In this document: one piece after another, positions 1-64,000 of the stretch | How positions within the stretch are numbered: the first letter of the stretch is position 1 | Layout of the letters: every line of letters starts with the position of its first letter | DNA from: Paenibacillus pabuli | GTDB taxonomy: Bacteria > Bacillota > Bacilli > Paenibacillales > Paenibacillaceae | Reading direction: 5' to 3' | Assembly (NCBI RefSeq): GCF_039831995.1 | Contig: NZ_JBDOIO010000005.1 | Location: 248,001 to 312,000, forward strand | Length of the DNA stretch: 64,000 bases | Notes under the pieces: generated by a model | Databases searched by the model: none | The model's input: the letters and a program-made list of their open reading frames with translations, nothing else | What the model was told of the DNA's origin: nothing | Position numbers and translations under genes: made by a program

Positions 1-340
1 TCTTGAACAACTCTGCAGGTTGAAACGAAAGATTTTCCCCAAGTTTGATCCAGCCATTGGCATTATTAATAGGTCCCCCTACAAAGTTGACGAGAACAAG
101 CAGAATGATTCCTATGCCATACAAATAAAATGCATACTTCACATACAGCTTGTAATTCACTAATCCGATACCCAACACAGCGACAAATCCTATGAAGTAA
201 AATAACAAGGTTTTGATATGATGCCTGGCCAAAGTGGCATCCGTCTGCGTACCACTATAAATGGCGAACACACTTACGATCATCAGCAAAAACAATACAA
301 AAAGAATAACGCCGTCCATCTTCTTCAGCATTCTCAACAT
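1..340 (-). CDS. RodA/FtsW/SpoVE family protein, N-terminal part
   Basis: This gene runs off the left edge; only about the first 113 residues are visible. They read MLRMLKKMDGVILF and then at least three hydrophobic segments, ending in a PAELFK motif that sits at the same place in the next gene (589-1809). SEDS proteins of this family are membrane glycosyltransferases that polymerise lipid II for elongation, division or the spore cortex. The start is the ATG at 340, preceded by GGGAGG about 12 bases upstream. A terminator and a possible promoter separate it from its upstream paralogue, so it is probably transcribed separately. Whether it is RodA, FtsW or SpoVE cannot be told from this fragment. 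Confidence 0.85.
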   Translation of the reverse strand, partial: MLRMLKKMDGVILFVLFLLMIVSVFAIYSGTQTDATLARHHIKTLLFYFIGFVAVLGIGLVNYKLYVKYAFYLYGIGIILLVLVNFVGGPINNANGWIKLGENLSFQPAELFK

Positions 341-400
341 GATTTCAATCGTCCTCCCGGGTACCCAAATCCACATTTCCATATTATCTCAGTAATTACC

Positions 401-429
401 ATTATATAAAAGAGAGCTTTCAATTGGAA
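401..429 (-). promoter_or_regulatory. Possible promoter for the partial SEDS gene
   Basis: On the minus strand a perfect TATAAT lies at 401-406, with a weak -35 (TTCCAA) 17 bp upstream at 424-429. It would give a leader of roughly 50 bases before the ATG at 340. The weak -35 keeps confidence low. Confidence 0.35.
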
Positions 430-490
430 ATTTTAATCACTAGGCGGGGAATGGATTACAACTCACCTGACCAGCACAAAGAATCTAGCA

Positions 491-547
491 AAAGAAAAAC
501 CCTGGAAGAGTCAGCTCCAAATGGATTGGATTGATCTTTCCAGGGTT
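491..547 (-). terminator. Rho-independent terminator after the RodA-like gene
   Basis: Read on the minus strand, arms AACCCTGGAA (498-507) and TTCCAGGGTT (538-547) form a perfect 10-bp stem with a loop of about 30 bases, followed by a T-rich run TTTTTCTTTT. It lies about 40 bases after the stop of the gene at 589-1809. Confidence 0.75.
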
Positions 548-588
548 CTATGTCTAACTCATTTTGATTATGGAACACGGTAAAAGGA

Positions 589-1809
589 TTACTGTTCCTG
601 CTGGGACGGTTTCCTTCTGAACAACTTGAGGACGATATCCGTAATCCCCGGTTGTTCGGCAGAGCCCAGAATATCCTCGTTCTCTTCCGTGTGAACCTTG
701 ATACTCATCACGATCCCCATACTGATCATGTTAATCATGATTGAGGTACCACCCGAACTGATAAACGGCAACGTAATCCCTGTCAGCGGCATCAGACCAA
801 TAAATGGACCGATATTGACAAAAATCTGGTACAGCAGCATCGCTATAATGCCGACAATGAGATAAGGCCCTGCGCGATCTTTACATTCGAGCGCTATAAG
901 TACCAGCCTGTGGATGAGAATAAAGTACAGCAGCAGCAGCACTGAAGCACCTACAAACCCAAACTCCTCCCCAATCTGCACAAAGATCGAGTCGGCATAA
1001 GCTAGCGGTACCCGATTGGATTGAATCGTTGTACCTTCCAAGTATCCTTTACCGCTAATGCCCCCAGAACCAATCGCCAGCTTCGCGTTATAGGTCTGCC
1101 AGAGCACATCTCTGGAAGTCTGATCCGGTACGAGCCATGGATCGAAACGATCCGCCCAGTGTGAACGCCCAACATCCTTCAGAAATTTGACAATTTCATC
1201 ATGATAATGAATGTAAGCCTGTATACCGCCGACAAAAGCAACCACTGCGATAATAAAACCAATAAGGGCATGAGTGAATTTAATATTACCGATCCATAAC
1301 AGTCCCACGAGAATAATTACATAACTCAAAGCATTCCCCAAGTCATTTTGAAGTAATACGAGTAGTAATGGCGGCAAAACACAGAGTGAGACCGGAATGA
1401 CATCACGTCCAAAATAAAGCGGACGATTCTTCTTTCGGGCCAATAAGGCCGATAAGAACACAATCAGGCACAGCTTGAACAATTCAGCAGGCTGCAAACT
1501 TACACCGAATATAGATAACCAGCCCTTTGCCCCATAATACTCTTTACCAAAGAACATAACAAAAATAAGCAACAGCATACCTACGCCGTAGATATACAGA
1601 TAATTTTTGATGATGAATTTGTAATTAACCATCGACATCCCAAAAAAGACCACGAAACCCAAAATATAATACATAACGGCACTCTTCGTGAGTCCCTCCA
1701 GCTTTGGACGGCCAAAGGTCGTACTATAAATCGACAAAATACTGATAACCATCAATATAACCAAGATAAAAACAATCGAATAGTCTATCTTTTTGAATTT
1801 ATGCAGCAT
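589..1809 (-). CDS. RodA/FtsW/SpoVE family peptidoglycan polymerase
   Basis: About 406 residues with some ten hydrophobic segments, the usual length and layout of the SEDS family. The C-terminal motif PFISSGGTS is the family hallmark, and a periplasmic loop with PDQTSRDVLWQTYNAK lies in the second half. Members are integral membrane glycosyltransferases that polymerise lipid II together with a class B penicillin-binding protein. I place the start at ATG 1809 (MLHKFKK) because GGGGGA lies 10 bases upstream; an in-frame TTG at 1827 overlaps that site. The gene after it (1-340) is a paralogue. RodA is the likeliest name, FtsW or SpoVE the alternatives. Confidence 0.9.
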   Translation of the reverse strand: MLHKFKKIDYSIVFILVILMVISILSIYSTTFGRPKLEGLTKSAVMYYILGFVVFFGMSMVNYKFIIKNYLYIYGVGMLLLIFVMFFGKEYYGAKGWLSIFGVSLQPAELFKLCLIVFLSALLARKKNRPLYFGRDVIPVSLCVLPPLLLVLLQNDLGNALSYVIILVGLLWIGNIKFTHALIGFIIAVVAFVGGIQAYIHYHDEIVKFLKDVGRSHWADRFDPWLVPDQTSRDVLWQTYNAKLAIGSGGISGKGYLEGTTIQSNRVPLAYADSIFVQIGEEFGFVGASVLLLLYFILIHRLVLIALECKDRAGPYLIVGIIAMLLYQIFVNIGPFIGLMPLTGITLPFISSGGTSIMINMISMGIVMSIKVHTEENEDILGSAEQPGITDIVLKLFRRKPSQQEQ

Positions 1810-1894
1810 GTAGTTATGTTCCCCCAAGCATTCAGCAATCTTCGGTATATCTCATTGTAGAGGATTTCACGGCAAAAAGAAAACCCGCGGAACC

Positions 1895-2800
1895 TTACAT
1901 TTTCGTCACCTGTTCCGAAGTCCGAACACCCAGGACATGCCGCTCAATCCCGGCAAGGTCCGGGACAATGATAATTTCCGGCCAGTGTCCGGCTGATTCA
2001 AGCAATGCGGCAATGTCGCGAGCCTGTCCCTGACCGAGTTCAAAACCAATGACCTGCGGCGGCGCAGGCAGCAGTGCCAGCTGCTCCAGCATGACCCGGT
2101 ACGGCGCCAGTCCGTCCGGACCGCCGTCCAGTGCCGTGCGCGGCTCATGATCGCGCACCTCGGGCTGCAGCCCGGCGATATCAGCCGCCGGGATATATGG
2201 CGGGTTGGACACCAGAATGTCCACCCGAACCCCTGCGAACGGGGCCAGCAGATCACCTTCGCGGAAGTCGATCTGTACCCCGTTCGCGGCCGCGTTCCGC
2301 GCGGCCACTTGCAGCGCTGCCGCCGAGATATCTCCGGCGCCGACCTGCCAGCGCGGGCGCTGCGAGGCGATCGTCACGGCGATCGCACCGCTGCCCGTGC
2401 CAATATCGACGGCGAGCGGAGCGCCGCCAGGAAACACGCGGTCGGCTTCGCGCAGCACAGCCTCGACCAGCAGCTCCGTCTCCGGCCGCGGAATCAGCAC
2501 GGCCGGCGTGACCTCGAACGGCAGCCCATAGAACTCCTGGCTGCCGATGATATACTGCGCCGGCTCACCCGCAGCCTTGCGCGTGACGGCGTCCTCCCAG
2601 CGGCTGCGCAGCTCGCTGGGGAAGGGTTCCGGCAGCATCATGTAATACGCGGCGCCATAGACGCCGAGTACATGCTCCAGCAGCAGCCGGGCATTATTCT
2701 GCGGCTCGTACACGCCGCTCTTTTCCAAAAAAGAGGAAGCCTCCACGAAGGCTTCCCGACAGCTCTGTTCCGGCGTCATCACAAACTGCGCGCGGGTCAC
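1895..2800 (-). CDS. prmC: Peptide chain release factor N5-glutamine methyltransferase PrmC
   Basis: PrmC methylates the glutamine of the GGQ motif in release factors 1 and 2 using S-adenosylmethionine. The 301-residue protein has an N-terminal helical domain, a Rossmann methyltransferase fold with DIGTGSGAIA near residue 125 and the catalytic SNPPY motif near residue 195. It starts with GTG only 4 bases after the stop of prfA, its substrate's gene, so the pair is translationally close and surely one operon. Its base composition is strikingly GC-rich in the middle (about 2130-2660) compared with neighbours, which also creates long false ORFs on the plus strand. Confidence 0.95.
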   Translation of the reverse strand: MTRAQFVMTPEQSCREAFVEASSFLEKSGVYEPQNNARLLLEHVLGVYGAAYYMMLPEPFPSELRSRWEDAVTRKAAGEPAQYIIGSQEFYGLPFEVTPAVLIPRPETELLVEAVLREADRVFPGGAPLAVDIGTGSGAIAVTIASQRPRWQVGAGDISAAALQVAARNAAANGVQIDFREGDLLAPFAGVRVDILVSNPPYIPAADIAGLQPEVRDHEPRTALDGGPDGLAPYRVMLEQLALLPAPPQVIGFELGQGQARDIAALLESAGHWPEIIIVPDLAGIERHVLGVRTSEQVTKM

Positions 2801-2804
2801 AGCA

Positions 2805-3872
2805 TTATTCTCCTCTATCCATCATCTCCGTCTGCTCCGCAATCGTCAGCGCAGACAGGATTTCTTCAATCTCTCCGTTCATGACCTGATCCAATTTGTG
2901 CATGGTCAGACCAATGCGGTGATCCGTTACACGGCTTTGCGGGAAGTTGTACGTGCGAATCCGCTCACTGCGGTCACCTGTACCCACTTTACTCTTACGT
3001 TCCCCTGCAATTTTTGCTTCTTCTTCCTGGCGCATCATATCGAAGATCCGGGTACGCAATACTTGCAGCGCTTTTTCCTTATTCGAGTTCTGCGACTTAC
3101 CATCCTGACACGTCGCCACGATTCCGGTTGGAACGTGTGTTACCCGTACAGCGGATTTCGTCGTATTAACCGACTGTCCACCGGCACCGCTGGAACAGAA
3201 CGTATCCACACGAATGTCCTTATCATGAATTTCGATATCGAAATCTTCGGCTTCAGGCATAACAGCTACCGTTGAAGTAGAGGTATGAATCCGTCCACCT
3301 GATTCGGTTGTCGGGATACGTTGTACACGGTGTGCACCACTTTCATACTTCATTTTGCTGTAAGCACCGCGGCCGTTGATGAGGAAGATAACCTCTTTGA
3401 ATCCGCCGACATCATTCGTATTGGCGTCCATCAGCTCCACGCGCCAGCCTTGATTATCGGCATAACGTGTGTACATCCGGTACAGATCCGCTGCAAACAA
3501 TGCCGCTTCATCTCCGCCAGCTGCTCCGCGAATTTCCACGATGACGTTTTTGTCGTCATTCGGGTCTTTCGGCAGCATGAGAACACGAATCAGTTCGTCC
3601 AGTTCTTTCTGGCGAGCGCTCAGTTCATCAATTTCCATTTTGACCATTTCACGCATCTCGTCATCCAGCTTCTCGCCTTGCATTTCTTTGGCTGCTTCGA
3701 GATCCTGACTTACCTGTTTGTACTCATTGTATGCTTCATACGTCGGCTGCAGATCGGACTGCTCTTTGGAATACTCACGCAGCTTTTTGTTATCGCTTGC
3801 CACATCCGGGTCACAGAGCAGCTCGCTAAGCTTGTCATAACGGTCGGCCAATGCCTGTAATTTATCCAACAT
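2805..3872 (-). CDS. prfA: Peptide chain release factor 1
   Basis: RF1 recognises UAA and UAG stop codons and triggers hydrolysis of peptidyl-tRNA on the ribosome. The 355-residue product has the normal length, an N-terminal PCRF coiled region (about residues 10-110), and the GGQ motif within [11 protein letters not shown] near residue 230, which contacts the peptidyl-transferase centre. The start ATG at 3872 follows GAGGTG. It is the first gene of a prfA-prmC operon and is preceded by an unusually long leader with a hairpin (see 3873-4157). Confidence 0.97.
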
Positions 3873-4157
3873 ATATAGTCACCTCACGATTTATTTTCGG
3901 TTATACGCTGCACGTCTCCGGGCAGGCGTTCCATGTTTATTTATCTATATCATCTATTTTCATAACGCATAGGTTCTCAGTCCAACCGAACCCTGACCGT
4001 AACATTCATTAATGACCGACGCAACATCGCTACAACGTCATCAAATCCTTTACTTTTAAGTTATATAAAAGAGCTCATGTACCTTACGCGAAGCCCCGCT
4101 TAAGTCTTACAAAAAGCGAGCTAAATCAACCTAGGTACACGACTCTTAATTATAGCA
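3873..4157 (-). promoter_or_regulatory. Promoter and long structured leader of prfA-prmC
   Basis: This 392-base gap (3873-4264) holds no gene. On the minus strand there is an extended -10 element TGCTATAAT (4149-4157). Just downstream, TGTACCT (4133-4139 on the plus strand as AGGTACA) pairs perfectly with AGGTACA (4078-4084), closing a 62-base hairpin that contains a second GC-rich stem. About 200 further leader bases follow before prfA, including a GGTTC/GAACC hairpin. I recognise no known riboswitch or T-box motif. The leader would be about 270 nt. Confidence 0.5.
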
Positions 4158-4264
4158 TATTCTTCTCATCCTGAACAGATGCTTTTCCACCTGCCTACAG
4201 GTTCGCTTTAGATTATGGCACAACTGACAATGGCATTATTACATTATTCTTCAATGGATATCAG

Positions 4265-4870
4265 CTACAACAAGCCATCTTCAAGCTGTTCAAGAACCAG
4301 GCTCCACCAAGCTTTTTCATTCGATAAACTACCTGGATCCTGTTCGGCAAAGAAAGCCCGGAGTTCGCTTATGGCCTCTTTTCGGCCGGATACATGGCCC
4401 TTTTTCTTTCCTGGTGTAAGCTCTCCCCTTTGAAAAGCTGCCAGTTTGGCTTGGGCTTCTTCCAGTGTCATCACACTGGGCTCATGCACTTCGGAGAAAT
4501 TCTCAATGAATTGAGCGTAACGCTGGAGAAATTCAAGAAACCGAACCAGACTGGTGTTGATCAACCCGTGTTCCCCTGACGATGCTTCTACCGAGTAAAC
4601 TGCGCCCGTTCCTGTCTCCACACCGAACAAGGCGGATTTTTCCTCCCACTCATATCCGATCGGCAGAAGCGTGGTGAAGCCATCATCACGTTGTACCTGA
4701 ATCAAGCCTCGTTCCGGCATGGACCGAAAATGGACACCCAGCAGATCGTTACCCTCATCGCGAAACTGGGGTACTCCCTCAACAAGAAGCAGATCGCTAA
4801 TCTCTCTCGGTAAATGCATCGCTTTCACATATGCTTCATCATATTGAATACGAGTTACTGCATTCTCCAT
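4265..4870 (-). CDS. SUKH-4-like immunity family protein
   Basis: About 201 residues. The opening LPREISDLLLVEGVPQ, the central VYSVEAS segment and the following INTSLVRFLEFLQRY resemble the SUKH-4 branch of the SUKH superfamily, whose members often neutralise polymorphic toxins but also occur alone. No toxin gene is adjacent. The start is set at ATG 4870 (MENAVTRI) because GGGGGAGG lies 8 bases upstream; the longer frame to 4921 would run over a TATAAT at about 4900 that is probably its promoter. Soluble, no signal peptide. The family call rests on pattern memory, so treat it as likely rather than sure. Confidence 0.65.
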   Translation of the reverse strand: MENAVTRIQYDEAYVKAMHLPREISDLLLVEGVPQFRDEGNDLLGVHFRSMPERGLIQVQRDDGFTTLLPIGYEWEEKSALFGVETGTGAVYSVEASSGEHGLINTSLVRFLEFLQRYAQFIENFSEVHEPSVMTLEEAQAKLAAFQRGELTPGKKKGHVSGRKEAISELRAFFAEQDPGSLSNEKAWWSLVLEQLEDGLL

Positions 4871-5016
4871 TTGTCCATCCTCCCCCATGCCCTTTTCCTC
4901 TATTATATCCACACCGCGCAAACAATCCAGTATAAGCAGAACAAGCGGGGCGCTATCACGGATCCTTCCCTGCTATTCTCGCCTACTCCCTCTAATCTGC
5001 TGTTCCCTTCATCCCA

Positions 5017-5054
5017 ATTAAAAACCCTGCCATCTTCAGAGAAGACAGCAGGGC
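5017..5054 (-). terminator. Terminator after ychF
   Basis: Minus strand: CCCTGC (5049-5054 region) pairs with GCAGGG (5025-5030), with an inner TCTTC/GAAGA pair separated by a 2-base mismatch, followed by TTTTTAATT. It lies 40 bases past the ychF stop. Confidence 0.75.
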
Positions 5055-5094
5055 TGTTAATGTCTATCATGTACTGCTTAAATTGGTTAACCGA

Positions 5095-6195
5095 TTATAC
5101 GTTGAAACGGAAGTGCATAACATCTCCGTCATTGACAACATATTCTTTACCTTCCAAACGAAGCTGTCCGCGTTCTTTGGCACCGTTCATGGAACCAGCC
5201 GCGACCAGGTCTTCGTAGGAAACGACTTCTGCACGAATGAATCCGCGCTCGAAGTCTGTATGAATTACACCCGCTGCGCCCGGTGCTTTTGTACCCTTGC
5301 GGATCGTCCACGCACGAACTTCCTGTACACCTGCCGTGAAGTATGTGTACAGACCCAGCAGTTTGTAAGCGGCTTTGATCAACAGGTTCAGACCGGAATC
5401 CTCGATACCGAGCTCTTCCAGGAACATTTGTTTATCTTCGCCTTCCAGCTCGGAGATTTCTTCTTCAACTTTTGCACTGATCGGCACCACTTCTGCATTT
5501 TCAGCAGCCGCGAATTCTCTTACTTTTTGCACATAGGCATTGTTCGCCACATCACCGATCTCATCCTCGGCTACGTTTGCTGCGTACAGAACCGGCTTCA
5601 GGGTAAGCAGGTGCAGATCACGTACGATCAGACGCTCTTCGTCTGTCAATTCCATGCTGCGTGCCGGCTTATCTTCGTACAGAACAGCCTTCACTTTCTC
5701 CAATACTTCCACTTCTTGAGCAGCCTGCTTGTTGCCGCCCTTCATGTTTTTCTTGGAGCGTTCGATTTTTTTCTCAACACTCTCGATATCAGCCAGGATC
5801 AACTCCAGATTAATCGTCTGGATGTCGCTTACCGGGTCAATTTTGCCATCTACGTGTGTGATATTCTCATCGACAAAGCAGCGTACCACATGAACAATCG
5901 CATCAACTTCACGAATGTGGGCAAGAAACTTGTTACCCAGACCTTCGCCTTTGCTTGCGCCGCGTACAAGACCTGCGATATCTACGAATTCAAACGCTGT
6001 TGGCACCGTTTTTTTCGGTACAACAAGTTCTGTCAATTTGTCCAAACGCTCGTCCGGTACTTCAACGATCCCCACGTTCGGGTCAATCGTACAGAACGGA
6101 TAGTTTGCCGACTCGGCACCTGCTTGTGTAATTGCGTTAAACAGAGTGGATTTACCAACGTTAGGCAGGCCCACGATTCCAGCTTTCAAAGCCAT
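5095..6195 (-). CDS. ychF: Redox-regulated ATPase YchF (Obg-like)
   Basis: YchF is an Obg-family P-loop protein that prefers ATP to GTP and associates with ribosomes and stress responses. The 366 residues match the family length. Visible parts are the P-loop GLPNVGKST near residue 9, the switch segment [10 protein letters not shown], the [17 protein letters not shown] motif near residue 70, a coiled-coil region in the middle and a C-terminal TGS domain ending in VMHFRFNV. The ATG at 6195 follows GAGGAG. It is monocistronic, with its own promoter and terminator. Confidence 0.97.
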
Positions 6196-6246
6196 GTATA
6201 TGACAACTCCTCATTCATTACTTGTTCGGTATGGATAATCCTATAC

Positions 6247-6275
6247 ATTATATATGACAAACCCGGAGGCATCAA
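6247..6275 (-). promoter_or_regulatory. ychF: Promoter of ychF
   Basis: Minus strand: -35 TTGATG (6270-6275), 17-bp spacer, perfect -10 TATAAT (6247-6252). The promoter lies within an inverted repeat AAACCCG/CGGGTTT (6259-6289) that may also end the upstream GNAT gene. Confidence 0.6.
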
Positions 6276-6302
6276 GGAACTTCGGGTTTCGTTTCTGCTT
6301 GA

Positions 6303-6773
6303 TTACCGTTTAAGTTCCTTGTACATCGTCAGATCGGTAATCTCGTAACCCATCTTGCGATACAAGCTGCTCGCCCGCACATTATGTCCAAACACATGCA
6401 AACCGATCCGATCCACATGAAGACTCCGAGCCGCTTGTTCAAGGGCGTCCATTGTTTCGGTGCCATATCCTTTGCCACGATACGCTTCTTCGACGACAAT
6501 ATCGAGCAAGAAGGCTTCCTTACCCCGACGATTGTCCGTAATGTTAAACCAGATATACCCCACATTGCCGTCCACCGGATGCACCAGATTATAAATGTAG
6601 GCTCCAGGCGTATTCAGTCCTTCAGGCAAAAAGCGATCATAAGATGCCTCAGCAAGCTCCTGCGCTTCTTCCTCCGCCCATGCCCCTGCTTCTACTTTCT
6701 CTCCAGCAAAATCCTTAATTGAACGCATCCGAAAACTCGCAAACTCTTGATCATTCATCGGCACAAGCTCCAA
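6303..6773 (-). CDS. GNAT family N-acetyltransferase
   Basis: GNAT enzymes move the acetyl group of acetyl-CoA to an amine; the substrate here is unknown. The acetyl-CoA loop is visible as YRGKGYGTETM, followed by LHVFGHNVRASSLYRKMGYE, typical of the family C-terminus. I place the start at the TTG at 6773 (giving MELVPMNDQEF) since GGGGAGG lies exactly 7 bases upstream; ATG codons further up (6803 and beyond) have poor ribosome sites. That gives about 156 residues, a normal single-domain size. The upstream ends of this gene and the divergent gene at 6926 are close. Confidence 0.85.
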   Translation of the reverse strand: MELVPMNDQEFASFRMRSIKDFAGEKVEAGAWAEEEAQELAEASYDRFLPEGLNTPGAYIYNLVHPVDGNVGYIWFNITDNRRGKEAFLLDIVVEEAYRGKGYGTETMDALEQAARSLHVDRIGLHVFGHNVRASSLYRKMGYEITDLTMYKELKR

Positions 6774-6925
6774 AGCATTCCCTCCCCGTTTCAAATTCCG
6801 CATAACATTTTCTACTGCCTTATCCTGCTGTACCTTTTTATTTTCATCATACATGAAGGAGAAATTCCACATAACTTTTGTCAGACTTTCATTGTTTATT
6901 AAGCATAACGAGAGGAGCACATAAA

Positions 6926-7357
6926 ATGAAAAGACGTCGCAAATGGCTTTCATGGAAAGTCATCTTTCTCTTGGCTATAACTATCTTCTTTGGAATCATC
7001 ATAGGTATGGCTTATCCAACCATAGACCAATTCAGATCGCTCAGGATCACCATTCACAATCAATCTGACTTCGATCTTACAAATGTTAATGCAAGCCTTG
7101 TCCAAGGTGAAGGCTCGGTTAACACTGGAAGAGATGGCTCTGTGTACAAGCTGAAGAAGGATGTCGCCAGCGGCAAAAAAGTAAAGTTTGCTCCTAGGCT
7201 TAGGCCTTCCGGGGAATCATCCGTCCACCTGCAATTTACGGATAGCCGCGGGGAGATCTATAACAAGACCGTCTGTGGTTATACGGAGTATCTATCCGGC
7301 AATACCTACGTCACCGTAACCAATGACAATATCACAGTAAAAGAAGAGTGTCTGTAA
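6926..7357 (+). CDS. Membrane-anchored extracellular protein of unknown function
   Basis: A 143-residue protein starting MKRRRKWLSWKV, with a positively charged N-terminus, one hydrophobic segment at about residues 11-31, and the rest predicted outside the cell. The soluble part is beta-rich in look (LRITIHNQSDFDLTNV, STY-rich strands) and ends with two cysteines near the C-terminus. AGAGGAG lies 8 bases before the ATG. I do not recognise the family. It lies alone between a divergent GNAT gene and the convergent fni. Confidence 0.7.
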   Translation: MKRRRKWLSWKVIFLLAITIFFGIIIGMAYPTIDQFRSLRITIHNQSDFDLTNVNASLVQGEGSVNTGRDGSVYKLKKDVASGKKVKFAPRLRPSGESSVHLQFTDSRGEIYNKTVCGYTEYLSGNTYVTVTNDNITVKEECL

Positions 7358-7378
7358 TCCTTCTATCGTTTCAACATC

Positions 7379-7432
7379 AAAAAGGGGCTTACCCCGATGT
7401 CATCAGCATGAACATGACGGGATGCCCCTCTT
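7379..7432 (-). terminator. Terminator after fni, possibly bidirectional
   Basis: Minus strand: GGGGC-AT-CCCGTCAT pairs with ATGAC-AT-CGGG and GCCCC, then TTTTT. It separates the convergent genes at 6926-7357 and 7438-8505. Confidence 0.7.
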
Positions 7433-7437
7433 CCGTA

Positions 7438-8505
7438 TTACCGCCGCTCGATCAATCTTGGTGTCTGCTGCAAATCTTCGATTCGCCCGGCTCCGATACC
7501 GAACATGACCGTACGAAGTTCGAACTCCACCTGCTCCAGGCGCTGATCCAGTGCTTCATCCGAAGCCACTGCAGATTCCAGCAAGGAACGACCGAAACCT
7601 GCCAGGTCTGCGCCCAGTGCGAGCGCCTTGGCTGCATCCACACCATGATGTAGTCCACCACTGCCAATCAGCACCCCTTCCGGATTCAGCGCCCTGACTT
7701 CCCGGATGCACTCGGCAGTCGGAATGCCCCAATCGGCAAAAGCTTCAGCCGCAGCGCGGCGAACCGGGTTGTTATTCCGGTATTTCTCCACCTGTACCCA
7801 GCTGGTGCCTCCTGCTCCGGCCACGTCGATAAATGCCGCCCCCGCTTCATACAGCCGCTGTGCCGTTATTCCATCAATGCCCCAGCCGACTTCCTTCACC
7901 CCAACAGGCACATCCAGCGTACGGCACAGATCTTCGATCCGGTTCAACAACCCGCTGAAGTCCGTATTGCCCTCCGGCTGAAAAATCTCCTGCAAACCGT
8001 TCAGATGCAGGACCAGCACATCCGCGCCAGCAATCTCAACGGCGCGCTGAAAATCGGCGGTATGGAAGCCGTAATTCAACTGCACTGCACCCAGATTCGC
8101 AATCACCGGGATGTCAGGGGCCCAGCGCCGTACATCGAAGGTCGTCGCCAGTTCAGGTTGTTCCACTGCTGCCCGGATGGAACCTACGCCAAGCGCCCAT
8201 CCTCTGGCATTGGCCACGCGGGCAAGCCGCTCATTGATGGCGCCTGTCGTTTGGCTTCCACCTGTCATCGAACTGATGAGCAGCGGTGTACGGACCTCTT
8301 TTCCAAAGAACACCGTGTTCAGACTAACCTCATCGAAATTCAGTTCAGGCAGGGGATTATGACGAAATACGTACCGTTCCATTCCGCTCGTGATCCCTTC
8401 TCCTGCCACATTCTCTTCCAGACAGAGGCGCACATGCTCCAGCTTCCGTTCCCCCGTAGCCACCTCGGGAAGCAGCCGTTTGCCGGCTCGCTCTTGTTCA
8501 TTCAT
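7438..8505 (-). CDS. fni: Type 2 isopentenyl-diphosphate delta-isomerase
   Basis: Fni interconverts isopentenyl and dimethylallyl diphosphate, using FMN and NAD(P)H, and so supplies the starter for isoprenoids including carotenoids. The 355 residues match the family. Visible landmarks are RKLEHVRLCLEE at the N-terminus, SSMTGGS near residue 80, the HLNGLQE segment, GVKEVGWG and the glycine-rich GSGGLHHG phosphate-binding loop near residue 285. AAGGAGG lies 8 bases before the ATG. It follows the crt operon on the same strand after a 221-bp gap, so it may be read from its own promoter (a weak TTGCCG-18-TATACA is present) but clearly serves the same pathway. Confidence 0.95.
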   Translation of the reverse strand: MNEQERAGKRLLPEVATGERKLEHVRLCLEENVAGEGITSGMERYVFRHNPLPELNFDEVSLNTVFFGKEVRTPLLISSMTGGSQTTGAINERLARVANARGWALGVGSIRAAVEQPELATTFDVRRWAPDIPVIANLGAVQLNYGFHTADFQRAVEIAGADVLVLHLNGLQEIFQPEGNTDFSGLLNRIEDLCRTLDVPVGVKEVGWGIDGITAQRLYEAGAAFIDVAGAGGTSWVQVEKYRNNNPVRRAAAEAFADWGIPTAECIREVRALNPEGVLIGSGGLHHGVDAAKALALGADLAGFGRSLLESAVASDEALDQRLEQVEFELRTVMFGIGAGRIEDLQQTPRLIERR

Positions 8506-8726
8506 GATGAGACCTCCTTATGTGAGAAATTGTGCGGATGGACAGGGGCCCCCTGCCTGTTCCGTTCAATTGGATTAATCCGTTTTTCTTGCTTATATGT
8601 AACGCACACTTTTGCATGTATAGAATTCCTATAAAGTCGTCGGCAATATACTCCACGCGTCAACTCTACCCAGTATACCGTTCCGGACATGCTATGGAAA
8701 GGGCGCACCATCTCATCCCTGATGAA

Positions 8727-10205
8727 TCATAGCAGCACGGACGCAAGCTGCTCGCCCACCAGCTGTCCGGATAGCGTTACAATCGGCGTCCCGCCTCCCG
8801 GATGCGTGGTTCCACCCACATACCATAACCCCTGCACATCCCTGCTTTTGTTCCCCGGGCGAGAGAAGGTCTGCCTCACTGAATTGGATGAAATCCCGTA
8901 GATCGACCCTTGATGAGCCAATGTATCGCGCTCAATATCCTGAGGTGTGTACCGGATTAACACATCTGATTGCCTTAACCCTGTAATTCCCCGCTGTGCA
9001 AGTTTATCCAGTACCAACTCACCGTATCGCTCTGTTTGCTCTTCCCAGTTCCATGCATCTGACAGATACGGGGCGTTTACCAATATAAACAGATTACTCG
9101 CTCCAGCTGGAGCCATGCCCGCTTCCGAATAACCGGAATAACAGATGTAGATGGTTGGATCCAGAGGCATTCTGCGTTCACGGAAAATATGATCAAACTC
9201 CGGTTCATACCTTTCCGAGAAAAAGACGGTATGGTGCAGCAGGGAATCATACTGCCTCCGCACGCCAGCCAGTGTCACATAACCGGAAATGGACGGCTCA
9301 TACTTGTGAATTCTGCCATCACTCATCTGCTTCCGATGCTCCGGTGCAAGCAGGAGACGGTTTACACTGAGCACATCACCGTTGGCCACCACCTGAACGG
9401 CTTCATGGAAACCCCGATCCGTATCCACACCGATGACTTTGCCATGTCTAACGACAATTTGCCGAACCTCCGTACCCGTCACAATCCTTACGCCTTTTTC
9501 TTCAGCAAGCTTCGCCATGGCTTTAATCAGCCCGTAGGTTCCGCCTTTTACGCCGTATACCCCTTCATCCGCCTCTACATGGCCCAACATGGCGAAGATG
9601 GATGGCGCTTGATAAGGCGATGATCCGACGTAAGTCGCATAACGGCCGAACATCGCCAATGTGTTTGGATGACTGAAATAGGATCGCAGCAGCTGATTGA
9701 GCTTCACAGCGGGGCGAACCCGCAGCAAACTGCGAAGCATCTGAAGGTTGTACTTGTCCTTTGCGGTCAGCAGCAGCTTGCCAAGAAAGTGACGATTGGC
9801 TTCCGCATAAAGTGCTGCAGACTCATCCATAAATGCATCGTAGCGAAGTGCGTCTTCCGGACTGTAGGCCGCAATCTGTTCTTCCATCCAGTCCCGTTTG
9901 CCGGATAGATCCACCACGGTACCGTCAGCAAATATATTGCGTGTTCGAGGCTCAAGCTCATACAGCTGGACGTAATCCTCCATTTTTGTCCCCGCATGCT
10001 CAAAAACAGAGCAGAAGGCGGAAGGCATCGTAATCGTACTTGGACCGCGGTCAAAATGATATCCGTCCCGTTTCACTTGCTGCAGCTTTCCTCCTATATT
10101 AGCTTGGCGCTCCAGCATGGTTACCTGTATGCCTTGTGATGCAAGGCGAATGGCGCAGGACAATCCCCCGAAGCCCGCGCCAATAATGACCACTTTTCTG
10201 CTCAA
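8727..10205 (-). CDS. CrtN-family carotenoid desaturase/oxidase (third copy in operon)
   Basis: A 492-residue FAD-dependent amine-oxidase-fold enzyme of the phytoene desaturase (CrtI/CrtN/CrtP) family. The Rossmann GAGFGGL motif lies at residues 8-14, FDRGPSTITMP follows, and the C-terminal FAD motif WYVGGTTHPGGG is near residue 460. CrtN-type enzymes desaturate C30 or C40 backbones, and CrtNb/CrtP relatives oxidise terminal methyl groups to aldehydes. It is the last gene of the crt operon and overlaps the glycosyltransferase by 4 bases (ATGA), which fits a late oxidation step before glycosylation, but the exact reaction cannot be assigned here. Confidence 0.85.
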   Translation of the reverse strand: MSRKVVIIGAGFGGLSCAIRLASQGIQVTMLERQANIGGKLQQVKRDGYHFDRGPSTITMPSAFCSVFEHAGTKMEDYVQLYELEPRTRNIFADGTVVDLSGKRDWMEEQIAAYSPEDALRYDAFMDESAALYAEANRHFLGKLLLTAKDKYNLQMLRSLLRVRPAVKLNQLLRSYFSHPNTLAMFGRYATYVGSSPYQAPSIFAMLGHVEADEGVYGVKGGTYGLIKAMAKLAEEKGVRIVTGTEVRQIVVRHGKVIGVDTDRGFHEAVQVVANGDVLSVNRLLLAPEHRKQMSDGRIHKYEPSISGYVTLAGVRRQYDSLLHHTVFFSERYEPEFDHIFRERRMPLDPTIYICYSGYSEAGMAPAGASNLFILVNAPYLSDAWNWEEQTERYGELVLDKLAQRGITGLRQSDVLIRYTPQDIERDTLAHQGSIYGISSNSVRQTFSRPGNKSRDVQGLWYVGGTTHPGGGTPIVTLSGQLVGEQLASVLL

Positions 10206-11350
10206 CTATACCGCCTGCCTTTCCAAACGTATCCTTTCCCTGAGCGACCGGCCCGCCAGGATGCCATTCCAATACCAATCACGCAGGCCATGCTGACAGG
10301 CTGCAGACATGCAAGCCACCAAGGCTGCCCTCCTGTCTGATCTGCCACCCTTTTTACGCCCATGCCCAGCAGTGTGCCAATGAGTCCAAACCAGATCGCT
10401 GTAGAGTTCCCTGACAGTAGTCCGAACAGGAGTCCAAGTGGAGGTACAAGGTACATTAGCGTATACATGAATAGGGTACCCAGCAGGAGTACGTCCCTGC
10501 GTCCCGTTCCTTCGTACATGTTTTTCTTATACCCGTTCCTTACTTCGGTGCCATTCTGATACATTCGCGTGCTGACCCATTCATGCACATCAGCCAGCAT
10601 AACCGGATGACCTGCACGCTTGATCGCCTTCGCCAGACTCATGTCGTCCACCAGATCTCCCTGAATGGCTGCATGGCCGCCGGAAGCCTCATAACTTGAA
10701 CGATGAATCAGCAGAAAAGCTCCGGTTGCCGCTACGAATACCGGACTTGAGGATTTGCGTATCATGAAGATGGGAAGATGGCTGATGATCGTGAATACCA
10801 TCATGGGTACGACCAGCTTCTCCATCCATGTCTTTGCCACCTGATAGGGAAACCCTGTCACAAGACCTCTTCCCAAGTCACAGCCGGCAGCTACGGTATG
10901 CCGAATAGCCTCCGGCTCCAGCCTTACATCCGCGTCAACGAACATAAACCACTCGCCTTTGGCCTCCTGAACCAGTTGATGGCACGCGTGAGATTTACCC
11001 ATCCATCCCGCCGGCGGATGGACCCCCTCAAGCAGTCGTACACGTGCATCCCGATCTGCAATCGCCTGAACCAGGGCCGCCGTTTCATCCTCGGAACGAT
11101 CATCCAGAACCAGCACTTCCATCCGGTAGCCGGTTGTGTCACTTGCGAGTACACTCTCCAGACACCCTTCAATATGTAGTCTTTCATTCCGCGCCGGAAT
11201 CAGGACAGATACAAGCGTATCCTGCTGCAGCAGCCGGTCTGCAGGGAACGAGCGAATTTTGGGAAGACAGGTCGCATTCCAGAGAGCAAAAATCAACTGC
11301 ACACAGAGTGCAGCTGTCAATATGATCCATAATATCTCGGATGCACTCAT
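10202..11350 (-). CDS. Family 2 glycosyltransferase of carotenoid cluster (CrtQ-like)
   Basis: A 382-residue GT2 enzyme with an N-terminal membrane helix and several C-terminal hydrophobic segments. The nucleotide-sugar motifs DDRSED (about residue 85) and DADVR (about residue 140) are present, and an EGTGRRD segment lies further on. By analogy with staphyloxanthin-type pathways it would glucosylate a carotenoic acid at the membrane. The start at ATG 11350 lies one base after the stop of the acyltransferase gene; an in-frame upstream codon at 11392 would overlap that gene. Confidence 0.85.
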   Translation of the reverse strand: MSASEILWIILTAALCVQLIFALWNATCLPKIRSFPADRLLQQDTLVSVLIPARNERLHIEGCLESVLASDTTGYRMEVLVLDDRSEDETAALVQAIADRDARVRLLEGVHPPAGWMGKSHACHQLVQEAKGEWFMFVDADVRLEPEAIRHTVAAGCDLGRGLVTGFPYQVAKTWMEKLVVPMMVFTIISHLPIFMIRKSSSPVFVAATGAFLLIHRSSYEASGGHAAIQGDLVDDMSLAKAIKRAGHPVMLADVHEWVSTRMYQNGTEVRNGYKKNMYEGTGRRDVLLLGTLFMYTLMYLVPPLGLLFGLLSGNSTAIWFGLIGTLLGMGVKRVADQTGGQPWWLACLQPVSMACVIGIGMASWRAGRSGKGYVWKGRRYS

Positions 11351-11351
11351 G

Positions 11352-12113
11352 TTAACGGCCCCCCCGCTTTCGTGCTGCATCGTATTTTTCACTTGTGGAT
11401 CGTCCGTTACGAATCAGGGACACTGCTCCCGGCAGACTTCCTTGTCCGATGCGGACCAGCTGAGACTTATGCTCGTCTAACTGCTCTTCCAACACCTGAC
11501 CAAGCCTGGCTGCAATCTCCTCGCTCTTCCATACACTCCAGTCTTCAATTACAGGTGCTCCGGCAAGCATTGAGATCTCCGGCATATCATGCTGAACCAT
11601 CCCGTGACATAGGGTCACAGGTACGGCTAGTGTCTGCGGAGAGCGGCGAAGCAGTAACCCTATGCCCGGGCGAAACCGGATTGGTCTGGCATCCTGATGC
11701 AGGATTTCGCCCTGCGGAAAGATCCACACTCTTTTACCGGACTGAAGCAGCCCTGTTGTATATTGCATGGTCTTTCGGATCGCAGAAGCACTCTCCTTGT
11801 TGATGGAGTAAGCGCCCAATTTGCGAAAGAAGGCATAATGCTGCAGCTGCCTCTCTTCCATCATGACGTAATGATCCCCTACAGAAGTCCGGCGCGATGC
11901 GTGATAGAGCAGCAGACCATCCCACCAGGAGCTATGGTTCATGAAATAGAGCACAGGCCGGCTCGGGTCAATGGGCGAGACTGCCTTGCCGTCAAATTGC
12001 GGATCCAGTGTTCCCGATAGCGTGAACGAACGGAAGCGCCGGTGCAGCAGATAATACTGATTGTATAAATAAAACATTCGGTTAAACGGTTTTGATTTTG
12101 CGGCGGGAATCAT
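11352..12113 (-). CDS. PlsC-like acyltransferase of carotenoid cluster
   Basis: A 253-residue protein of the 1-acyl-glycerol-3-phosphate acyltransferase superfamily. The catalytic HX4D motif appears as NHSSWWD near residue 59 and the substrate motif as FPQGEI near residue 130. In carotenoid clusters of Halobacillus and Planococcus an acyltransferase esterifies the carotenoid glycoside; that role is inferred here from position. It overlaps the upstream CruF-like gene by 32 bases, so translation is coupled. It is not the membrane-bound CrtO type seen in Staphylococcus. Confidence 0.8.
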   Translation of the reverse strand: MIPAAKSKPFNRMFYLYNQYYLLHRRFRSFTLSGTLDPQFDGKAVSPIDPSRPVLYFMNHSSWWDGLLLYHASRRTSVGDHYVMMEERQLQHYAFFRKLGAYSINKESASAIRKTMQYTTGLLQSGKRVWIFPQGEILHQDARPIRFRPGIGLLLRRSPQTLAVPVTLCHGMVQHDMPEISMLAGAPVIEDWSVWKSEEIAARLGQVLEEQLDEHKSQLVRIGQGSLPGAVSLIRNGRSTSEKYDAARKRGGR

Positions 12114-12849
12114 AGAACCAGCTCCCTTCTGCTAGCAGCATGCCCACAAGCGCAATGATGAAACTGCCTGTGATGCCTTCTTTCCATGCGAGCAAACCGA
12201 ATAACAGGATGAACAGCTGATACAGCCACTTGGCCCGCAGCAATGAGCTGCGGTCAGCAGGCATGGCAGGAAGAAAGAGCGACAGGAACGCACCCATAAT
12301 GAACCAACTGATGTAATTGGTCCAGGGAACGCCATAGAATCCGCCAGGGGCCTCCCAATGCCAGAAACCTCTGGCGTGCGCAACCGGATCCAGTACCAGA
12401 TCAAGTAGAATAGCCCAGAAACCGGTCTTGATTGCACGTATCAGCTTCCCAATCCAGGTCGAACCGCCGCCGCTTAACAGAGCGGAGTTCCCAACGACTG
12501 CAATCCAGGCAAATCCCAGAGTGAGCGGTACACTAAACAGATGAATACCGAAGAAGTCTGAATAGCCGTATTCACCAAAGGGCCAATTCGTATGGACACC
12601 GACCCATTCCACCCCCATGCCACCCAGCCAAAGAATGGCAGAGGATACCCAGAGTCCTGGCTGCTTCCATATGACTGACTGGTCGGACATTCGATTTCTT
12701 CTTCGTCCCTGATAGATCAGATCCACTACATACAGTGCATAGAAAACCAGAAACAGTCCATTCGAAAACGATAGTAGTTTAGGTACTCCGATGGTAAGCA
12801 TCAACGTGGCTCCAATGACGTACCATGCCCAATACAGGACCTGGATCAT
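12082..12849 (-). CDS. CruF-like carotenoid biosynthesis membrane protein
   Basis: A 255-residue integral membrane protein with about seven hydrophobic segments. Motifs GVEWVGVHTNWPFGEY and LDLVLDPVA look like the carotenoid biosynthesis protein family (PF04240) that contains the carotenoid hydratase CruF. CruF adds water across a terminal double bond of acyclic carotenoids. Whether this protein does that or another tailoring step on a C30 chain is unknown. The ATG overlaps the crtM stop in TGATG. Presence of such a gene in a CrtM/CrtN cluster is worth noting. Confidence 0.75.
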   Translation of the reverse strand: MIQVLYWAWYVIGATLMLTIGVPKLLSFSNGLFLVFYALYVVDLIYQGRRRNRMSDQSVIWKQPGLWVSSAILWLGGMGVEWVGVHTNWPFGEYGYSDFFGIHLFSVPLTLGFAWIAVVGNSALLSGGGSTWIGKLIRAIKTGFWAILLDLVLDPVAHARGFWHWEAPGGFYGVPWTNYISWFIMGAFLSLFLPAMPADRSSLLRAKWLYQLFILLFGLLAWKEGITGSFIIALVGMLLAEGSWFYDSRRKIKTV

Positions 12850-13721
12850 CAGGAGACCGCCGTACGCGAAGCCTGATAGGCCAATACCGGATAACGTTTC
12901 ACAATGGCCCCAAGCATCTCCAGTTTCAGCTCATCGGTCACAAATGCCCGTTTGTTATACACGTCATAGTCGTTACGTTCTACCGCGTGTAATATGGTCG
13001 AGTAGAAGGCAGCCGCCAATTCAATGGAAAATGCACTTTCCGTAGGGTAGGTGTCCAGCCGATCCATGCCAAGTCGGAACCATTCGAGTGCTGATGCTTT
13101 CAACTCCTGAATGATGGCTACGAACCGTTCGTCTACAATACCATCTGCCCAATCCTGTTCGTAGTACCCGTGCTTCTCCATGATTTCGAGCGGAACATAA
13201 CGGCGTGCTCTTGCCCGATCTTCACCCACATCACGAATAATGTTGACGATCTGCATGCCCTTGCCAAGTGCAATGCCGTTTACGGCCACTTCGGCACCGT
13301 TGTCATCCCGCAGCACAGGCAGCAGCATTTCCCCTACTGTCCCTGCTACAAGATAGCAATAATGTTCAAGATCTTGCATCGTTGCATAATGGGTCACCTC
13401 AAGATCGGTCATCTGTCCATCCATCTGCCGGAAGAAGGGTCCTTTGTCCAGGTGGGGAAAGTTCGAGAATAACCATCTCAATGCAGGCCAGATAAAGTGG
13501 CCTTCCGCCTCTTCCAGGTATTCAAAATGATCCCGAATCTCGTGTATGGTATACGTTGACTTTTCCGGTTCATCCACACTGTCATCAATGATGCGGCAGA
13601 ACGCATAGATCACATACACCGCTTCACGACGCGGACTGGGCAAACCTCTGAAAGCCTGATAAAAAGAAGAAGATCCCCTCTGCATTAACTCTTCGCACCT
13701 GTTCAAAATCGTTTCATTCAT
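12849..13721 (-). CDS. crtM: Squalene/phytoene synthase family (CrtM/CrtB)
   Basis: This 290-residue enzyme joins two prenyl diphosphates head to head to make the colourless carotenoid backbone. Both aspartate-rich magnesium sites are present: DDSVD (residues 45-49) and DVGED (163-167). In Bacillota with crtN paralogues the product is usually C30 dehydrosqualene, from farnesyl diphosphate, but C40 phytoene cannot be excluded from motifs alone. It overlaps the upstream crtN-type gene by 4 bases (ATGA) and the CruF-like gene by 1. Confidence 0.9.
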   Translation of the reverse strand: MNETILNRCEELMQRGSSSFYQAFRGLPSPRREAVYVIYAFCRIIDDSVDEPEKSTYTIHEIRDHFEYLEEAEGHFIWPALRWLFSNFPHLDKGPFFRQMDGQMTDLEVTHYATMQDLEHYCYLVAGTVGEMLLPVLRDDNGAEVAVNGIALGKGMQIVNIIRDVGEDRARARRYVPLEIMEKHGYYEQDWADGIVDERFVAIIQELKASALEWFRLGMDRLDTYPTESAFSIELAAAFYSTILHAVERNDYDVYNKRAFVTDELKLEMLGAIVKRYPVLAYQASRTAVS

Positions 13722-15181
13722 GTTCCCATCTCCTTCATGAGTAGATTGACAGCCATGCGCGCACTTTGCATGACGATCGGGACGCCGCCGCCCGGATGCA
13801 CCGATGCCCCTGCTGCGTACAATCCGCGGATCGCCGGGAACGGCTTCGGCTGTGGCCGGTACACCCCTGATTGAAACAGGATCGGCGCAATACCGAAGCT
13901 TCCGCCGCCGTAGAGTCCATCACGCTCGGCGTCTGCTGGCGTGCGTACCTTTTTCCATCTGATCGCTGCGCGAAGTCCCGGGAAACCCCGTTGTTCCGCT
14001 TCCTCCAGCACCCGATCCACCAGAGTCCCGCTTTCCCTGGACCAATCCACACCTTCCGCGTCTGGCACCGGAATAAGAAAATACAATACACTTTGACCGG
14101 CTGGTGCAGCGGAATCATCAACAGCGACCGGGTTAAATACATAAAATGAAGACTGTTCCGGAATACGGCGCCGATTGAATACTTCCCGCAAGCTACCATC
14201 AAGACTGGGTGGCAGGAAAAATTGATGCGTCGTTGCATCTTCCCAAGTCTTGTCGACCCCAACATAAATCAGCACACAACCAGATGAGGGCCGATACGGT
14301 TTCTTTTTGCGCGCAGCTACCGGGATAGTGCCCAGAAGGCCCGTCAGATGGGGGAAATCGCCATTATAGATGACTGCGTCCACGTCTTCCGAACCTGCAG
14401 CCGTTTCTACACCTTGGCAAACGCCATTTTCAATACGCAATCCCGTTACTTCTGTATTCAGGACGACTCGCCCCCCACGCGCCATCAGTTCGGTTTCCAG
14501 AATTGAAGGTAATGCAGCATATCCGCCCTTCACCATCCAGATTCCATATTCATGCTCTGCGTAAGGGAGCAGGGAATAGATTCCCGGAGTACCGAACGGC
14601 GAGCCGCCAATATACAGACTCTGAAGCGAATAGGCGTCAACCAGTTCCTCATGTTGAAAATAATCTCCTACGGCTTTACGCACGCTTTTATGTGCGCGCA
14701 GCCTGCCCATCAGAGACAGGAGAGAGGGTGTGAAGAAATCCCTTTTTCGCGGAAAGGCTCTTTCCAGAAAAGCAGACCGTCCTGCCGGGAACAGGGTATC
14801 CATGTCCCTCATGAATCTTGTGAATCCTCGGCTCTCCCCTGGGAATAACCGCTCAATCTCCTCGGCCTGCTGACGGCGGTCTGTCATCTTGGTCATGACG
14901 CGTCCGCTGCTATAGTGAACCCTGTATAACGGATCACAGCGCAGCAGCTCCACCTTGGAACGATCCACGCCAGCCTCCTCCAAAATGCCATGCAGCATGT
15001 CGGGCAGAAGTACGATGGTTGGACCCTGGTCGATGCGATATTCCCCATCCTGCTCATAGCCGATGCGTCCGCCAACTCGGGAACCCCGTTCGTAAATGGT
15101 GACGTCCCATCCCTGCCGATTCAGCAGTAGTGCCGAGGTCAACCCGCCAATGCCTGCTCCTACAATAGCTGCCCGCTTCAT
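13718..15181 (-). CDS. CrtN-family carotenoid desaturase (second copy in operon)
   Basis: A 487-residue FAD-dependent enzyme of the phytoene/diapophytoene desaturase family. GAGIGGL at residues 8-14 binds the ADP of FAD, YRIDQGPTIVLLP follows, and the C-terminal AAGASVHPGGGVP motif lies near residue 460. It shares the fold of its two neighbours in the operon but differs clearly in sequence, so the three copies likely catalyse separate desaturation or oxidation steps. It overlaps both adjacent genes by the ATGA arrangement. Confidence 0.87.
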   Translation of the reverse strand: MKRAAIVGAGIGGLTSALLLNRQGWDVTIYERGSRVGGRIGYEQDGEYRIDQGPTIVLLPDMLHGILEEAGVDRSKVELLRCDPLYRVHYSSGRVMTKMTDRRQQAEEIERLFPGESRGFTRFMRDMDTLFPAGRSAFLERAFPRKRDFFTPSLLSLMGRLRAHKSVRKAVGDYFQHEELVDAYSLQSLYIGGSPFGTPGIYSLLPYAEHEYGIWMVKGGYAALPSILETELMARGGRVVLNTEVTGLRIENGVCQGVETAAGSEDVDAVIYNGDFPHLTGLLGTIPVAARKKKPYRPSSGCVLIYVGVDKTWEDATTHQFFLPPSLDGSLREVFNRRRIPEQSSFYVFNPVAVDDSAAPAGQSVLYFLIPVPDAEGVDWSRESGTLVDRVLEEAEQRGFPGLRAAIRWKKVRTPADAERDGLYGGGSFGIAPILFQSGVYRPQPKPFPAIRGLYAAGASVHPGGGVPIVMQSARMAVNLLMKEMGT

Positions 15182-16728
15182 GAATGGCCTCCGGCTTCGG
15201 CGGTCTTCACATAAGGCGACCGGTTCGATCGGGTCTTGGCATCCTCTTCCTGGATCAGCCTGACACTGATTCGAGCAGACTCAAATATAGTAGGCAGTCC
15301 GCTGCCCGGGTGGGTTCCGCCGCCAACGAGCCATACCCCTTTCAGTTCTTCGAACTGATTGTGCGGGCGCAGATACATCATCTGACCCAGATTATGAGCC
15401 ATGTTAAACGTCGCGCCGCGGTACACATCCAGTTCATTTTCCCAATCGAGCGGTGTGAACATCATGGACTCTTCAATTCGGCTCCGTATGTCTGCCAGCT
15501 CCGGGATCGCTTCAAGCCGCTGCATCATCGCTTCGCGCACGTTCTCCCGTTCCACATCCCAATCGATGTCTCCCGTAAGGTTGGGAGAAGGCATGAGCAC
15601 GTATAATGCAGATTTTCCTGCAGGTGCGAGTGTCGAATCGAGCTTGGAAGGGTTATGAATATACAGAGACGGGTCAGCGGACAACACTTTATGCTTCGTG
15701 ATCTCATCCACATTCAATCGGTAATCATCGGGAAAATAAATCGAGTGATGCGGCAGATCAATCTCAACGTCTACTCCCAGATAGAGCATCGTGGTAGAAC
15801 AGGAGTACTTCTTGCGTTTCATTTTCTCCGGCGTATATTTCTTAAGCACACCCGGTTCGAACAGATGGTTCACCGCATGCGCGAAGTCTGCATTAACGAC
15901 CACATGATCCGCTTCAATGCGTTCACCGTTCTCAAGCAGCAGTCCCTCGGCTCGGCCATTACGGACGATGACCTGCTCCACCGGGCAGGATGTATGTATA
16001 CGTCCTCCATATTCTTTTACAATGTCAGCCATGGCCTGGAATACACGATTCACACCGCCGATCGGATGAAAGAGTCCATAATGGTGCTCGATGAAAGACA
16101 GAATCGTGAATGTACCCGGACAATCCCAGGCAGACATGCCCAAATATTTAGATTGAAACGTAAAGGCCCAGCGCAAACGCTCGTCAGTAAAATAGCGGGA
16201 CAGGATGCCATAGACTGTATTGTTCACGTCCAGCTTCGGAAGAGCCGTTACCGCATCCTTGCGCAGATAGTCTGTCAGCTTGCCGAAAGGCCGGCGCAGC
16301 AAAGGCATGACCTTACCAAACTTGACTTCCTCATCCTGCATAAACCGCAGGTAATTGTCCTCATTACCAGGGAACAATTCCTTGATCTGCGCTGCAGTAT
16401 CTTCACGGTTACGGGAAGGTGTGAACACCTTATCGCCAAAGTTCAGGGCATACAAGGGCGTCAGTTCCTTCAAGTCCACGTAATCGGATAGTTTGCGTCC
16501 TACGATGTCGAACATCTCTTCAAGCAGTCCAGGCATCATTAAGAATGTCGCGCCCCGGTCGAAGCGGTATTCACCGAGCTCCAGCCTCGCAGAGCGTCCA
16601 CCAATCACCGGTTGTTTCTCATAAACGTCCACTTCGTATCCCTGACCGGACAATAACATAGCCGCTGCAAGCCCGCCTGGACCGGCACCGATAACAGCCG
16701 CCCGTTTCCGTTGCTGATTAGATATCAT
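15178..16728 (-). CDS. CrtN-family carotenoid desaturase (first gene of crt operon)
   Basis: A 516-residue FAD-dependent desaturase and the first gene of the crt operon. GAGPGGL near residue 15 binds FAD, YRFDRGATFLMMP follows, and WLVGGGTHPGSGLP lies near residue 485. Of the three paralogues it looks nearest to the main CrtN/CrtI desaturase, which introduces the conjugated double bonds, though that is inference. The start at ATG 16728 follows AAAGGTGAG; the open frame extends upstream to 16869 but that would read through the promoter at 16836-16864. The leader is about 100 bases. Confidence 0.87.
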   Translation of the reverse strand: MISNQQRKRAAVIGAGPGGLAAAMLLSGQGYEVDVYEKQPVIGGRSARLELGEYRFDRGATFLMMPGLLEEMFDIVGRKLSDYVDLKELTPLYALNFGDKVFTPSRNREDTAAQIKELFPGNEDNYLRFMQDEEVKFGKVMPLLRRPFGKLTDYLRKDAVTALPKLDVNNTVYGILSRYFTDERLRWAFTFQSKYLGMSAWDCPGTFTILSFIEHHYGLFHPIGGVNRVFQAMADIVKEYGGRIHTSCPVEQVIVRNGRAEGLLLENGERIEADHVVVNADFAHAVNHLFEPGVLKKYTPEKMKRKKYSCSTTMLYLGVDVEIDLPHHSIYFPDDYRLNVDEITKHKVLSADPSLYIHNPSKLDSTLAPAGKSALYVLMPSPNLTGDIDWDVERENVREAMMQRLEAIPELADIRSRIEESMMFTPLDWENELDVYRGATFNMAHNLGQMMYLRPHNQFEELKGVWLVGGGTHPGSGLPTIFESARISVRLIQEEDAKTRSNRSPYVKTAEAGGHS

Positions 16729-16824
16729 GCCACTCACCTTTCTAATGGTCAGAAAACCCACTTCTACCATTCCTAACCTATTATTAAACCATCGAAAAAT
16801 CATCGAAGCGAATATTATCCAAAC

Positions 16825-16868
16825 GTTATACAAATATAATACAAATATTGTACGAACTTGTAAACACA
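16825..16868 (-). promoter_or_regulatory. CarH-type operator over the crt promoter
   Basis: On the plus strand three consecutive 11-mers follow each other without gap: gttatACAaat (16825-16835), ataatACAaat (16836-16846) and attgtACGaac (16847-16857). A fourth, degenerate ACA sits at 16864-16866. ACA triplets are spaced 11, 11 and 12 bp. Thermus CarH binds 11-bp direct repeats of the form nnTnnACAnnn overlapping its promoter. The array covers the whole -35 to -10 stretch of the crt promoter, so bound protein should block RNA polymerase. Confidence 0.7.
16836..16864 (-). promoter_or_regulatory. Promoter of the crt operon
   Basis: Minus strand: -35 TTTACA (16859-16864), exactly 17 bp, -10 TATTAT (16836-16841). 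Both boxes match the SigA consensus in 5 of 6 bases. Transcription would start about 100 bases before the first crtN-type gene. Confidence 0.75.
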
Positions 16869-16913
16869 AATATGACTAGCGGGTCAAATAACTGCAAAAA
16901 TATCGTTCATATC

Positions 16914-16952
16914 AAAAAAAGACACCCTCTAACGCGCTTGCGTCAAAGGGTG
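16914..16952 (-). terminator. Terminator after the CarH-like gene
   Basis: Minus strand: CACCCTTTGACGC and GCGTTAGAGGGTG pair over 13 bp (with two G-T pairs) around an AAGC loop, followed by TCTTTTTTT. It isolates the regulator gene from the crt promoter just downstream. Confidence 0.85.
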
Positions 16953-17042
16953 CCTTTTCATGAATAGCCATACGTTATCCTGGGAGAATAGGTCTCATTA
17001 AACTCTTCAATCATATCCATTTGTCTGCCGCTGAACTGCCGC

Positions 17043-18008
17043 TTAACCCTGCGTTCGGGAGGGGTTCTCCGTCAGATACTCTCGCTCCAGCCATGCCTGC
17101 CAGTCTGATGAATGCTCTGGCATGACCCAATCCGGATAAGCTGCATTCTCATTGTGCTCGTAACCCTTGCCGCCAAGGATAAAGCGCATATCCGGAAACT
17201 CGGTCAGAATGCGATCGACAAGCCGATCACACTGCTCGCTTAAGCCGGGATTTGTAATGGAGAGACAGACCAGCTTGATCTTCTGCTCCCGGATAATAGG
17301 AAATACCCCTTCCTCGGGAGTATTGGCACCGAGATATAATACCTCGGCTCCATTTTTACGCATAAACAACGAGAATAACAGCAATCCCACCTGATGATGC
17401 TCCCCCTCCGGACAGAGTGCCAGAACTTTGGGCAGATGCGGATAGATCGGGAACAGATGGAAAAACTGATAGAACCGCTGCGAGATCAGCTGGGTCATAA
17501 AGTGCTCCTGAGCGACCGATGCTCTGCCCTGCTCCCATGCGTCCCCCACGCGAACGAGGATAGGTACAAGCACATGGTAAAACATCGAATCATATCCATA
17601 CATGGTGAAGCCAAAATCAATTAACCCGTTGGCACGTTCACCCTGGAAATGGTAAAGCGAGTCATATATCTGATCAGCCATGCGTAAGTAGGCCTCTTCC
17701 ATCGTAGGAACAGGCGCGGTAGGCGGAGCCGGAATGACTGCTTCTGGCAATTTCGCTTTGTTTTCTTTTAACATGCGTACGGCTTCAGATATGTTGGACT
17801 GATGCTGTTCAACCTGCTCCTTCAGCCAACGTAAATCTTCAACATTCTCATCCGTGTACAATCGATAACCCGATTCCGTCCGTTCTGGGGTTACCGCACT
17901 GTACCGATTCTCCCAAGCCCGGAGCGTAACCGTTGGAATGTCCAGCATGGCAGCGACTTGTTTGATGGAATACACTTGATTACCCACTCTCTTTTCTGAA
18001 ATATCCAT
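17043..18008 (-). CDS. CarH/LitR-like B12-dependent photoreceptor regulator (MerR family)
   Basis: A 321-residue regulator with a MerR winged helix at the N-terminus (about 12-75, YSIKQVAAMLDIP), a four-helix cobalamin cap domain and a C-terminal Rossmann-like B12-binding domain. The photosensory signature Wx9EH is exact (W158, E168, H169), and the cobalt-ligand motif ExHxxG is EHHQVG with H205. Spacing between these residues matches Thermus CarH closely. CarH tetramers bound to adenosylcobalamin repress DNA in the dark and fall apart in light. It lies upstream of the crt operon, and 11-bp repeats occur in both promoters. Direct light sensing is inferred, not shown. Confidence 0.88.
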   Translation of the reverse strand: MDISEKRVGNQVYSIKQVAAMLDIPTVTLRAWENRYSAVTPERTESGYRLYTDENVEDLRWLKEQVEQHQSNISEAVRMLKENKAKLPEAVIPAPPTAPVPTMEEAYLRMADQIYDSLYHFQGERANGLIDFGFTMYGYDSMFYHVLVPILVRVGDAWEQGRASVAQEHFMTQLISQRFYQFFHLFPIYPHLPKVLALCPEGEHHQVGLLLFSLFMRKNGAEVLYLGANTPEEGVFPIIREQKIKLVCLSITNPGLSEQCDRLVDRILTEFPDMRFILGGKGYEHNENAAYPDWVMPEHSSDWQAWLEREYLTENPSRTQG

Positions 18009-18067
18009 GCCATCTATAGGTTAACGAATACTTCCTCCGTCCTTGTCAGGGATATGAAAATCCCAAC

Positions 18068-18100
18068 ATTCCACAAAAATAATACACTCATTATACACAA
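18068..18100 (-). promoter_or_regulatory. CarH-type operator at the regulator's own promoter
   Basis: Plus strand: three 11-bp units, attccACAaaa (18068-18078), ataatACActc (18079-18089) and attatACAcaa (18090-18100). The ACA triplets are spaced exactly 11 bp, as at the crt operator, and the second units of both sites share ataatACA. The array covers the -10 box and start region, pointing to autoregulation. Confidence 0.65.
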
Positions 18101-18118
18101 CGGCCTTACACCTGTCGA
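18090..18118 (-). promoter_or_regulatory. Promoter of the CarH-like gene
   Basis: Minus strand: -35 TCGACA (18113-18118), 17 bp, perfect -10 TATAAT (18090-18095). The leader is about 75 bases. Together with the operator this fills the gap to the divergent gene at 18236. Confidence 0.7.
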
Positions 18119-18235
18119 TTGCATTCAATCAAATCATTTATGGATTAAATACATTTATCTCTGTCCCCTAGGCGGCCTGCGTCAATGTTCATGACAGAGT
18201 GGTAATAGTAGTCAGCACGTTTACAGAGAGGGGAT

Positions 18236-19717
18236 ATGCCGTTGTTTACTACAAGGCGCTCATCATCAGAACACCAAACATCCAGACGTCGTTTTCCATA
18301 CATACGAACAGCCCTTGGATTACTTATTTTATGGCTTGTGGCGGTCATGTTATATCAAACCTATAAACCACTACCCGCAGGCATTTCCTATGAAAGCCCG
18401 GAATATCGCGTAGACGAGGTCGCATTCCTTCACGATCTAACTTATCCGTCCGCAGACGGGCAGATGGAACATGAACAGCAGATTTTTCAGCGCATGCTGC
18501 AGATTGTGGAGGAGGCGGAGGAATTTGTGGTGGTGGATATGTTCCTGTTCAACAACTATCAGCATAAGGGTCAGCACTTTCCACCGGTTAGCGTAGAATT
18601 CACAGATGCTCTGGTTGCCAAAAAAAAGCAGCATCCCGACATGCAGATTCTGTTCATTACGGATGAAGTGAACACCAATTATAATTCTGCACCCAACGAA
18701 CTGCTGGAGCGAATGAAGCAGGCCGGCATTGAAGTTGTGATTACCAATGTGGATCCACTCCGGGATTCGACGCCCGTATACTCGGCAGTCTGGCGTACGT
18801 TCTTCCAATGGTTTGGCCAGGCGGGTGATGGCTGGATTCCGAACCTGATGGCAAGCGACGGCCCAGACGTTACGATGCGCTCCTATCTCAAGCTGCTTAA
18901 TGTTAAGGCCAATCATCGCAAGGTCGTCGCCAGCGAGAAAAAAGCGATCGTCTCCTCCGGCAATATCCATGATGCAAGTGCCTATCACTCCAATGTGGCA
19001 TTTGAAGTTACAGGGCCCGTCATTGGGGATATACTCCATTCGGAACAAGCCGTACTGGACATATCAGGGGAAGGTCAGGTTCCTTTCTATACAGCTCCTT
19101 CGACGGATCCAAACAAGGGTGATCTGCGAATTCGCTATCTGACCGAAGGAAAAGTGAATGATGCCGTCCTGCATGAGATCAAGCTCATGGAGAAAGGCGA
19201 TACCTTGTGGATGGGCATGTTCTACATTGCTTCTCCAAAAGTACTGGACGCGCTGCTGGATGCTTCCAAACGGGGAGTGGATATCCGGCTTGTGCTCGAT
19301 CCGAATGAGAATGCCTTCGGCCAGGAGAAAATCGGTATTCCGAATCGGCCTGTAGCTGCCGAGCTGCATGACAAATCGGACGGCAGAATCCAAATCCGCT
19401 GGTACAACACAACCAAGGAACAGTATCACACCAAAATGATGTATATTGCCAAAGCCACCGGGGATCATATTGTGCTTGGCGGTTCCACCAACCTTACTCC
19501 CCGAAACATGAACGACTATAATCTTGAAAATGAACTATGGGTCGCTGCGCCTGCGGATAATGAGTTTACCCGAAGTGTGGCGGATTATTTCGAGCGAGTG
19601 TGGAATAATGAGGATGCCGAGTTCACTTTGAATCTGGATGAATTCCAGGAGAAAACCACTTTTCTGAAAGGAATTCTCTATAAACTGCAGCTCATACTGG
19701 GGTTTACCACGTTCTAA
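18236..19717 (+). CDS. Phospholipase D-family membrane protein
   Basis: A 493-residue protein with one N-terminal membrane helix (about residues 25-43) and two PLD-type HKD half-sites: NHRKVVASEKKAIVSSGN near residue 222 and YHTKMMYIAKATGDHIVLGG near residue 397. PLD enzymes cleave or transfer phosphodiester bonds through a phosphohistidine. Cardiolipin-synthase-like activity is possible but the sequence is not a typical ClsA. The ATG at 18236 lies only 2 bases after GAGAGGGG; an in-frame TTG at 18242 has better spacing (8) and may be the true start. Confidence 0.85.
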   Translation: MPLFTTRRSSSEHQTSRRRFPYIRTALGLLILWLVAVMLYQTYKPLPAGISYESPEYRVDEVAFLHDLTYPSADGQMEHEQQIFQRMLQIVEEAEEFVVVDMFLFNNYQHKGQHFPPVSVEFTDALVAKKKQHPDMQILFITDEVNTNYNSAPNELLERMKQAGIEVVITNVDPLRDSTPVYSAVWRTFFQWFGQAGDGWIPNLMASDGPDVTMRSYLKLLNVKANHRKVVASEKKAIVSSGNIHDASAYHSNVAFEVTGPVIGDILHSEQAVLDISGEGQVPFYTAPSTDPNKGDLRIRYLTEGKVNDAVLHEIKLMEKGDTLWMGMFYIASPKVLDALLDASKRGVDIRLVLDPNENAFGQEKIGIPNRPVAAELHDKSDGRIQIRWYNTTKEQYHTKMMYIAKATGDHIVLGGSTNLTPRNMNDYNLENELWVAAPADNEFTRSVADYFERVWNNEDAEFTLNLDEFQEKTTFLKGILYKLQLILGFTTF

Positions 19718-19738
19718 TCCAGCCTGAGCTGTATATGG

Positions 19739-19771
19739 GTCGCCTGTGATATTTTTGCAGGCGGCTTTTTT
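19739..19771 (+). terminator. Terminator after the PLD-family gene
   Basis: GTCGCCTG and CAGGCGGC pair around an 11-base loop, followed by TTTTTT. Confidence 0.8.
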
Positions 19772-19812
19772 GAATAGACTTGACATCTGATGTGAAATAT
19801 GAAAATATGGTC

Positions 19813-19830
19813 TCCTAACGACCGTTAGGA
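19813..19830. promoter_or_regulatory. Palindromic operator of the TetR/SMR operon
   Basis: TCCTAACG-AC-CGTTAGGA is a perfect 8-bp inverted repeat with a 2-bp centre, 11 bases before the TetR start. A perfect -35 TTGACA lies at 19780-19785 but the -10 is weak. Position and symmetry fit an autoregulatory TetR site. Confidence 0.7.
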
Positions 19831-19841
19831 AGGTGGGCAAA

Positions 19842-20465
19842 ATGACAGCACAATCCATACGAAATGCGGCCTTGTTCCACTTTGCCAGAGATGGTTATGA
19901 AGGGGCATCCCTTCGGGCTATCGCTGACGATGTAGGGATTAAGAAACCGTCCATATACGCCCATTTCAGCGGCAAGGAAGACTTGTTCCTCCAGGCACTG
20001 GCTCATGCTTTTCAAGAAGTAAAACGCCATACATTGGAATATTTCCGCGATCATGCCGACCTTCCCCTGGAAGACAGACTCAAGGGTGTGTTTCCCTGGT
20101 TCGAACAGGAATATAACGCCAGCCCTTCAACACGCTTGATGCTGCGTATGTCCTACTTCCCCCCTCCCGGGTTATACAACGAAGTCATGGACATCGTGCA
20201 TCCCTTTCTTGATGGCATGGAGCGATCTCTGAACAGGCTCCTGCAGCGAGCAGTACGTCATGGCGAATTACCTTTGATTCCAACGGAACAAGCTGCCATT
20301 GCCTTTATGACTTCTCTCGATGGCATTACTGTGGAGATTATCTATGGAAGCTCACGCCGTTATACGAGACGTCTTGAAGCCGCTTGGCCTGTCTTTTGGC
20401 ATGGCATTCATCATTTGAACGAAGAGGCACAGAAGATCGTGCCGGAAGGAGAAACATCATCATGA
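19842..20465 (+). CDS. TetR family regulator of the paired SMR efflux genes (YvdT-like)
   Basis: A 207-residue TetR-type repressor. The helix-turn-helix is at residues 22-43 (SLRAIADDVGIKKPSIYAHF) and the rest is the ligand-binding helical domain. ATG 19842 is chosen because GGAAGGTGG precedes it; a GTG 9 bases upstream is the alternative. Its stop overlaps the start of the first SMR gene (ATGA), so regulator and pumps form one operon, as in the Bacillus yvdT-yvdS-yvdR arrangement. It probably binds the palindrome at 19813-19830 and releases it on a cationic drug. Confidence 0.87.
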   Translation: MTAQSIRNAALFHFARDGYEGASLRAIADDVGIKKPSIYAHFSGKEDLFLQALAHAFQEVKRHTLEYFRDHADLPLEDRLKGVFPWFEQEYNASPSTRLMLRMSYFPPPGLYNEVMDIVHPFLDGMERSLNRLLQRAVRHGELPLIPTEQAAIAFMTSLDGITVEIIYGSSRRYTRRLEAAWPVFWHGIHHLNEEAQKIVPEGETSS

Positions 20466-20806
20466 ACCGCAATTGGTTATACGTATTTATCGGAGGCATC
20501 ATCGAAATTGTCTGGGTAAGCGGACTGAAACATGCCTCCAATCTATGGGAATGGGCTCTGACCGCTGCAGCCATCATCATCAGTTTCGGACTGATCATCG
20601 CAGCCTCCAAGAGATTGCCGGTGGGCACCGTATATGCCGTATTTACCGGAATCGGAACCGCAGGCACCGTGCTTGCGGAAATGCTGCTGTTCGGTGAGCC
20701 TTTCCGTTTGGCCAAAATCCTGCTGATCGGACTGCTGCTCTGTGGCGTCATCGGACTGAAACTGGTCACGGATCAACAAGAAGAAGCGAAAGAAGGTGTG
20801 GCATAA
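20462..20806 (+). CDS. Small multidrug resistance protein, subunit 1 of a pair
   Basis: A 114-residue SMR-family antiporter subunit with four membrane helices. The membrane-embedded glutamate that couples drug and proton movement lies at about residue 13 (GGIIEIVWV). Paired SMR proteins work as heterodimers with opposite membrane orientation. Its C-terminal tail carries several acidic residues (QQEEAKEG). It overlaps the TetR gene by 4 bases and the second SMR gene by 1. Substrates may be quaternary ammonium compounds or guanidinium-like cations; no guanidine riboswitch is present upstream. Confidence 0.9.
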   Translation: MNRNWLYVFIGGIIEIVWVSGLKHASNLWEWALTAAAIIISFGLIIAASKRLPVGTVYAVFTGIGTAGTVLAEMLLFGEPFRLAKILLIGLLLCGVIGLKLVTDQQEEAKEGVA

Positions 20807-21120
20807 TGGCATGGTTAGCAATCGTAGGCGCAGGCATCTGTGAAATTTTTGGCGTGATCGGAATTAACGGCGCTTCTACCAAAAAGGGCTGGCCTTATAT
20901 CGTGCTTATGCTCGTTTCCTTTGTATTCAGCTTCTCGCTGCTGTCCTATGCCATGACCTCCATTCCGATGGGCACTGCCTACGCTGTCTGGACGGGCATT
21001 GGTACCGTTGGCAGCACATTAACGGGCATGTTCCTGTTCGGTGAACGCAAGGAAGCCAAAAGGCTGCTGTTCATTGCCATGATTCTGGTGGCTGCAGTCG
21101 GTTTGAAACTGATTACGTAA
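20806..21120 (+). CDS. Small multidrug resistance protein, subunit 2 of a pair
   Basis: A 104-residue SMR protein with four membrane helices and the conserved glutamate at residue 13 (GAGICEIFGV). It starts in TAATG overlapping its partner's stop, so the two are made in equal amounts, as needed for a heterodimer. The tail is shorter than that of subunit 1. The operon ends at the terminator just downstream. Confidence 0.9.
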   Translation: MAWLAIVGAGICEIFGVIGINGASTKKGWPYIVLMLVSFVFSFSLLSYAMTSIPMGTAYAVWTGIGTVGSTLTGMFLFGERKEAKRLLFIAMILVAAVGLKLIT

Positions 21121-21148
21121 ACATTGTAATTATTTTGTAAAAACTCGG

Positions 21149-21176
21149 ACGACTTCCATCAGGAAGTCGTCTTTTT
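21149..21176 (+). terminator. Terminator of the TetR/SMR operon
   Basis: ACGACTTCC-ATCA-GGAAGTCGT, a perfect 9-bp stem with tetraloop, followed by CTTTTT. Confidence 0.92.
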
Positions 21177-21232
21177 GGTATATCATGTAAATAGAATTAT
21201 GTACCCTGTGAATAACGGAAAGGATGGATTGT

Positions 21233-21364
21233 ATGAAGAAATGGTTGGTACGCCTCAGCTCGCTTGCAGGATATTCATTCCTTATCCTCCTGGGTGCATT
21301 TTATCTGGTCGCACTGACAGCCATCCTTATGTTGGCCATACATGCCTTCGGGAATGGAGCATAG
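21233..21364 (+). CDS. Small single-pass membrane protein, 43 residues
   Basis: A short frame begins ATG AAG AAA TGG and encodes 43 residues: a basic start (MKKWLVR), one long hydrophobic helix (about residues 12-38) and a short tail ending FGNGA. AAAGGATGG lies 8 bases before the ATG. It stands between a terminator and the next promoter. No family is recognised. The basic start and the ribosome site make it a plausible small membrane protein rather than chance. Confidence 0.45.
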   Translation: MKKWLVRLSSLAGYSFLILLGAFYLVALTAILMLAIHAFGNGA

Positions 21365-21472
21365 TTGTTTACGCGTTCTCACATTTATCTACGCCGATGC
21401 TCACCTCCATCTCTCTCTCCTTCTAAATAAACCGGGCCACTCCGATGATTTGAATTTCCAATTCTCTCCCAT

Positions 21473-21502
21473 TTGAATTCACCCTTCCACTTCGTTTATA
21501 CT
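21473..21502 (+). promoter_or_regulatory. Promoter of the TetR/RND operon
   Basis: -35 TTGAAT (21473-21478), 18 bp, -10 TATACT (21497-21502). It lies about 60 bases before the regulator start. Confidence 0.5.
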
Positions 21503-21564
21503 TGTTCTGACCCTAAAGTCAATTCAAGAACCCATAAGTTCCAGATGAGGTGAAGGTATCGTTA

Positions 21565-22515
21565 ATGAACCCAATTCATGAGATGAACGAGAAGAAGAAA
21601 CTCATTATAACGACAGCTCTCAAGCTGTTTTCTGCCAAAGGCAGTGCTGCAACTTCCATGCAGGAAATTGCTGAGCTATGCGGCATGTCCAAGGGAAGCC
21701 TCTACCTGATTTTCAAATCCAAAGAGGAGTTGGAAGCCAGTACGATGGAGTACTGCATCTACACCCTGCTGGATGAGATGACACAGATTGAACATGAGGC
21801 TGGCCTCACATCACGAGAACGTCTGCACAAGCAGATTGAGACGTTACTAATCCATGTATCCGAATTAAAAGAGTTCCTTCGGGTGCAGCTGCGCAGCATG
21901 ATGATGGATGATGAGCAGCAACACTCCAGCAGGAAATGCGACCCGCATCACAGGGATATGGAGATCCGAACCCTCCACTGGTTCAAGGATAAGCTGGAGG
22001 ATCTGTACGGTCCCGAGATTGAGCCATATACTGTAGACCTCATTTTGCTGACGCACGGTCTTTTCCTGTCCTACATCAAGATCTGGTTTACGGAGATGCC
22101 CTCCCTTACCGTATCCAAAATGGCCGCGAATCTGCTGCAAACGATGGATTATGCAGCGCAAGGGTTGCTGGACCAGCGACCTGAGCCTTTGATTAGCCTG
22201 GAAAACTGGCCGGCATGGACCAGCGAATCCAAAACCGATTCCACGATGATGCGTCATCCCATTCACATCATCAAACAGATGCAGGATATCGTCACTACGG
22301 ATCTGACTACAGGACAATCCCGGAATGACGCGTTAGAAACCATCGCCATTCTGAAGCAGGAAATGATGGAATTCACACCGCGCCGGGCCATTATTCTGGG
22401 CATGATGCGCAACCTGGAGAACATTCCAGCCATTGAATCGTTGCACTCCGAGCTTCAGCATATTCTGGATGCCATGTATAGCCGGTTCATCCAGGCTGAC
22501 TCGTCAAACAAATAG
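21565..22515 (+). CDS. TetR/AcrR family regulator of the RND pump
   Basis: A 316-residue regulator, longer than the usual 190-220. The helix-turn-helix is at about residues 30-50 (SMQEIAELCGMSKGSLYLIF). Extra length lies in the C-terminal half, with a stretch of Met- and Glu-rich helices. The ATG at 21565 has GAAGG 8 bases upstream; a GTG at 21550 is an alternative. It ends 36 bases before the RND transporter gene, with which it shares an operon, so it likely senses a pump substrate. Confidence 0.85.
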   Translation: MNPIHEMNEKKKLIITTALKLFSAKGSAATSMQEIAELCGMSKGSLYLIFKSKEELEASTMEYCIYTLLDEMTQIEHEAGLTSRERLHKQIETLLIHVSELKEFLRVQLRSMMMDDEQQHSSRKCDPHHRDMEIRTLHWFKDKLEDLYGPEIEPYTVDLILLTHGLFLSYIKIWFTEMPSLTVSKMAANLLQTMDYAAQGLLDQRPEPLISLENWPAWTSESKTDSTMMRHPIHIIKQMQDIVTTDLTTGQSRNDALETIAILKQEMMEFTPRRAIILGMMRNLENIPAIESLHSELQHILDAMYSRFIQADSSNK

Positions 22516-22551
22516 AAAACAGGGAGAACAGAGAGGAGAAGAAACCATCGT

Positions 22552-25500
22552 ATGAAAGGAATCATTAATTTTTCACTGAACAACAAGTTCGCGATCTGGA
22601 TTCTGACCATTATCGTTTCCTTCGCTGGTTTGTACAGCGGACTGACGATGAAACAGGAGACCATTCCGAACATCAATGTGCCATTTCTAAGTGTCACGGC
22701 GATTGATCCCGGAGCGGCTCCGGAAGGTATCGTAGAAGATGTGACCAAGCCGCTGGAACAGACCTTGCGCAATGTGGAGGGAATCAAGACACTCACATCC
22801 ACTTCCATGGAGAACGCTGCTTCCATCACACTTGAATTTGATTATGGAACAGATCTGAACAACGCTACTGCAGCTGTTCGCGAGGCGCTAAATGAGGTGC
22901 AGCTCCCGGACGGTGTACAGAAACCGACCATTTCCAAATTCAGCATTAATTCATTCCCGGTTGTCTCACTGAGCTTGTCCGATAAGGACGGCGGAGATCT
23001 GGAACAGTTGACCAGACTCGTTGAATCCGATATTCAGCCTGCACTCGAAGATATCGACGGTGTAGCCCAAGTACAGGTTTCCGGTCAGTATGTCAAGGAA
23101 GTTCAACTGAAGTTCGACCAGGATAAAATGAATGAACTCGGCCTGACGGAAGATACCGTTAACGGCATCGTTCAAGGTTCCTCTGTCCGCGTTCCGTTGG
23201 GATTATTCGAACTGGACGAAGCACAGAAAGCCGTTGTGGTCGATGGTAATATCATCGATCTCGATGACCTGAAGAACCTTGCCATTCCTGTGGTACCAAG
23301 CGGTGCAGGCGCAGCAGCAGATCCATCTGCTCAAGCAGGCGGTGCTGCCGGCCAAGCAGCAGATCCAGATGCCGCACAGGGATCGAACCCAGCTGCCGCA
23401 CCATCCGCGGGTGGAAATGCAAGTGCAGGTAGTGCTTCTGGTGCTGCCAATGCAGCAGGAATCCCTACGGTAAAATTAAGTGAGATCGCGAACATTGAGG
23501 TCATCGGTCAGGCAGAATCCATTTCCCGGACAGATGGCATGGAGTCCATCGGTATTTCTGTCGTGAAATCCAATGACGCCAACACCGTTGATGTCGTGAA
23601 TGCAGTTAAAGACAAAGCGGAAGAATTGCAGTCCCAATTCAAAAACGCACAGCTGACGGTATTGCTCGACCAAGGGAAACCAATTCAGGATTCCGTCAAT
23701 ACGATGCTTGGCAAAGCGGTCTTCGGTGCCCTGTTTGCCATCCTGATTATCCTGTTGTTCCTGCGCAATATTCGTTCAACGATTATTTCCATTATCTCTA
23801 TTCCGCTCTCCTTGCTCATGGCATTGACCGCGCTCTATATGATGGACATCACGTTAAACATGATGACGCTGGGTGCCATGACCGTTGCCATTGGACGGGT
23901 CGTGGATGACTCCATCGTCGTTATCGAGAATATCTATCGTAGATTGACCCTTAAGGGAGAGAAACTGAAAGGCCGTGAACTGATCCGGGAAGCGACCCGT
24001 GAAATGTTCATTCCAATCCTCTCTTCTACCATTGTAACCATCGCCGTGTTCCTGCCACTCGCACTCGTTAGCGGCATGGTGGGCGAACTCTTCATGCCAT
24101 TTGCATTAACCATGGTATTTGCACTGCTGGCATCCTTGATCGTGGCTATCACCATCGTTCCTATGCTGGCTCATACCCTGTTCCGCAAAGGCTTGAAGAA
24201 CAAGCAAAATCATGAAGAAAAACCAGGGAAGATGGCCGAAGGCTACAAACGCCTGCTGAACTGGACACTTTCGCACAAAATCATCACCGTCGGTATCGCG
24301 GTGCTCTTGCTGGTCGGCAGTTTGTTCCTGTATCCGTTCATCGGTGCAAGCTTCTTGCCTGAACAGCAGGACAAATATGTGACCATCACATACAGCCCGG
24401 AAACCGGGTCCCTGCGTGAAGATGTTGAAAAAGAAGCACTTGTTGCTGAAAAGTGGTTGCTGAAACAGCCTGGTCTGGAGAAAATGCAGTATTCCATCGG
24501 AGGCGGCAATCCACTGAGCAGCATGGGTGGAGGAAGCTCCAACTCGGCACTCTTCTATATTGAATACAACGAAGATACCAAAGATTTCACTCAAGTGAAG
24601 GAAGACCTTGTTGAAGGTTTGCGTAAAGAAGTGACTGTAGGTACCTGGAGTGAGCTGGATATGTCCGGCGGTCTGGGAGGCAGCAGCCTGAGCATCTCCA
24701 TCTATGGCGACAACGTGGAACAGCTCAAGCCTGTCACGGATGAAGTGTTCAAGCTGGTTGAAGCAGATACCGAAAACTTCGAAAAAGCGGACACGACACT
24801 CTCTGACACGTATGGTCAATACACCCTCGTTGCAGATCAGGAAAAGCTGAGCTCGCTCGGTCTGACTGCAGGCCAATTGGCTATGGCACTGAGCCCTGCA
24901 CAGGAACGCTCGGTACTGACGGAAGTGGATATTGATAACAAAACCTATAAAGTGTATGTCGAGACAGATCAAAAAACATTCGACAGCATCACTGATATCG
25001 AAAATGAGACAGTGACTTCTCCGCTAGGCATCCAAGTACCGATCAAGGATGTTGCAAAAGTCGAAGAAGGCACATCTCCGAACTCGATTATGCGTATTGA
25101 CGGCAAAGTCGTTGCTCAGGTATCAGCCAACATTCTGGCTTCCGATGTGCAAAAGGCTTCCCAAAACTTGCAGGATAACATCGACAAGCTGGACCTGCCT
25201 GATGGCGTTGAAGTGAAGTTTGGTGGAACAACCGAACAGATCAATGACACCTTCACCCAACTGGGTCTTGCCATGCTGGCAGCCATTGCCATTGTATACT
25301 TTGTACTTGTCGTTACATTTGGCGGCGGACTCGCACCATTCGCCATCCTGTTCTCCCTGCCGTTTACCGTTATTGGTATCATGGTAGGCCTGTTCCTGGC
25401 TGGGGGCACCATTGACGTCTCTGCCATGATGGGTGGACTGATGCTGATCGGGATCGTAGTCACCAATGCGATCGTCCTGATCGACCGAGTCATTCACATG

Positions 25501-25764
25501 GAGAAAGACGGCATGTCTACTCGTGAAGCCTTGCTTGAAGCAGGTGCAACACGTCTGCGTCCAATCCTGATGACGGCACTTGCAACGATTGGTGCATTGC
25601 TGCCACTCGTTACGGGACTGGAAGAAAGCGCGGGCATCATCTCGAAAGGCCTTGGTATTACCGTTATCGGCGGTCTGATCAGCTCTACGCTGCTCACCCT
25701 GGTGATTGTGCCAATCGTGTATGAATTCCTGATGAAATTCAAGAAGAAAAGAATCGAAGATTAA
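22552..25764 (+). CDS. RND family efflux transporter, SwrC/YerP-like
   Basis: A 1070-residue RND transporter, with twelve membrane helices and two large extracytoplasmic loops. The opening IINFSLNNKFAIWILT closely recalls Bacillus subtilis SwrC (YerP), which exports surfactin. The proton-relay aspartates appear as GRVVDDSIVVIENIYR. Residues about 250-303 are a low-complexity insert made of Ala, Gly, Ser, Pro, Asp, Gln and Asn, lying in the first porter loop. No membrane fusion or outer membrane partner is encoded, as expected in a Gram-positive. Substrate is unknown; lipopeptides or bile-like amphiphiles are reasonable guesses. Confidence 0.93.
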   Translation: MKGIINFSLNNKFAIWILTIIVSFAGLYSGLTMKQETIPNINVPFLSVTAIDPGAAPEGIVEDVTKPLEQTLRNVEGIKTLTSTSMENAASITLEFDYGTDLNNATAAVREALNEVQLPDGVQKPTISKFSINSFPVVSLSLSDKDGGDLEQLTRLVESDIQPALEDIDGVAQVQVSGQYVKEVQLKFDQDKMNELGLTEDTVNGIVQGSSVRVPLGLFELDEAQKAVVVDGNIIDLDDLKNLAIPVVPSGAGAAADPSAQAGGAAGQAADPDAAQGSNPAAAPSAGGNASAGSASGAANAAGIPTVKLSEIANIEVIGQAESISRTDGMESIGISVVKSNDANTVDVVNAVKDKAEELQSQFKNAQLTVLLDQGKPIQDSVNTMLGKAVFGALFAILIILLFLRNIRSTIISIISIPLSLLMALTALYMMDITLNMMTLGAMTVAIGRVVDDSIVVIENIYRRLTLKGEKLKGRELIREATREMFIPILSSTIVTIAVFLPLALVSGMVGELFMPFALTMVFALLASLIVAITIVPMLAHTLFRKGLKNKQNHEEKPGKMAEGYKRLLNWTLSHKIITVGIAVLLLVGSLFLYPFIGASFLPEQQDKYVTITYSPETGSLREDVEKEALVAEKWLLKQPGLEKMQYSIGGGNPLSSMGGGSSNSALFYIEYNEDTKDFTQVKEDLVEGLRKEVTVGTWSELDMSGGLGGSSLSISIYGDNVEQLKPVTDEVFKLVEADTENFEKADTTLSDTYGQYTLVADQEKLSSLGLTAGQLAMALSPAQERSVLTEVDIDNKTYKVYVETDQKTFDSITDIENETVTSPLGIQVPIKDVAKVEEGTSPNSIMRIDGKVVAQVSANILASDVQKASQNLQDNIDKLDLPDGVEVKFGGTTEQINDTFTQLGLAMLAAIAIVYFVLVVTFGGGLAPFAILFSLPFTVIGIMVGLFLAGGTIDVSAMMGGLMLIGIVVTNAIVLIDRVIHMEKDGMSTREALLEAGATRLRPILMTALATIGALLPLVTGLEESAGIISKGLGITVIGGLISSTLLTLVIVPIVYEFLMKFKKKRIED

Positions 25765-25812
25765 ACTGCTCGTTTGAACTTCGATCCATAAAGAGCAATA
25801 CGGTATTATAAT

Positions 25813-25870
25813 AAACCTCCTGGTTCTCATTGGAATGGCTGTTCATTCCAATGAGATCAGGAGGTTTTTT
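25813..25870. terminator. Strong bidirectional terminator after the RND gene
   Basis: AAACCTCCTG-GT-TCTCATTGGAATG pairs with CATTCCAATGAGA-T-CAGGAGGTTT, about 23 bp, then TTTTT. The remaining bases to 26163 contain no gene; a TATAAT at 26019-26024 is flanked by two GTTAACGGA repeats (26008-26016 and 26042-26050). Confidence 0.9.
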
Positions 25871-26163
25871 GTTGACCATTAACGGGTTCCCCTCCCTGAA
25901 TGTCAGGTAAAACCACACCATTCCGAACTTGATTATTCCAGATCACAAAAAAAGGAGCCTACTTTGTTAAGTAAAACAAATCCGCGTTAGATTTCAGCCC
26001 ATCATCTGTTAACGGACTTATAATATAGCTTAATTATGTAAGTTAACGGATCGTAGACAGGTCATCCAGCTCGTACATCACAACAGTACAAACGCTCTTC
26101 AGAAACCTGCATCATAAGGCGGGGTTGCAATCGGCATGCAATTGGGGGAAGGACGGTGGCTGT

Positions 26164-26283
26164 ATGGGGGAAACGACACTTCAACTTCAGATGAGAGACA
26201 TGTTGAAATGACCTGTATTTCGCAAGGCAGAGGTACTTGCTAGTGAACGGGCACTCGAGAGGTATGTCCGTTGGGTCCATATT
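26164..26283 (+). pseudogene. 5' part of the PucR-type gene, cut off by an in-frame TGA
   Basis: From ATG 26164 the frame reads a PucR N-terminus (LQLQMRDMLK), hits TGA at 26209-26211, and then continues in the same frame with PVFRKAEVLASERALERYVR and WVH up to the ATG at 26284. PucR family proteins normally read through here (LLxLPxxxxAxVLAGExGLxRxVRWVHxMEVPD). One base change would restore the gene. A sequencing error must be excluded. Confidence 0.7.
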
Positions 26284-27840
26284 ATGGAGGTACCGGATGT
26301 GGGCGATCTGTTAAATGGGGGAGAATTGGTGCTGACCACCGGCATCGGCTGGCAGGCGGATGAGCAGCAGGGTTTGTCTTTCCTGCGGCAGTTAATTGCC
26401 CGTGGTGCTGCCGGGCTCTGTATCGAGCTGGGGACTCACACCAAGTCGCAACTCGGAGCGATGAAGGAAATTGCAGCAGCAGATGATTTTCCGCTGATCT
26501 GGTTTCATGAACAAGTCCGCTATATTGATATTACGCAAGACCTGCACTTCGCCCTGATTCGCAGCCATCAGCGGATGCTCGCCGAACTCGACAATCTGAC
26601 CACCTCGTTCAACCAACTCCTGCTAAACGGAGACGGCGTGCAGCCGCTGCTTCGCTTGTTATCACGCACAACCGGCTGCCCGGTTGCGTTATATCCACTC
26701 GAAGGGGAGGCCAGTGCGGTTCCTTATTGTCCGCCAGAGCAATTGGAGAACCGTAGAAAGGCATGGTTCACCCAGCACAACCACTACCCCGAGACAGGAC
26801 AAATGAGCCAGACGAATCGTTTAGAGCAACCCACGGATGCCTATACCCTACCTATTCAGGCGCTCGATTACACCTTTGCTGACCTGGTACTCTTTCTGGA
26901 GAGACTTCCGGAACACGAGTCTGAGTTACAGCGTCACAACCCTTCCGATGAATATGTCATTCAGGCGCTGGAGCGCTGCGCGGCTGCCATTGCACAGGAC
27001 TGGATGCGAACCAAATACATGGAGGAGAAGCGTCGTTACAAGGAAGACATGTGGGTCATCGACTGGCTGAACGGGCATCACACGGCAAAGGAAATTCAAG
27101 AGTATCTGTCGGCAAGTCCCCTGCTTGCTGCCAGCAAAGGCACCGTCGTTTTGTTTGACAATAATCCGAGCTATACCGACAGCCTCAAGCTCCAGAAGCT
27201 GCTTATACAACGCAACATCGTTGCCCGCTCTGTATTTTCCAGGGAAGGGTTCACCCTGTTCAGCACGGTATTAAACCATCAGATCATCCTGATCGTCCTC
27301 GATCCTCAGTCTGGCCCTCAGCGCAAAAGCAATATCTGGCGGTGCATAGAGCAGCTCCAGCAGCATGAAACGGACCAGACCCACCGTCTGTTCTCCGGTC
27401 TGCTGGGCATTGGTCCCAGCTGTGCCGATTTGTCACGTCTCAAGGACAGCCTGGATGCCGCCAAGGAAACGCTGCGCATTCAGAAGGATGCTGGACCCAT
27501 GCAGCAGCCGTTTTACAGCAATCTTCACGGTTACCGCATCATCGCCGGGATGAAGCAGAGTGGCAATCTGGAGGATTTTATTGAAGAATACCTCGGTCCC
27601 GTCATCCGGCATGACGCAGAAAGGGGCGGCCAGCTGCTGAGCACGCTCAAGCAATATTTGGTGCTGTGCTGCTCCAAACAGGAAACCGCCACCGCCCTAT
27701 TCATTGTCAGACAGACGCTCTATCACCGATTGGACAAAATTGAAGCCTTGCTCGGAGAAGACTATATCCTCCCCGAGAAACGCATCGCCACCCAGCTCGC
27801 CATCTACGCTTATGAATACGTTAATGGTCCAATTGCATAA
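26284..27840 (+). CDS. PucR family transcriptional regulator (N-terminus lost or reinitiated)
   Basis: A 518-residue PucR/CdaR-type regulator. The remaining N-terminal PucR sensor domain begins inside its consensus (MEVPDVGDLLNGGELVLTTG), a GGDEF-like/GAF-type middle follows, and the C-terminal helix-turn-helix is near residue 460 (QETATALFIVRQTLYHRLDKIE). PucR proteins control purine or other nitrogen-compound catabolism. It converges with the pyrimidine operon, with only 12 bases between stops, and is the best candidate regulator. No ribosome site precedes ATG 26284, and about 40 residues of the sensor domain lie before it, past the TGA at 26209. The gene may be dead. Confidence 0.75.
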   Translation: MEVPDVGDLLNGGELVLTTGIGWQADEQQGLSFLRQLIARGAAGLCIELGTHTKSQLGAMKEIAAADDFPLIWFHEQVRYIDITQDLHFALIRSHQRMLAELDNLTTSFNQLLLNGDGVQPLLRLLSRTTGCPVALYPLEGEASAVPYCPPEQLENRRKAWFTQHNHYPETGQMSQTNRLEQPTDAYTLPIQALDYTFADLVLFLERLPEHESELQRHNPSDEYVIQALERCAAAIAQDWMRTKYMEEKRRYKEDMWVIDWLNGHHTAKEIQEYLSASPLLAASKGTVVLFDNNPSYTDSLKLQKLLIQRNIVARSVFSREGFTLFSTVLNHQIILIVLDPQSGPQRKSNIWRCIEQLQQHETDQTHRLFSGLLGIGPSCADLSRLKDSLDAAKETLRIQKDAGPMQQPFYSNLHGYRIIAGMKQSGNLEDFIEEYLGPVIRHDAERGGQLLSTLKQYLVLCCSKQETATALFIVRQTLYHRLDKIEALLGEDYILPEKRIATQLAIYAYEYVNGPIA

Positions 27841-27852
27841 ACGGCAAGAAGA

Positions 27853-28080
27853 CTAAGCCCCCCGCTGTTCCTGGAGCTGCCGGATCAGAAAGTGGACGAA
27901 CCACTTTCGTCCGGACGCTGTCCCCACATGCTGCTCTTTCTTTTCTCCCGGATGATCCGGATGTTCCCACACGACACTGGCACCCTCCAGATGCTCCTGA
28001 ACCGAATAGATCCGATATCCCAGCGCGACCATTCGTTCTATCGCCACCTTCTCTGCCTCAAAAGCTTCATGTTCCATCAT
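27853..28080 (-). CDS. Small protein of unknown function at the end of the pyrimidine operon
   Basis: A 75-residue soluble protein starting MMEHEAFEAEKVAIERMV. It has a short beta-alpha look (YRIYSVQEHLEGASVVWEH) and a basic C-terminal helix. Start ATG 28080 lies 9 bases after GGGAGG; it overlaps the end of the dihydropyrimidinase gene by a few bases, so it is part of the same operon. I do not recognise a family. Context suggests a role tied to pyrimidine breakdown or simply a tail gene. Confidence 0.65.
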   Translation of the reverse strand: MMEHEAFEAEKVAIERMVALGYRIYSVQEHLEGASVVWEHPDHPGEKKEQHVGTASGRKWFVHFLIRQLQEQRGA

Positions 28081-28085
28081 GAACC

Positions 28086-29525
28086 TCAACCTCCCGTCGC
28101 TGTCGTGACCGTCTGCCGCCCAGGCAGAGGTGCACCAGCATCGTAATTCGCACGCTTCACATACTGACCCGATCCGGCCGCACCAACAAACTGACGAGCC
28201 TTAATGACATACCCCCCCCGGCACAGTACGGTGATGGGACACCCCTGTATCTGCATGCCTTCGAAGGCGCTATAATCCACATTCATATGATGTGTACTGG
28301 CCGATATCTCCCGGGAAATGGAAGGATCAAAAATAACGATATCCGCATCGGTACCGACTGCAAGCGTCCCTTTCTGCGGAAACATCCCAAACAGCTTGCT
28401 CGCCCGCGTAGAGCACAGATCTACCCATTGATTCAATGAAATGCGTCCCTTGGCAACTCCCTCCGAGTATAAAATGCTAAGCCGATCCTCAATGACAGGC
28501 CCACCGTTAGGGATTTTGCTAAAGTCATTCTTCCCCAGATCCTTCTGTCCCTTGAAATTAAATGAGCAGTGATCGGACCCAATGGTCTGCAATTGGCCGC
28601 TCTTCAGTGCATTCCACAACACATCCTGATGGGAGGCTTCCCGGAGCGGCGGAGACCAGACGTACTTCGCCCCTTCAAAATCAGGCTGATCCATGATGGA
28701 CTGATCCAGCGTCAGATACTGCGGGCATGTCTCGCCCCAGATCCGGTATCCCATCTCACGCATACGTGCAATCTGCTCCACGGCTTCGGCGCACGTCACA
28801 TGCACCACATACAGCTGTGAATCCGCAAGCGCAGCCAGACGTGCAGCGCGTCCTGTCGCCTCTCCCTCCAGGATGGAAGGGCGCGTAAGTGCGTGATGGA
28901 TGGGCTCGGTCCGCCCCTCGGCGAGCGCCTGACGTACAAGCAGATCGATGACGTCCCCGTTCTCGGCATGCACCATGACCAGTGCACCGTACTCTCTGGC
29001 CTTTTGCAACGTCTGATAGAGGATACCATCATCCGCCTGGAACTGGTTTTTATAAGCCATGAATACTTTGAAGGAAGACACCCCTTCCTCCTCAATGACC
29101 TGCGGCAGTTCCCCCAATACCTGGTCATTCATCTCCCCGATCATCAGATGAAATCCATAGTCGATTGCAGCCTTACCCTTGGCCTTCGCATGCCATTCCT
29201 TAAGGGATTCGATGAGCGGTTTGCCTTTCTGCGTCAGACAGAAATCAAGGATTGTCGTTGTTCCGCCATACGCTGCCGCTGCGGTCCCCGATGCAAAATC
29301 ATCCGCGGTCACTGTACCACCAAACGGCATATCCAGATGCGTGTGCGGATCGATACCACCGGGAATGACATAACAGCCGGAAGCATCCACAATCTCCGTT
29401 CGGTCATCCGCCACCACGTCCATGCCAATCTGCGTGATTTTTCCGTTCTCGATGAGTATATCTGCTTCAAATGTATCCGATGCCGTGACCAACACGCCAT
29501 TCCGAATCAGTTTGCGCCCACTCAT
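28086..29525 (-). CDS. hydA: Dihydropyrimidinase (D-hydantoinase family)
   Basis: This 479-residue zinc amidohydrolase opens the ring of dihydrouracil or dihydrothymine to N-carbamoyl-beta-amino acids, step two of the reductive pathway. Metal ligands are visible as DPHTHLDMPFGG near residue 57 and in later HAENG and HVTC segments; the lysine to be carboxylated is in SFKVFMAYK near residue 150. The GSDHCSFN motif lies near residue 312. It overlaps the preA gene by 4 bases (ATGA) and precedes the small gene at 27853. Confidence 0.95.
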   Translation of the reverse strand: MSGRKLIRNGVLVTASDTFEADILIENGKITQIGMDVVADDRTEIVDASGCYVIPGGIDPHTHLDMPFGGTVTADDFASGTAAAAYGGTTTILDFCLTQKGKPLIESLKEWHAKAKGKAAIDYGFHLMIGEMNDQVLGELPQVIEEEGVSSFKVFMAYKNQFQADDGILYQTLQKAREYGALVMVHAENGDVIDLLVRQALAEGRTEPIHHALTRPSILEGEATGRAARLAALADSQLYVVHVTCAEAVEQIARMREMGYRIWGETCPQYLTLDQSIMDQPDFEGAKYVWSPPLREASHQDVLWNALKSGQLQTIGSDHCSFNFKGQKDLGKNDFSKIPNGGPVIEDRLSILYSEGVAKGRISLNQWVDLCSTRASKLFGMFPQKGTLAVGTDADIVIFDPSISREISASTHHMNVDYSAFEGMQIQGCPITVLCRGGYVIKARQFVGAAGSGQYVKRANYDAGAPLPGRQTVTTATGG

Positions 29526-30817
29526 GATATCGCCTCCTTGGTTGATTGATCTCTGACCGATTGCAGCACAGCAATCGCTGATTGACGTTCATTCCAGGTT
29601 AATGGAGCCTGTTCAGGTGCTATTTCGACCATTTCAATAGCCCCATCCACCGGACATACAATCGAGCAAAGGTTACATCCCACACAGTCTTCCTCGACCA
29701 CCTCCAGATAGGCGCCGGAAGGATCGGTCAGCATATCGATGCACTGATGCGATGTGTCCTCACAAGCGATATGGCACTTGTTGCAGTTAATGCAGACATC
29801 GCGGTTGATACGGGCGACCACTTTGTAATTGAGATCCAGATTGCCCCAGTCCGAATATCGGGGTACCGTCTGGCCCACAAGTTCCGCCACACTGCTCAGG
29901 CCCTTTTCATCCAAATAATCATTCAGCCCTTCGATCATATCCTCCACGATGCGAAAACCATGATGCATCGCTGCCGTGCATACTTGGACTCCTGTCGCTC
30001 CCATGAGCAAAAACTCTGCCGTATCCCGCCAATCGGATATGCCGCCAATGCCCGAGATGGGCACGCCCACTTCCGGATGGCGGGCACATTCGGCCACCAT
30101 GTTGAGGGCAATCGGCTTCACGGCTGGTCCGCAATAGCCTCCATGGGCCCCTTTACCGCCTACATGGGGCACGGTATTCCACGAATCCAGATCCACACCT
30201 GCCAGAGAGTTAATGGTATTGATAAGAGAAATGGCATCCGCACCACCGCGCACTGCGGCCCGGGCCGTTGCCGTAATATCCGTAATATTCGGTGTCAGCT
30301 TCACGATCACGGGGGTCGTCGCGACTTCCTTCACCCACATCGTCTGCAGCTCAACCAGATCCGGCTGCTGACCGGAAGCTGCCCCCATGCCGCGTTCAGC
30401 CATGCCGTGAGGGCAGCCAAAATTCAGCTCCAGACCATCCACTCCGACGGCTTCCACCTTTTTGACAATCTCATGCCACTTCTCCCGCTTCGGTTCCACC
30501 ATCAGTGAGGCAATGACCGCGCGATCCGGGAAGCGCTTCTTGGTTTCGGCAATCTCCCGCAGATTGACCTCCAGTGGACGATCGGAGATTAACTCAATAT
30601 TGTTGAAGCCCGCTACCCGCTGTCCGCCGAAATGTACAGCGGCAAAGCGGGAAGACGTGTTAATGATCGGTTCACCCAGCGTCTTCCACACCGCACCTCC
30701 CCAGCCTGCCTCGAAGGCACGCTGCACCTGATATCCCGTATTGGTCGGCGGAGCGGATGCCAGCCAAAATGGATTGGGTGATCGAATACCTGCCAGATTA
30801 ATCGATAAGTCAGCCAT
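29522..30817 (-). CDS. preA: NAD-dependent dihydropyrimidine dehydrogenase, subunit PreA
   Basis: PreA carries the FMN and iron-sulfur half of the enzyme that reduces uracil and thymine. The 431 residues comprise a dihydroorotate-dehydrogenase-like TIM barrel (LELNFGCPHGM near residue 130, PVSGIGG-type phosphate site later) and a C-terminal two-cluster ferredoxin domain with CINCNKCHIAC and CVGCNLCSIVCP (about residues 340-395). It is followed by dihydropyrimidinase and preceded by preT, matching the Escherichia coli preTA pair. The ATG at 30817 is preceded by AAGGAGGGA. Confidence 0.95.
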   Translation of the reverse strand: MADLSINLAGIRSPNPFWLASAPPTNTGYQVQRAFEAGWGGAVWKTLGEPIINTSSRFAAVHFGGQRVAGFNNIELISDRPLEVNLREIAETKKRFPDRAVIASLMVEPKREKWHEIVKKVEAVGVDGLELNFGCPHGMAERGMGAASGQQPDLVELQTMWVKEVATTPVIVKLTPNITDITATARAAVRGGADAISLINTINSLAGVDLDSWNTVPHVGGKGAHGGYCGPAVKPIALNMVAECARHPEVGVPISGIGGISDWRDTAEFLLMGATGVQVCTAAMHHGFRIVEDMIEGLNDYLDEKGLSSVAELVGQTVPRYSDWGNLDLNYKVVARINRDVCINCNKCHIACEDTSHQCIDMLTDPSGAYLEVVEEDCVGCNLCSIVCPVDGAIEMVEIAPEQAPLTWNERQSAIAVLQSVRDQSTKEAIS

Positions 30818-30909
30818 AACGATCCCTCCTTGGTGTTGTTTGCATATATGGTCTTGCCTTGCACTCGATTGCTTTAGGGTCTGAACAGCATACGAAGCAC
30901 AAGCTCACC

Positions 30910-32280
30910 TCAAGCCGTCTCCTCCACCTGTCCAGGCAGTGCTTTCATCAGTGCTGCTGCGGCCAGCTTGCCCTGCTGTGCTGCCGAGACAACCATGGCC
31001 TCGCCCTGCCCCTGGCCGAAAATCACATCCCCTGCCGCATAGATCTGTGGATGAGAAGTTCGGTAGGTCTGCTGCTCCACCTCAATAACACCCCAGTGAT
31101 GACGCAGACCGAAGGCTTCAATGAGAGGCAGCAGCCGGTTCTGTCCGATCGCCCGGACGACGGTGTCACATTCAATCATGAACTCCGTTCCTTCTTGGGG
31201 TACGGGTAATGCACGTCCGCCTCCTGGCGGGGTAACGAGTTCCATTTTTACACACTCAACCGCCCGAACTCGCCCATTCTCATCGCCAATGATGCGCTGT
31301 GGCATCGTAAACCAGCGGAACTCTACACCTTCCTGTTTTGCAAACGCATATTCAAACGCATAGGCCGTCATCTGACTCTCCCCGCGCCGATAGAGCATCT
31401 GCACACGCTCTGCTCCCAGACGTACCGAGCAGGTGGCTGCATCCACTGCCGTGTTGCCCGCACCGATGACGGCCACTTTCAGACCATTCAGAGCAGGCGG
31501 GACGCCCTGCTTGGTGGATTCCACCAGTTCAATGGCATCGTACACCCCTTCCAAGTTCTCGCCTTCGATCCCGAGCATTGGAACGGAACCCATACCACAA
31601 GCCAGAATGACAGCTTCATGCTGTTCCAGCAGTTGTGAAGTGGGAAGATCTACTCCTATACGTACGCCGTACCGAATGTGTACTCCCAGTGCCAGAACCT
31701 GTTCCACTTCCCACAAGGCCACCTCCTCCGGTAATCGGAAGGATACGATCCCGTACGTATTTAATCCACCACCTTTGGATTTCGCTTCATAGATCGTCAC
31801 CTCATACCCTGCACGACCGAGCTCTCTGGCTGCGGACAAGCCGGCAGGTCCGGCGCCCACAACAGCAACGGAACGGCCATTGGAGGGGGCTGCCTGGAAC
31901 AACGGTTCATTGGTCGCCCGTGCCCAGTCCGTGGCGTATCGCTGCAGGTCACCGATGCGAATGGGCTTAGACGATTCATTCAATACACAGGCACCTTCGC
32001 ACAATTCCTCGGTTGGACAGACCCTTGCGCAGCTGGCTCCTACCGGATTGGCATCCATAATGGTTCGGGCCGAGCCTTTCAGATGACCTGTCGAGATTTT
32101 CCGAATAAACGAAGGGATGTTGATATCCGTTGGACATGCCTTGATGCAAGGTGCATCGTAACAGTACAGACAGCGGTTGGATTCCTCCATCGCTTCCTTG
32201 CCTGTCATAGCAGGCTTCATCTCGGCAAACCGGCTCTCCCATCCATAATCGGATAAGGCTGCTCCCGGGCTGTTTATCAT
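30910..32280 (-). CDS. preT: NAD-dependent dihydropyrimidine dehydrogenase, subunit PreT
   Basis: PreT passes electrons from NADH via FAD and iron-sulfur clusters to PreA. The 456-residue protein looks like the small subunit of glutamate synthase: an N-terminal cysteine domain (CLYCYDAPCIKACPTDINI near residue 35, CARVCPTEELCEGACV near 85), the FAD motif GAGPAGLSAARELG near residue 143 and an NAD motif GAGNTAVDAA near 275. Start ATG 32280 has AGGAGG 9 bases upstream; another ATG at 32286 is too close to it. It lies in the pyrimidine operon upstream of preA. Confidence 0.93.
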   Translation of the reverse strand: MINSPGAALSDYGWESRFAEMKPAMTGKEAMEESNRCLYCYDAPCIKACPTDINIPSFIRKISTGHLKGSARTIMDANPVGASCARVCPTEELCEGACVLNESSKPIRIGDLQRYATDWARATNEPLFQAAPSNGRSVAVVGAGPAGLSAARELGRAGYEVTIYEAKSKGGGLNTYGIVSFRLPEEVALWEVEQVLALGVHIRYGVRIGVDLPTSQLLEQHEAVILACGMGSVPMLGIEGENLEGVYDAIELVESTKQGVPPALNGLKVAVIGAGNTAVDAATCSVRLGAERVQMLYRRGESQMTAYAFEYAFAKQEGVEFRWFTMPQRIIGDENGRVRAVECVKMELVTPPGGGRALPVPQEGTEFMIECDTVVRAIGQNRLLPLIEAFGLRHHWGVIEVEQQTYRTSHPQIYAAGDVIFGQGQGEAMVVSAAQQGKLAAAALMKALPGQVEETA

Positions 32281-32344
32281 GACCATGCACCTCCTGAGAT
32301 TGATCTGGGGTCCGTGTTATTTTTTGAATACTACCTTCCATATG

Positions 32345-33226
32345 TTAGAGGTTAAACAGATGCTCATACGTCTCAGGGCGACGGTCCCGATAAAATTGCC
32401 ACACATTGCGCACTTCACGGATGATTTCCGTATCCATCTCGCCGATGACAATCTCATCCTGATCCCTGCTGCCCATGGCAACCATTCGTCCGCGCGGGTC
32501 CACCAGATACGACTGACCATAGAATTCCCCCATGTTCCAGGGCGCCTCGACGCCTACCCGGTTAATGGCAGCCACGTAATAGCCGTTGGCAACCGCGTGG
32601 GCAGGCTGTTCCAATTTCCACAGATATTCCGATGTACCAGCCACCGTGGCTGACGGATTGAACACAATCTCCGCTCCGGCGAGTCCCAGCAGACGGGCTC
32701 CTTCCGGAAAGTGCCGATCATAGCAGATGTACAGGCCTACTCTGGCGTAAGCTGTATCAAATACCGGGTATCCGAGATTCCCGGGCTTGAAATAGTATTT
32801 TTCCCAGAAACCGTTTGTGCCCTCGCCCGCTTCCACATGCGGGATATGATGCTTGCGGTATTTGCCAAGATAGGAGCCGTCGGCATCAATCACGGCAGCC
32901 GTATTGTAATAAGAAGCAATGCCTTCCACCTCGTACACAGGCAAAATAATTACCACGCCCAGTTCCTTCCCAAGCTCCTGAAAACGCCTGGTTGTCGGAC
33001 CCTCCGGCACCGGTTCGGCAGATGCATACCATTTGGGATTTTGTTCGGTGCAAAAGTAGGGTCCATAGAAGACTTCCTGCAATCCGATAATCTGCGCGCC
33101 CCGGGCAGCCGCTTCACGAACCAGCGTGATATGCTTCTGGACGGCTGCCTCTTTGTGGTGTTCAACCGGGGCCGACCCTTCCACTTCATGCGAAGCCTGA
33201 ATCAGGCCAATACTGATTTTTACCAT
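32345..33226 (-). CDS. Nitrilase-superfamily beta-ureidopropionase
   Basis: A 293-residue carbon-nitrogen hydrolase. The catalytic triad is visible: Glu in IIGLQEVFYGP near residue 45, Lys in YRKHHIPH near 120 and Cys in GLYICYDRHFPEG near 155. This N-carbamoyl-beta-alanine amidohydrolase type gives beta-alanine, CO2 and ammonia, step three of pyrimidine reduction. The open frame extends to 33460, but the family start is MVKISIGLIQ at ATG 33226, with AAGGAGG 12 bases upstream. It lies between preT and the M20-type hydrolase gene. Confidence 0.92.
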   Translation of the reverse strand: MVKISIGLIQASHEVEGSAPVEHHKEAAVQKHITLVREAAARGAQIIGLQEVFYGPYFCTEQNPKWYASAEPVPEGPTTRRFQELGKELGVVIILPVYEVEGIASYYNTAAVIDADGSYLGKYRKHHIPHVEAGEGTNGFWEKYYFKPGNLGYPVFDTAYARVGLYICYDRHFPEGARLLGLAGAEIVFNPSATVAGTSEYLWKLEQPAHAVANGYYVAAINRVGVEAPWNMGEFYGQSYLVDPRGRMVAMGSRDQDEIVIGEMDTEIIREVRNVWQFYRDRRPETYEHLFNL

Positions 33227-33317
33227 ACGCCAGTAGCGCCTCCTTCTACCCTGATTAAGATGTATTACAGATAAATCCGATCGTTCATCGTTTCCGTTTT
33301 CTATCCGAAAATGTGGA

Positions 33318-34598
33318 TCAGTCCTCCGATCCGATGTCAGCAGGCAGCTGACTGCATATCTGCCGAATCGTGCGATATAGTACCTCCGTTCCCAGCGCAA
33401 TGTCCTCCGGGGAGGAATACTCACTCGGGTGATGGCTGATCCCATCCTTGCTGCGGACAAAAATCATGCCATAGTCACACACATAAGATAGCGCCAGTGC
33501 ATCATGGAACGGACCACTCATGAGCTCCGGCAAGGACAATCCCATCTCCTCCGCAGACGAGCGAATGGCCCCCTTGATTCGTTCCGCACAGTAACGCGGT
33601 TCGCTATTGGTATCTTCGGTCAGGGAATAGGTAAGACCATACTGACTGCATACTTCAGCCAGCACATTCATCAGCCGGGCTTCAATCTGATTACGGCGTT
33701 CCATCTCCATATCGCGCAAGTCCAAGGTGAAGCTGACTTCTTCCGGGATAATGTTGCGTGAATCCGGGAATACCCTCAGACTGCCCACGGTACCAACCGT
33801 GGGGGCAGCCGGATCCTCTCTCACCATATCGTCAAACGCCGCAATGACTCTGGCACTGCCTACGAGCGCATCATGCCGCATGGCCATCGGCACCGAACCG
33901 GCATGCCCTGCCATGCCCTTGATCGTAATCGTGAGCCATAACGGGCCGGAGATGCCCGTGACCAACCCTACCGGGGCTTCCAGCGATTCCAGTACAGGGC
34001 CCTGTTCGATATGCAGCTCCAGATAGCTGCCGATGGAACCAGGCGCATAGACGCCTTCGGCAAGTTTCTCTACCGGGCAACTGAAGGCTTCCAGCGCCTC
34101 CCGGCGAGTCACCCCGTTCCTGTCCTGCCGCTCCAGTTCCCCCTCCTCCAATTGCCCGGTCATTCCCCGGGAGCCGAACAAGCCTTTATTGAACCGGGAA
34201 CCCTCTTCATCGCAAAAGGCAACGACCTCAATAGGCATAGCAGGCTGAAGGCCACTCTCCATCAGGCACTGCACAGCTTCCAGTGCACCCAGGACCCCAA
34301 TGGCTCCATCATATCGACCACCATAAGGCTGTGAATCAATATGCGAGCCGACCATGAGAATGGGCTGTGAAGGGTCAGTACCGTCAAGTCGGCCAATGAG
34401 ATTGCCGAATGGATCCAGACGGGTCACCAGTCCGGCTTCTTCCATCCAGAGACGCACCTGAATAATGCCGTCCATATCTTCCGGTGTGAGGGCAAGCCGG
34501 CAGACGCCCGTCTCTCCAATTCGCCCAATATGGGACAATTGTTCAATTCGTTCATTTAATCGAAGCTGGTTAATGCCTTTTCCGGTTGTGGTCTGCAT
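33318..34598 (-). CDS. M20-family N-carbamoyl-amino-acid / allantoate amidohydrolase
   Basis: A 426-residue zinc-dependent amidase of the M20/M40 family (AmaB, AllC or yeast-type beta-alanine synthase relatives). Zinc ligands lie in MVGSHIDSQPYGGRYDGAIG near residue 85 and CDEEGSRF near 130; the dimerisation segment follows; a C-terminal HHPSEYS motif near 400 completes the site. It removes a carbamoyl group from N-carbamoyl amino acids. The operon therefore holds two unrelated enzymes for what may be the same step. The start ATG 34598 follows GGAGG at 9 bases. Confidence 0.9.
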   Translation of the reverse strand: MQTTTGKGINQLRLNERIEQLSHIGRIGETGVCRLALTPEDMDGIIQVRLWMEEAGLVTRLDPFGNLIGRLDGTDPSQPILMVGSHIDSQPYGGRYDGAIGVLGALEAVQCLMESGLQPAMPIEVVAFCDEEGSRFNKGLFGSRGMTGQLEEGELERQDRNGVTRREALEAFSCPVEKLAEGVYAPGSIGSYLELHIEQGPVLESLEAPVGLVTGISGPLWLTITIKGMAGHAGSVPMAMRHDALVGSARVIAAFDDMVREDPAAPTVGTVGSLRVFPDSRNIIPEEVSFTLDLRDMEMERRNQIEARLMNVLAEVCSQYGLTYSLTEDTNSEPRYCAERIKGAIRSSAEEMGLSLPELMSGPFHDALALSYVCDYGMIFVRSKDGISHHPSEYSSPEDIALGTEVLYRTIRQICSQLPADIGSED

Positions 34599-34676
34599 CT
34601 TCCCTCGCCTCCATGGCGCTTTATTTTCCAACGAGTCAAACGATAGTCATTCCTGGGATTAGGGGCTATCCATCCA

Positions 34677-36050
34677 CTATCCTGCCTCCATACTGCGCAG
34701 TGCCTTAAGCAAACTTTCCGCAATCAGATCCAGCTCATCCTCCGTGGTGACAAAGGGTGGTGATATCGTCAAAATGTTAGCGAACCCGGGTACCGTGTCC
34801 CCGTTTTTACCGATGAGTATGCCGTCCTTCTTACAACTGGCCAGCACGTGTGCCACCTTCCCTGCATCTGCCGGGGAGCCGTCCGCTTCAATAAGCTCGA
34901 TGCCGCAGGCGAATCCAAACATTCGAAGATCTCCGACCACGGACAGCTCCAGCAGCGGCTCCAGCTTCTCCCGAAGCAAGCGCCCCAGTTCCTCCGCACG
35001 CTCCACCAGATTTTCACGCTCCAGGATGTCGAGATTCGCCAGTGCCACCCGGCAGGAGACCGGATTGCCACCGAAGGTATTTACATGGCGAAAGTGTGCA
35101 TCCGGTCCGGGTTCCCGGAACGTATCGTACAGGTCCGCTCGCACGGCTGTAGCCGATAACGGAGAGTATGCGCTGGTCATCCCCTTGGCCATCGTGACAA
35201 TATCCGGCTGCACCCCATAATTCTGATGTCCGAACTTCATTCCCGAACGACCGAACCCGCAGATCACTTCATCCACAATCAGCAGCACACCATAACGCTC
35301 ACAGATCTCCTGCACGGTACGCATGTAGTCTGGAGGCGGGACAATCATGCCGCCCCCGGTAATCACCGGCTCCATGATCACCGCAGCCACGGTCTCAGGG
35401 CCTTCCCAGCGGATAATCTCTTCATAGATGGTTGCACATTCGAGTCCGCATCCATCCTTGTTCCGTCCAAACGGACAGCGATAGCAGTACGGGGGTGGGA
35501 CATGGGAGAAGCCCACGCCAAGCGGCTCATACTTGATCTTGCGGGCGGCTTGCCCCGTGGCACCGAGTGCACCCATGGAGTTGCCGTGATAGGCCCGGTG
35601 ACGGGAGATGAACTTGTGTCTGGTTGGCTCACCATTCTGGTGATGAAACTGACGGGCTATTTTGAACGCCACCTCATTGGCATCCGATCCGGAATTGGAG
35701 AAGAAGATTCGATAGTCTCCCTCCAGCCATTCGTTCAGCTTCTCTGCCAGCAAAATCGCCGGTTCGTGGCTCTGGGTCATCGGCACATAGGCGAGTGATT
35801 TCATCTGCTCGTATGCGCTCCTTGCAATCTCCTCACGTCCATGCCCGACATTCACGCACCATAAGCCGGACATGGCATCCAGATACCGCGTACCATCCTG
35901 ATCCGTAATCCAGCTGCCTTGGCCGCTGACCGCAATCATCGGATGATCGTTATGCGGCGAGATGTGATGCCACACATATTTACGGTCCTTCTTCAGCCAT
36001 TCTTCCTTGGTACCGCCAAGCGGCTGAGGTTGCTGATCCACGGAGCTCAT
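34677..36050 (-). CDS. Class III omega-aminotransferase (beta-alanine:pyruvate type)
   Basis: A 457-residue PLP-dependent class III aminotransferase. The PLP lysine is in TMAKGMTSAYSP near residue 290, with the VDEVICGFGRSG motif near 258 and GSDANEVAFK near 122. In this operon it would convert beta-alanine or 3-aminoisobutyrate to the semialdehyde with pyruvate or another keto acid as acceptor, feeding carbon to central metabolism. CYRCPFGRNKDGC adds three cysteines in a short span near residue 190, not needed for catalysis in the family as I know it. RBS is AAGGAGGATGACGA. Confidence 0.92.
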   Translation of the reverse strand: MSSVDQQPQPLGGTKEEWLKKDRKYVWHHISPHNDHPMIAVSGQGSWITDQDGTRYLDAMSGLWCVNVGHGREEIARSAYEQMKSLAYVPMTQSHEPAILLAEKLNEWLEGDYRIFFSNSGSDANEVAFKIARQFHHQNGEPTRHKFISRHRAYHGNSMGALGATGQAARKIKYEPLGVGFSHVPPPYCYRCPFGRNKDGCGLECATIYEEIIRWEGPETVAAVIMEPVITGGGMIVPPPDYMRTVQEICERYGVLLIVDEVICGFGRSGMKFGHQNYGVQPDIVTMAKGMTSAYSPLSATAVRADLYDTFREPGPDAHFRHVNTFGGNPVSCRVALANLDILERENLVERAEELGRLLREKLEPLLELSVVGDLRMFGFACGIELIEADGSPADAGKVAHVLASCKKDGILIGKNGDTVPGFANILTISPPFVTTEDELDLIAESLLKALRSMEAG

Positions 36051-36072
36051 TCGTCATCCTCCTTCGACTGCC

Positions 36073-37134
36073 TTATTTCACCGCTTCTTCGTAAATGCTC
36101 TTCTCCAGCGCTTCATCCAGATTGGCTGCCTTCTTGATCAGGCCATAATTGAGTGCAATATCTGCTGTACGAGCAAACGATTCATCCACAAAACTGCCCA
36201 CCTGCTGCTCCGTAAATCCTTCCGGACGAATCAGCTTCGCGATTTCTTCCAGCATCGTTACCTGATGTTCACGGGTCGTACTGCCGTCGGTCACGTTGCT
36301 CATGACGATATCCACGGTTTCCGCCTGGTTGTCGATGGCGTAGTTCCAGCCTTTCAGAATGGCACGGGTGACTTTAACAGCAAGATCGCGGTTGCTGTCG
36401 ACCCAGTCCTTTTTCGCAATCAATGTATCTTCCAGCATGCCTACGCCGGCATCCTCAATGTTGAATACATCCAGATCGGACTCCTGTACGCCGCTCTCCA
36501 GCACGACGTGATATTCGTTATATATGGTGGCTGTTGCGACATCCACCTGATCATTGAAAAACTGATCCATCGTAAACCCCTGTTTAACCAGCTCAATATC
36601 CTTCTTCGGATCAAGTCCGTTCTTCTCCATAAAAGCGAGGACCTGGAACTGCTGGCTGCCAAACCATGTGCTTACCTTTTTGCCTTTCATTAGTGCCGGA
36701 TCGGTAATTCCCGCTGACTTCTTGGCGATCAGGCGATAGCTGCTCTTCTGTGAGATCTGGGCAAGGGAGACCAGCGGCAGACCGTTGTCGCGGCTTACCA
36801 GCAGACTGTCTACCCCGGTGATACCGACATCGGCTGCGCCGTTTACCACCTGCTGTTCAATGACGATATCGGGGCCACCCGGAATAATCTCTGCATCAAT
36901 ACCTTCATCTTCAAAATAACCTTGTTCCTTCGCGGCATAAATTCCGGCAAACTGAGCCTGCGGAACCCATTTGAGCTGAATTTTCACGTTGGTTAAGGAC
37001 CGCTCTGCCTCTCCTCCTGAACTTGCCGCAGCAGGTTCGGCAGTTGGTTCCGTCTTCGCGGAACATGCTGCCAGCAAGGCAACAAGGAGTATTAGAACAA
37101 ACACCATCAAACCCGATTTCAACGTTTTGTACAT
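36073..37134 (-). CDS. ABC transporter substrate-binding lipoprotein (NMT1/THI5-like)
   Basis: A 353-residue lipoprotein: hydrophobic signal sequence with lipobox LLAAC near residue 24, then an NMT1/THI5-like solute-binding fold beginning VKIQLKWVPQAQFAGIYAAK. Members bind pyrimidines, thiamine precursors, sulfonates or related compounds. Its place in the operon makes uracil, thymine, dihydropyrimidines or hydantoins the likely ligand. ATG 37134 has GGGGG 10 bases upstream. The permeases and ATPase of the same importer are encoded just upstream in the operon. Confidence 0.9.
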   Translation of the reverse strand: MYKTLKSGLMVFVLILLVALLAACSAKTEPTAEPAAASSGGEAERSLTNVKIQLKWVPQAQFAGIYAAKEQGYFEDEGIDAEIIPGGPDIVIEQQVVNGAADVGITGVDSLLVSRDNGLPLVSLAQISQKSSYRLIAKKSAGITDPALMKGKKVSTWFGSQQFQVLAFMEKNGLDPKKDIELVKQGFTMDQFFNDQVDVATATIYNEYHVVLESGVQESDLDVFNIEDAGVGMLEDTLIAKKDWVDSNRDLAVKVTRAILKGWNYAIDNQAETVDIVMSNVTDGSTTREHQVTMLEEIAKLIRPEGFTEQQVGSFVDESFARTADIALNYGLIKKAANLDEALEKSIYEEAVK

Positions 37135-37213
37135 ATACAAACAACCCCCTGTTTATATAAGGATTCAATCAGGTACTGCAGCGGATCTGTGGTGTTCCGG
37201 CAAGCTGATGATG

Positions 37214-38140
37214 TTATGCGTTGGTGCGTACACGATTCCAAGGAATGATCCGCTTCTCCGCCAGTACTACCGCTTCATAGAGCACGATGCCGAGAGCGGC
37301 GGCAATGACGATACAGGACCACGCGAGGGGCATGTTGGCGAGGCGGATCTGATCCGACAGCAGATATCCAAGCCCTTGGGAGGCGATAAAAAACTCGCCC
37401 ACAATGGCTCCGATAATACTGGTGGACATGTTGATCTTCAGCCCGGCAAAGAGGGACGGCATGGCGTGTGGCAAACGCAATTTCAAGAAAGCCTGCATAC
37501 GGCTTGCCGCAAGTCCGTCCAGCAGTTCACCGTACTGCGGCTGTATGGAAGTGAGCCCTTTGAACAGACTGACTGCCATGGCTGCCATCGTAATGACGGC
37601 CACTACGGCAATTCGCGACCAGATGCCGTCCCCAAACCAGTTGTTCATGATGGGTGCCAGCGCCACAATCGGCACTGCGTTAAGAGCCGACATCACCGCG
37701 ATACCCGCCTTCCCGCTAGTTGGGAAGAACGATGCCCCTGCCGCTGCGACCGCCCCCAGTAGGGAACCAAGCAGGAAGCCTCCCAGCATTTCCGTTCCAC
37801 TATATAGGGCATATCGAAAGAGCATTTCCGCATTATCCCTTATGGAAGCTGCAATGGCTGAAGGTACAGGAAGCTGATAACTTTCCAGGGAAAACAATTG
37901 ATGAAACAGCCGGAACTGCCACAAGGCGAGAAAACATATACCTGCCAGCCAGGGGAGCAGACGCAAAATGAGCCATTTTTTCCGCGCAGTACCGACCAAC
38001 TGTCCCTGTTCTGCTTGTCCCTGAACTTCCGAACCGGGGACAGAAGCAGCCACAGCTGACCCGGACAAAGATGCAGAGCCAGGTAAGGCTGCTGTCCCGT
38101 TCTCATCGCGTTTGCGGTTCACCACCACCCCTTCACTCAT
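37214..38140 (-). CDS. ABC transporter permease (SsuC/ThiX type), second copy
   Basis: A 308-residue permease with a long polar N-terminal extension (about 55 residues rich in Ala, Gly, Ser) before six membrane helices. The EAA loop, which docks on the ATPase, lies in AASRMQAFLKLRLPHAMPSLFAGL near residue 215. The ATG at 38140 overlaps the stop of the preceding permease by 4 bases (ATGA); an in-frame upstream codon at 38179 is unlikely. With the first permease it would form the heterodimeric channel of the pyrimidine importer. Confidence 0.9.
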   Translation of the reverse strand: MSEGVVVNRKRDENGTAALPGSASLSGSAVAASVPGSEVQGQAEQGQLVGTARKKWLILRLLPWLAGICFLALWQFRLFHQLFSLESYQLPVPSAIAASIRDNAEMLFRYALYSGTEMLGGFLLGSLLGAVAAAGASFFPTSGKAGIAVMSALNAVPIVALAPIMNNWFGDGIWSRIAVVAVITMAAMAVSLFKGLTSIQPQYGELLDGLAASRMQAFLKLRLPHAMPSLFAGLKINMSTSIIGAIVGEFFIASQGLGYLLSDQIRLANMPLAWSCIVIAAALGIVLYEAVVLAEKRIIPWNRVRTNA

Positions 38141-38949
38141 ACCGCGTTCCCTCCCTTGGCTCTGAATTCGGGCTGCCAAGGCGTTAACCAGCGCTCGGCC
38201 AGGCTGATGACCAGATACGAGATTAGCCCAATGCCGATGCTGAGCACGATCGTAGCCCAGAACATACCGACCTGAGCGCTGCCATAATACAGGGAACTGA
38301 CCATCAGGACACCGAGTCCATCGGGTGCACCCATCAGCTCAACTACGATAGAAGAAGTGACGGCTAACGGGGCTGCGATTTTCATGCCGGAGAACAGCCC
38401 TGGCAGGGCAGAAGGCAGCAGACATTTGATGTACCGGGCAGGGAGTGATGCTCCGCAGGAACGCATCAGCTCCAGATGCTCCGGTGCGGTGCTCTTTAAT
38501 CCTTTTAGCGTGTGAATGACAATGGGGAAGAATGTAACATAAGCCGCCATGACGATCCTGGCCCACTCGGCATTATGGATGATGCCATAGACGATTGGTG
38601 CGAGACCGATGATCGGGATCATCTGCGAAGAGATGACATAGGGAGATAATGTACGTTCCAGCCAGACGGCCGCACTCATTAGAAGGGCCAGCATCAGACC
38701 CAGCAATGCTCCCCCTGCGAATCCAATCGCTGCGTTTCCGAACGTCACTGCCCCCTGCTCAGCAAGAGTGCCCGAGTAACGAACCAGTGCAGCAAGAACA
38801 TCATGAAGATAAGGCAGACGGGATGCAGCCTGCTGCGGTGGCATCCACATGTGGAGAATCCACGCAATCCCCTCCCACAGCAGCAATAGGGATAGAATCC
38901 ATATCACGATCCAGGAACGATATTCCAGCTTAAATGAGCGCAGGGACAT
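38137..38949 (-). CDS. ABC transporter permease (SsuC/ThiX type), first copy
   Basis: About 270 residues with six membrane helices and an EAA loop (MRSCGASLPARYIKCLLPSAL near residue 165). It begins inside the end of the ATPase gene; I prefer ATG 38949 (MSLRSF), with AGGAG 13 bases upstream, to ATG 38970, which has no ribosome site. Translation is coupled on both sides. The two permeases are similar in layout but not duplicates. Confidence 0.88.
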   Translation of the reverse strand: MSLRSFKLEYRSWIVIWILSLLLLWEGIAWILHMWMPPQQAASRLPYLHDVLAALVRYSGTLAEQGAVTFGNAAIGFAGGALLGLMLALLMSAAVWLERTLSPYVISSQMIPIIGLAPIVYGIIHNAEWARIVMAAYVTFFPIVIHTLKGLKSTAPEHLELMRSCGASLPARYIKCLLPSALPGLFSGMKIAAPLAVTSSIVVELMGAPDGLGVLMVSSLYYGSAQVGMFWATIVLSIGIGLISYLVISLAERWLTPWQPEFRAKGGNAV

Positions 38950-39745
38950 GGCTCGGATCACGCTCCTCATGAAAACAATTGCGAATGGTGGTCAGCATGC
39001 GGTAGAAGTCTTCGGTCTCTCTCAGATCATTGGTTCGATCCGTAGGCAGTGTGACAGAGTGAATGGAATGTACCTGCCCGGGATGTGCCGAGAGGACGAT
39101 AATGCGGTCTGACAGAAATACGGCTTCGGGGATACTGTGTGTAACAAAGAGGAAGGTTTTGCCCGTGGACCGCTTGATATCAAGCAGTTCCAGTTGCAGC
39201 TTTTCTTTCGTGAATTCATCCAGGGCGGAGAACGGTTCATCCATCAGCAGCAGCGGCGGATCCAGTGAAAGTGCACGCGCGATCGATACCCGCTGCTGCA
39301 TGCCTCCACTGAGCTGCCAAGGATAGTGGTCGGCAAATCGGGTGAGCCCGACCATCTCAAGCAGCTCACTGCTGATACGGCGGCACTCTTTTTTGCTTGT
39401 GCCCAGGATCTCCAGCGGCAGCTCTACATTGTGACGTACCGTGCGCCAATCAAACAGGGCTGGCGTCTGGAATACGATACCGAATTGTCGCTGCAGGCGT
39501 GCCTTCTCAGGTTCTGAACCTGCAATCCGGACGCTGCCTGAAGTGGGCTGCAGCAGATCAGCTATGAGCCTGAGCAATGTCGACTTGCCACAGCCTGAGG
39601 GGCCAAGCAGCGAGGCGAATTCATTGGACTGAATCTGGAACGTCACATCAGACAGTGCGGTGACCTGCTTCGTTCCGGTGCCAAATACGACAGATACATG
39701 ATCGACTTCAATGTGGCAAACTTCGGGGACGTTCATGGATGACAT
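38930..39745 (-). CDS. ABC transporter ATP-binding protein (SsuB/ThiZ type)
   Basis: A 271-residue ATPase with Walker A GPSGCGKST near residue 50, signature LSGGMQQR near 145, Walker B LLLMDEPFSALDE near 166 and switch histidine in FVTHSIPEA. It energises the import of the compound bound by the lipoprotein at 36073-37134. ATG 39745 is chosen because AAGGAG lies 7 bases before it; two other ATGs are within 12 bases. It is the first gene of the 11-gene pyrimidine operon. Confidence 0.92.
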   Translation of the reverse strand: MSSMNVPEVCHIEVDHVSVVFGTGTKQVTALSDVTFQIQSNEFASLLGPSGCGKSTLLRLIADLLQPTSGSVRIAGSEPEKARLQRQFGIVFQTPALFDWRTVRHNVELPLEILGTSKKECRRISSELLEMVGLTRFADHYPWQLSGGMQQRVSIARALSLDPPLLLMDEPFSALDEFTKEKLQLELLDIKRSTGKTFLFVTHSIPEAVFLSDRIIVLSAHPGQVHSIHSVTLPTDRTNDLRETEDFYRMLTTIRNCFHEERDPSHVPALI

Positions 39746-39869
39746 GGGCATTCTCCTTTTCGCGGGAAAGTAGGTTTCATTTCACCAAGGCCGAATGGAA
39801 GGTTTGCGTTCACGAACGTAACAGAATTTTCTGGTTAGGTAATACTATATATCATTGGGCGGAAATTAC

Positions 39870-39935
39870 ATTATACAGACTGTTTTGAGTATGGGCCTGT
39901 TCATGTTACACAGTGTAAAATGAGACAAATTCTCA
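39870..39935 (-). promoter_or_regulatory. Promoter and palindromes before the pyrimidine operon
   Basis: Minus strand TATAAT at 39870-39875 has no recognisable -35. Upstream lie two perfect inverted repeats, TTACAC-A-GTGTAA (39906-39918) and TGAGA-CAAAT-TCTCA (39921-39935), at about -45 and -65 from the likely start. A third, CGTTC-AC-GAACG, lies at 39807-39818. A weak -35 plus upstream palindromes suits an activated promoter. The rest of the 570-base gap up to 40315 shows nothing further I can name. Confidence 0.45.
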
Positions 39936-40315
39936 TTCAGAACGATGTCAGCCCATGGATGGTTTATCTGACATCACTTTATTCGATATGCCTATATAGC
40001 CCTGCATTCCAACATGCTTTATGGATTACTTATTCGTGCATGTGTATAGAACTGGGTACGGATTCCAGTACAATAAGACCTACAATATAGGTCATTTGCA
40101 TGCCTGTCCTCCTTAAAAAGCGCATGTTTCTTTGTATTTATTGAATAAATATTCGGAAAATATGACATATACCCTCGTATTCTTGGCGTTTTTCTTGTAT
40201 AACGTTCTATATGGAAAAGACAGGATGTTCCTTCTTTTAGAAATTACAGAATCCATATCGTTTCACGAAAGGGCTGCGCAATAAGCTTTCAACTTCAAAG
40301 ATCGGGGTGGTCTGT

Positions 40316-42538
40316 ATGTTTGATTGGCTTGGCTGGAGAAAAGGGTGGCCGTTATGGCGGTCATATCGGTTGAACGCTCATATCAAGAGCGATGTAGAGG
40401 AGATTTTTGAGGGAATTGCCGAAACGAGACGGCAGCTTCTATTGGATTGGGCGGATGAGCAGTGGCGTCATATGGATCGCTTAGTGCATCAGGTCAAGTC
40501 GGCTGGACTTCTGGATGCAGTACACGCAGCACAGAATAGTACCACATGGGATGCATGCTTCAAAGCAGCTTACATCCGGGCAGCAGATAGTACGGAGATT
40601 TTTATGCTGGACGAGCAGAATCAGGTTGTATTCTCTACATATAAAAAACAAATTGGACAGATCTATGAAGATAACGAAGCTTCCATTGGACCAGGCTTGA
40701 AGTACGCAAGAGCAGATGCGACCGGGAGAAAATGTCTCTATGGACCCTATTCCGATCCAGTGACACGGGAGATCGGGCCCCGCTCCTCCTCTTTTCACGA
40801 TGATGTTACCCTCATGTTCATTGAACCCATGGTGCACGAAGGGCGCTACATCGGTTCACTGTGCTGCCGAATCCCCAATGACGTGCTCGGTGACTTGATT
40901 CAACGGGAGTCCGGACATGTCTATCCCGATTCGGGGGACAATTATCTCTTTATGGCCGAATCGAAACTGCGCCCGCAACTGCAGCCAGGAACGGCTTTGT
41001 CTCGCAGCCGCTTCGAGGATCGTACATTTACGCATGGCGAAAATCTCAAGGATGGCGTTACAACCGACTGGGGGGTTGTATCCGTCGGGGAGCACACCGA
41101 GCTGGAGCTGATCTTTAACGACCCTTCCACTGGTGAACTGCATCCCGGTGTTGCGAGCACCATCCGTAACGGCTCCAACCTGTTTGCTGCCTATCCGGGC
41201 TATTCCGATTACCGTCATATTTCCGTCATCGGCAAAGGCATCACCTTTCAGCTTCCCCACTGTCCCGATCGATGGGGAATGATGTGCGAAGGCGATCTGG
41301 AGGAAGTGTACCGGATACGCAGTATCGGCTGGCGTCAGTTCAAGCTGCACAGCCTGTTCATCGGTTTGTCAGGGGTTGGAGGAGCGGCTCTCGCCTATGC
41401 ATTATCAGGGAATGCATGGAGTGCAGCAGCTCTGGCGGCATTCAATATCATTTTGGGTTTGGTTACAGCAGATCAACTGCAGCGGAGACACTATCAACGT
41501 GTGCACGAGGACTTGCGGCGCATCACCCGGTTTATTCGGATCAACGCGGAGGGTCAGGGCGATCTGACTCAGCGTTTGGATACATCGGATTTTACACAAG
41601 ATGAATCCGGTGAACTCGCAAAATGGATTAATAACATGATTGATTCGCTAGAGGGCATCATGCTCAAGGTTCAGGTTGCCACCGTGGATGTAATGAACAA
41701 CCAGTATCAGATGCGCACGTCCACAGAAACGACCCAAGTTACCACCGAACGTGTAAACGATAAGCTGGGCTCCATGATCCATGGCATACGCGAACAACTG
41801 GAGGACCTCGATCAGGCCAAGCTGGCTGCTGACCATATGCGTCTTACACTGCAGCAGCTGGAGACTTCGGCCACAGAACAGATTGTAGTGGCACGTCAGG
41901 AGGTGGAGCGCATTGGCGGCAAAATGGCTCAGATCTCCGGGACCGTCAAGGATACCAACCGTACGATTCTGTCTTTTATGGATACCATGCAGGATATTTA
42001 CCGTGCATTGGCAGCCATCGATGAGATTTCCGCTCAGACCAACCTGCTCGCACTGAATGCCTCCATTGAAGCTGCACGTGTCGGAGAGCATGGCCGAGGT
42101 TTCGCCGTCGTTGCCGGGGAGATTCGCAAGCTGGCTGAGCTGTCCCGCTCATCCACCGAAGACATTCATCAGATTCTGGACAATATTACCAGCGCAGCCG
42201 ATGCTGCCGCCCGCTCCATTCATGAGGGAGATCAGGTGCTTGCTGAAGGCAGTACTCTGGTGCAAGCAGCTGCACAGCTGCTGCAAAGTGCGTCAGCTGA
42301 AGATTCGCAGAGGACACAGGTTGTGGATCAAGTCGTTAGGCTGATGGAGAATATCGCTGCCATCAGCCATAAAAACCGCTCCACATCGGCAGAGGTAGAG
42401 ACCGAGATGGTGGCACTGCTGAGCGACATGATGCATGTTCAGCAGTCGTCGCATAATGTGGAAGCCATCACCGTATTCCTGCAGCAGGTCGTGGGTCAAT
42501 TCCAGTTGACCCATCCCGAAAAAATCGCTGCCACCTGA
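40316..42538 (+). CDS. Methyl-accepting chemotaxis protein with cytoplasmic-looking sensor
   Basis: A 740-residue chemoreceptor. There is no membrane helix at the N-terminus; about 340 residues of sensor-like sequence come first, then two close hydrophobic helices (about 345-362 and 368-388), a HAMP-like segment and the signalling domain with the hairpin tip [31 protein letters not shown] near residue 565. Receptors normally have a helix on each side of the sensor, so here the sensor may face the cytoplasm. Ligand unknown. The ATG at 40316 follows GGGGTGG. Confidence 0.85.
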
Positions 42539-42665
42539 CGTCATCATTGACGCGGATTGGAGAAATAGCTAAAATTTGATGCAACTGTTCTTTTGAAATT
42601 CGACATTGTCGTATCGTTCATTTTATAGAAGCTTTCCAATCTGAATCAATGAAAGGGTGGTCTGC

Positions 42666-43667
42666 ATGGAAATGCTCCAGGATTCGTTTGGCAGGATCCA
42701 TGACTACATCCGTATTTCGGTTACGGACCGCTGTAATTTGCGTTGTGTGTACTGTATGCCGGCCGAAGGCATGGAGTTTGCCCCACATGATGAAATTATG
42801 AGTTTCGAAGAAATTACCCAGGTGCTCAAGGTACTTGCCCCGATGGGCATGCGCAAGGTCCGTCTGACTGGCGGCGAACCTCTGGTACGCAAGGATCTGC
42901 ATAAGCTTGTTGGCATGATCTCGGCCATTGATGGAATTGAGGATATTGCGCTGACGACCAATGCGCTGTTACTGGATAAACAGGCCCAGGCACTGAAAGA
43001 CGCTGGGCTGAACCGCATTAACATCAGTCTGGACTCCCTTCATGCAGACCGATTCTCCATGATTACCCGCGGAGGAGACGTCAATAAGGTGCTCAAGGGA
43101 ATTGAAGCTGCAACGGCTGTTGGACTTGCGCCAATCAAGCTGAACGTGGTGCTGATGAAAGGTATCAACGATGATGAAATCAAGGATTTCATTGCCATGA
43201 CAATCGATCAACCGCTGCATGTGCGTTTTATTGAATACATGCCAATCGGACATGCTTCGGATTCGTGGCGCCAATCGTATCTGCCGCTCGAAACCGTCAC
43301 CGATGTGTGCGCAGAAGCCGGCTGGACAGTAGAGAGCACATCCGGCCCGGCAGGAAACGGCCCATCCCGCAACATGAAGATTGTTGGTTCACAAGGCACC
43401 TTCGGCCTGATCCACCCGGTAAGCGATCACTTCTGTGACAATTGCAACCGGCTTCGCCTGACGGCAGACGGACATATCAAGGCCTGCCTGTACTGGTCGG
43501 ATGAGTACAATGTTCGCCGCTATGTAGATGATCCGGATGCGATGGCTGCCCTCTTCCTCAAAGCACTCGGCACGAAGCCGAAGAACCATGAAATGGCGCT
43601 GGCGCTGGAGCAAAAAATGCAAAGCCATACCCCAACCGTACGGCGCATGTCCCAGATCGGCGGCTAG
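42666..43667 (+). CDS. moaA: GTP 3',8-cyclase MoaA
   Basis: MoaA is a radical-SAM enzyme that with MoaC turns GTP into cyclic pyranopterin monophosphate for molybdenum cofactor. The 333 residues contain the SAM cluster motif CNLRCVYC near residue 20 and the second cluster [13 protein letters not shown]...C near residue 255, the usual layout. ATG 42666 follows AAAGGGTGG by about 6 bases. No other early moco genes are adjacent; mobA lies 13 kb away (56695). It ends within its own terminator. Confidence 0.95.
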
Positions 43668-43677
43668 CCGATTTTTT
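43656..43677 (+). terminator. Terminator overlapping the moaA stop
   Basis: ATCGGC-GGCTA-GCCGAT followed by TTTTT; the stop codon TAG lies in the loop. Confidence 0.75.
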
Positions 43678-43766
43678 AAAGTAGCATAATGGTTACGACG
43701 ATTGAGGAATGATGTATTGTAAGTAAGCACAACAAATGCTGCGCAAACGGTACTAGCTTGTAATTA

Positions 43767-43798
43767 AGCCGCGAAGGAGATATCCTTTGTGGCTTTTT
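43767..43798 (+). terminator. Second terminator-like hairpin after moaA
   Basis: AGCCGCGAAGGA-GATA-TCCTTTGTGGCT, 12 bp with G-T pairs, then TTTT. The 90 bases between the two terminators show no ORF. The rest up to 43977 holds only the presumed promoter of the next gene. Confidence 0.7.
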
Positions 43799-43977
43799 CC
43801 GTAAATCCCTACGAGAATCACTATTAAAAGAGGATTTCCTTTTTCCTTTCTGCTACTGAAATTGTTACAATAAGAAATGAATCTACATCTCCCTCTGGGT
43901 CTTCATGATCTCCTTGATCTGGACGATGTATAGTCAAAGTGAACTAATCAAATATCACGCACATAGGAGCTGACTGG

Positions 43978-44814
43978 ATGAACATCGTTGAAGCCATGGT
44001 CGCAGCAAGTCCATATTTTAAAATCATGCTTAAGGAACATAATCTGATGATTGCTGTAACCGACACCGAGAAATTCTGGTATTATGTGCCCAGCGAGGAT
44101 CTCGACCTCGGCATTAAGGCAGGAGATCCGGTTTCACTCGAGGATCCTACACTGCGCCGTGCCCTGATCAACGGCGAGACGTCAGCCAATCGCATTGAAG
44201 CACACCATTACGGAACAGCTCTCAATTCTACGGCTACGCCTCTGCGCGATGAAGCGGGTAATATTGTTGGTGCCCTGGCCATTGGCTTCTCCCTGAAAAA
44301 CGAAGAGCAGCTTGGACATTTCACGGAATTGATCAGCGGCATCAGTGGCAGGCTGACCGACATGGTCCAGACTGTAGCGGCTCAATCCGAAGAGCTGACC
44401 GCTTCCTCTTCGCAAATTCTGGACAATACCAAGGTCGCCGTTCAAAATGCAGCGGAAGTTAATAAAGTCGCTTCGTTTATCCGGGAAGTCTCCGAGCAAA
44501 CCAATTTGCTGGGCCTCAACGCCGCTATTGAAGCAGCACGAGCGGGCGAGGCAGGCGCCGGATTCGGTGTGGTAGCCTCCGAAGTACGCAAACTGTCCAC
44601 CGGAACGAAGGAAGCTACCGTGAATATTGAGCGTTCCCTCCAGGACGTACAGCATTCCATCCGTCAGATGGAGCAGGAGATTACGTCCATTTCCCAGTCC
44701 AGCGCGCAGCAGGCCGAGCTCGTTACGGAATTTAGCGAGGTTATCGACCAGTTGAACAACGTGAGTGAGGAACTGAAGCACTTTATTGAATCCATGATCC
44801 TGAAGGCGGAATAA
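43978..44814 (+). CDS. Soluble methyl-accepting chemotaxis protein
   Basis: A 278-residue cytoplasmic receptor without membrane helices. The N-terminal 110 residues form a PAS/Cache-like sensor ([19 protein letters not shown]), and the rest is a short MCP signalling hairpin with [19 protein letters not shown] near residue 175. Bacillus YfmS and relatives have this size and plan. TAGGAGCTGACTGG precedes the ATG. It probably reports an internal metabolite or redox state to the chemotaxis array. Confidence 0.88.
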
Positions 44815-44869
44815 TATAACAGCATGAATACGTGTTACGACCGGCTGCAACTCAGCCTGTAACACAATG

Positions 44870-44898
44870 AACCCCGTACGCTATCGTGCGGGGTTTTT
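44870..44898 (+). terminator. Terminator after the soluble chemoreceptor
   Basis: AACCCCGTACG-CTAT-CGTGCGGGGTT and TTT. It also ends the convergent lysE-type gene in reverse (A-rich flank is weak). Confidence 0.8.
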
Positions 44899-44923
44899 CA
44901 CAGCAAAAATATCTCTGTGAAAG

Positions 44924-45532
44924 TTACATATGAATCCATTTCCATATCATCATGGCAGCCATCATGATCATCACCACTGCCGATAACCGATTGAAGACGA
45001 GACTGATCCGTCCAGTAGAATCCGTTCTTCCAATCCACCTTCCGGCACTTGCGAGTCCAAGGAACCATATCCACGAAACCGAAGCTGCCGTGATGGCAAA
45101 AGTAATCCGATCCATTCCTTCATACTGAAGCGAGCTGGTACCGATTACAGCTACCGTATCCAGCAGTGCATGCGGGTTAAGCAGGGATACTGAAGCTGCG
45201 AAAGCAATCTGACGCCCAGCGGTCAACACGGATGATGAACCACTCACAGTTCCGGATGACTTCCATATGCTCCATGCCATATACAGCAGAAATGCACTCC
45301 CCCCTGCATACAGCACACCGGAGAGCAGCGGCCATTGCAGCAAAATGAGGGACACTCCTCCGACCGCGGTCCCAATTAATAACGTATCGCTAATGCCCGC
45401 TGTCACCACCGCCGGAAGTGCACGCAGTAAACTTCGCTGGCTCATTCCCTGGTTAAAAATAAACACATTCTGCACACCAAGTGGCAGGATCAGGCCAAAC
45501 GCCAGTACCACGGCATGAAAAAATACACTCAT
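44924..45532 (-). CDS. LysE/ArgO family amino-acid exporter
   Basis: A 202-residue membrane protein with about six helices, the standard LysE/ArgO size. The opening FGLILPLGVQNVFIFNQG and the later SLLNPHALLDTV are family motifs. These exporters remove excess basic amino acids. The gene is divergent from a MocR regulator, with two direct repeats in the shared gap, so its expression is probably controlled by that regulator. Its ribosome site AAGGGGGA is within a possible hairpin (45540-45570). Confidence 0.92.
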   Translation of the reverse strand: MSVFFHAVVLAFGLILPLGVQNVFIFNQGMSQRSLLRALPAVVTAGISDTLLIGTAVGGVSLILLQWPLLSGVLYAGGSAFLLYMAWSIWKSSGTVSGSSSVLTAGRQIAFAASVSLLNPHALLDTVAVIGTSSLQYEGMDRITFAITAASVSWIWFLGLASAGRWIGRTDSTGRISLVFNRLSAVVMIMMAAMMIWKWIHM

Positions 45533-45539
45533 TGTTCAT

Positions 45540-45570
45540 CCCCCTTGTATATATCTCTATATTAGGGGGG
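45540..45570 (-). promoter_or_regulatory. Hairpin covering the lysE-type ribosome binding site
   Basis: The Shine-Dalgarno of the gene at 44924 (GGGGG, plus-strand CCCCC at 45540-45544) can pair with CCCCCC (45565-45570) in the same leader, extended by an A/T stem to about 12 bp with one mismatch. In the RNA the start region would be masked. It could equally be only a DNA site. Confidence 0.4.
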
Positions 45571-45589
45571 ATGACTTTCCGTGTGACCC

Positions 45590-45651
45590 ACCAATTGGGT
45601 GGCATGGAGACCAACCAAAATGATATAGTGGTCGGTATACCAATAAGGTGG
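45590..45651. promoter_or_regulatory. Direct repeats between lysE-type and MocR genes
   Basis: ACCAATTGGGTGG (45590-45602) and ACCAATAAGGTGG (45639-45651) match in 11 of 13 bases in the same direction, 49 bp apart. MocR/PdxR regulators are known to bind spaced direct repeats in the gap to their target gene. Confidence 0.55.
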
Positions 45652-45687
45652 TTCAATCATCTACTCCCAACTGGAGGCAAGTTAGGC

Positions 45688-47175
45688 ATGAAGCATACCG
45701 ATCCAAGACAGGGCATTGACTGGAAACCTGATCCCGCTTCACCCCTGTCCCTGTTTCGTCAGATTGAAGTATATATCCGTGAGAAAATAACGACCGGAGA
45801 ATGGACAGCGGGCTACCGCCTGCCTTCCCAGCGAGTACTGGCACAGTCCATGGGCATCAACCGCAGTACACTCGTCGCTGCGCTGGACAACCTGACCGCC
45901 GCTGGCATGATTGAAGGTAAACGCGGCGGCGGAACCTATGTCTCCGGTTCCGGCTGGCATGTGCTTGCCCAAGGGGCACCGCCCAACTGGAACGAAGCAA
46001 TCGAAGAAGGCTGGTATTACCCTAACCTCCCTGAAGTACAGCTCATTAACCGTGCCGAGTTCCAGCCTGGCATCATTCGGCTCGGAACCGGAGAGCTTGC
46101 ACCTGAACTAATGCCGGAAGATGGCTTCAATGACATTCTGCGTTCCCTCTCGGAACGCTCCCGTACATTAAACTACCTTGAGCCTCAAGGCAGTCAGGAG
46201 CTTCGTGAGGCCTTGTCTGACTATCTACTGTCCTGCGGCATTCAGGTGTCTCCAAGTGCCGTTCTAATCGTCTCGGGCTCGCTTCAGGCGCTGCATTTGA
46301 TATCGGTCGGCCTGCTTCCCCGCGGGTCAGCCGTCCTGCTGGAAAAGCCCTCCTATCTCTATTCCATTCATGCCTTTCAATCCGCGGGATTAAAAATGAA
46401 TGGCATCCCCATGGATGCGGGCGGATTACACATACAGCGTCTGGAAGATATGATCCGGGGAGGCATTCATCAGGGTCACACTTCGCCGCTGCTCTACACC
46501 ATACCGAGCTTCCACAATCCGACGGGCTCCGTCATGAGCGACGCTCGCCGAAACGAGTTGATGTCTGCAGCCCGTGCCGGAGGCATATCCATTCTGGAGG
46601 ATGCTGCCTACACGGACCTGTGGCTGGACATGCCCCCGCCGCTATCGTTAAAAGCGAGGGACACGGATGGTCGCGTGCTTCATATGGGCACGCTGTCCAA
46701 AGCTGTCAGCCCCGGCCTGCGTCTTGGGTGGCTGGTGGGACCTGAGCCGGTTATTCGCCGTCTGGCAGACATCAAGATGCAGACGGATTATGGCACCAGC
46801 TCACTGGCTCAGGAAGCGGCCGCTCTCTGGTTTGGGGAAGGATACCATACCCGCCACATGAACCATCTGCGGCCAGAGCTTCGCCGCCGTAGAGACTTCA
46901 TGCTGGAGCTGCTGGAACGTTATTTCAAGGACATTGCCGAGTGGAACAAACCAGCCGGAGGCTTCTACATCTGGCTCAGGTTCACTGCCGCCACACTTTC
47001 GATTCGCCAGCTATTTCATGCCTGTCTCCAAGATGGTGTGCTCATTCATCCTGGATTTCTGTATGATCGCCTGGATGCGGACCACCTTCGTTTGTCCTAT
47101 GCGTATGCTTCGCAAGGCGAGCTGGAGCGCGGGATGCAGCTACTGGCGCAAGCAGCCAGAAAGCTGTTGGGTTAA
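45688..47175 (+). CDS. MocR/PdxR-type regulator (GntR helix-turn-helix plus aminotransferase domain)
   Basis: A 495-residue chimera: an N-terminal GntR-type winged helix (about residues 20-85, RLPSQRVLAQSMGINRSTLVAAL) joined to a class I aminotransferase fold. The PLP lysine is in MGTLSKAVSPGLRLGW near residue 335 and the aspartate partner in ILEDAAYTDLW. Such proteins use PLP or its amino-acid adduct as the signal. ATG 45688 is preferred for its GGAGG 10 bases upstream; the open frame runs up to 45481, into the divergent gene. It likely controls the exporter. Confidence 0.9.
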   Translation: MKHTDPRQGIDWKPDPASPLSLFRQIEVYIREKITTGEWTAGYRLPSQRVLAQSMGINRSTLVAALDNLTAAGMIEGKRGGGTYVSGSGWHVLAQGAPPNWNEAIEEGWYYPNLPEVQLINRAEFQPGIIRLGTGELAPELMPEDGFNDILRSLSERSRTLNYLEPQGSQELREALSDYLLSCGIQVSPSAVLIVSGSLQALHLISVGLLPRGSAVLLEKPSYLYSIHAFQSAGLKMNGIPMDAGGLHIQRLEDMIRGGIHQGHTSPLLYTIPSFHNPTGSVMSDARRNELMSAARAGGISILEDAAYTDLWLDMPPPLSLKARDTDGRVLHMGTLSKAVSPGLRLGWLVGPEPVIRRLADIKMQTDYGTSSLAQEAAALWFGEGYHTRHMNHLRPELRRRRDFMLELLERYFKDIAEWNKPAGGFYIWLRFTAATLSIRQLFHACLQDGVLIHPGFLYDRLDADHLRLSYAYASQGELERGMQLLAQAARKLLG

Positions 47176-47183
47176 CAACAAAT

Positions 47184-47233
47184 AAACCGCCTTGTACTGG
47201 AAGGAGGACATCCTTCAGCTCAAAGCGGTTTTT
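47184..47233. terminator. Bidirectional terminator between convergent genes
   Basis: AAACCGC and GCGGTTTTT enclose an inner hairpin CTGGAAGGA/TCCTTCAG. It serves the MocR gene and the sugar-transport operon that ends at 47240. Confidence 0.8.
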
Positions 47234-47239
47234 CACCTG

Positions 47240-48067
47240 TTATCCCTTAACTGCACCTTCTGCAATACCCTCCATAATGAACTTTTGGAAGAAGGCATAG
47301 ATCACAACAACCGGAATTGCAGTGAGCACCAGGGATGACAGAATCAGCGGCCATTCCTTGTTGTATTCGCCAAACAGCATATTGGTGGACAGAATCAGCG
47401 TGTAGCGATTCACATCAGTCAGCATAAGCAGCGGGAGCAAGAAGTCATTCCATATCCACAGGAAGTCCAGAATGGCGATCGTAACCGTAATCGGCAGCAG
47501 CAGCGGAAAAATAATCTGGAAAAAGGTCTGCACCTCATTGCATCCATCCATCTGTGCCGATTCTTCCAATTCACGCGGAATAGACTTCACAAACCCGTGA
47601 TAGAGGAAGATCGCCATATTGACACCAAGCCCAATATAGATTAGTGCGAGTCCGTATGTGCTTCCCTGTACCGCCATACCTTTGGCAACCCGGGTGAGCG
47701 GAATCATGATGGAATGAAAAGGCACCAGCATTGAAGCCACAAACAGGAAGAAAATCAGGTTGCTCAGTCTGCCTGCAGTACGGGACAGCTTGTATCCGGC
47801 CAGCGAAGCGCAGAACACAATGCCGCCAATGCCCAGGAAGGATACAATCGCTGAATTCATCGAGCTGCCCAGCAGATTGATTTTGTTAAACGCATCGGAG
47901 TAATTCTCCCAATGAAGCGTCGTCGGCAGTGCGATAAACGACTGGAACATCTCCCCCTGTGTTTTGAACGAGTTTACGACAGCCATATAGATTGGCAGCA
48001 TGGCCACGAGGGAACCCAGCACGAGCAGCAGTCGGATCAGGTAGCTGTTTAATCGTTGCATCCTCAT
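47240..48067 (-). CDS. Carbohydrate ABC transporter permease (MalG type)
   Basis: A 275-residue permease with six membrane helices and the EAA loop EESAQMDGCNEVQTFFQIIFPLL near residue 165. It pairs with the MalF-type permease at 48064, overlapping it by 4 bases (ATGA). In this family the ATPase is often a shared MsmX-type protein encoded elsewhere, and none is present in the cluster. Its C-terminus ends FIMEGIAEGAVKG, usual for the family. Confidence 0.93.
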   Translation of the reverse strand: MRMQRLNSYLIRLLLVLGSLVAMLPIYMAVVNSFKTQGEMFQSFIALPTTLHWENYSDAFNKINLLGSSMNSAIVSFLGIGGIVFCASLAGYKLSRTAGRLSNLIFFLFVASMLVPFHSIMIPLTRVAKGMAVQGSTYGLALIYIGLGVNMAIFLYHGFVKSIPRELEESAQMDGCNEVQTFFQIIFPLLLPITVTIAILDFLWIWNDFLLPLLMLTDVNRYTLILSTNMLFGEYNKEWPLILSSLVLTAIPVVVIYAFFQKFIMEGIAEGAVKG

Positions 48068-48948
48068 GCTTCCACCTCTTTCTTCTTCATGACGGTGATC
48101 TGGATGAGTGTGAAGATGAGCACGATAATAAACAGTACAACCGATTTGGCACTGGCATAGCCGTATCTGAAGTTGTTGGAGAAGGCTTCTTCATAGATAT
48201 TCATAGTGATGACTTGCGTGGCCCTGCCCGGACCGCCACCTGTCAGACCATACACCACTTCAAACACCTTGAATGCACCGTTCAGCGTCAGGAAGAAACA
48301 GATGGTAACAGCGTGGGTGATCATCGGCAGCACCACATTGCGAAGCACCTGAAAAGCGTTGGCTCCGTCAATAACAGCCGCTTCCTTAAGGCTCTTCGGC
48401 ACGCCTTGCAGGGCAGCCAGATAGATAATCATCATGTACCCTATACCGTTCCAGAGTGATACAGTCAGGATCGAGTAAAATGAAAACTTCGGATCCCCTA
48501 GCCATTGCTGATCCAGAAACGTGAAGGCCAGTTTCTCGGCCAGCTGTGGCAGAACCTGAGAGAAAATGAACGTCCACATGAAGGCACTGATGATTGTACT
48601 GATCATGTTCGGCATGAAGAACAAGGTCCGGAAGAGCCCCTTGCTGCGCGTCCGTGTCTCAATGAACACGGCGAGCAGCAAGGCAATCCCATTTTGCAGA
48701 ATCAGCATAAACACCACGTACTTAAGTGTGAACCACAGGGAATTCAGGAAGTCGGGATCCTCCTTGAACAATTCCACAAAATTTCCAAGGCCAATAAAGC
48801 TGTAATCCTGATTCAAGCCGTTCCAGTCCGTCAAGCTGTAGAACATGCCGCTAAACGTGGGGTACAGCAGGAAAATCGCATAGATGACAAAGGCAGGCGC
48901 AGTGAACGCGAGCAGTGACAGATACTTTTTGAATACATTCGTAGCCAT
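48064..48948 (-). CDS. Carbohydrate ABC transporter permease (MalF type)
   Basis: A 294-residue permease with six membrane helices and EAA loop KEAAVIDGANAFQVLRNVVLP near residue 195. Together with the MalG-type protein it forms the membrane channel for a sugar taken up by the lipoprotein at 49027. AGGGGGAGAACC precedes the ATG. Located 78 bases after the binding-protein gene. Confidence 0.93.
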   Translation of the reverse strand: MATNVFKKYLSLLAFTAPAFVIYAIFLLYPTFSGMFYSLTDWNGLNQDYSFIGLGNFVELFKEDPDFLNSLWFTLKYVVFMLILQNGIALLLAVFIETRTRSKGLFRTLFFMPNMISTIISAFMWTFIFSQVLPQLAEKLAFTFLDQQWLGDPKFSFYSILTVSLWNGIGYMMIIYLAALQGVPKSLKEAAVIDGANAFQVLRNVVLPMITHAVTICFFLTLNGAFKVFEVVYGLTGGGPGRATQVITMNIYEEAFSNNFRYGYASAKSVVLFIIVLIFTLIQITVMKKKEVEA

Positions 48949-49026
48949 AGGTTCTCCCCCTCTTCACTATAAGCAGACTCGCGTAAACGGGGGAACGAAG
49001 AACGTTCTGCCAGCCGTTTCATCTGC

Positions 49027-50307
49027 CTACTTGTTGACTTTGTTGTAGGATTTCCACGCCTTGTCGAGCGCATCGATAACCTGCTGTTGATCCAGTTGAC
49101 CGGAATAGTAACCTTGCAGTGCTTTGCCTGATTCATCCTTAACAGCTTGAGGAATCGAAGGATCCTGATAGGCTTTGCCTTCATTGACATACTTCAATGC
49201 ATCATCTACCCATGGGAAGCTTTTGAAGTCATGGATTTTCGCTACCGGATTGAATTTCAGGGCTTCGTAGAACGCACTTGAATCCTTATCATCGAGAATA
49301 TAGTTTACAAAGTCGAGTGCAACTTCCTTGTTTTTGCTTGAAGAGGATACCGCCAGTGACGTGGAGGTGCTCAGGTTGATTTTCGTATCATCCGGGTTAT
49401 CATTGATCGGTAGTGGAGCCACGCCAAAGTTAATATCCGGATTGGACTTCAGGATGGTCTCCGCGAACCACGGCCCCTGAATCCACATGGCTGCTTTGCT
49501 TGTTGCAAAAGCTGCTGATCCATCGTCTCCGCCTACTTCCAGTGCTTTATCCGTACCATTAGCATTCACGAGATCGAAGACATCGAACAATGCTTTCATA
49601 TCCGCAAATGATCCCTGATCCTGATTCATCTTGTCCATGAAGTCCTTGTGCTCCGATTGTGTCAATGCACCCACAGTAAGCGGCAGGAAGAGCTGCGGGA
49701 TCCACGCCTCCTTGTAGGACAGTTCAAATGGTGTAATTCCCGCCGATTTGAGTTTTTCCACGACCGCTTTCATTTCCGTTAATGTCGTTGGTACCTCCAG
49801 TCCCTGCTCCTCGAAAATATCCTTGTTATAGAGGTACCCCCATGACAACGTTTCCATAGGGACGGCCACGACTTTGCCTTCCGCATCCATAACGGATGGT
49901 TTAACGGAATCGAGTAATTTGTCTACAAAAGGCTGATCAGACAGATCCTCCAGATAGCCCGCTTTGCTGAATGGCGGAATTTCGTTCACGGCGTGAAGCG
50001 CGAACACATCCGGAGCATCATTGGAGGCCAGCCGTGTCTTCAGAATCTGCGGTGCATTATCTGCTGGCGGCATCTCCAGTTGTACGTTAACCTCGATGTT
50101 TTTCTCGGCTTTCTCCTTGGCTTTGAACTGTTCTATATATTTATCGTAATGTTCTTTCAGCCGCGGCTGTGCTATGAAAACCTTGAGTGACACGGTGCTG
50201 CCTGATGCAGACCCTTCTGCCGAACCATCCGTACCTGCATTAGAACCGCAGCCTGCGAGCAACACACTCACCAGTACCGCACTTGCTACGCTTTTCCATA
50301 CTTTCAT
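49027..50307 (-). CDS. Sugar ABC transporter substrate-binding lipoprotein
   Basis: A 426-residue family 1 extracellular solute-binding protein. The signal sequence ends in the lipobox VLLAGCGSN (Cys near residue 20). The mature part has the maltose-binding fold pattern (PPADNAPQILKTRLASNDAPDVFALH, AMWIQGPW). The sugar is unknown; context with a GH42 beta-galactosidase suggests beta-galactosides or galactan oligomers. A promoter with TATAAT at 50352-50357 and a near-cre site lie upstream. Confidence 0.93.
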   Translation of the reverse strand: MKVWKSVASAVLVSVLLAGCGSNAGTDGSAEGSASGSTVSLKVFIAQPRLKEHYDKYIEQFKAKEKAEKNIEVNVQLEMPPADNAPQILKTRLASNDAPDVFALHAVNEIPPFSKAGYLEDLSDQPFVDKLLDSVKPSVMDAEGKVVAVPMETLSWGYLYNKDIFEEQGLEVPTTLTEMKAVVEKLKSAGITPFELSYKEAWIPQLFLPLTVGALTQSEHKDFMDKMNQDQGSFADMKALFDVFDLVNANGTDKALEVGGDDGSAAFATSKAAMWIQGPWFAETILKSNPDINFGVAPLPINDNPDDTKINLSTSTSLAVSSSSKNKEVALDFVNYILDDKDSSAFYEALKFNPVAKIHDFKSFPWVDDALKYVNEGKAYQDPSIPQAVKDESGKALQGYYSGQLDQQQVIDALDKAWKSYNKVNK

Positions 50308-50351
50308 CTCTTATGACCTCCCGGTGTGGCTGGTTTGTCTTTCATAGGCCC

Positions 50352-50409
50352 ATTATATCTCACGAAATGAAAGCGCTTCATTGGATAAAATTAGACTCGT
50401 TTATTGGAT
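50352..50409 (-). promoter_or_regulatory. Promoter, cre-like site and direct repeats before the sugar operon
   Basis: Minus strand -10 TATAAT (50352-50357). ATGAAAGCGCTTCAT (50367-50381) fits the CcpA consensus WTGNAANCGNWNNCW with one mismatch and covers the -35. Two ATTGGAT repeats (50380-50386, 50403-50409) are 23 bp apart, about two helix turns, a possible response-regulator site. Confidence 0.5.
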
Positions 50410-50420
50410 TATTTTAAACC

Positions 50421-51521
50421 TTAATCCAACCTTGGATTCTGCAGACCAGCCTCTCCTTTCCTCATCTCCCCAGGCGAAATTCCGAAGTGCTTCTTGAATA
50501 CCCGGTAAAAATAAGATACATCCTCATAGCCTGCCATCTCTGCAATATGCTTGAATGGAATCTGTTCGTCCAGCACCCATTCCCTCGCTCTGGTCATGCG
50601 CAGCTGCACAACATAGTCCGTCACGGTCAAGCCGTATTCTTTCTTGAACATCTTGCTCAAATACTCCTTGCTGACAAAAAAGATCTGAGCCAGCTGCTCC
50701 AGCGTAATCAGCTCCATGCAATGATGCTCAATATGATGCTTCACCTCATCCAGATTCAGCTTGTTTTTGAACTTGCGCTGGGCAATCAATTGCTCCAAAG
50801 CCTGGTAATACGGCGCAGATACCCAGTCCACAGCCGAAGATATGGATGTCAGTGAGACAGAAGGCGGCAGCACGGCCGCAGAAGGCTGATCACACAGCCC
50901 ATTGGAAACACACAGCTCACCCATTAGTGTCTGCAATTCATATGCTATCCGTCCAAGCTGCTGGGGCCTGTGAATTAGGTTGATCTCCAACCTGTGCTCC
51001 AACTGCTGGAACAATTCACGCAGCCCTTGTACATTGAGATCATTGAAACGCAAGCGTACCTGCTGCTGGAACAGTGCAAACTCTCCGGAAAAGGCGGCGG
51101 GGTAGGGTTCCCAGAACTCCGGCCCCGATTCAGCCTTCTCCAATTCCCTTTTGCATTTGGCGAGAACCGCATTCAATTCATCCGGATTCACTGGCTTCAG
51201 CAGATAATCCGTGGCACGATGGCGAATCGCATGTTTGGCATAATTGAAATCATCATATCCACTGACCACAACCACCTTGATGTGCGGAAACTGCCCGCTT
51301 AATGTCTGCAGCAACTCCACACCGTCTATACCCGGCATACGCATGTCCGTAACGATAATATGAGGCTGATGCTGTTCAATCAAGCGAATGGCCTCTTCGC
51401 CATCCTCCGCCTCTCCTGCTACAGTCATGCCGAGCGTCTCCCATTCGCCGAGACTGCGCAGTATATCCCGATTCCACGGCTCATCGTCCACCAATAACAC
51501 TCTGTAATGCTCCTTGTTCAC
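50421..51521 (-). CDS. Response regulator with AraC-type DNA-binding domain (YesN type)
   Basis: A 366-residue regulator: receiver domain at the N-terminus (VLLVDDEP near residue 8, phospho-acceptor in IIVTDMRMPGIDG near residue 55, LLKPVNPDEL near 108), a helical linker, and a C-terminal AraC-type double helix-turn-helix (ITLEQLAQIFFVSKEYLSKMFKKEYG from about residue 270). The start is a GTG at 51521 that overlaps the kinase stop (GGTGA), with AGGAGG 9 bases upstream. It probably turns on the sugar transport operon next to it. Confidence 0.92.
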   Translation of the reverse strand: MNKEHYRVLLVDDEPWNRDILRSLGEWETLGMTVAGEAEDGEEAIRLIEQHQPHIIVTDMRMPGIDGVELLQTLSGQFPHIKVVVVSGYDDFNYAKHAIRHRATDYLLKPVNPDELNAVLAKCKRELEKAESGPEFWEPYPAAFSGEFALFQQQVRLRFNDLNVQGLRELFQQLEHRLEINLIHRPQQLGRIAYELQTLMGELCVSNGLCDQPSAAVLPPSVSLTSISSAVDWVSAPYYQALEQLIAQRKFKNKLNLDEVKHHIEHHCMELITLEQLAQIFFVSKEYLSKMFKKEYGLTVTDYVVQLRMTRAREWVLDEQIPFKHIAEMAGYEDVSYFYRVFKKHFGISPGEMRKGEAGLQNPRLD

Positions 51522-53308
51522 CAAGCTTCGCCTCCTGTGTCGCAGGGAATGACAACCGTAACCCTTGTTCCCTGGCCTTCTCCACTCTCCATCTTCATGC
51601 CGTATGCAGGCCCAAAGTGCATCACGATTCGCGATGCTGCATTGATCAGTCCGATGCTGGTGCCTGAGTTCCATACCCTGTCTCCTTGCCTTGACAGCCG
51701 GGACAACCTGGATTGAATCTCTGCCAGCGTGCCGGCATCCATGCCAACTCCGTTGTCACGAATGCAAATGATGACTTGCTCGTCCTCGCGGGTAACTTCG
51801 ATTTCAAGCCTCCACTCACCCTGCTTCTTCTCCAGCCCATGGACAAATGCATTCTCCACGATCGGTTGCAACGATAACTTGGGAATGTAACAATTCCCCA
51901 GGCCTTCTTCGATGTCCAACGTATATTCTAACCTGCTGGCAAAACGCTGCTTCTGGATCAACATGTAATGCTCGAGCTGATCGAGTTCGGCCTGCAGCGG
52001 TACCAGACCATCGGGTGCACGCACAATGTAGCGGAACATTTCGCTGAGGGCACGAATAACCCGATAACTGTCCGCGGGTTTTTGGGAGTACACCATGCCA
52101 CCAATCATCTGCAGCGTATTTTGCAGAAAATGCGGGTGAATCTGTGATTGCAGAGCCTTGAGCTCTGCTGTCCGTTTTTCTAGATTCATATGGTAATTTT
52201 CACGGATATGCTCTCTGATCCGGCTTGCCATCCCGTGCAGATTTTTCTCAAGCAAGCCAATCTCATCGACCCGTCCGCTGCGCACCACTTCCTTATCCTT
52301 GATCAGCTGGATGCCCTTCATGGAATTGGCCAGTCTCACGATGGGCTTCGACGTTCGCCATGCAAGGAATGCTGCCAATCCTATGGAAATCAGCGTAGCC
52401 AACCCGCCAACCACAAGTCCATACTTCATTGTTGCCAGCGCACTTTCATTAATGACATGGTCAGGGACAACTTTGATTAGACGCAACCCGGACGGATCTA
52501 TCGAATGGTAGAATACATATTCCTTCGCAGTCCGAATGAAACCGGAGTTATTATTCGTCTGTGCAAGCTTCACCAACGCTTCTGCCGATGGTTGTATCTC
52601 CTTGTTCGGCTGATAGACAGGATGGCCCGTTCCATCAGCAATGTAAGCCGAGTACTCGCCCCGGCTGTCCAGCAGCTCCAGCGTCTGATCGAATTCGGCC
52701 CACTTGATCTCCAGACTGATCGCCCCAATCTGCGCCTGATCTTCAAAGCGATTCATACTGCGGGTCATATGGAATTTCTCCGAATCGTTAGGATCATTGA
52801 TAATGGTGAAGTCCTTATGCTGTTCGAAAAGTTCATGATAGCCAGCCGGAACATCGTTGACAGTTCGGATCCGGCTTTCCATCGAATTGAATGTGAACAG
52901 CGTGTCCAATTCCTTCAGGTAAAGCTCGACACCAAATACGTAATTGCCAGCTGAATAATATACGCTGTTCAGCATGTTGAATACGGCCTTCTGTTCATCA
53001 AACCGGCTGGCAGCCGGTGCTTCCATGTTCAGCGCCAAATACTGATGAAGCTCATCGCTGATCTGAATGGAATAGATAATATTGTTCATACGGGCAAACT
53101 GTTCTCCCAAATACACCGAGGCCCAGTTCATGTTGGCCCGATTTGTTTGCATGATTTCCTCCTCCATGGAAGAACGGGCATTCTCGGCTGCCATTGCGGT
53201 CATGGCAATGACCGGCAGAACCGCCAACAAGGTCATCGTCAGAATCAGCTTATTGCGAATGCTGCGTTTGAACGGATCTGTAAGCTTCCGGTAGAAGTCG
53301 GTAAACAC
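51518..53308 (-). CDS. Sensor histidine kinase (YesM family)
   Basis: About 596 residues: one N-terminal membrane helix, an extracellular sensor (about 60-290), a second helix near 300, a HAMP segment and a His-kinase domain with phospho-acceptor QSQIHPHFLQNTLQ near residue 400, followed by an HATPase with NGVGMD near 530 and GIGL-type loop (SIGLINAASR). This is the two-helix 5TMR-less YesM plan that reads extracellular sugar or binding protein. GTG 53308 is preferred over the TTG/ATG frame to 53362 because GGGAGTGG precedes it. Operonic with the response regulator. Confidence 0.9.
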   Translation of the reverse strand: MFTDFYRKLTDPFKRSIRNKLILTMTLLAVLPVIAMTAMAAENARSSMEEEIMQTNRANMNWASVYLGEQFARMNNIIYSIQISDELHQYLALNMEAPAASRFDEQKAVFNMLNSVYYSAGNYVFGVELYLKELDTLFTFNSMESRIRTVNDVPAGYHELFEQHKDFTIINDPNDSEKFHMTRSMNRFEDQAQIGAISLEIKWAEFDQTLELLDSRGEYSAYIADGTGHPVYQPNKEIQPSAEALVKLAQTNNNSGFIRTAKEYVFYHSIDPSGLRLIKVVPDHVINESALATMKYGLVVGGLATLISIGLAAFLAWRTSKPIVRLANSMKGIQLIKDKEVVRSGRVDEIGLLEKNLHGMASRIREHIRENYHMNLEKRTAELKALQSQIHPHFLQNTLQMIGGMVYSQKPADSYRVIRALSEMFRYIVRAPDGLVPLQAELDQLEHYMLIQKQRFASRLEYTLDIEEGLGNCYIPKLSLQPIVENAFVHGLEKKQGEWRLEIEVTREDEQVIICIRDNGVGMDAGTLAEIQSRLSRLSRQGDRVWNSGTSIGLINAASRIVMHFGPAYGMKMESGEGQGTRVTVVIPCDTGGEAW

Positions 53309-53339
53309 GGCACATCCACTCCCAGGCTTAAAATAAGAC

Positions 53340-53369
53340 AAACGCCCTGGCATAAGCTGCAAGGGCGCT
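53340..53369 (-). terminator. Terminator after the beta-galactosidase gene
   Basis: Minus strand: CGCCCTTGCA-GCTTA-TGCCAGGGCG with one mismatch, then TTTGTCTTATTTT. Confidence 0.7.
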
Positions 53370-53432
53370 TTGATCTTGGTATCCTTTTTATATCATTGGA
53401 GTAAGGGTTGTCAATTCATTTATGATTTCCCA

Positions 53433-55436
53433 TTATTGCTCAATGATTCGTATTCCCCACGGTTCCAGTTCGATGCTCTGTTCTCCGGCCACCACTGCCC
53501 CGGACAGAAGCTCCACCCCTTTTCCGTGCGGGTTCACGAATGTTACCGTCTGATCGGAGTAATTGAAGTAGTAGCGAATCGTATTCCCCTGATCATTCGT
53601 ACCTGTCTTCACGATGAGTGGGAAGGCAAGTTCCTGATCGGCTCCCCATATACCAGCTTCTTTCATAACACGCTCCAGCACCTTGCGGATCACGGCTGAA
53701 CTGGTATAGCAACCCACATAGGTTACCTTGCCTTTGCCATAGACATTCTCGGTGATCGCTGCATATTTGCCCCAATGAGGATGTTCATACCAGGCGAGCA
53801 CGTCTGCTGTGGTCGGTGTAATCAGTTCCATCCAGGTATGAACCTGGTTCTGCTCCTCCCCAACCTGGAACGGATCATCACGGAGGCTTACCTTTTTCGG
53901 TTCTACGAAAAGGTTGTAACTGATGCCACAAGCTTCGCTGATAAGCCCTGGTTGGCGGGTAGAGCGTACCTTGATATGTTCATTGGCGAATCCGCTTTTG
54001 AAGGAATAGACCACACGCCCCCCCTTCTGTGCGAATTGGTTCAATCTCTCCAGCAATGCATCCGAGGCCGCATACAATGCCGGTACAACAATAACATCAT
54101 AGCCTTCATAGCTTTCAACAGACGGATCGATCAGATCACAGCCAATGTTCATCTTGTACAATTCGTCATACATCCAGCGCACCACGTCGTTGTAGTTTTT
54201 GTCACTGGTAAAATTAAATCCAAACCACTTGATTGACGTCAAAGCCTCATTGCTGAACAACACGGCAACCCGGTTCGTTTTTTTCAAATTAACGAGCTGT
54301 GGGCTTAATCTGGCAAAATCACTACCAATCGTTTTGGCCTCATCATAAACCGGGTTCGGTTCAAAATCGTGACTCAGCAGGCCTTTCCAGTAGGTTTCGA
54401 ATGAGTTGTGTAACGAATGCCAGTGCCAGTAAGCGACCATGTTCGCTCCGGAAGCCAGATGGCTGAACGCCTGCAAACGGAGCTGTCCCGGATAGGGGAC
54501 CCAGTGCCAGAATGCCTGCGCTTCAGTCTCCAGTACGAGATAGTTCGATTGTTTAGTTGAACGGGCCACGTCACCGCCGAATGAAATCTCAATGCCTGTC
54601 AGATCATCCTGGGAAGGATGGTAGATATCCACACTGGTGATGTCAAAAGGTTTGGATGCGGCAAAATGATCCACATCTCCCTGAATGCCGTACGAATATC
54701 CGCGCCAATCAAAGTCAAAGTTCTGGGTGACAAACTGGCCAGCTTGTTTGTATTCGTTCACGATCCCGACTTGCCACGCGAGAAAGTTTGTTACGAGCTG
54801 CCGCTGAAATTTGGCAAATTCGGCGCCAAGGCTGCCATTGATCGTCCCTACAACCGAAGGGAAGTCCTCCCAGCTATTGATGCGGTTGCTCCAATAATCG
54901 AGACCAAATTCCTTGTTTAGCTCATCCAGCGAGCTGAACTTGTTCCGCATATATTTGACGAATTGCAGTTGTACATTATCTCCGGCTGTATTGTAATGCT
55001 TCGTTTCATTATCGGTCTGATAGCCAATGACAGCGGGATGTGTGCTTACCCGGGAGATGAGCTTGCGGATAATGCGTTCGGCATAAAACAGATAGGTTGG
55101 ATGTGTAATATCCATGATCTGGCGTGCACCGTATTTCCCTGGTCCCTGTACGGTAGTTGCCAAAACATCCGGGTGTTCCTTGACCATCCAGGTGGGAACA
55201 GCATACGTTGGTGTGCCAACGATAACCTGAATTCCCGCATCATGCATGGCATCCAGCACACGATCCACGGAGGAAAAATCAAATACGCCATTTTGTGGCT
55301 CATGCGTACTCCAGGTCGATTCGGCGATACGCACTACATTAATCCCCGCATCCTTCATCATCTGAATATCCTTGTCCAATCTTTCATAGGGCATATATTC
55401 ATCGTAGTAGGCTACTCCGTATAACAACTTGTTCAT
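53433..55436 (-). CDS. GH42 beta-galactosidase
   Basis: A 667-residue glycoside hydrolase family 42 enzyme, cytoplasmic (no signal peptide). The acid/base glutamate is in GYQTDNETKHYN near residue 144 and the nucleophile glutamate in VLETEAQAFWHW near residue 303. The C-terminal trimerisation and beta domains bring it to normal length. It releases galactose from short beta-galactosides. ATG 55436 has AAGGAG 8 bases before it (the ATG at 55442 is too close). A perfect cre site overlaps its promoter. Confidence 0.95.
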   Translation of the reverse strand: MNKLLYGVAYYDEYMPYERLDKDIQMMKDAGINVVRIAESTWSTHEPQNGVFDFSSVDRVLDAMHDAGIQVIVGTPTYAVPTWMVKEHPDVLATTVQGPGKYGARQIMDITHPTYLFYAERIIRKLISRVSTHPAVIGYQTDNETKHYNTAGDNVQLQFVKYMRNKFSSLDELNKEFGLDYWSNRINSWEDFPSVVGTINGSLGAEFAKFQRQLVTNFLAWQVGIVNEYKQAGQFVTQNFDFDWRGYSYGIQGDVDHFAASKPFDITSVDIYHPSQDDLTGIEISFGGDVARSTKQSNYLVLETEAQAFWHWVPYPGQLRLQAFSHLASGANMVAYWHWHSLHNSFETYWKGLLSHDFEPNPVYDEAKTIGSDFARLSPQLVNLKKTNRVAVLFSNEALTSIKWFGFNFTSDKNYNDVVRWMYDELYKMNIGCDLIDPSVESYEGYDVIVVPALYAASDALLERLNQFAQKGGRVVYSFKSGFANEHIKVRSTRQPGLISEACGISYNLFVEPKKVSLRDDPFQVGEEQNQVHTWMELITPTTADVLAWYEHPHWGKYAAITENVYGKGKVTYVGCYTSSAVIRKVLERVMKEAGIWGADQELAFPLIVKTGTNDQGNTIRYYFNYSDQTVTFVNPHGKGVELLSGAVVAGEQSIELEPWGIRIIEQ

Positions 55437-55498
55437 CTTCATATCTCCTTCTCTGCACTGAACTCAAATGGGATTCCAGCTAAAACTCAACTCCACAA

Positions 55499-55528
55499 AT
55501 GTTAGCGTTTACATTGTTATCAATTCAA
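55499..55528 (-). promoter_or_regulatory. Promoter and perfect cre site of the beta-galactosidase gene
   Basis: Minus strand: -35 TTGAAT (55523-55528), 18 bp, -10 TAACAT (55499-55504). TGTAAACGCTAACA (55500-55513) fits the cre consensus TGWAANCGNTNWCA at every defined base and lies between and over the boxes. This implies glucose repression by CcpA. Confidence 0.7.
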
Positions 55529-55663
55529 GTGTACTGTTAATGGAACCGACCTGCTTGATGCATGACTGTTCGTTGCCAGCGTTAAACCGATTATAATGAA
55601 GTATACTCAAGGTGCCGATTGCACAAAACGAGATATTTTTACCCTTTTCCGAGGTGAATGTAA

Positions 55664-56638
55664 ATGGATATCCAATCACAGCTGCGAGAAATGCCGCATC
55701 ATCCACTGGCCCACTGGCTGCCCATTATCGACTGTAACATCAAGTTTTTTGGCGCACACAGCCAGCAGGTACCCCATGGCTGGACCATGCCGGAAGAATC
55801 CCATCCGGGATTCGAGATCATGCTGATTTTAAAAGGGACCCAGGCAAGTATAATTCATGGTTACACCTATACTATTGAAGAGGGAGATATTCTGTTGATT
55901 CCCCCGGGATTCAAACATACGAATCAATGTGTTTCCACAGAGGGCATGACGTATTTCAGCGCTCATTTCCATGTGGACGATCCGGTCTTCACCCTCAAAC
56001 TGATGTCACGGCACAGTGGTATCTATGAGGCGGGTACAGAGCACAATCTCCAGATGCGTGCTGTATTGGAGAACTGGATGGGCATGATCAAAACATCTGA
56101 GCCTTACACATCCACGGACAAATTTGTCATGCAAGCGCGCATGTTCGAACTGTTCGCTCTCCTGTCCCAGGCAACCGACCACGAACCGCTACCTGTCCTG
56201 TCCGGTGATGGGCCGAATACTCCGGCACCCTCTGCAATGCACTACGCAGGGGCCATCGCAGAGGCCATCAAACAAGCCTTCCACGCACAGCTTCGAAGCA
56301 AGGAAGGCCATGCTTCCACCGTGAAGGTGGAACAGATCATATCCTCCTTTGGCATCAGTCCAGGGTACGGCCTGCAGATCTTTCGCAAAGTATACGGGCA
56401 ATCTCCACGAGCCTATCTGTCGAGTCTGAAGCTGCAGGAGGCCAAGTTCATGATTGAACAACCGGAACTCTCTCTCGGACAAATTGCATGGAAGCTGGGC
56501 TATACCCATCTATCCCACTTCAGCAGGCAATTCAAGCGCTGGACAGGCCAGAGTCCGCTTCAATATCGGAATACCCTGCAGAAGGCATCTCTCGATGTCA
56601 GCCAGAGACACCATGGCTGGCCTGTTGAATCAGAGTAA
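55664..56638 (+). CDS. AraC family transcriptional regulator
   Basis: A 324-residue regulator with an N-terminal cupin-like sugar-sensing domain (GFEIMLILKGTQ, EEGDILLIPPGFKH) and a C-terminal AraC helix-turn-helix (SLGQIAWKLGYTHLSHFSRQFKRWTG near residue 275). It is divergent from the GH42 gene and shares its control region, so it probably activates that gene with a galactoside as effector. GAGGTGAATGTAA precedes the ATG; a TATAAT lies about 70 bases upstream. Confidence 0.92.
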   Translation: MDIQSQLREMPHHPLAHWLPIIDCNIKFFGAHSQQVPHGWTMPEESHPGFEIMLILKGTQASIIHGYTYTIEEGDILLIPPGFKHTNQCVSTEGMTYFSAHFHVDDPVFTLKLMSRHSGIYEAGTEHNLQMRAVLENWMGMIKTSEPYTSTDKFVMQARMFELFALLSQATDHEPLPVLSGDGPNTPAPSAMHYAGAIAEAIKQAFHAQLRSKEGHASTVKVEQIISSFGISPGYGLQIFRKVYGQSPRAYLSSLKLQEAKFMIEQPELSLGQIAWKLGYTHLSHFSRQFKRWTGQSPLQYRNTLQKASLDVSQRHHGWPVESE

Positions 56639-56694
56639 GGATGCTACAAGATCTACATGAGACATGGGCTGCATGCTGAAATATGATGATCGAT

Positions 56695-57315
56695 TCACAG
56701 GCTCGGCGGAAGGTTGCCCACCAGGTTCCGATACTCCTGCATGGTGTTCATATTGCTTAACTGGTCCGCGGCATCCTGGACACCTGCCCTTTCCAGATCC
56801 TCTGCTTCGACATATCGTCCACCAATCTCCTCCAGCCAGCGGGTGACCCGCAAGCGGTCTTCGATCAGGCACTGTTCGAGGCTGGGAAGGACATCCCGAT
56901 GATACATGCCTACCAGTGGATGAACCCGTCCTTCCAGACGCGGCACCATTGCCGGAGGCCTTCTGTCCGATTCAGCAAGCCATTGCATGGCGGTAAAAAA
57001 GGAGGGCTGGATCAAAGGCAGGTCACAGGCACAGACCAGATTCCACTCGGTCTCCGATGCTTCAAGTGCGGCATGCAGCCCGGCCAGCGGCCCCTTTCCA
57101 GGGTAGCGATCCTCAACACACGTATAACCGAAAGCTTGATAAGCATCCACATTGGGTCCGGCAGCAACGATGACACGGGATACTGCAGGTGCCAGAGCCG
57201 AAGCCACCTGTTCCAAAACAATGGAACCATGCAGGGGCAGCAGCGCCTTGTTGGAACCCATCCGGCTGGACATGCCCCCTGCCAGTATAATGCCGGTCCA
57301 TTCCTTCATGTTCAC
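56695..57315 (-). CDS. mobA: Molybdenum cofactor guanylyltransferase MobA
   Basis: MobA joins GMP from GTP to molybdopterin to make the guanine dinucleotide cofactor. The 206-residue protein opens with the nucleotide motif ILAGGMSSRMGSNKA, has CDLPL near residue 96 (metal-binding aspartate) and a ligand loop with HPLVGMYHRDVLP. The GTG at 57315 is preferred, as AAGGG lies 9 bases upstream; an ATG at 57324 overlaps that site. It stands alone, away from other moco genes. Confidence 0.9.
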   Translation of the reverse strand: MNMKEWTGIILAGGMSSRMGSNKALLPLHGSIVLEQVASALAPAVSRVIVAAGPNVDAYQAFGYTCVEDRYPGKGPLAGLHAALEASETEWNLVCACDLPLIQPSFFTAMQWLAESDRRPPAMVPRLEGRVHPLVGMYHRDVLPSLEQCLIEDRLRVTRWLEEIGGRYVEAEDLERAGVQDAADQLSNMNTMQEYRNLVGNLPPSL

Positions 57316-57423
57316 GGTGATCATCCCTTCCGGTTCTCATATAATAAACTTATTCTATACATTGAATCCCCTTTCAACAAATGATACATTGAAGAATATT
57401 GATTCTGAAAGGAATGGCTCTAT

Positions 57424-58653
57424 TTGGACAGATATGCACCCGGAAGAGGCAATCCCTCTTTGGTCTCGCTGAAGCTATATAACTTTTTCATATACGGAGC
57501 CATCTCCATCTTCGCCGGCTTTCTCCAATTGTATCTGCAGGAAATCGGCATGACCAAGCTGGAAATCGGCAGTCTGATGGCGATTGGCCCCTTTGTATCT
57601 TTATTTGCCAATCCGTTCTGGGGCTTCTGGAGCGACAAGTCCCGTAATATTCGCATTATCCTGATGATGATGATGGGGGGCACCTTCGTGCTGGCCCAAG
57701 CCGTCTTTCATGCGCCGACCTATGCCTGGATCTACGGAGCCATGATATTCTTCTATTTCTTCCAAAGTCCGCTGTTTGCGCAAACCAACAGTCTTATTCT
57801 CGGGTATATCGATGGGACCACGCAGAAATTCGGTACATTCCGGCTGTGGGGTTCCCTCGGCTGGGCTCTGACTGCGGCAGCTGCAGGTCCGCTTATCGAT
57901 CGATTGGGCGTGGGCAGTGTATCGATTGTCTTTGCCTGCATGATTGCCATCGCATTTGCATTTGCCATGTTTCTGCCAAGGCAGCCGATTGCTTCGGATA
58001 CCCCCGTGGTCACCTTCCGTCGTTTCGGCAGGGTGATGTTCAATCCGTATTTCATGACGTTTATCGGACTCGGTGTGCTGGTGTCGGTACCCAATGCGAT
58101 GAACAGTACATTTATGTCCCTCTATATTACAGAGATGGGCGGCAACAAACAGATGGTCGGGTGGGCCATCTTCACCTCATCCATTCTTGAAGTAGGTGTC
58201 TTCCTGCTGCTGGATCGCTATTTGAAAAGAAAAATGAGCATGCTGCTTGCAAGTCTCGTACTCGTCAGCCTGCTATTCGCCGTTCGGTGGCAGCTGATGG
58301 CCGAGGCCGTTAATCCGCTGGAGATTGTATTTATCCAGCTGATGCACTCCATTACGTTTGGTGGATACTTCTATGTCGGTACCCAGCTGACCATGCTGTT
58401 CATACCAAGACCCTACCGCTCCTCTGGTCAAGCTGTGTATACGATGGCCTGGGGCGGTATATCCGGTGTCATTGCCGGCTTGTTCGGCGGCTGGTTATTC
58501 CAGAGCTTCGGTGCCGAGGTCATGTATAACATTGGGGTGTTCTTCTCCCTTATTGGTGCCGCAGGCTTTGGCGTCATGTGGCTGATCAACCGCAGAAACG
58601 GTTATCAGCCGATTGTATTAACCGAGATGGGCAGCATGGATGAGGACGGATAA
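57424..58653 (+). CDS. MFS transporter
   Basis: A 409-residue major facilitator with twelve helices. It has the loop WGFWSDKSRNIRIIL between helices 2 and 3 in place of the usual GxxxDRxGRR, and a second DRYLKRK loop. It looks like the nucleoside/oligosaccharide-symporter-like MFS_1 group, but the substrate is unknown. Start is the TTG at 57424, 10 bases after AAAGGA; no in-frame ATG lies nearby. It is followed directly by the repeat element at 58698. Confidence 0.87.
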   Translation: MDRYAPGRGNPSLVSLKLYNFFIYGAISIFAGFLQLYLQEIGMTKLEIGSLMAIGPFVSLFANPFWGFWSDKSRNIRIILMMMMGGTFVLAQAVFHAPTYAWIYGAMIFFYFFQSPLFAQTNSLILGYIDGTTQKFGTFRLWGSLGWALTAAAAGPLIDRLGVGSVSIVFACMIAIAFAFAMFLPRQPIASDTPVVTFRRFGRVMFNPYFMTFIGLGVLVSVPNAMNSTFMSLYITEMGGNKQMVGWAIFTSSILEVGVFLLLDRYLKRKMSMLLASLVLVSLLFAVRWQLMAEAVNPLEIVFIQLMHSITFGGYFYVGTQLTMLFIPRPYRSSGQAVYTMAWGGISGVIAGLFGGWLFQSFGAEVMYNIGVFFSLIGAAGFGVMWLINRRNGYQPIVLTEMGSMDEDG

Positions 58654-58697
58654 TGGTTTGTTTCGCAGAGGTTGAACGTTTTACACTGGAGCACTAC

Positions 58698-58852
58698 GAG
58701 GACAGAACAATCTTTCGATCGTTGTTATCCCCGGATTTTTTGATTCCCTTTTCAGAGGGTAACATCACGGTGATAGCTTATGCTTCCGAAGCAGCTTTCT
58801 TGCAGAAAGCTTGTAGGCGAGCGCTTCGCTTCTCCAGCTTTATTCTGTCCTC
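58698..58852. repeat. 155-bp element with 10-bp terminal inverted repeats
   Basis: GAGGACAGAA (58698-58707) and TTCTGTCCTC (58843-58852) are perfect inverted repeats, and matching continues at 2 of the next 3 bases. Inside are small palindromes GCTTC-CG-AAGC, AGCTTTC-TTGCA-GAAAGCT and a GCGAGCGCTTCGC segment. It is too short to code a transposase and resembles a non-autonomous (MITE-like) or palindromic intergenic element. A second copy was not seen in the window. A 72-codon ORF across it is probably chance. Confidence 0.5.
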
Positions 58853-58918
58853 TCCGTTATGGTGTATATAAAAAGTTCAAATAAGAAAACAAAAAATTAT
58901 TGAAAAAGGGAAGTAAGA

Positions 58919-58968
58919 AAAAGGGCGTTTCCACGCAGGTATTGCGCGGAGACGCCCTTCTTTTATTT
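58919..58968. terminator. Bidirectional terminator between the MFS region and glnS
   Basis: AAGGGCGTTTCCACGC pairs with GCGCGGAGACGCCCTT around a 7-base loop, with TTTTATTT on one side and A-rich sequence on the other. Confidence 0.85.
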
Positions 58969-58976
58969 CATGTACC

Positions 58977-60743
58977 TTATGCCTTCGGCAGTTGGAACGA
59001 GCTTTTCAGGGATACGACCCGGTTGAATACAGGGCGGCCTGGCTCGGAATGCTTCGGATCCACACTGAAGTAACCATGGCGGAAGAACTGGAATTTATCC
59101 TGTGCTTTCGCCTCCTGCATCTCTTGCTCCACATACCCGTGAACAATCTCAAGGGAATTCGGATTCAATTGATCCAGGAATGTTTTTTCCGGTTGCTCTT
59201 CCACAATCTCAGCTCCGGCTACTTCCGGTTCTACATCAGCTTCCGGTGCTTCCGCCAAGATCAATGGCTCGTACAGACGGAATTCAGCCGGTACAGCCTG
59301 GCTTGCTTCCACCCAGTGGATGGTTCCTTTGACTTTACGGCCTGTGAATCCACTGCCGCTCTTCGTCTCCACATCATACGTACAATGAATCTCCGTCACG
59401 TTGCCTTCCGCATCCTTGATGACATCATTGCATTTGATGAAGTACGCATGTTTCAGGCGAACCTCATTACCAGGGAACAGACGGAAGTATTTGTTTGGCG
59501 GATTCTCCATGAAGTCATCTTGCTCAATGTAGATCTCGCGGGAGAATGGAATTTTACGATTGCCCATCTCCGGATTTTCCACATTGTTCTCTGCTTCCAG
59601 CCACTCCACTTCCCCTTCAGGGTAGTTGGTGATAACCACTTTCAGCGGGTGCAGAACCGCCATTGTGCGTGGAGCTTTCAGCTTCAGATCCTCACGGACA
59701 AAGTGCTCCAGCGTTTGCAGGTCAATAACGCCCTGACTTTTCGAAATGCCTGTCTCGAATACAAAATCACGAATCGCTTCCGGTGTGTAACCCCGGCGAC
59801 GGAGACCCGAAATCGTTGGCATGCGCGGATCGTCCCATCCATCCACATGTCCTTCGTCCACGAGCAATTTCAGCTTCCGTTTGCTCGTTACCATCTGGGA
59901 CAGGTTCAGGCGACCGAATTCATATTGATGCGGCTGGCTCTCCATCTCACATTCAGTGATAACCCAATCATAGAATGGGCGTTGATCCTCAAATTCCAGG
60001 GAACAGAGGGAATGTGTCACACCTTCAATGGCATCCTCCAGCGGATGAGCAAAGGCATACATCGGATAGATACACCATTTGTTACCGGTGTTATGATGGT
60101 GTGCATGAGCGATACGATAGATTACCGGATCACGCAAGTTGATATTAGGTGACGCCATATCGATTTTCGCACGCAGCACTTTCTCTCCATTTTGGAATTC
60201 GCCTGCGCGCATCCGTGCGAACAGATCCAGGTTCTCTTCAACGGTGCGATCACGATACGGGCTGTTCTTGCCGGGTTCGGTCAGCGTGCCGCGCATTTCC
60301 CGGATTTCATCGGCGCTTTGGTCGTCGACGTAGGCCTTTCCTTTTTGGATCAGCAGGACAGCACGGTTGTACATCTCGTCAAAATAATCGGAGGCAAAAC
60401 GTTTCTCGTTCCACTCAAAGCCGAGCCATTTGACATCCTCCTGGATGGATTGTACGTATTCCACATCTTCCTTCACCGGATTCGTGTCGTCGAAGCGCAG
60501 GTTCGTCTTGCCGCCGAATTCAGCACCCAGCGTGAAGTTAATCCAGATGGCCTTGGCATGGCCAATATGCAGATAACCGTTCGGTTCCGGAGGAAAACGG
60601 GTAATGACTTCCTGGACTTTTCCTGACCGGAGATCTTCGGTAATAATATTTTTGATAAAGTTAGGAGGGGTTGTACGATTGTCCACAGGTATCAAACCTT
60701 TCATGAATTGATTGGAGCTTTCAGAAATTACAAAGTGTTTCAT
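58977..60743 (-). CDS. glnS: Glutaminyl-tRNA synthetase
   Basis: A 588-residue class Ib synthetase that charges tRNA-Gln directly. The HIGH motif is in [19 protein letters not shown] near residue 55 and the KMSKS equivalent is [11 protein letters not shown] near residue 290. The acceptor and anticodon-binding beta barrels follow; an acidic linker ([15 protein letters not shown]) interrupts the distal barrel, and no YqeY domain is fused. Most Bacillota make Gln-tRNA through GatCAB, so this gene is uncommon. ATG 60743 has AAAGG 9 bases upstream; a GTG at 60686 (VDNRTT) is a shorter alternative. No T-box is seen. Confidence 0.93.
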
Positions 60744-60831
60744 CTAAATATACCTTTAACGAGGGACGAGTTCAATAAAGAACGGCACCAAAGTCCGGAT
60801 TGCCTGTATGCAAGATAGGCCAAAAACCATT

Positions 60832-60860
60832 TTGACGGGTTCGCACGAATCATGTAGCAT
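60832..60860 (+). promoter_or_regulatory. Promoter of the DUF2164 gene
   Basis: -35 TTGACG (60832-60837), 17 bp, -10 TAGCAT (60855-60860), about 36 bases before the TTG start at 60896. Confidence 0.45.
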
Positions 60861-60895
60861 GATAGTAAAAACAAAATATAGGGAGGGATTCCCAC

Positions 60896-61153
60896 TTGAA
60901 CACGCTGAAACTGACCAAAGAACAGCAGGATGAAGCCATTCGCACGATCCAGTCGTATTTCCAAGAGGAACGCGGCGAAGAACTTGGCGACCTGGCCGCT
61001 TGGGGGGTGCTTGATCTGTTTATGACGAAGCTCGCTCCCTACATATATAATCAGGCTCTCAGTGATGCTCGCACCACCGTGAATCAACGCATGGCCTCCA
61101 TGGAAGAAGATCTGTTTGCTTTGGAGCGCAAACTGCCTCCTGCTTCCCGTTAA
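60896..61153 (+). CDS. DUF2164 family protein
   Basis: An 85-residue protein matching the DUF2164 plan: LTKEQQDEAIRTIQSYFQEE at the start, LGDLAAWGVLDLFMTKLAPYIYNQAL in the middle and a charged C-terminus. Function is unknown in the family. The start is TTG at 60896, 8 bases after GGGAGGG. It is divergent from glnS and 32 bases upstream of a GNAT gene with which it may be cotranscribed. Confidence 0.85.
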   Translation: MNTLKLTKEQQDEAIRTIQSYFQEERGEELGDLAAWGVLDLFMTKLAPYIYNQALSDARTTVNQRMASMEEDLFALERKLPPASR

Positions 61154-61185
61154 ACTACTAATTACAAAGAAAGAAGGTTGCACTC

Positions 61186-61734
61186 ATGTTTACCTATTCA
61201 TTGGATGAATATACCGAGCTCCGTCCACTCTCTATAGAGCATACCAAGCCGCTGTTTGAACTTACGGATCGCTCCCGAGATCAATTGAGACACTGGCTGC
61301 CATGGGTGGACCATGTAACAGAAATTGAACATACCTCAAACTTCATTAACAACGCGCTGAAGCAGGCTGCCGACAATGGAGGCTTCACCGCAGGTGTCTG
61401 GCTGAAGGGCGAACTCGCCGGCATTATCGGATTCCACGAAATTAACTGGACCAACCGTTCGGTAAGCATCGGATACTGGTTGGGTAAGGGCTTCGAAGGA
61501 CAAGGACTCATGACTAGCGCTTGTCGTGTTCTGGTCGATTACGCCCTGGTCACGCTGGATCTGAACCGGGTTGAGATTCGCTCAGCCACGAATAACAAGC
61601 GCAGCCGTGCCATCCCTGAACGTCTTGGATTTGTCCTGGAAGGCGTAATTCGTCAGGCAGAGAAATTACCTAAGGGATACGTCAATCATGCCGTGTACGG
61701 CATGCTGCAGCATGAATGGGAGCTTTTGCGCTAA
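61186..61734 (+). CDS. GNAT N-acetyltransferase, RimJ/RimL type
   Basis: A 182-residue acetyltransferase resembling ribosomal-protein N-acetyltransferases and Bacillus YdaF. Family motifs are LRHWLPWVDHV near residue 35, SIGYWLGKGFEGQGLMTSA (acetyl-CoA loop) near 100 and RSRAIPERLGFVLEGVIRQ near 145. GAAGG lies 8 bases before the ATG. The target could be a ribosomal protein or a small molecule such as an amino acid or drug. Its operon ends at a terminator at 61765. Confidence 0.9.
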   Translation: MFTYSLDEYTELRPLSIEHTKPLFELTDRSRDQLRHWLPWVDHVTEIEHTSNFINNALKQAADNGGFTAGVWLKGELAGIIGFHEINWTNRSVSIGYWLGKGFEGQGLMTSACRVLVDYALVTLDLNRVEIRSATNNKRSRAIPERLGFVLEGVIRQAEKLPKGYVNHAVYGMLQHEWELLR

Positions 61735-61764
61735 CCCTGCATACATATCGATACAACAATGGAA

Positions 61765-61811
61765 TGCCCCTATCCGCACGAAGTCACCTTCATGCAGACA
61801 AGGGGCTTTTT
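61765..61811 (+). terminator. Terminator after the RimJ-like gene
   Basis: GCCCCT and AGGGGC pair around a long loop, followed by TTTTT. Confidence 0.6.
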
Positions 61812-61946
61812 CGACTGGGCCGACAAATTCAACTTTTACTGTACCTTAAGGTCCCGTTCAGCCTCTCTTCATCCTGGACGCCTAAGATAACGTTGTGGGT
61901 CCATGGCCCATACCCTAATTCATACTGAGAAAGAGGATGATCGCTG

Positions 61947-62525
61947 ATGAAGAGAAGCAGAACATCAAGAACCATGATGATTACCAGCACGATGGCTTTG
62001 ACGATCGCACTTGGCGGAGGGTTGTTTGCAAACACCATCGCGAGTGCCGATCCGGCTGCAGGCACTTCCACTCCGAACAAAAAAGTCGGCCCCGCAACGA
62101 ATTCACATACATCGAAATCTATAAAAGGTAACAAGGGAGCCGGACATGGACTTGGTCGATACACCAATGAACTGGTCTCCGCCCTTGGCGTAACAGCAGA
62201 CGAGCTGAAGGAAGCCCGCAAGGCGGGCAGCACCATTGCCGAGATCGCTGCCAGCAACAATGTGGATGTGCAAACTGTAATTGACAAGCTTGTCGCCGCC
62301 GGGAAAAGTGAACTCCAGCAGCAGCTGTCTGACGGAAATATTACACAAAACCAGTATGACAAACGGGTAGCAGGCCTAAACGAACGGGTGACTGACTTGG
62401 TGAACGGCGTACTGCCGGAAGGACGACAAGGTTACAGAGGTAAACGTGGAGAGGCTTCAGGAACCGAGTCCGATTCGGGCAGCTCAGACGAATCGACCAG
62501 CACAAACAACACGGATCCGGCCTAA
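61947..62525 (+). CDS. Secreted protein of unknown function
   Basis: A 192-residue protein with a signal peptide (MKRSRTSR basic start, hydrophobic core to about residue 33, likely cut after ASA). The mature part begins with a Lys/Gly/Ser-rich stretch, then a helical region with LGVTADELKEARKAGSTIAEIAA (about residues 80-103) and a DNGNITQNQYD-like segment, ending in a Ser/Asp/Glu/Asn-rich tail. The helical unit resembles secreted Bacillota proteins of the YckD/DUF2680 type, but I am not certain. GAGGATGATCGCTG precedes the ATG. Confidence 0.65.
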   Translation: MKRSRTSRTMMITSTMALTIALGGGLFANTIASADPAAGTSTPNKKVGPATNSHTSKSIKGNKGAGHGLGRYTNELVSALGVTADELKEARKAGSTIAEIAASNNVDVQTVIDKLVAAGKSELQQQLSDGNITQNQYDKRVAGLNERVTDLVNGVLPEGRQGYRGKRGEASGTESDSGSSDESTSTNNTDPA

Positions 62526-62559
62526 TGGATTGTGCCAGCTCGTATATATGTTTTTAATC

Positions 62560-62601
62560 AAAAACCCTCTGTCTTCACCAATGGTGTGACAGAGGGTTTT
62601 A
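62560..62601 (+). terminator. Terminator after the secreted protein gene
   Basis: AAAACCCTCTGTC and GACAGAGGGTTTT, 13 bp, enclose a loop that contains a second CACC/GGTG pair. The symmetric A/T flanks suit both strands. Nothing else is seen up to 62671. Confidence 0.9.
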
Positions 62602-62671
62602 CATGGTTCCTTACCTTACATCTATTCTTACATGTATCCCGAATTCTTTCAGATAAAGTGACTTACCGATA

Positions 62672-63460
62672 TTAGAGAGCTCGTACCATACCGCCATCCA
62701 CCACTAGCGAAGTGCCGGTAATGTACGTATTGGCCCCGGATAACAGGAACACCACCGCTTTGGCAAATTCCTCAGGCTGACCGTATCGTCCCAGTGGAAT
62801 TTCCTTACGAAATTGTTCTGCCACCTCATCTTCACTGACTCCGTTCTGCTCTGCACGCGCAGAGTCGAGTTCATGTATCCGATCCGTTCCAATTCGTCCG
62901 GGTGCCACCGTATTGATCAAAATGCCATAAGGTGCAAGCTCCTGTGACAGCGTCTTCGCCAGGCCAAAGACGCCCGTGCGGAACGTGTTGGACAGAATCA
63001 GCCCCGGAATCGGTTGTTTCACTGAAGTTGAAGCAATATTCACGATATGTCCGCCATTGGCCTTCATATAAGGAAGGGCCCCCCGAATCATGCGTACATA
63101 GCTCATGACATTCAACTCAAATGCCCGTTCCCAATCCTCATCGGTCAATGATTCAAATGTGCCCGAAGGAGGGCCGCCCGAGTTGTTCACCAGAATATCA
63201 ATCTGCCCAAACAGCTCCCCTGTCTTATGGATGAGTGCATTAATGTCTTCCTTGCGCGTAACATCCGTTACGCAGTATTCAACACGTCCTCCGCCATCCA
63301 GTTTCAGCAGCTCTTGCTTCACTGCTGCGAGCTTCTCCTCGTTCCTGCTCGCAAGCATCACGTCTGCGCCTTCTGCGGCAAGTTGTGCTGCCACCGCCTT
63401 GCCGAGTCCCTGACTGGAGGCAAGGACCAATGCCTTTTTACCCCGAAGTCCCATGTCCAT
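62672..63460 (-). CDS. SDR family oxidoreductase with atypical active site
   Basis: A 262-residue short-chain dehydrogenase/reductase. The nucleotide motif is ASSQGLGKA near residue 14 in place of TGxxxGxG, NNSGG replaces NNAG near 90, and the PGRIGTDR and VDGG features near the C-terminus are usual. Where the catalytic YxxxK is expected the sequence reads SNTFR (GLILSNTFRTGVFGLAKTL near residue 155), so the key tyrosine and lysine seem absent. The protein may belong to the SDR branch with that substitution or have lost catalysis. GAGGAAC-type ribosome site precedes the ATG. Confidence 0.87.
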   Translation of the reverse strand: MDMGLRGKKALVLASSQGLGKAVAAQLAAEGADVMLASRNEEKLAAVKQELLKLDGGGRVEYCVTDVTRKEDINALIHKTGELFGQIDILVNNSGGPPSGTFESLTDEDWERAFELNVMSYVRMIRGALPYMKANGGHIVNIASTSVKQPIPGLILSNTFRTGVFGLAKTLSQELAPYGILINTVAPGRIGTDRIHELDSARAEQNGVSEDEVAEQFRKEIPLGRYGQPEEFAKAVVFLLSGANTYITGTSLVVDGGMVRAL

Positions 63461-63487
63461 TACATTGTTCCTCCTTCGCTCCTTGGA

Positions 63488-63991
63488 CTATCGTTCAGTC
63501 CGGATAAAATAACTCATGAGAATATCGTCCACGTATTTCCCGGCGATATAAAATTCCGACACCAGTCGGCCCTCCATCTCAAACCCGCATTGGGTATAGA
63601 AAGCAATCGCTCCGGGATTGCTCGACAGAACGCGGAGACGCAGCTTATGAACCCCTTGTTCACGAGCATGTTCTTTCATGGCATGCATCAGCGACGTGGC
63701 CACGCCACTGCGCCGATCATTGGGATGAACAGCAATATTAATCTCGTAGACATGACGATTAACAGGCATTCCCGTAGCCGGATAAAAGCCCACATAACCG
63801 CAGACCCGCTCTCCCTGAACGGCAACCAGCTGGCTGCCGGGAGGACAATGCTGCAGAAATTGCTGTCTGGATTTCCAATGGAATGGCGCTGGAGAGGTAT
63901 GTATGTCCCATACCAGAGCATCCATCTCCATCAGTTGGGGTGCATCCTTCATCTCGGATAGCCGAATTTTATAAGTTTGACGGGTAAGCAT
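63488..63991 (-). CDS. GNAT family N-acetyltransferase
   Basis: A 167-residue GNAT protein: IAVHPNDRRSGVATSLMH acetyl-CoA loop near residue 90, KLRLRVLSSNPGAIAFYTQCGFE near 120. The substrate is unknown. The start is close to the right window edge, only 9 bases before the end, so its ribosome site cannot be seen and an upstream start outside the window is possible. The gene lies 27 bases before the SDR gene and could share an operon with it. Confidence 0.85.
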   Translation of the reverse strand: MLTRQTYKIRLSEMKDAPQLMEMDALVWDIHTSPAPFHWKSRQQFLQHCPPGSQLVAVQGERVCGYVGFYPATGMPVNRHVYEINIAVHPNDRRSGVATSLMHAMKEHAREQGVHKLRLRVLSSNPGAIAFYTQCGFEMEGRLVSEFYIAGKYVDDILMSYFIRTER

Positions 63992-64000
63992 CACATTTCA

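Follow-up and report, generated by a model that had tools for sequence, protein, structure and literature searches.

The 64-kb stretch of Paenibacillus pabuli DNA analysed here (the window, 64,000 nucleotides) was found to carry two matched arrays of gapless 11-bp direct repeats, one at the promoter of a carotenoid (crt) operon and one at the promoter of the adjacent carH-like gene. It is very likely that both are operators of the CarH-type repressor predicted from that gene, which would repress crt and carH in the dark and allow their induction by light. The initial annotation had proposed a CarH-like operator at the crt promoter only, and this reading is supported by the matching array at the carH promoter, by the place of both arrays over -10 elements, by their conservation among relatives and by the absence of the crt array from two genomes that have crtI and no carH; as judged from these sequence comparisons, the crt repeat is very probably a CarH-type operator.

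The crt operon, on the minus strand, extends from 16728 to 8727. Its first gene (15178–16728) encodes a crtI-family desaturase (TIGR02734, 463.8 bits) and is followed by genes for a second crtI-family desaturase (13718–15181; TIGR02734, 350.6 bits), a crtB-like member of the squalene/phytoene synthase family (12849–13721; PF00494), a CruF-like carotenoid biosynthesis protein (12082–12849; PF04240), an acyltransferase (11352–12113; PF01553), a family 2 glycosyltransferase (10202–11392; PF00535) and a third desaturase, of the crtI/crtD family (8727–10205; TIGR02734, 389.9 bits). Just after the operon lies a gene named by eye as a fni-type isopentenyl diphosphate isomerase (7438–8505, minus strand). 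The carH-like gene (17043–18008) is upstream of the operon on the same strand. Between the two, an inverted repeat at 16905–16968 (minus strand) forms a terminator-like hairpin followed by a T-run; the minus strand folds with -34.4 kcal/mol (z -8.0, equalled by none of 200 shuffles), and the hairpin scan has an entry at these positions for the plus strand only. As a strong hairpin with a T-run separates carH from crt, the crt operon should need its own promoter. A cobalamin adenosyltransferase (PF01923), for making adenosylcobalamin (AdoCbl), is also encoded. Neither tRNAs nor Rfam families at gathering score were found in the 64-kb window.

The regulator includes the domains PF13411, PF02607 and PF02310, all above their cut-offs, such that a MerR-type DNA-binding part precedes a B12-binding part. 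Both photoreceptor motifs ascribed to it in the initial annotation are present, the adenosyl-sensing Wx9EH motif as WEQGRASVAQEH and ExHxxG as EHHQVG, which includes the axial His. Its sequence matches that of CarH 5c8d (E 6.3e-31), and the nearest folds to its structure model, a modest one (pLDDT 73.4, pTM 0.48), are those of CarH 5c8e/5c8f (Foldseek), so that the fold is CarH-like. The protein thus resembles Thermus thermophilus CarH in domain order, in both motifs and in nearest fold, with 23–30% identity to the full-length chains (Foldseek ranks 1–12). Against the NCBIfam model NF052513 (TransRegCarH) it scores 136.4 bits, under the curated cut-off of 400, and it therefore falls outside this equivalog and within the wider CarH/LitR group only. 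The nearest relatives by name are in P. illinoisensis (95%), Paenibacillus sp. ACRRY (95%) and P. xylanilyticus (92%). In the T. thermophilus mechanism His132 serves for bis-His cobalamin in the light; the Paenibacillus regulator has Glu instead, at its residue 159, and the 86 compared rows hold 81 Glu, one His and four other residues at this position. The equivalents of Trp131, Glu141, His142 and His177 are kept in 85, 86, 85 and 85 of the 86 rows, respectively.

The predicted crt operator occupies 16821–16853 on the minus strand. Read in the crt sense, from 16853 to 16821, it consists of GTACAATATTT, then GTATTATATTT, then GTATAACGTTT, and with a period of 11 it has 18/22 identities, against at most 10 for any other period from 6 to 16. 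Three gapless 11-bp direct repeats thus overlap the promoter, at least three having been looked for. The initial annotation had described three such units, each with ACA, and a degenerate fourth one across 16825–16868, over both the -35 and the -10. The repeat itself stands, with its conserved 33 bp at 16821–16853 instead. Only two ACA triplets, at 16830 and 16841, are present on the plus strand; in the third unit ACG (16852) stands instead, as it does in 37 of the 41 close regions (a count that includes the window), and at the fourth position AAC (16863). A -10-like TATTAT (16836–16841, minus strand) is indeed covered, being in unit 2, and the -35-like TTTACA (16859–16864, minus strand) lies 5 bp outside the operator. 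The supposed fourth unit (16858–16868) has to be given up, since good conservation there is limited to the TTTAC of the -35 (0.88–0.98), with the other columns at 0.65–0.77.

The promoter-like pair TTTACA-17-TATTAT reads leftwards to crtI. Four such pairs were found in 1.5 kb against 3.0 expected, and with a count so near expectation the pair is weak evidence by itself. Hexamers like a -10 are found in units 1 and 3 as well, so that the assignment of the crt -10 to unit 2 is tentative: the unit 2 hexamer is 17 bp from the -35, and the one in unit 1, which corresponds in position to the carH -10, is the most often TATAAT (37 of 43 leaders) and reads TACAAT in the window.

A second predicted operator, absent from the initial annotation, was found at the carH promoter (18064–18096, minus strand) and reads GTATAATGAGT, GTATTATTTTT and GTGGAATGTTG. 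The promoter, TCGACA-17-TATAAT (18090–18118, minus strand), has its -10 in operator unit 1. Arrays like TGTATAATnnnTGTATTATTTTTGTAGAATGTT are common to the carH upstream regions of relatives (46 distinct among 64 entries, window included), and TGTATAAT is invariant across these 46. The carH array outscores the crt array, and its position, as far as sequence can tell, suggests autoregulation of carH. A PLD-like gene (PF13091; 18236–19717, plus strand) diverges from carH, and because the array is within the upstream region common to both genes, the PLD-like gene might be affected too. The consensus nnnnTnnACAn is fitted by two of the three carH units and by one of the three crt units in the window, pseudo-repeats being allowed in print; in 41 close regions the full TnnACA fit was seen in 82/123 carH and 48/123 crt units.

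Triples of TnnACA at 11-bp steps with at most two mismatches number nine in the window, where 4.1 would be expected, four of the nine being at the crt and carH arrays; one of 100 shuffles reached this total. As chance should yield about four triples per window with the two mismatches seen at crt, such a match was not used as proof. Since this rule was unconvincing for the crt site alone, an independent matrix was built from 28 distinct carH-promoter arrays of other genomes (one being identical in sequence to that at carH in the window), with no crt sequence included. Over the window it scored 52.9 at the carH site and 32.9 at the crt site, the next values being 10.9, at the crt site displaced by one unit, and -2.3; the best score in 100 simulated 64-kb windows was 5.9, and none reached 32.9. 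A separate unit matrix, with a triple-unit score of at least 18 as the pass bar, comprises 62 units, six of them from crt, and is hence not independent for crt; it gives the crt leader of the window 41.0, and one of 1000 shuffles of this leader passes 18, at 21.8. Across the genome, a two-unit pattern with at most two mismatches gave 14 matches (five of them within the two arrays) against six in the reversed control, and a three-unit pattern with at most three mismatches showed no excess (32 matches, 37 in the control). Two off-locus pairs, one by genes that by eye are cysteine desulfurase-like and Rrf2-like (L162) and one near a gene that by eye is sensor-like (L163), were set aside as probable chance matches.

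Conservation was followed in crtI upstream regions of relatives, which are not independent samples; the 62 entries reduced to 44 distinct ones, of which 43 entered the column averages. Locus L035 was left out of the averages because its leader could not be aligned; the carH and crtI matches are 78 bases apart there. Mean column identity was 0.96 for the operator, 0.96 for the ribosome-site region, 0.91 for the -35 and 0.90 for the unit 2 -10, against 0.78 for the rest of the leader and 0.63 upstream. A promoter kept without its repeats, which would have spoken against the initial annotation, was looked for in this alignment, and the opposite was found, the operator being on average better conserved than either promoter element. 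TTTACA is present as the -35 in 30 and TATTAT in unit 2 in 32 of the 43 leaders; the 11 departures in unit 2, nine of them at the last base, keep GTA together with ATTT or GTTT. In units 2 and 3, GTA and TTT vary little or not at all (0.95–1.0).

A conserved 11-bp periodicity across related genomes, which the same annotation had named as a check, is borne out. Upstream of crtI, a triple-unit score of at least 18 was obtained in 41/41 loci whose crtI is 75% identical or more and in 18/21 at 50–75%, the leaders missing the bar being L035, L116 and L117. Upstream of carH it was obtained in 41/41 loci at 75% or more and 16/19 at 50–75% (cropped region), where L118 and L119 missed owing to cropping (29.2 and 30.1 in wider regions) and L128 has a broken carH. 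Left out of these counts were the window itself (L001), L002, loci numbered beyond L149 and those from the pattern search. At CarH identities under 50% no more than 6/28 pass, which is counted against the CarH-operator reading; some of these distant loci, 22 of which are below the bar, have between one and three TGTA units close to carH. A 20-shuffle test (60/62 crtI leaders, 70/90 carH regions) was superseded for crtI by the threshold of 18; it had listed L116 as array-bearing (12.9), and this candidate was rejected, being rich in T and having no TGTA units in tandem.

Among 75 Paenibacillus genomes, 51 have both carH and crtI, three carH only, two crtI only and 19 neither; as the genomes are related, no P value is attached to this co-occurrence. 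The two with crtI only (G031 and G065) have no carH match at E 1e-20. When the leaders of the two (L116 and L117) are compared with that of a carH-bearing genome (L120, G047), 74 and 73 of the 84 positions on the crtI side are unchanged, as against 19 and 16 of 33 within the array span, and no tandem TGTA units are left. On the far side of the array 31/53 bases are kept and a 24-base gap adjoins the array, so that the loss takes far-side bases too and is a deletion plus drift rather than a loss of the units alone; since the two genomes are alike, they represent one or two events at best. In P. xylanivorans (L028/L127; L028 positions 4966–5222), which is without crtI, carH is followed by a fni-like gene; no array was found between the two, and carH retains its own array. 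The frame of this carH is open, with EHDDVD in place of ExHxxG. The arrays, as they appear in these genomes, are largely co-inherited with carH.

By analogy with known CarH proteins, AdoCbl-loaded CarH, probably as a tetramer, would occupy the units in the dark with one DNA-binding domain per 11 bp, covering the -10 regions at both the crt and carH promoters and excluding RNA polymerase. Light would break the Co-C bond, change the CarH assembly and release the DNA, whereupon the crt operon and carH would both be transcribed; the additional CarH made in the light would permit fast re-repression once dark. Published CarH operators are described, in the accessible parts of the sources, as tandem 11-bp repeats over promoter elements (PMC9304148, PMC8156234). 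The three gapless 11-bp units of the window have their counterpart in the T. thermophilus operator (5C8E), in which one repeat is stated to include the -35 (PMC9304148, in part), whereas the crt array covers the -10 and stops before the -35. Bacillus (Priestia) megaterium, also of the Bacilli, is reported in the available text of PMC6739363 to control crt genes by CarH/LitR, and like the window it has tandem 11-bp repeats overlapping the -35 or -10; excerpts of PMC9304148 and PMC8156234 give it four repeats, or three and a pseudo-repeat, against three here, a comparison by description and not by unit sequences. Among the matches listed no description of a Paenibacillus CarH operator was found, subscription papers being largely outside the search.

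Upstream of the crt -35, a palindrome TTTGACC-N4-(G/A)GTCA (16873–16888, minus strand) is conserved in 35/43 leaders and is perhaps the site of a second regulator. Genome-wide, TTTGACC-N4-GGTCA with at most one mismatch gave 34 matches against 45 in the control, and with no excess no regulon is inferred; that it might be a CRP/FNR-like or TetR-like site is presumably conceivable, as an idea only.

The Glu at the His132 position raises the alternative that the regulator does bind the repeats and responds mainly to AdoCbl supply or another cue, Glu blocking light-driven disassembly. His132 of T. thermophilus CarH is linked to light disassembly, and the H132A protein is mostly tetrameric in the light, though an earlier study cited in the same source saw disassembly (PMC10442372, as far as its accessible text goes). 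The Glu in 81 of the 86 compared proteins speaks for this alternative, yet the other four photoreceptor positions are nearly universal in the same proteins, B. megaterium CarH is described as light-responsive (excerpts of PMC9304148 and PMC8156234), and an isolate nearest Paenibacillus alvei by 16S rRNA has weak light-induced pigment (PMC6739363, whose available part does not cover the regulator), so that this explanation is unlikely. A MerR and B12 photoreceptor without the Thermus His132 is also known, CtMerR of Chloracidobacterium thermophilum, with Arg there (PMC11796333, accessible part); judging from the two names it is presumably the 8JBS protein, which matches the Paenibacillus regulator more weakly (E 1.2e-13).

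That the repeats are tandem -10 elements, with a TATAAT-like hexamer every 11 bp, and are conserved to serve RNA polymerase and not CarH, would agree with the -10-like hexamer in every unit (TATAAT in unit 1 of 37/43 and unit 3 of 31/43 leaders). It is very improbable, because unit 2 departs from TATTAT in 11/43 leaders and still retains GTA with ATTT or GTTT, the bases flanking the hexamers (G before, TTT after) are among the best conserved (0.95–1.0), and the array is gone in G031 and G065, which lack carH, while crtI remains. The same two genomes argue against a different regulator on the repeats with carH as an incidental neighbour, as does the like array at the carH promoter in 46 distinct aligned regions; the conserved palindrome indicates that other factors may act at the crt leader, but such a regulator on the repeats themselves is hardly to be expected.

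Control by CarH, established in Thermus, in myxobacteria and in B. megaterium, would extend to the Paenibacillus analysed here and to its relatives, 51 of the 53 crtI-bearing genomes among the 75 searched in the genus having carH too. The regulator and operators very probably belong to the already known CarH type, with the comparative series and the Glu position of specialist interest. Possible, though tentative, is a large CarH branch in the Bacilli with Glu for His132 and a -10-embedded TGTAnnATnTT array, in which two arrays gate carH and crt by a switch without bis-His; adenosyl ligand loss giving dimers, or a rearrangement of the Glu, might provide such a switch. With Glu in 81/86 compared proteins, the debated part played by bis-His in light release can be tested directly.

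Unit number varies, as expected of an operator, with five tandem crt units in P. pini (L030) and, among sister-genus loci with units at both carH and crt (L103–L110), four at crt in L108. This natural series of three, four and five units, and none where carH is absent, makes operator rules testable by comparison. The crt leader of L122 has a second TGTA pair 41 bp upstream of the crt pair and out of the 11-bp phase (11, 41, 11), which might be part of a bipartite operator, and a second upstream pair of the same kind was seen by eye in L123 and L125.
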